11,667 bases of DNA from an uncultured Alphaproteobacteria bacterium (GTDB taxonomy: Bacteria; Pseudomonadota; Alphaproteobacteria; Paracaedibacterales; CAIULA01): NCBI GenBank assembly GCA_903905285.1, contig CAIVFQ010000015.1, positions 1 to 11,667 on the forward strand, written 5' to 3'. Position 1 is the first letter of the stretch. Every line of letters starts with the position of its first letter. The notes beneath the pieces were generated by a model. The model saw only the letters and a program-made list of their open reading frames with translations, made no database searches and was not told the origin of the DNA. A program made the position numbers and the translations under genes. Below, piece by piece: positions 1 through 11,667 of this stretch.

Positions 1-1
1 A

Positions 2-988
2 AAAAACCTCAGGGCATTATATCAAAAACTATCTATGGTTAAAAGTCTCCAAAAAAAATTAGGCGATCAGGCTTCAAGAGATCAGTACATTAATGGCCTT
101 CGTGGGACATTACTAAACATTACAGGTAACGGAATTAACAAATTCCTTGATTTATCTGATGAAGAAAAAAGAGCCTTTTATATTTCTATCTTCGATTCCC
201 CTGCTTCCTCGCAAATAGATTTAGAAAATATGTGTCGTGTTTTTGACTTTGGACGAACAGACAATGCATTGCCGCGGGATCAATCTGAGCCAACCCTTAG
301 AAAGGCAGCACGTTATGCATCTTGCGGGTTTTCTTGGCTTTTTGGAGCGGTAAGCGGAGCCATAGCTTACAAGTCAAGCAAAGAAGTATTATCCGACCAT
401 GGTGTGCCTGATGGATGGGCAATCGGCCTTTCGGCAGCAGCGAGCGTTGGTTTCGGTCTTGTCAAACAGCGTTTAGGGCAAAAAGTATTTACTTATGATT
501 TAACAGATGTCTATGACTGGTTTTCTGGTTACAGGGATCAAGAATTTGATTTTAACCGAGATCCATACCCCAATGGAAAGGGTTCTAAAGTGATGAGTTA
601 TCTCGGTGGAGCAACCTTAGGATCGACTGCCGCCCTTATGGCATATCAGTCATTACCGAGCGAACTGCAAGTGGCAGGGGCTGTTGTTGCTGGCGTTGGA
701 GACAGTTTATTTTGGTCGTCTCGGATTAGCAAGCTAAAACCAGTAGCCATGAGTGGAATTAAAGGGTTGATCCACAGAACAGAATGTTTAAGAAGACGAA
801 TAAAAGCGCCCGAAGATGACATGGCCTATATGACCTATAGCGTTCTTGAATACATGGTTGATTTAGGTAGATCCATTAAAGAGATGCCTGGTGATTTGGT
901 AAGAAGTCATTATCAGGTGTTATTCAACGACGCCAATCGCGAGCTATTAAGAAATCAATTGGCGAATCAACCAGCACTTAATCCATAG
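2..988 (+). CDS. Unrecognised multi-pass membrane protein, probably cut off at its 5' end by the window edge
   Basis: I do not recognise this protein. The first ATG is at 35 (317 residues from there), but the frame is open back to base 2 with no stop, and no Shine-Dalgarno-like sequence precedes that ATG, so the gene probably starts outside the window. Numbered from the ATG at 35, residues 1-90 are soluble and charged. Four hydrophobic, glycine/alanine-rich stretches follow at about 95-112, 126-144, 188-205 and 211-227, which look like two membrane hairpins. A polar loop rich in D, Y, F and N (about 152-185) separates them. The C-terminal 80 residues are soluble and charged, with a basic patch near 249-257 (ECLRRRIK). 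No signal peptide or catalytic motif is visible. A strong terminator lies about 70 bases downstream, so this is the last gene of its transcript. Paired short glycine-rich hairpins occur in membrane-remodelling or effector proteins, but no function can be assigned. Coding potential is convincing from the long open frame and membrane pattern. Confidence 0.72.
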   Translation, partial: KNLRALYQKLSMVKSLQKKLGDQASRDQYINGLRGTLLNITGNGINKFLDLSDEEKRAFYISIFDSPASSQIDLENMCRVFDFGRTDNALPRDQSEPTLRKAARYASCGFSWLFGAVSGAIAYKSSKEVLSDHGVPDGWAIGLSAAASVGFGLVKQRLGQKVFTYDLTDVYDWFSGYRDQEFDFNRDPYPNGKGSKVMSYLGGATLGSTAALMAYQSLPSELQVAGAVVAGVGDSLFWSSRISKLKPVAMSGIKGLIHRTECLRRRIKAPEDDMAYMTYSVLEYMVDLGRSIKEMPGDLVRSHYQVLFNDANRELLRNQLANQPALNP

Positions 989-1056
989 TCCATTTCGTTC
1001 TGGTTTGGCCTTACACGATCTTTAGACATACAACCAAGAACCCCAAAGGAAGGTAA

Positions 1057-1088
1057 AAAAAACTCGGTCTCTTGTGGCCGAGTTTTTT
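1057..1088 (+). terminator. Rho-independent terminator downstream of the membrane-protein gene
   Basis: A perfect stem pairs CTCGG (1063-1067) with CCGAG (1078-1082). It is extended by six A-T pairs (1057-1062 with 1083-1088) and closed by a 10-base loop. The downstream arm ends in a run of six T, the classical intrinsic terminator form. The A-run on the upstream side could also let it work on the other strand, but both flanking genes are on the plus strand, so it most likely ends transcription of the left-edge gene and isolates the patatin gene. Confidence 0.88.
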
Positions 1089-1165
1089 ATAAAAGACCAA
1101 AATATGTGTAATTCATGCGCTTATCCATTTTGTATGAATTAATATTTTAAATAATTAGCTATTTT

Positions 1166-1193
1166 TTAACAAAATTTTTAGTAAAATTAATAT
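1166..1193 (+). promoter_or_regulatory. Candidate sigma-70-type promoter for the patatin-prs pair
   Basis: TTAACA at 1166-1171 matches the -35 consensus at five of six positions. A -10-like TAATAT (four of six) lies at 1188-1193 after a 16-base spacer. An alternative -10, TATTAT at 1191-1196, fits the consensus better but gives a 19-base spacer. Transcription would begin near 1200, about 24 bases before the patatin ATG. The whole 1110-1223 stretch is extremely AT-rich, so such matches are easy to find by chance. Support comes mainly from the position between a terminator and the next gene. Confidence 0.33.
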
Positions 1194-1223
1194 TATGAGT
1201 TTGTTAATGGATTTGTTAAAAAT

Positions 1224-2093
1224 ATGTTCATCTTCAGTAAAAAGAAAATCCTTAAAAATCTCTTAGTCTTGGTGCTGATGGTCTTGGCTTTAAGCAACAG
1301 TCACGCCAGCCAAGAAAGCTTTCTAGAAGGAACTCCCCTAAAAGTTCGCGTATCTGCACCTAGCCACAAAACTCTTCCAGAAGGGTTCGAGGAATCGATT
1401 AGTTTCTCAGGAGCAGCATTTTATTTTTATTTCCACCTCGGTGTAGCGGCTCATCTACAAGAAACCTACGACTTGTCAAAAGCCTGCTTTTTAGGGGCTT
1501 CATCTGGCTGTTTCCCAGCATTCCTTTTAGCCGCCAACATATCCATTAAAGAAATAATCGAAATATGGATGCCTGAAGTGTGCTCTCTTTTACAAGACAA
1601 ACCAACAGGGGTATATGGAAATTTTGAGGAAGCCATCACGAAAGTTTGCCTGAAATATATGCCGACAGATTCCTATAAAATAACCAATGGCAGAGTATTT
1701 ATGTCTTTAACTCCAGCAAGATTAAGATGTCCTTATAATAAACGTACTGCTACTTTTACAAGCAATGAACACCTTATAAACACGGCTTTTGCTTCGTGTC
1801 AGATTCCTTTCATTAATAACCCACGATTTTTTTATTATCTAAACGGCAAAAAATATCTCGATGGAGCATTTACAGATTACCAACCCGTTATTGATGCCAC
1901 CAATACAATAAAGGTATCACCCTATATGTGGAGCAAAGGTTGGTTTACGTTTTTAGGATCGTTATATGGCAGCGTATCTCCAGAACATAATTTGAAAATA
2001 TATAGGGATGGATACAAACACGCCGCGGCGAACCCTGATCACTGGTTAGGTTTGGAAAAGTTTCGCAAAAAACCTCTTATATCGCGATTATAA
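1224..2093 (+). CDS. Secreted patatin-like phospholipase/lipase of eukaryotic PNPLA character
   Basis: A 289-residue patatin-fold serine hydrolase, expected to cleave acyl ester bonds of phospholipids or neutral lipids with a Ser-Asp dyad. Residues 1-28 form a textbook signal peptide: a basic start with KKK, a hydrophobic core LLVLVLMVLAL, and likely cleavage after SHA. The patatin domain starts near residue 57. The oxyanion-loop region is SFSGAAFYFYFHLG (60-73), where most bacterial patatins have GGGxxG. The nucleophile elbow is GASSG (91-95, Ser93). The ASCQIPF segment (190-196) and catalytic DG (Asp213-Gly214 in YLDGAF) follow. The SFSG...HLGVAAHLQE wording resembles animal and algal PNPLA proteins more than typical bacterial patatins; this is a judgement by eye. 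No later in-frame start fits the signal peptide better, and there is no clear Shine-Dalgarno sequence. prs follows 12 bases downstream and is probably co-transcribed. With export from the cytoplasm it may act in the periplasm, outer membrane or a host cell. Substrate is unknown. Confidence 0.88.
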   Translation: MFIFSKKKILKNLLVLVLMVLALSNSHASQESFLEGTPLKVRVSAPSHKTLPEGFEESISFSGAAFYFYFHLGVAAHLQETYDLSKACFLGASSGCFPAFLLAANISIKEIIEIWMPEVCSLLQDKPTGVYGNFEEAITKVCLKYMPTDSYKITNGRVFMSLTPARLRCPYNKRTATFTSNEHLINTAFASCQIPFINNPRFFYYLNGKKYLDGAFTDYQPVIDATNTIKVSPYMWSKGWFTFLGSLYGSVSPEHNLKIYRDGYKHAAANPDHWLGLEKFRKKPLISRL

Positions 2094-2105
2094 GCCCTTA
2101 AAAAT

Positions 2106-3026
2106 ATGAAGATTCTCTCTACTCAACCATTTGCCTCTCCATTAGCAACAGCGTTGTCTGTTCCTCTGATCAGCCCTAAACTTAAACGCTGCGACAATGG
2201 TGAGTTGTTGGTGTGCATTGATCAAAGCCTTGTTCATAAACAAAATATTGTTATTGTCGATACTTTAGATTGCCCTGTTAATTCATCGTTGATGGATTTG
2301 CTGCTGATGATTGATGCGGTGAAATCCGCCCAGCCTGAATCGCTCACCCTTGTTCTGCCGTATCATGCCTATGGTCGACAAAATCACCCCACTCATGACA
2401 GCGCAGGCTCAGCCGCACAGCTGGTGATGCGCTTATTGGCTATGGCCGGCATTGACGAATTGGTTACAGTTGATATTCATCACCCCAATATTTTAAAAGA
2501 AGCCCCTTTCAAAGTGTGTGCACTTACCGCTGTTCCCCTGTTTGCTGAACTGATTCGACTGCATAATCCAACACCCATTATTATTGCCCCTGACAAAGGT
2601 TCCGCAGATCGGGCTAAAGATTTGGCTGAACACCTAAAGACTGATTGGACGGTTTTAAGCAAGAAACGTCTTGAAAATGGCGACATCATTATTAGTTCAC
2701 CAGACGTCTTTCAAAAACGAGACTGCATCATTATTGATGATATTGTTGATTCCGGTAAAACTTTATGCCTGGCGGCTGATTATTTAATAAAAAGGGGTGC
2801 TGGGCAGATTGATGCATTTGTGACCCATGGTATATTTGGAAAGGGATGTTTGGAACGGTTAAACCAGTCATCTTCGCTTAAAAGCCTGACCATCACCAAT
2901 ACAGTCCCTATAACGATGGCCTTAGGCCCTAAAATAACATGCGCTGATATAACGCCGGTTTTGGTTGAGGGTTTAACCAGACTAGACAGGAACCGATTTT
3001 TTTCTGAACGGAATCAAAATAAATAA
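2106..3026 (+). CDS. prs: Ribose-phosphate pyrophosphokinase (PRPP synthetase), divergent form
   Basis: Cytoplasmic enzyme that transfers pyrophosphate from ATP to ribose 5-phosphate to make PRPP, the precursor of purines, pyrimidines, NAD, histidine and tryptophan. At 306 residues it is near the usual length (about 310-320). Visible landmarks: GELLV (32-36), PYHAYGRQ (85-92) as the ATP-binding segment, DIH (123-125) with the metal/ATP-binding His, PDKGSADRA (162-170), KKR (186-188) as the catalytic flexible-loop basic residues, and DDIVDSGKT (211-219) as the PRPP-binding loop. Divergences: RQ is followed by NH rather than the usual DR, and the region after DIH is HPNI rather than the usual xxQIxGFF. 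The dyad and loop residues needed for catalysis appear present, so activity is likely but allosteric behaviour may differ. The family core ends near residue 293; the last 14 residues are coded entirely within the antisense overlap with the MFS gene. No Shine-Dalgarno sequence is seen before the ATG, which sits 12 bases after the patatin stop. Confidence 0.9.
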   Translation: MKILSTQPFASPLATALSVPLISPKLKRCDNGELLVCIDQSLVHKQNIVIVDTLDCPVNSSLMDLLLMIDAVKSAQPESLTLVLPYHAYGRQNHPTHDSAGSAAQLVMRLLAMAGIDELVTVDIHHPNILKEAPFKVCALTAVPLFAELIRLHNPTPIIIAPDKGSADRAKDLAEHLKTDWTVLSKKRLENGDIIISSPDVFQKRDCIIIDDIVDSGKTLCLAADYLIKRGAGQIDAFVTHGIFGKGCLERLNQSSSLKSLTITNTVPITMALGPKITCADITPVLVEGLTRLDRNRFFSERNQNK

Positions 3027-4202
3027 AGTTGCCAAGGCAGCAGCACCCAAAATGCCACTGGCTGTAAAGGTCATACTCTCACCATACAGTTGCGCAATCG
3101 TACCCCCGATGGTGCCTGCTAAAACCAACGATACCGCGCTAACCAAGTAAAAAATTCCAAACCCTGTACCCCGTAAATCTTGGGGCACAATATCAGCGAT
3201 CAAGGCCATAAACATGCTTTGCGTAATACCAATTTGAATACCCCAAGCAGCAACACCTATCAGCATCGTCGTCAAATTGCCCGCCGTAGCCAACAAAATA
3301 TCGGCTACAATCAAAACCGCAAATCCAGTCGCTAAAAGCGTATAACGACTGACCTTATCTGACAGGCGACCAATGGGGTAGGAAGCCAGCGAATTGGTGC
3401 CGTTATAAATAATAAGAATTAAAGGTATATAAGTTTCAGACAAGCCAAAGTTTTGATGTGCGTGTAAAATCAGCATAGCCTCGCCCACGCGCGCTAACAT
3501 AAAGACACCAGCAACAATCATCAAAAGCCAATAAATACGACCCAAACGGGGCAAGTCAGTCCATCGAATAGGATGGCGTTCAGTTAGTTCCTTGGTGGTG
3601 TTCTCAGAAGCGTCTTGAACAGAAGTTACTAGAATAATAAGCCCTAAAACCGCCGGAATTGTGGCGATCCAAAACACCTGTTGAAAATTCTGATAGGTGA
3701 AATACATCGCTGCTGATCCAACAATGCCACCAAAAAGAGAGCCAGCCGTTGCTAAACTTTGGCGCAGCCCATAACACGTGCCTTTAATCGATTCAGGTGA
3801 CAAGTCACCGACCAATGCATCACGGGGGGTCGATTGAATGCCGTTGCCAATGCGATCTAAAACGCGAGCGATAAACACAGCCCCGAAAGATGACGAAAGG
3901 GCTAATATGGGGCGCGCAAGCGTGGCCAAACCAAATCCCCAAACCATAATAATTTTACGGCGCCTTAAATAATCACTAAAAACCCCCGAAAAAACCTTTA
4001 CAGCATAAGCACAGGCTTCAACAATGCCTTCCAGCAGACCGATCCAACCCGTGGCAACGCCTAAAATTGTTTTCATATAAACGGCCGACAAACTAAAAAC
4101 AATAGCTGACGATACGTTAATAAGAAAACTGGCTGTACCAATGGCCCAGATGGATTTTGGAACAGAAATACGTTCAGACAATGAAGGAGGTGAGATTGTC
4201 AT
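2982..4202 (-). CDS. Major facilitator superfamily transporter, substrate unknown
   Basis: A 406-residue inner-membrane secondary transporter with about twelve hydrophobic segments, the usual MFS length. Landmarks: the TM2-TM3 loop motif GVFSDYLRRRK (73-83), related to motif A; the conserved DRIGNGIQSTPRDALVGD (116-133) found in a widespread branch of bacterial drug/metabolite MFS carriers; and a second motif-A-like loop GRLSDKVSR (278-286) in the C-terminal half. A charged central loop (about 195-218) links the two six-helix halves. These features show the fold, not the cargo; drug efflux, metabolite export or nutrient uptake are all possible. The 3' end overlaps convergent prs by 45 bases, and the stop TAG is the complement of a prs Leu codon. 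The gene lies 200 bases downstream of the yejA-like gene on the same strand with no terminator between, so read-through is possible, and a candidate promoter lies in the gap. The ATG at 4202 has no obvious Shine-Dalgarno sequence but gives the expected N terminus before TM1. Confidence 0.92.
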   Translation of the reverse strand: MTISPPSLSERISVPKSIWAIGTASFLINVSSAIVFSLSAVYMKTILGVATGWIGLLEGIVEACAYAVKVFSGVFSDYLRRRKIIMVWGFGLATLARPILALSSSFGAVFIARVLDRIGNGIQSTPRDALVGDLSPESIKGTCYGLRQSLATAGSLFGGIVGSAAMYFTYQNFQQVFWIATIPAVLGLIILVTSVQDASENTTKELTERHPIRWTDLPRLGRIYWLLMIVAGVFMLARVGEAMLILHAHQNFGLSETYIPLILIIYNGTNSLASYPIGRLSDKVSRYTLLATGFAVLIVADILLATAGNLTTMLIGVAAWGIQIGITQSMFMALIADIVPQDLRGTGFGIFYLVSAVSLVLAGTIGGTIAQLYGESMTFTASGILGAAALATLFILIPFRKKSVPV

Positions 4203-4343
4203 ATATAATTAAGATAAATTTTTAAGTAGTTTAATGGGTGGAAGGCTTAAAAGGACAGCTTAAAATCTTTGAGATCTGTTGCACTTAAAACGCCTTACCG
4301 TAAGAATCACCAAACGATAAATGATGATCCGTGTATGGTTCAC

Positions 4344-4372
4344 ATTAACACTACAGGCCCTTCTTTTGTCAA
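4344..4372 (-). promoter_or_regulatory. Candidate promoter for the MFS transporter
   Basis: On the minus strand a perfect -35 TTGACA (4367-4372) is followed after 17 bases by GTTAAT (4344-4349), four of six matches to the -10 consensus. Transcription would start near 4336 and give an untranslated leader of about 130 bases before the MFS start. The ideal spacing and perfect -35 argue for it; the weak -10 and long leader argue against. The rest of the 4203-4402 gap shows no hairpin-plus-T-run terminator for the upstream yejA-like gene and no tRNA or other RNA that I can recognise. Confidence 0.35.
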
Positions 4373-4402
4373 GTTTTTAAAAATAATAGACATGATGTTT
4401 CT

Positions 4403-6304
4403 TCAATCAAACCACGATTTAAGTTTGCCCCATCCTGAAGGTGCAGAGGAAGAAATATCCCTTTTTGAGGGCACTACATCACCTAAGACTCTGTCTTTTT
4501 CAGGATCAACCCACCACCCTTCAATAGAAGTTGGAGAATAAGGAGGGCACATGGGTTCAGGAAAACCAAAACGATCCCAAACAACCCAGGGAATAAAATT
4601 CATCTGCCACGCCGGAATCATATAATGGTTCCACAGTAACACGCGGTCTAGGGCCCTTGCTCGTACCACCATCGTGTCATAGTCTGGTGCCTCAATCAGT
4701 TTTTCAATCAACACATCAATAACTGGGTTCTTAATGCCGGCAACATTGTGCGTCCTCAGCTGATCAGCATGGGCACTTGACCACATACTCCGTTGTTCAC
4801 CACCAGGCGCCTGAGTTTGCGGGATGGTGTGCAAAATCATGTCGTAATCGTGATTATCATAACGTTCTTGATAAGTTAAGGAGTCAACAAGAGTAATTTT
4901 CATCTCAACACCAATCAGCTTTAAACAATTTTGAAAATGAATAACAATTTTCTGAATGGCGGGAATGTGAATTAAAAATTCGAATGTAAAAGGCTTGCCC
5001 GTTTTGGCATGAACCAACTTTTGGTCTTTCAGGACCCAACCAGCCTTCTTTAATAAACTTAAGGCTTTTGTGCGTGATTTTTGTAAATCATCGACCGTGT
5101 TATGCACAGGAACCTCAAAGGGTTCTATGAATAATTCCGCCGGCAATTGATCCTTAAACGGCTCTAACAGTTTTCGTTCTTGCTCTGTGGGGACGCCTTT
5201 CGCAGCAAAAGGAAAATTCGGGAAATAACTGTTATTGCGTTGGCTTTGTTTGTAAAACAAATTGTTATTCGCCCATTCAAAATCGAACACCTGACTTAAG
5301 GCCATTCGTACATCTCGATCAGCAAACAACGGTCTGCGTGTATTGAAATAAAGGCCATAGCTTCCATAACTAACTTTATGACCATACAAAGGTTGTTTTT
5401 TAAGTCTGCCTTGTTTAAACGCTGCAAAAGTATATTCTGTGGCCCAATTTTTCGTCGATATTTCAATTCGGGCATCAATTTGCCCATTTTTAAAAGCTTC
5501 AAGCATTACGTTTTGATCGCGGTAAAAATCAACCTTGATGATGTCAAAATTATGTTTCCCACGCTGACTGGGCAAATCCTTTGCCCACCAATTTTGCACC
5601 CGCCTATAGGTGATCGATTTTCCCTCTTTTAAAGTTTCAACAGCGTATGGCCCACTGCAGGGTGGGGAAATTAGGGTGGTTTCATGAAAAGAGTGGGTTT
5701 GGTAAAACTTTTTGCACAAAATGGGCATTCGGCCTAAGTTTCCGACCAATTCTCGGTTTTTATTTTTTTCAAATGTAAATTTGATTTGATGGAAAGATAT
5801 TCTTTCGACTTTTGTAACGCCCTTATAATAACTTTGAAATAAGGGCTTTCCGTGTTGACGCAAAGCCTCAAAGCTAAAAATGACATCGTCAGCAGTTATT
5901 GGCTGACCATCATTAAAACACGCCTTTGGGTTCAGGTGGAAAATCACACCCCTGCCGCCAACTTCTAGTTCAATTTTTGTCGCGACATACCCGTAATGGC
6001 TGTCCACCTCATCATAAGCAGGCGCTAATAAGGTCGCGTAACAACGCATCATTCCTTCCGGAATACTTCCCTTAATAATAAACGGGTTCAAGCTGTCGAA
6101 AGTTCCTAAGGCGCCCAATGTGATTTGCCCCCCTTTGGGTGCATTTGGATTCACATAGTCAAAATGTTTAAAATCAGCAGGGTATTTTAATGTGCCAAAA
6201 GCCGCGAAACTATGCTGAAGACCCCAGGTTGCGGCCTGCAAAGATGGTATAAGGAGCCCCAACCATAACAATAAAAAGAAGAGGTGTTTTTTAATATTTA
6301 ACAT
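4403..6304 (-). CDS. yejA: YejA-like periplasmic oligopeptide-binding protein (family 5 solute-binding protein)
   Basis: A 633-residue extracytoplasmic solute-binding protein of the ABC peptide-importer class. Residues 1-24 form a signal peptide (KK, then a long Leu/Trp-rich core, cleavage near LQA-A). There is no lipobox Cys, so it should be a soluble periplasmic protein. The mature start WGLQHSFAAFGTLKYPADFK (27-46), then HFDYVNPNAPKGG (47-59) and LGALGTFDSLNPF (63-75), is the characteristic opening of the YejA group, which binds peptides (in Escherichia coli with the YejBEF importer, including microcin C uptake). Later family-5 landmarks include FNDGQPITADDVIFSFEAL (130-148) and DRDVRMALSQVFDFEW (329-344). 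Length matches the family (about 600). The start overlaps the end of kdtA by 14 bases, and AGGA lies just before the ATG, suggesting translational coupling. No permease or ATPase genes accompany it in this window, so its transporter partners must be encoded elsewhere or it acts alone. Confidence 0.93.
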   Translation of the reverse strand: MLNIKKHLFFLLLWLGLLIPSLQAATWGLQHSFAAFGTLKYPADFKHFDYVNPNAPKGGQITLGALGTFDSLNPFIIKGSIPEGMMRCYATLLAPAYDEVDSHYGYVATKIELEVGGRGVIFHLNPKACFNDGQPITADDVIFSFEALRQHGKPLFQSYYKGVTKVERISFHQIKFTFEKNKNRELVGNLGRMPILCKKFYQTHSFHETTLISPPCSGPYAVETLKEGKSITYRRVQNWWAKDLPSQRGKHNFDIIKVDFYRDQNVMLEAFKNGQIDARIEISTKNWATEYTFAAFKQGRLKKQPLYGHKVSYGSYGLYFNTRRPLFADRDVRMALSQVFDFEWANNNLFYKQSQRNNSYFPNFPFAAKGVPTEQERKLLEPFKDQLPAELFIEPFEVPVHNTVDDLQKSRTKALSLLKKAGWVLKDQKLVHAKTGKPFTFEFLIHIPAIQKIVIHFQNCLKLIGVEMKITLVDSLTYQERYDNHDYDMILHTIPQTQAPGGEQRSMWSSAHADQLRTHNVAGIKNPVIDVLIEKLIEAPDYDTMVVRARALDRVLLWNHYMIPAWQMNFIPWVVWDRFGFPEPMCPPYSPTSIEGWWVDPEKDRVLGDVVPSKRDISSSAPSGWGKLKSWFD

Positions 6305-7550
6305 ATCCTGCCAATAATTTTACCAATCCTTGTAACGACTGGGCTTGGGCTTGAACCACATGAAAGGCACGATCACCAATCTGCTGTGCCGCGTGAGCAT
6401 TGTCCAGTAAATTAGACACAATCGTCACCAACTCTTGATCATTATCAATAGGGAAGGTGGCGTCTTTTAGTGCCTCACAAACTTCACGAAAATTATAATG
6501 ATGCGGCCCGTACAAAACAGCGCACTTTAGCAAAGCAGGCTCGATGGGGTTATGTCCACCTGTTGGCACCAAACTGCCACCGATAAAGACAATTTTTGAT
6601 AACCGGAAAAACAATCCCAAGTCACCGATGGTGTCCCCAATGAAAACACTCGTTTCATCGTTAGGTTCCTGATGACTATACAGACATGCAGTTTCTTTAG
6701 CCTCCTCACAAAGTTGAACTATTTCCTGGGCGCGATTTGGATGGCGCGGAACCAAGATCATCAACAATTCTGGGAATTTCTTTTTCAAAACCTGATGGGC
6801 GCTTAGTAAGATTTTTTCTTCACCAAGATGCGTGCTGGCAGCCACCCATACGGGCCGGCCTGATAAAAGAGACTGGAATTTTTCAAGTTTTTCTAGGTTT
6901 ACGGGCAAAGGTTCAGCCGCAAACTTTAAGGGGGGACAGGGTTGTATCATCGGCGCCCCTAAATGCTTCAGGCGATTCGCAATGGTGTTAGAGGGGGCCA
7001 AACACACATCAAAATTTTCCAGCAAAGCTTTTGAAAGAAACCGAAACCGGCACCACCGTCGATAACTGCGATCAGACAACCGGGCATTTAATAAAATTAA
7101 GGGAATGCCCTGTCGTTTGGTTTGCCAAATAAGGTTAGGCCACAATTCCGATTCTGTCAGAATGGCAGCATTCGGTTGCCAAAACCTTAAAAACCGACGC
7201 ACCCATACGTTCACATCAAAGGGGATGTACTGATGCAAACAAACCCCTTCTAACCGTTCTTTAGCGATTCGGTGGGCAGTAACAGTCGTAGTCGTTAAAA
7301 GCAATTGATGATCGGGATAGCGTTCCTTGTAAAGTTTTAATAACGGCACCAACGAAACCGTTTCCCCCACACTGGCCGCATGAAACCAAACCAGGTGCCC
7401 TGATGGCCTAGACAAAGAAGAGACGCCATATCTTTCAGGCAGACGACCTTTTTCCTCCAACCCCAAACGCAGGCGATAACAAACCCACAAACGCACAAAG
7501 GGCGAAATAAAAACAGAGACCCAACGATAAAGGAAAAACAAAACAGTCAT
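6291..7550 (-). CDS. waaA: 3-deoxy-D-manno-octulosonic acid (Kdo) transferase
   Basis: WaaA (KdtA) transfers Kdo from CMP-Kdo onto the lipid A precursor lipid IVA at the cytoplasmic face of the inner membrane, an essential step of LPS core assembly. The 419 residues match the family length. Landmarks: an N-terminal membrane anchor (about 1-25), WFHAASVGET (55-64) containing the catalytic-base Glu63 of the ASVGE motif, TESELWPNL (132-140), LNARLSDRS (154-162), VPRHPNR (267-273) in the C-terminal domain, GDTIGDLGLFF (305-315), and GGSLVPTGGHNPIEPA (324-339), the CMP-Kdo-binding region typical of GT30 enzymes. It cannot be told by eye whether it adds one, two or more Kdo units. It is the first gene of a minus-strand unit, followed by an overlapping yejA-like gene rather than the LPS genes (such as lpxK) often found beside it. 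A perfect TATAAT lies about 28 bases upstream of the ATG. It is divergent from valS. Confidence 0.96.
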   Translation of the reverse strand: MTVLFFLYRWVSVFISPFVRLWVCYRLRLGLEEKGRLPERYGVSSLSRPSGHLVWFHAASVGETVSLVPLLKLYKERYPDHQLLLTTTTVTAHRIAKERLEGVCLHQYIPFDVNVWVRRFLRFWQPNAAILTESELWPNLIWQTKRQGIPLILLNARLSDRSYRRWCRFRFLSKALLENFDVCLAPSNTIANRLKHLGAPMIQPCPPLKFAAEPLPVNLEKLEKFQSLLSGRPVWVAASTHLGEEKILLSAHQVLKKKFPELLMILVPRHPNRAQEIVQLCEEAKETACLYSHQEPNDETSVFIGDTIGDLGLFFRLSKIVFIGGSLVPTGGHNPIEPALLKCAVLYGPHHYNFREVCEALKDATFPIDNDQELVTIVSNLLDNAHAAQQIGDRAFHVVQAQAQSLQGLVKLLAGYVKY

Positions 7551-7577
7551 AAGAGACCAAAGTAAAGAGAGAAAGCG

Positions 7578-7583
7578 ATTATA
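7578..7583 (-). promoter_or_regulatory. waaA: Candidate -10 box for waaA
   Basis: A perfect TATAAT on the minus strand places the transcription start near 7571, about 20 bases before the waaA ATG at 7550. The sequence upstream at the right spacing is A/T-rich and has no good -35 match. GGC precedes the hexamer, so only half of an extended -10 (TGn) is present. Position and exact -10 match make it the best promoter candidate in the 7551-7692 divergent region. Confidence 0.42.
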
Positions 7584-7637
7584 GCCAATTAATTAGTTTT
7601 TTTATAAAACCATTTCCCCCTTTTAGCAATTAAAGGG
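7582..7637 (+). promoter_or_regulatory. valS upstream region: weak promoter candidate and small leader hairpin
   Basis: On the plus strand a -10-like TATAAA (7603-7608, five of six) has only a poor -35-like TAGCCA (7582-7587) at a short 15-base spacing. Downstream, CCCTTT (7618-7623) can pair with AAAGGG (7632-7637) around an 8-base loop, inside what would be the valS leader. The hairpin is not followed by a T-run and is too small to be a recognised T-box or attenuator, so its role, if any, is unknown. Confidence 0.2.
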
Positions 7638-7692
7638 TAAAAAGAAGGATGTGCTAGGTTGTGCCAACGAACCCTTAAGTAAAGAGTCAACA

Positions 7693-10326
7693 ATGTTAGA
7701 AAAAACTTTTAATCCAAAAAGCTTTGAATCAATTCGCTACCTTCAAACGGAACCCTTCTTTAAGGCTGACCCAAAATCAGACAAAAAACCGTTTACGTTA
7801 ATGATGCCGCCCCCCAATGTGACCGGCAGTTTGCATTTAGGCCACGCGTTAACATACACATTGCAAGATATTTTGGTGCGGTTTAAACGTCAATGCGGGT
7901 TTGATGCTTTGTGGCAACCAGGAACCGACCATGCAGGTATTGCGACGCAAATGGTGGTGGAGCGCCAACTGGCTGAACAAAACGTAACGCGCCAAGATTT
8001 AGGGCGGGATGCTTTTTTGGAAAAGGTTTGGGAATGGAAAAAAGAATCAGGCGACACGATTGTTGAGCAACAGCGTCGGTTGGGTATTTCACCCGATTGG
8101 CAGCGGTCGCGCTTTACCATGGATGAAGGGTTATCCGAGGCAGTCAGCAAAGTCTTTATAGAGCTTTATCAAAAAGGTCTTATCTATCGTGCCAAACGCC
8201 TGGTCAATTGGGATTCTAAACTAAAAACCGCCATTTCTGATTTAGAGGTTATCAATCAAGACGTTAAAGGGCACATGTATTATATTCGTTATCCATTGGC
8301 TGACGATTCAACCCAAAGTATCTTAGTGGCAACAACCCGCCCTGAAACCTTGTTTGGGGATACGGCTGTTGCTGTTCACCCTGATGACGAACGGTATCAA
8401 CATTTGATTGGCAAAATGGTTTGTTTGCCCCTAACAAACAGAGAGATCCCCATTATTGCTGATACCTATTGTGATCCTGAAAAGGGAACAGGGGCTGTCA
8501 AAATAACACCCGGCCATGACTTTAACGACTTCGCCGTTGGTGAACGCCATGGTCTGCCACAGATCAATATCCTAGACGCCGATGCCTGTTTGAACGACCA
8601 GGTTCCCCTAGAATTTCAAGGGTTGTCGGTTGACCAAGCTTGTGAAAAAGTTGTGACCGAACTGGCCGAACATGCCCTGCTCATGAATGTAGAGGCGATA
8701 ACCCACGCTGTTCCCTATGGTGATCGGTCAGGCGTTCAAATCCAACCGTGGTTAACCGATCAGTGGTTCGTTGATGCCAAGGTTTTGGCTGAGCCGGCGA
8801 TTAAGGCTGTGGAAGAGGGCCGTATCCGTTTCGTACCCGAACAGTGGAACAACACTTATTTCGAATGGTTACGAAATATTCAGCCGTGGTGTATTTCCCG
8901 GCAAATCTGGTGGGGACATCAAATTCCTGCCTGGTACGGTCCTGATGGTCATGTGTTTGTTGCTGATGGAGAAGAGTCGGCCCACGCCCAAGCTGTTGCT
9001 CATTATGGTGAAAAAGTTGATCTGACCCGGGATACCGATGTTCTTGATACTTGGTTCTCTTCGGCTTTGTGGCCATTTTCAACCCTCGGTTGGCCCCAAG
9101 ACGATACCTTATCAAAGCGCTATTACCCAACCGATGTGTTGATAACCGGTTTTGATATCATCTTCTTTTGGGTGGCCCGCATGATCATGATGGGGCTGTA
9201 CTTTAAGGATGATGTCCCGTTTCGCACCGTTTACATTCACGCGTTGGTGCGCGATGAAAAAGGCCAAAAAATGTCAAAGTCAAAGGGGAATATTATTAAC
9301 CCCCTGGAGCTTATTGATAAGTATGGAACCGATGCGTTGCGGTTTACCTTGGCCGCCCTGGCCGCCCCTGGGCGTGACATTAAGTTGGGCGAATCGCGCG
9401 TGGAAGGGTACCGCAATTTTCTAACCAAAATTTGGAATGCTGCCCGTTTCTTGCAAATGAACGAATGCGCTTATAATCCTGATTTTGACAGCAACACGTG
9501 CCAACATTTGCTGAATCGGTGGATTGTTTATAAAACAAAAACGTTGGCCCGGGATGTTCACCAACACCTGGAAACGTATCGTTTTGATTGGGGTGCGCAA
9601 AGCCTGTATCAATTCTTATGGGGAAATTTTTGCGACATCTATGTTGAATGTCTAAAGCCACTGTTAAACGAAACGGACGATGAAGCTTTGCACCAAGAAA
9701 CCCGTCAAACCGCCAGCTGGGTTTTGATGGAATTTTTGAAGATTGCGCACCCGTTTATTCCGTTGGTGACTGAAGAATTATGGCAGGCTTTTTACCCAAA
9801 TGCCCCTTACTTGCTAATACAAAGCCCTTGGCCCGCCATTGATCAACCGCTGGCAGACGATAAAAACTTAAAGGCTGTGGAGTTTGCCTTAAGCATCGTG
9901 GCTGAAGTTCGATCGCTTCGGGGGTTGTTTAACCTATCACCTACCCTAAAAATCCCCTTGCTGCTAGATGGCCACACAGATGATACAAAAGTTTTGAAAG
10001 ACCATCAATCGTGGATTTTGCATTTAGGCCGTTTAGAAAGTCTTGATTTCAATCCTAATGATGAAGAAAAACAGAAAAGCGTTCCGTTTGTTATTGGGCA
10101 GAATACTTTCTTTTTAAAGCTGGGGCATTTGATCAACCTTGAGGCTGCCTATAAAGTTTTGGAAATGAAACGCGAGGCCTTGGATAAAGAGGCTGAACAT
10201 TTACAAAAGAAACTTTCCAACACGGCTTATCAGAAAGCCAAGCCCGAATCGTGGCAAACAGACAAGGAACTGCTAGAGACCAAGCAACACGAACAAAAAC
10301 GGTTGAGGCGAATTGTGGAGGGGTAA
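7693..10326 (+). CDS. valS: Valyl-tRNA synthetase
   Basis: Class I aminoacyl-tRNA synthetase that charges tRNA-Val in the cytoplasm and edits mis-charged threonine. From the ATG at 7693 it has 877 residues, somewhat shorter than the E. coli enzyme (951). Landmarks: PPPNVTGSLHLGHAL (39-53) with the HIGH-type motif HLGH (48-51), WQPGTDHAGIATQ (74-86), the CP1 editing-domain segments TTRPET (214-219) and GTGAVKITPGHDFND (265-279), the KMSKS motif (526-530), the anticodon-binding domain, and a C-terminal charged coiled-coil arm (about 814-877). The frame is open upstream to a GTG at 7651, which would add 14 residues. I prefer 7693 because MLEKTFNP is the expected family N terminus and AAAGAG lies six bases upstream. 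Bases 10009-10056 (residues 773-788) recur exactly at the right end of the window. The coding sequence itself looks intact through the coiled coil. The gene ends 20 bases from the convergent pyruvyl-transferase gene. Confidence 0.97.
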   Translation: MLEKTFNPKSFESIRYLQTEPFFKADPKSDKKPFTLMMPPPNVTGSLHLGHALTYTLQDILVRFKRQCGFDALWQPGTDHAGIATQMVVERQLAEQNVTRQDLGRDAFLEKVWEWKKESGDTIVEQQRRLGISPDWQRSRFTMDEGLSEAVSKVFIELYQKGLIYRAKRLVNWDSKLKTAISDLEVINQDVKGHMYYIRYPLADDSTQSILVATTRPETLFGDTAVAVHPDDERYQHLIGKMVCLPLTNREIPIIADTYCDPEKGTGAVKITPGHDFNDFAVGERHGLPQINILDADACLNDQVPLEFQGLSVDQACEKVVTELAEHALLMNVEAITHAVPYGDRSGVQIQPWLTDQWFVDAKVLAEPAIKAVEEGRIRFVPEQWNNTYFEWLRNIQPWCISRQIWWGHQIPAWYGPDGHVFVADGEESAHAQAVAHYGEKVDLTRDTDVLDTWFSSALWPFSTLGWPQDDTLSKRYYPTDVLITGFDIIFFWVARMIMMGLYFKDDVPFRTVYIHALVRDEKGQKMSKSKGNIINPLELIDKYGTDALRFTLAALAAPGRDIKLGESRVEGYRNFLTKIWNAARFLQMNECAYNPDFDSNTCQHLLNRWIVYKTKTLARDVHQHLETYRFDWGAQSLYQFLWGNFCDIYVECLKPLLNETDDEALHQETRQTASWVLMEFLKIAHPFIPLVTEELWQAFYPNAPYLLIQSPWPAIDQPLADDKNLKAVEFALSIVAEVRSLRGLFNLSPTLKIPLLLDGHTDDTKVLKDHQSWILHLGRLESLDFNPNDEEKQKSVPFVIGQNTFFLKLGHLINLEAAYKVLEMKREALDKEAEHLQKKLSNTAYQKAKPESWQTDKELLETKQHEQKRLRRIVEG
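10009..10056 (+). repeat. 48-base direct repeat, copy 1 (inside valS)
   Basis: This in-frame part of valS (codons for residues 773-788, SWILHLGRLESLDFNP) is identical base for base to the last 48 bases of the window, in the same orientation and with a period of 1,611 bases. Just upstream both copies also share ACCAT, with copy 1 holding an extra CAA codon (10006-10008). The match may continue beyond the window edge, so 48 is a minimum length. Confidence 0.95.
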
Positions 10327-10346
10327 ATTTATGAGGCTGACACAGT

Positions 10347-11501
10347 TCACTGAAAGTTCTCGGCATTATGCAGGCAATGAAAGTTCAACATAGCTTTATC
10401 ACATAATTTCTGACCTAAAATGTGATCTATTGGTTTGTTATATGATTCTAATGTTTGTTTATGCAGCTTTTCTGCTAGATCTGGATCATCATATCTAAGA
10501 GCACGTTCTGTACCTAATGCTTTCAATAACCCATCCATTTTTGGTGTATTACTATTCAGCGCAATAAATCTTGTGCCGAGACAACCCGCAGCTATTGTAT
10601 GATGAAACCTCCCACTCACTAGCAATTCTGCATTTTCAATACACGATAGCCATTGGTCTATATTTTTGGCCTCAAAAATTTTTAAATCGAATTTAAGTCT
10701 GGGTTTTACAAAAGCAACGAATTCCCTATCGTCCTTGGCAGGCCAGTCTTTTGCTCCATATAAAAAGGTTATGCTATATCCTTGTCGATGCATTGCATTT
10801 AAGTAAGAGCTGAACTGGGAAAGCCCATTTTTAAATTCATCAATATTACCCTTTTCATCAGACAAAATATTCAAATGTAGCCAGTTAGCAGAACCGGCAA
10901 TTAATAAGGTTTTAGGATCCTTTTTTCTGTCAGGGGTGTAATGATTCTTAATATATATGGGGGAGCAATCGAAGCTCTCAATCGCTCTAATTCCTATCTT
11001 CCTTGCTAGATTATAACTTAAGGGCTCACGAATTGCTGCAAAGTCTATAGCGTCATAAACAAGCTTGTATAAGTTTATAATATTACGGTCATCAATTGAA
11101 AGATTGTCTTGTGGATAGATTGAATGATTTATAATTTCCACATGCTTTCTGCAAAATACTTTAGCGACATAGCACAAATACAATAAGCTTAAAGGAGCAG
11201 GTCTGACTCCGTGAAGGGTTCCTTCACCATTCACGATTATAATATCATTCTGCTTTATCCTTTTTATAATTTCGGGATGTGATACAGAGAATTTAATAAA
11301 CTTATCTCCATCATTAAACTCTTGGATAGAACTTGGAGGTGCGGTGATCTTATAAGTTTCTGTGATTGAGATGGAATCTAATTGATATCCCAGTTTTGTG
11401 ATTTCATCTTTAATTGCGAGGCTGGTGGCAGTACATCCAAAGTGATACCAGTTTGTGGTATCGTTAATCAGCAGTACTCTGCTCAGCTTCTCTTTAGTCA
11501 T
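10347..11501 (-). CDS. Polysaccharide pyruvyl transferase family protein
   Basis: A 384-residue cytoplasmic protein resembling the polysaccharide pyruvyl-transferase family (CsaB/WcaK-like), which transfers pyruvate from phosphoenolpyruvate to sugars of exopolysaccharide, capsule or cell-wall glycans. Landmarks: an N-terminal LLINDTTNWYHFGCTATSLA (10-29) in place of the more common GxxNxGD opening, IIIVNGEGTLH (87-97) as the family's nGGG/nGEGT segment, FAAIREPLSYNLA (154-166), and the C-terminal VSGRFHHTIAAGCLGTRFIA (295-314) followed by NSNTPKMDGLL (316-326), the conserved S-RxH-hxxxA element and its downstream block. There is no signal peptide or membrane segment. AAGG lies about nine bases before the ATG. 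The gene is visibly more AT-rich than valS, stands alone, and is bracketed by a duplicated piece of valS, all suggesting acquisition. The acceptor glycan, and whether pyruvate is the true donor group, cannot be told. No terminator is seen in the 20 bases separating it from convergent valS. Confidence 0.85.
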   Translation of the reverse strand: MTKEKLSRVLLINDTTNWYHFGCTATSLAIKDEITKLGYQLDSISITETYKITAPPSSIQEFNDGDKFIKFSVSHPEIIKRIKQNDIIIVNGEGTLHGVRPAPLSLLYLCYVAKVFCRKHVEIINHSIYPQDNLSIDDRNIINLYKLVYDAIDFAAIREPLSYNLARKIGIRAIESFDCSPIYIKNHYTPDRKKDPKTLLIAGSANWLHLNILSDEKGNIDEFKNGLSQFSSYLNAMHRQGYSITFLYGAKDWPAKDDREFVAFVKPRLKFDLKIFEAKNIDQWLSCIENAELLVSGRFHHTIAAGCLGTRFIALNSNTPKMDGLLKALGTERALRYDDPDLAEKLHKQTLESYNKPIDHILGQKLCDKAMLNFHCLHNAENFQ

Positions 11502-11619
11502 ACAAACAAGCCTTTATAATTTGGGTTGCGGTGCCCTTCTTTTGTGTAGAATTTACTATACTGAGTTCCTGAGCCAAAATTAAAAATGCTTTAGCTACAA
11601 TACATGACAAGCTCACCAT
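11502..11619 (-). other. Upstream region of the pyruvyl-transferase gene; weak promoter candidate
   Basis: This 118-base AT-rich stretch separates the gene from the right-hand valS repeat. On the minus strand TATAGT (11555-11560) matches the -10 consensus at five of six positions and would start transcription near 11548, with no convincing -35. A short direct repeat CTGAG-TTC-CTGAG sits just upstream of it on the plus strand (11561-11573). No plus-strand gene is seen. In the valS frame, a TGA at 11605-11607 precedes the repeated fragment. Confidence 0.25.
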
Positions 11620-11667
11620 TCGTGGATTTTGCATTTAGGCCGTTTAGAAAGTCTTGATTTCAATCCT
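11620..11667 (+). repeat. 48-base direct repeat, copy 2: displaced valS fragment at the window edge
   Basis: Identical to valS bases 10009-10056. Read in the valS frame it continues upstream as HHSWILHLG, against DHQSWILHLG in the intact gene. The difference looks like a clean one-codon deletion plus one substitution, and homology is then lost. A TGA at 11605-11607 closes the frame and there is no start codon, so this is an untranslated remnant of a second valS tail as far as the window shows. Whether it runs on to a full 3' end lies beyond the edge. Confidence 0.92.

Follow-up and report, generated by a model that had tools for sequence, protein, structure and literature searches.

Integrative elements such as phage 21 and e14, both of which sit in icd, restore the 3′ end of the protein gene that they enter. 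Duplication of gene ends is documented in a different setting for Escherichia coli, where the portions of PMC3240628 dealing with integrants report that 56 of 60 PCR-tested integrants had duplicated the gene end used as homology; the duplications spanned 109-950 bp in the 14 that were sequenced, and the authors attribute them to circular molecules integrating by single crossing-over. For Helicobacter pylori (Nobusato et al. 2000), insertion with long target duplication has been described, as summarized in passages of PMC1643837 and PMC4978471, and the section of PMC5361080 on Vibrio T6SS and Rhs loci tentatively attributes displaced 3′ parts to HFIR.

Here we describe a locus in an uncultured alphaproteobacterium at which, in our assessment, ~1.6 kb of foreign DNA with a pyruvyl-transferase-like gene has probably been inserted at the 3′ end of valS, displacing the old end. 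The event is of a known kind and is clearly visible at this locus, which would illustrate in nature how a small-genome lineage can gain a foreign gene next to an essential one while leaving the latter intact.

A direct repeat of the valS tail at a contig end

The window, the whole stretch of 11,667 nucleotides analysed here, is the complete contig C15 (G000:C15) of a fragmented assembly of 1,645,362 bases in 217 contigs, with a completeness of 100 and a contamination estimate of 0.34. Its features are collected in Table 1; an in-frame GTG at 7651 provides an alternative start for valS and would extend the product to 891 aa. Separately, the window holds at 35-988 an open frame of 317 aa that has no Pfam or NCBIfam match.

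Table 1. Coordinates of the features at the valS locus, in window positions, with the evidence for each.
Feature	Position	Strand	Basis
valS, valine--tRNA ligase, 877 aa	7693..10326	+	Open reading frame from ATG; NCBIfam NF004349 and TIGR00422 above cut-off
Copy A, duplicated valS 3′ end	9997..10326	+	Self-repeat, C169 match and codon comparison; left limit uncertain, 9997-10009
Near-identical core	10009..10296	+	1 mismatch in 171 comparable bases
Last ten valS codons including stop	10297..10326	+	12 mismatches to the displaced end over 30 bases; tails of relatives
Inserted DNA, ~1.28 kb	10327..11607	.	One recognised gene, without a recognised mobility gene
Polysaccharide pyruvyl transferase-like gene, 384 aa	10347..11501	-	PF04230 match
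Copy B, start of the displaced valS tail	11608..11667	+	Self-repeat, C169 match and codon comparison; runs off the contig

Bases 10009-10056 and 11620-11667 are identical at 48 of 48 positions, in the same orientation and at a spacing of 1,611, as the original prediction had it; a 48-base exact repeat would be expected by chance ~6e-21 times in a window of this size. Ungapped extension of the repeat gives 59 bases, starting at 9998 and 11609, that are 93% identical. The window being the complete contig, the repeat is cut where C15 ends, within copy B. To the left, copy B is exact from 11620, whereas 11608-11619 has diverged yet keeps the valS reading frame (QAHHSW vs KDHQSW); similarity fades left of ~11608, and an in-frame TGA stands at 11605. 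Loss of homology on one side of a homologous anchor would suit HFIR, but a shared core is expected of any tail duplication. An earlier remark on an additional CAA codon and an ACCAT match in this stretch agrees with the letters (CAAG-CTC-ACCAT-TCG in copy 2, AAAG-ACCAT-CAA-TCG in copy 1), the gapped alignment being a reading by eye where MAFFT gave a gap-free one. Searches at the junction found no tRNA or tmRNA and no Rfam match reaching the gathering score.

A second valS ending on another contig

When the assembly was searched with window positions 9940-10400, three matches were returned: the tail itself, 11614-11667, and bases 1-146 of contig C169 at 94% identity, the last being the sole additional valS tail that the 1.65-Mb assembly yielded. 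C169 (5,368 bases) begins at what corresponds to window position 10174, in frame with valS, and reaches a TGA stop at 151-153. The genes that follow it, named from our reading of their translations, are a cold-shock-type gene (csp-), two ABC-transporter genes (mlaE-/mlaF-type), an uncharacterised gene and a glucose-6-phosphate-isomerase-type gene (pgi-). The assembly therefore contains two lead-ins to a valS tail and two continuations from it, with different genes beyond each. Since contig C15 already runs from upstream valS through copy A into the inserted gene, copy B is left to lead into C169, and C169:1-153 is probably its 3′ part. The join between position 11667 and C169 would follow from contig logic, with no read or contig spanning it and with 117 bases of copy B (the equivalent of 10057-10173) unassembled; a different layout or a strain mixture could also yield contigs C15 and C169.

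That the contig end falls inside the repeat would suit an assembly loop, a circle or a tandem array only, with the contig simply re-entering position 10057. The left flank of copy B, however, differs from that of copy A, and a second, different valS ending exists in the assembly; neither a tandem repeat or circle by itself nor a pure loop, both raised in the original prediction, explains that ending and the other genes behind it on C169. An assembly loop is unlikely, and re-entry as the whole explanation is scarcely credible. An excised circle or a strain mixture may coexist beside the insertion.

Divergence between the copies is concentrated in the last codons

The two copies show 1 mismatch across the 171 comparable bases of the core (48 + 123) and 12 across the final 30 bases (Fisher p = 1.6e-10). 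These last 30 bases are nevertheless homologous codon by codon, with 18 of 30 identical (chance ~9e-5). Eight codons are changed between the copies, seven of them within the last ten; three of the changes are synonymous and one is the stop. With a near-identical core, divergence concentrated at the end and the endings of relatives described below, the new part of valS is probably limited to roughly its final ten codons, rather than everything after residue 788, and these codons probably came with the insertion. The reading in which DNA recombined into valS and left the old end displaced was right to predict a second valS 3′ end, which exists at C169:1-153, and wrong about the extent of the foreign part: a foreign valS after about residue 788 is unsupported when 170 of 171 core bases agree and a strong difference is seen in the last 30 only.

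The two endings read RIVEG in the intact window gene and FIVER in the displaced copy. A protein search with the C-terminal part of valS returned five proteins at E ≤ 1e-30. The closest valS, P0121 (98% identical), ends in RIVEG as the window does, so the window's ending is also present in a distinct sequence; P0122 (87% identical) ends in FIVER, and seven of its last nine residues match copy B compared with five for copy A. Over the last nine aligned residues of 18 relatives, copy B fits better in eight, the copies tie in nine and copy A fits better in one (P0121), with seven of the eight relatives that favour copy B doing so by a single residue. On the strength of the P0122 ending and this tally, the displaced copy is therefore probably the older valS ending, a direction of change that is read from few residues. 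Residues 769-867 are identical to P0121 at 95 of 99 positions and to P0122 at 80 of 99, which does not indicate a foreign core. Aligning the tails with those of relatives, as had been suggested, thus leaned to the displaced form in 8 of 18, with 9 ties, and gave no sign of a foreign core.

Gene order near valS was compared by tblastn of 14 proteins from the window and C169 against 22 relatives' loci. No neighbours from C169 or the window were found there, the sole matches outside valS being weak ABC-ATPase cross-matches in one locus (L033); some of the loci held <1.1 kb beyond valS. Gene order is uninformative about the insertion. The relatives' valS genes read through, without conserved neighbours.

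The near-identical core would also suit a local duplication of the resident valS tail, with the foreign gene arriving separately. Against this, the unusual ending sits on the intact gene and not on the displaced copy, and the codon changes, concentrated in the last ten codons and including synonymous changes and a stop, are unlike the random decay of a dead copy. We regard such a local duplication as very improbable.

The inserted gene is rare among related genomes

The gene between the copies matches PF04230 (8e-15; 55.9 bits vs a curated cut-off of 25.3), bearing out the earlier call of a glycan-type pyruvyl-transferase gene on the opposite strand, and the chemistry of its product is predicted from sequence to be that of the PF04230 family. 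A more specific identity as CsaB was considered and rejected, with a TIGR03609 profile score of 44.4 bits, below the cut-off of 213.1. A search by sequence among solved structures gave none at E ≤ 0.01.

Of 42 genomes of the order searched, only its own yielded the gene (E ≤ 1e-5), and of 385 in the class sample 4 did, its own included (E ≤ 1e-10). With a G+C content of 0.363, the gene ranks lowest in a set of 11 (8 from the window and 3 from C169); among 121 long stop-to-stop frames, spurious ones included, 17% lie lower, so that the value is not extreme. The gene was likely acquired horizontally. No second copy of the inserted DNA was found in the assembly, and in two of the three other class-sample genomes with a homologue (L118 and L119), examined as possible donors, no valS was seen by eye in stretches of ~4 kb.

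A global search returned 277 homologues. Some of the 120 listed bear CE-clan/Ulp1- or OTU-type domains, and named sources among the same 120 include Arcanobacter lacustris, Parachlamydia acanthamoebae, Algichlamydia and Piscirickettsia salmonis. Because some relatives are fused to protease- or deubiquitinase-type domains, the inserted gene may bear on host association; a literature search linking pyruvyl transferases with effector roles found none.

Several of these relatives have features of their own. Extra domains in the long ones are of the OTU (P0005), CE-clan/Ulp1 (P0007-P0010) and RickCE-like (P0031) kinds, and a 692-aa relative at L118:1492-3570 has a C-terminal part that looks CE-clan-like by eye, without a Pfam hit there. 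A 275-aa variant, P0001, is identical to the inserted protein over 70% and has a different nine-residue start before KHVEI; it is represented by 8 member sequences on 5 contigs.

Shared gene tails elsewhere in the assembly

To place the valS tail in its genomic setting, 62 of the 217 contigs (480,384 of 1,645,362 bases) were compared all against all. This gave 251 pairs at an identity of at least 72%, from which a script kept those whose copies both end at a matching stop. Most kept pairs are contig edges of ~105-150 bases, many of them common to several contigs (for example L133, L136 and L179-L182); such pairs are therefore multi-copy and, in our judgement, probably represent insertion-sequence ends. 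Individual inspection of the kept pairs left out some, such as L163, L125 with L185, and L140 with L190.

Two kept tails were judged not to be of the edge kind: one in L126 and one common to contigs C13 and C7. The latter (L133:18139-18260 on C13, L127:11233-11354 on C7) runs for 122 bases to the stop with one mismatch and is followed by different sequence, and C7 begins inside the common tail, as C169 does. A further copy lies 574 bases downstream on C13 (L133:17565-17686, 74%). The tail resembles the end of DNA_pol_A with a score under the cut-off (19.3 vs 34.3 bits), and a protein search returned four short homologues, 75-85 aa in length. PF00476 has a single full match in the genome, a different gene located on C93; the body of the tail gene, which runs off C13, was not found. 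The C13/C7 tail could reflect the same insertion process again, or mixed strains; if it has the same origin as the valS tail, insertions in this genome may land repeatedly in gene tails.

Other repeats were noted in the course of the survey. Adjacent genes at L126:6-166 and 388-548 have a common C-terminal coding tail (86% over 161 bases), and short tandem copies around GTCGGGAATGTCGG lie between or beside shared gene tails at L133:17740-18010 and L127:11027-11060. A dispersed and apparently non-coding repeat family with members of up to ~350 bases occurs at L123:163-512 and 5838-6186, L134:1-194, L140:11018-11180, L124:11475-11583 and L131:2170-2239. A coding tandem repeat of ~105 bases per unit occupies L140:660-1521, in a long open frame.

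Mixed strains have to be weighed at valS as well, where C169 might derive from cells without the insert while copy B continues elsewhere. An assembly in 217 fragments would allow this, as would the existence of the 98%-identical valS of P0121, and mixed strains could also produce a tail such as that of C13/C7. The contamination estimate of 0.34 speaks against a mixture, and copy B, whose left flank is altered, lies on the same contig as copy A; a second copy therefore exists in any case, and a strain mixture would alter the layout and not the insertion. We consider this layout unlikely, though with an appreciable residual chance.

A model for the insertion

In the model that we favour, incoming foreign DNA, in which a pyruvyl-transferase-like gene adjoined a valS 3′ end, would have integrated into the resident valS tail. 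At the valS-side junction the gene would have been kept open and about its last ten codons replaced. With the other junction at about residue 769, ~318-330 bases of the valS tail would now be present twice, in direct orientation, on either side of the insert, the outer copy being the old, displaced valS end. One homologous crossover within the valS tail would suffice, either with a small circle (Campbell type) or with a linear piece joined illegitimately at its other end, and single-crossover or homology-facilitated integration is the likely mechanism. A donor end that differs by 40% beside a near-identical core calls for either a closely related donor whose end was mosaic or gene conversion at a later stage. 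As expected of such an event, a foreign gene lies between direct repeats of a long target, the full second copy depending on the presumed join to C169, and a displaced original end accompanies a substituted one, again through the presumed link to C169.

A displaced end together with a substituted C-terminus is also the geometry expected of a site-specific element, here a degenerate or trans-mobilised one using the valS 3′ end as an attachment site that its own tail restores. At ~318-330 bases, the shared segment exceeds what is usual for an attachment site. The genome does have four tyrosine-recombinase matches, two of them within open frames 392 and 394 aa long, and in Table 3 of PMC3091717 valS is among the sites bordering variable regions of four Photorhabdus and Xenorhabdus genomes. 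However, these recombinases lie on C150, C27, C6 and C30, with none on C15 or C169; a mobility gene was not recognised at the locus, the insert measures only ~1.3 kb, and its gene had no match in plasmids, phages or viral contigs. Site-specific integration is thus an unlikely origin. The original description as an integrative element holds for the displaced and substituted ends; in its strict sense it is unproven, as no mobility gene is recognised at the locus.

A bolder version would be a minimal integrase-free cassette, consisting of a cargo gene and a replacement 3′ end for an essential synthetase gene that serves as attachment site, moved in trans by recombination functions encoded elsewhere in the genome; the C13/C7 tail would then be a second site, gene tails would be recurrent landing sites, and excision would restore the old end. 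We regard this cassette as quite improbable. Under the favoured homologous insertion into the valS tail, the event should likewise be reversible, since recombination between the direct copies would delete the insert and leave valS with its old end again.

Comparison with known systems

The locus has in common with phage 21 and e14 in icd a substitute C-terminus and a displaced original end; unlike those elements, it has no integrase and a one-gene insert. The Helicobacter pylori cases, as PMC1643837 and PMC4978471 describe them in the relevant passages, likewise place a foreign gene between long direct target duplications, but often involve restriction-modification genes and were recognised by comparing two strains, whereas the gene here encodes a glycan-type enzyme, is seen without an empty-site genome and lies beside one copy with a diverged end. 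For the Vibrio T6SS and Rhs loci, the section of PMC5361080 concerned describes the addition of a new 3′ part with the old one pushed downstream, as here; the 3′ parts there are variable functional modules, in contrast to the housekeeping synthetase tail of this locus. In HFIR in E. coli, according to the portions of PMC3240628 on integrants, homology to the 3′ end in the incoming DNA duplicates the gene end over 109-950 bp, a range that includes the ~318-330 bp seen here. Those experiments used a laboratory plasmid and lacZ, whereas the valS locus is a natural one, in an essential gene that has come away with a slightly changed ending.
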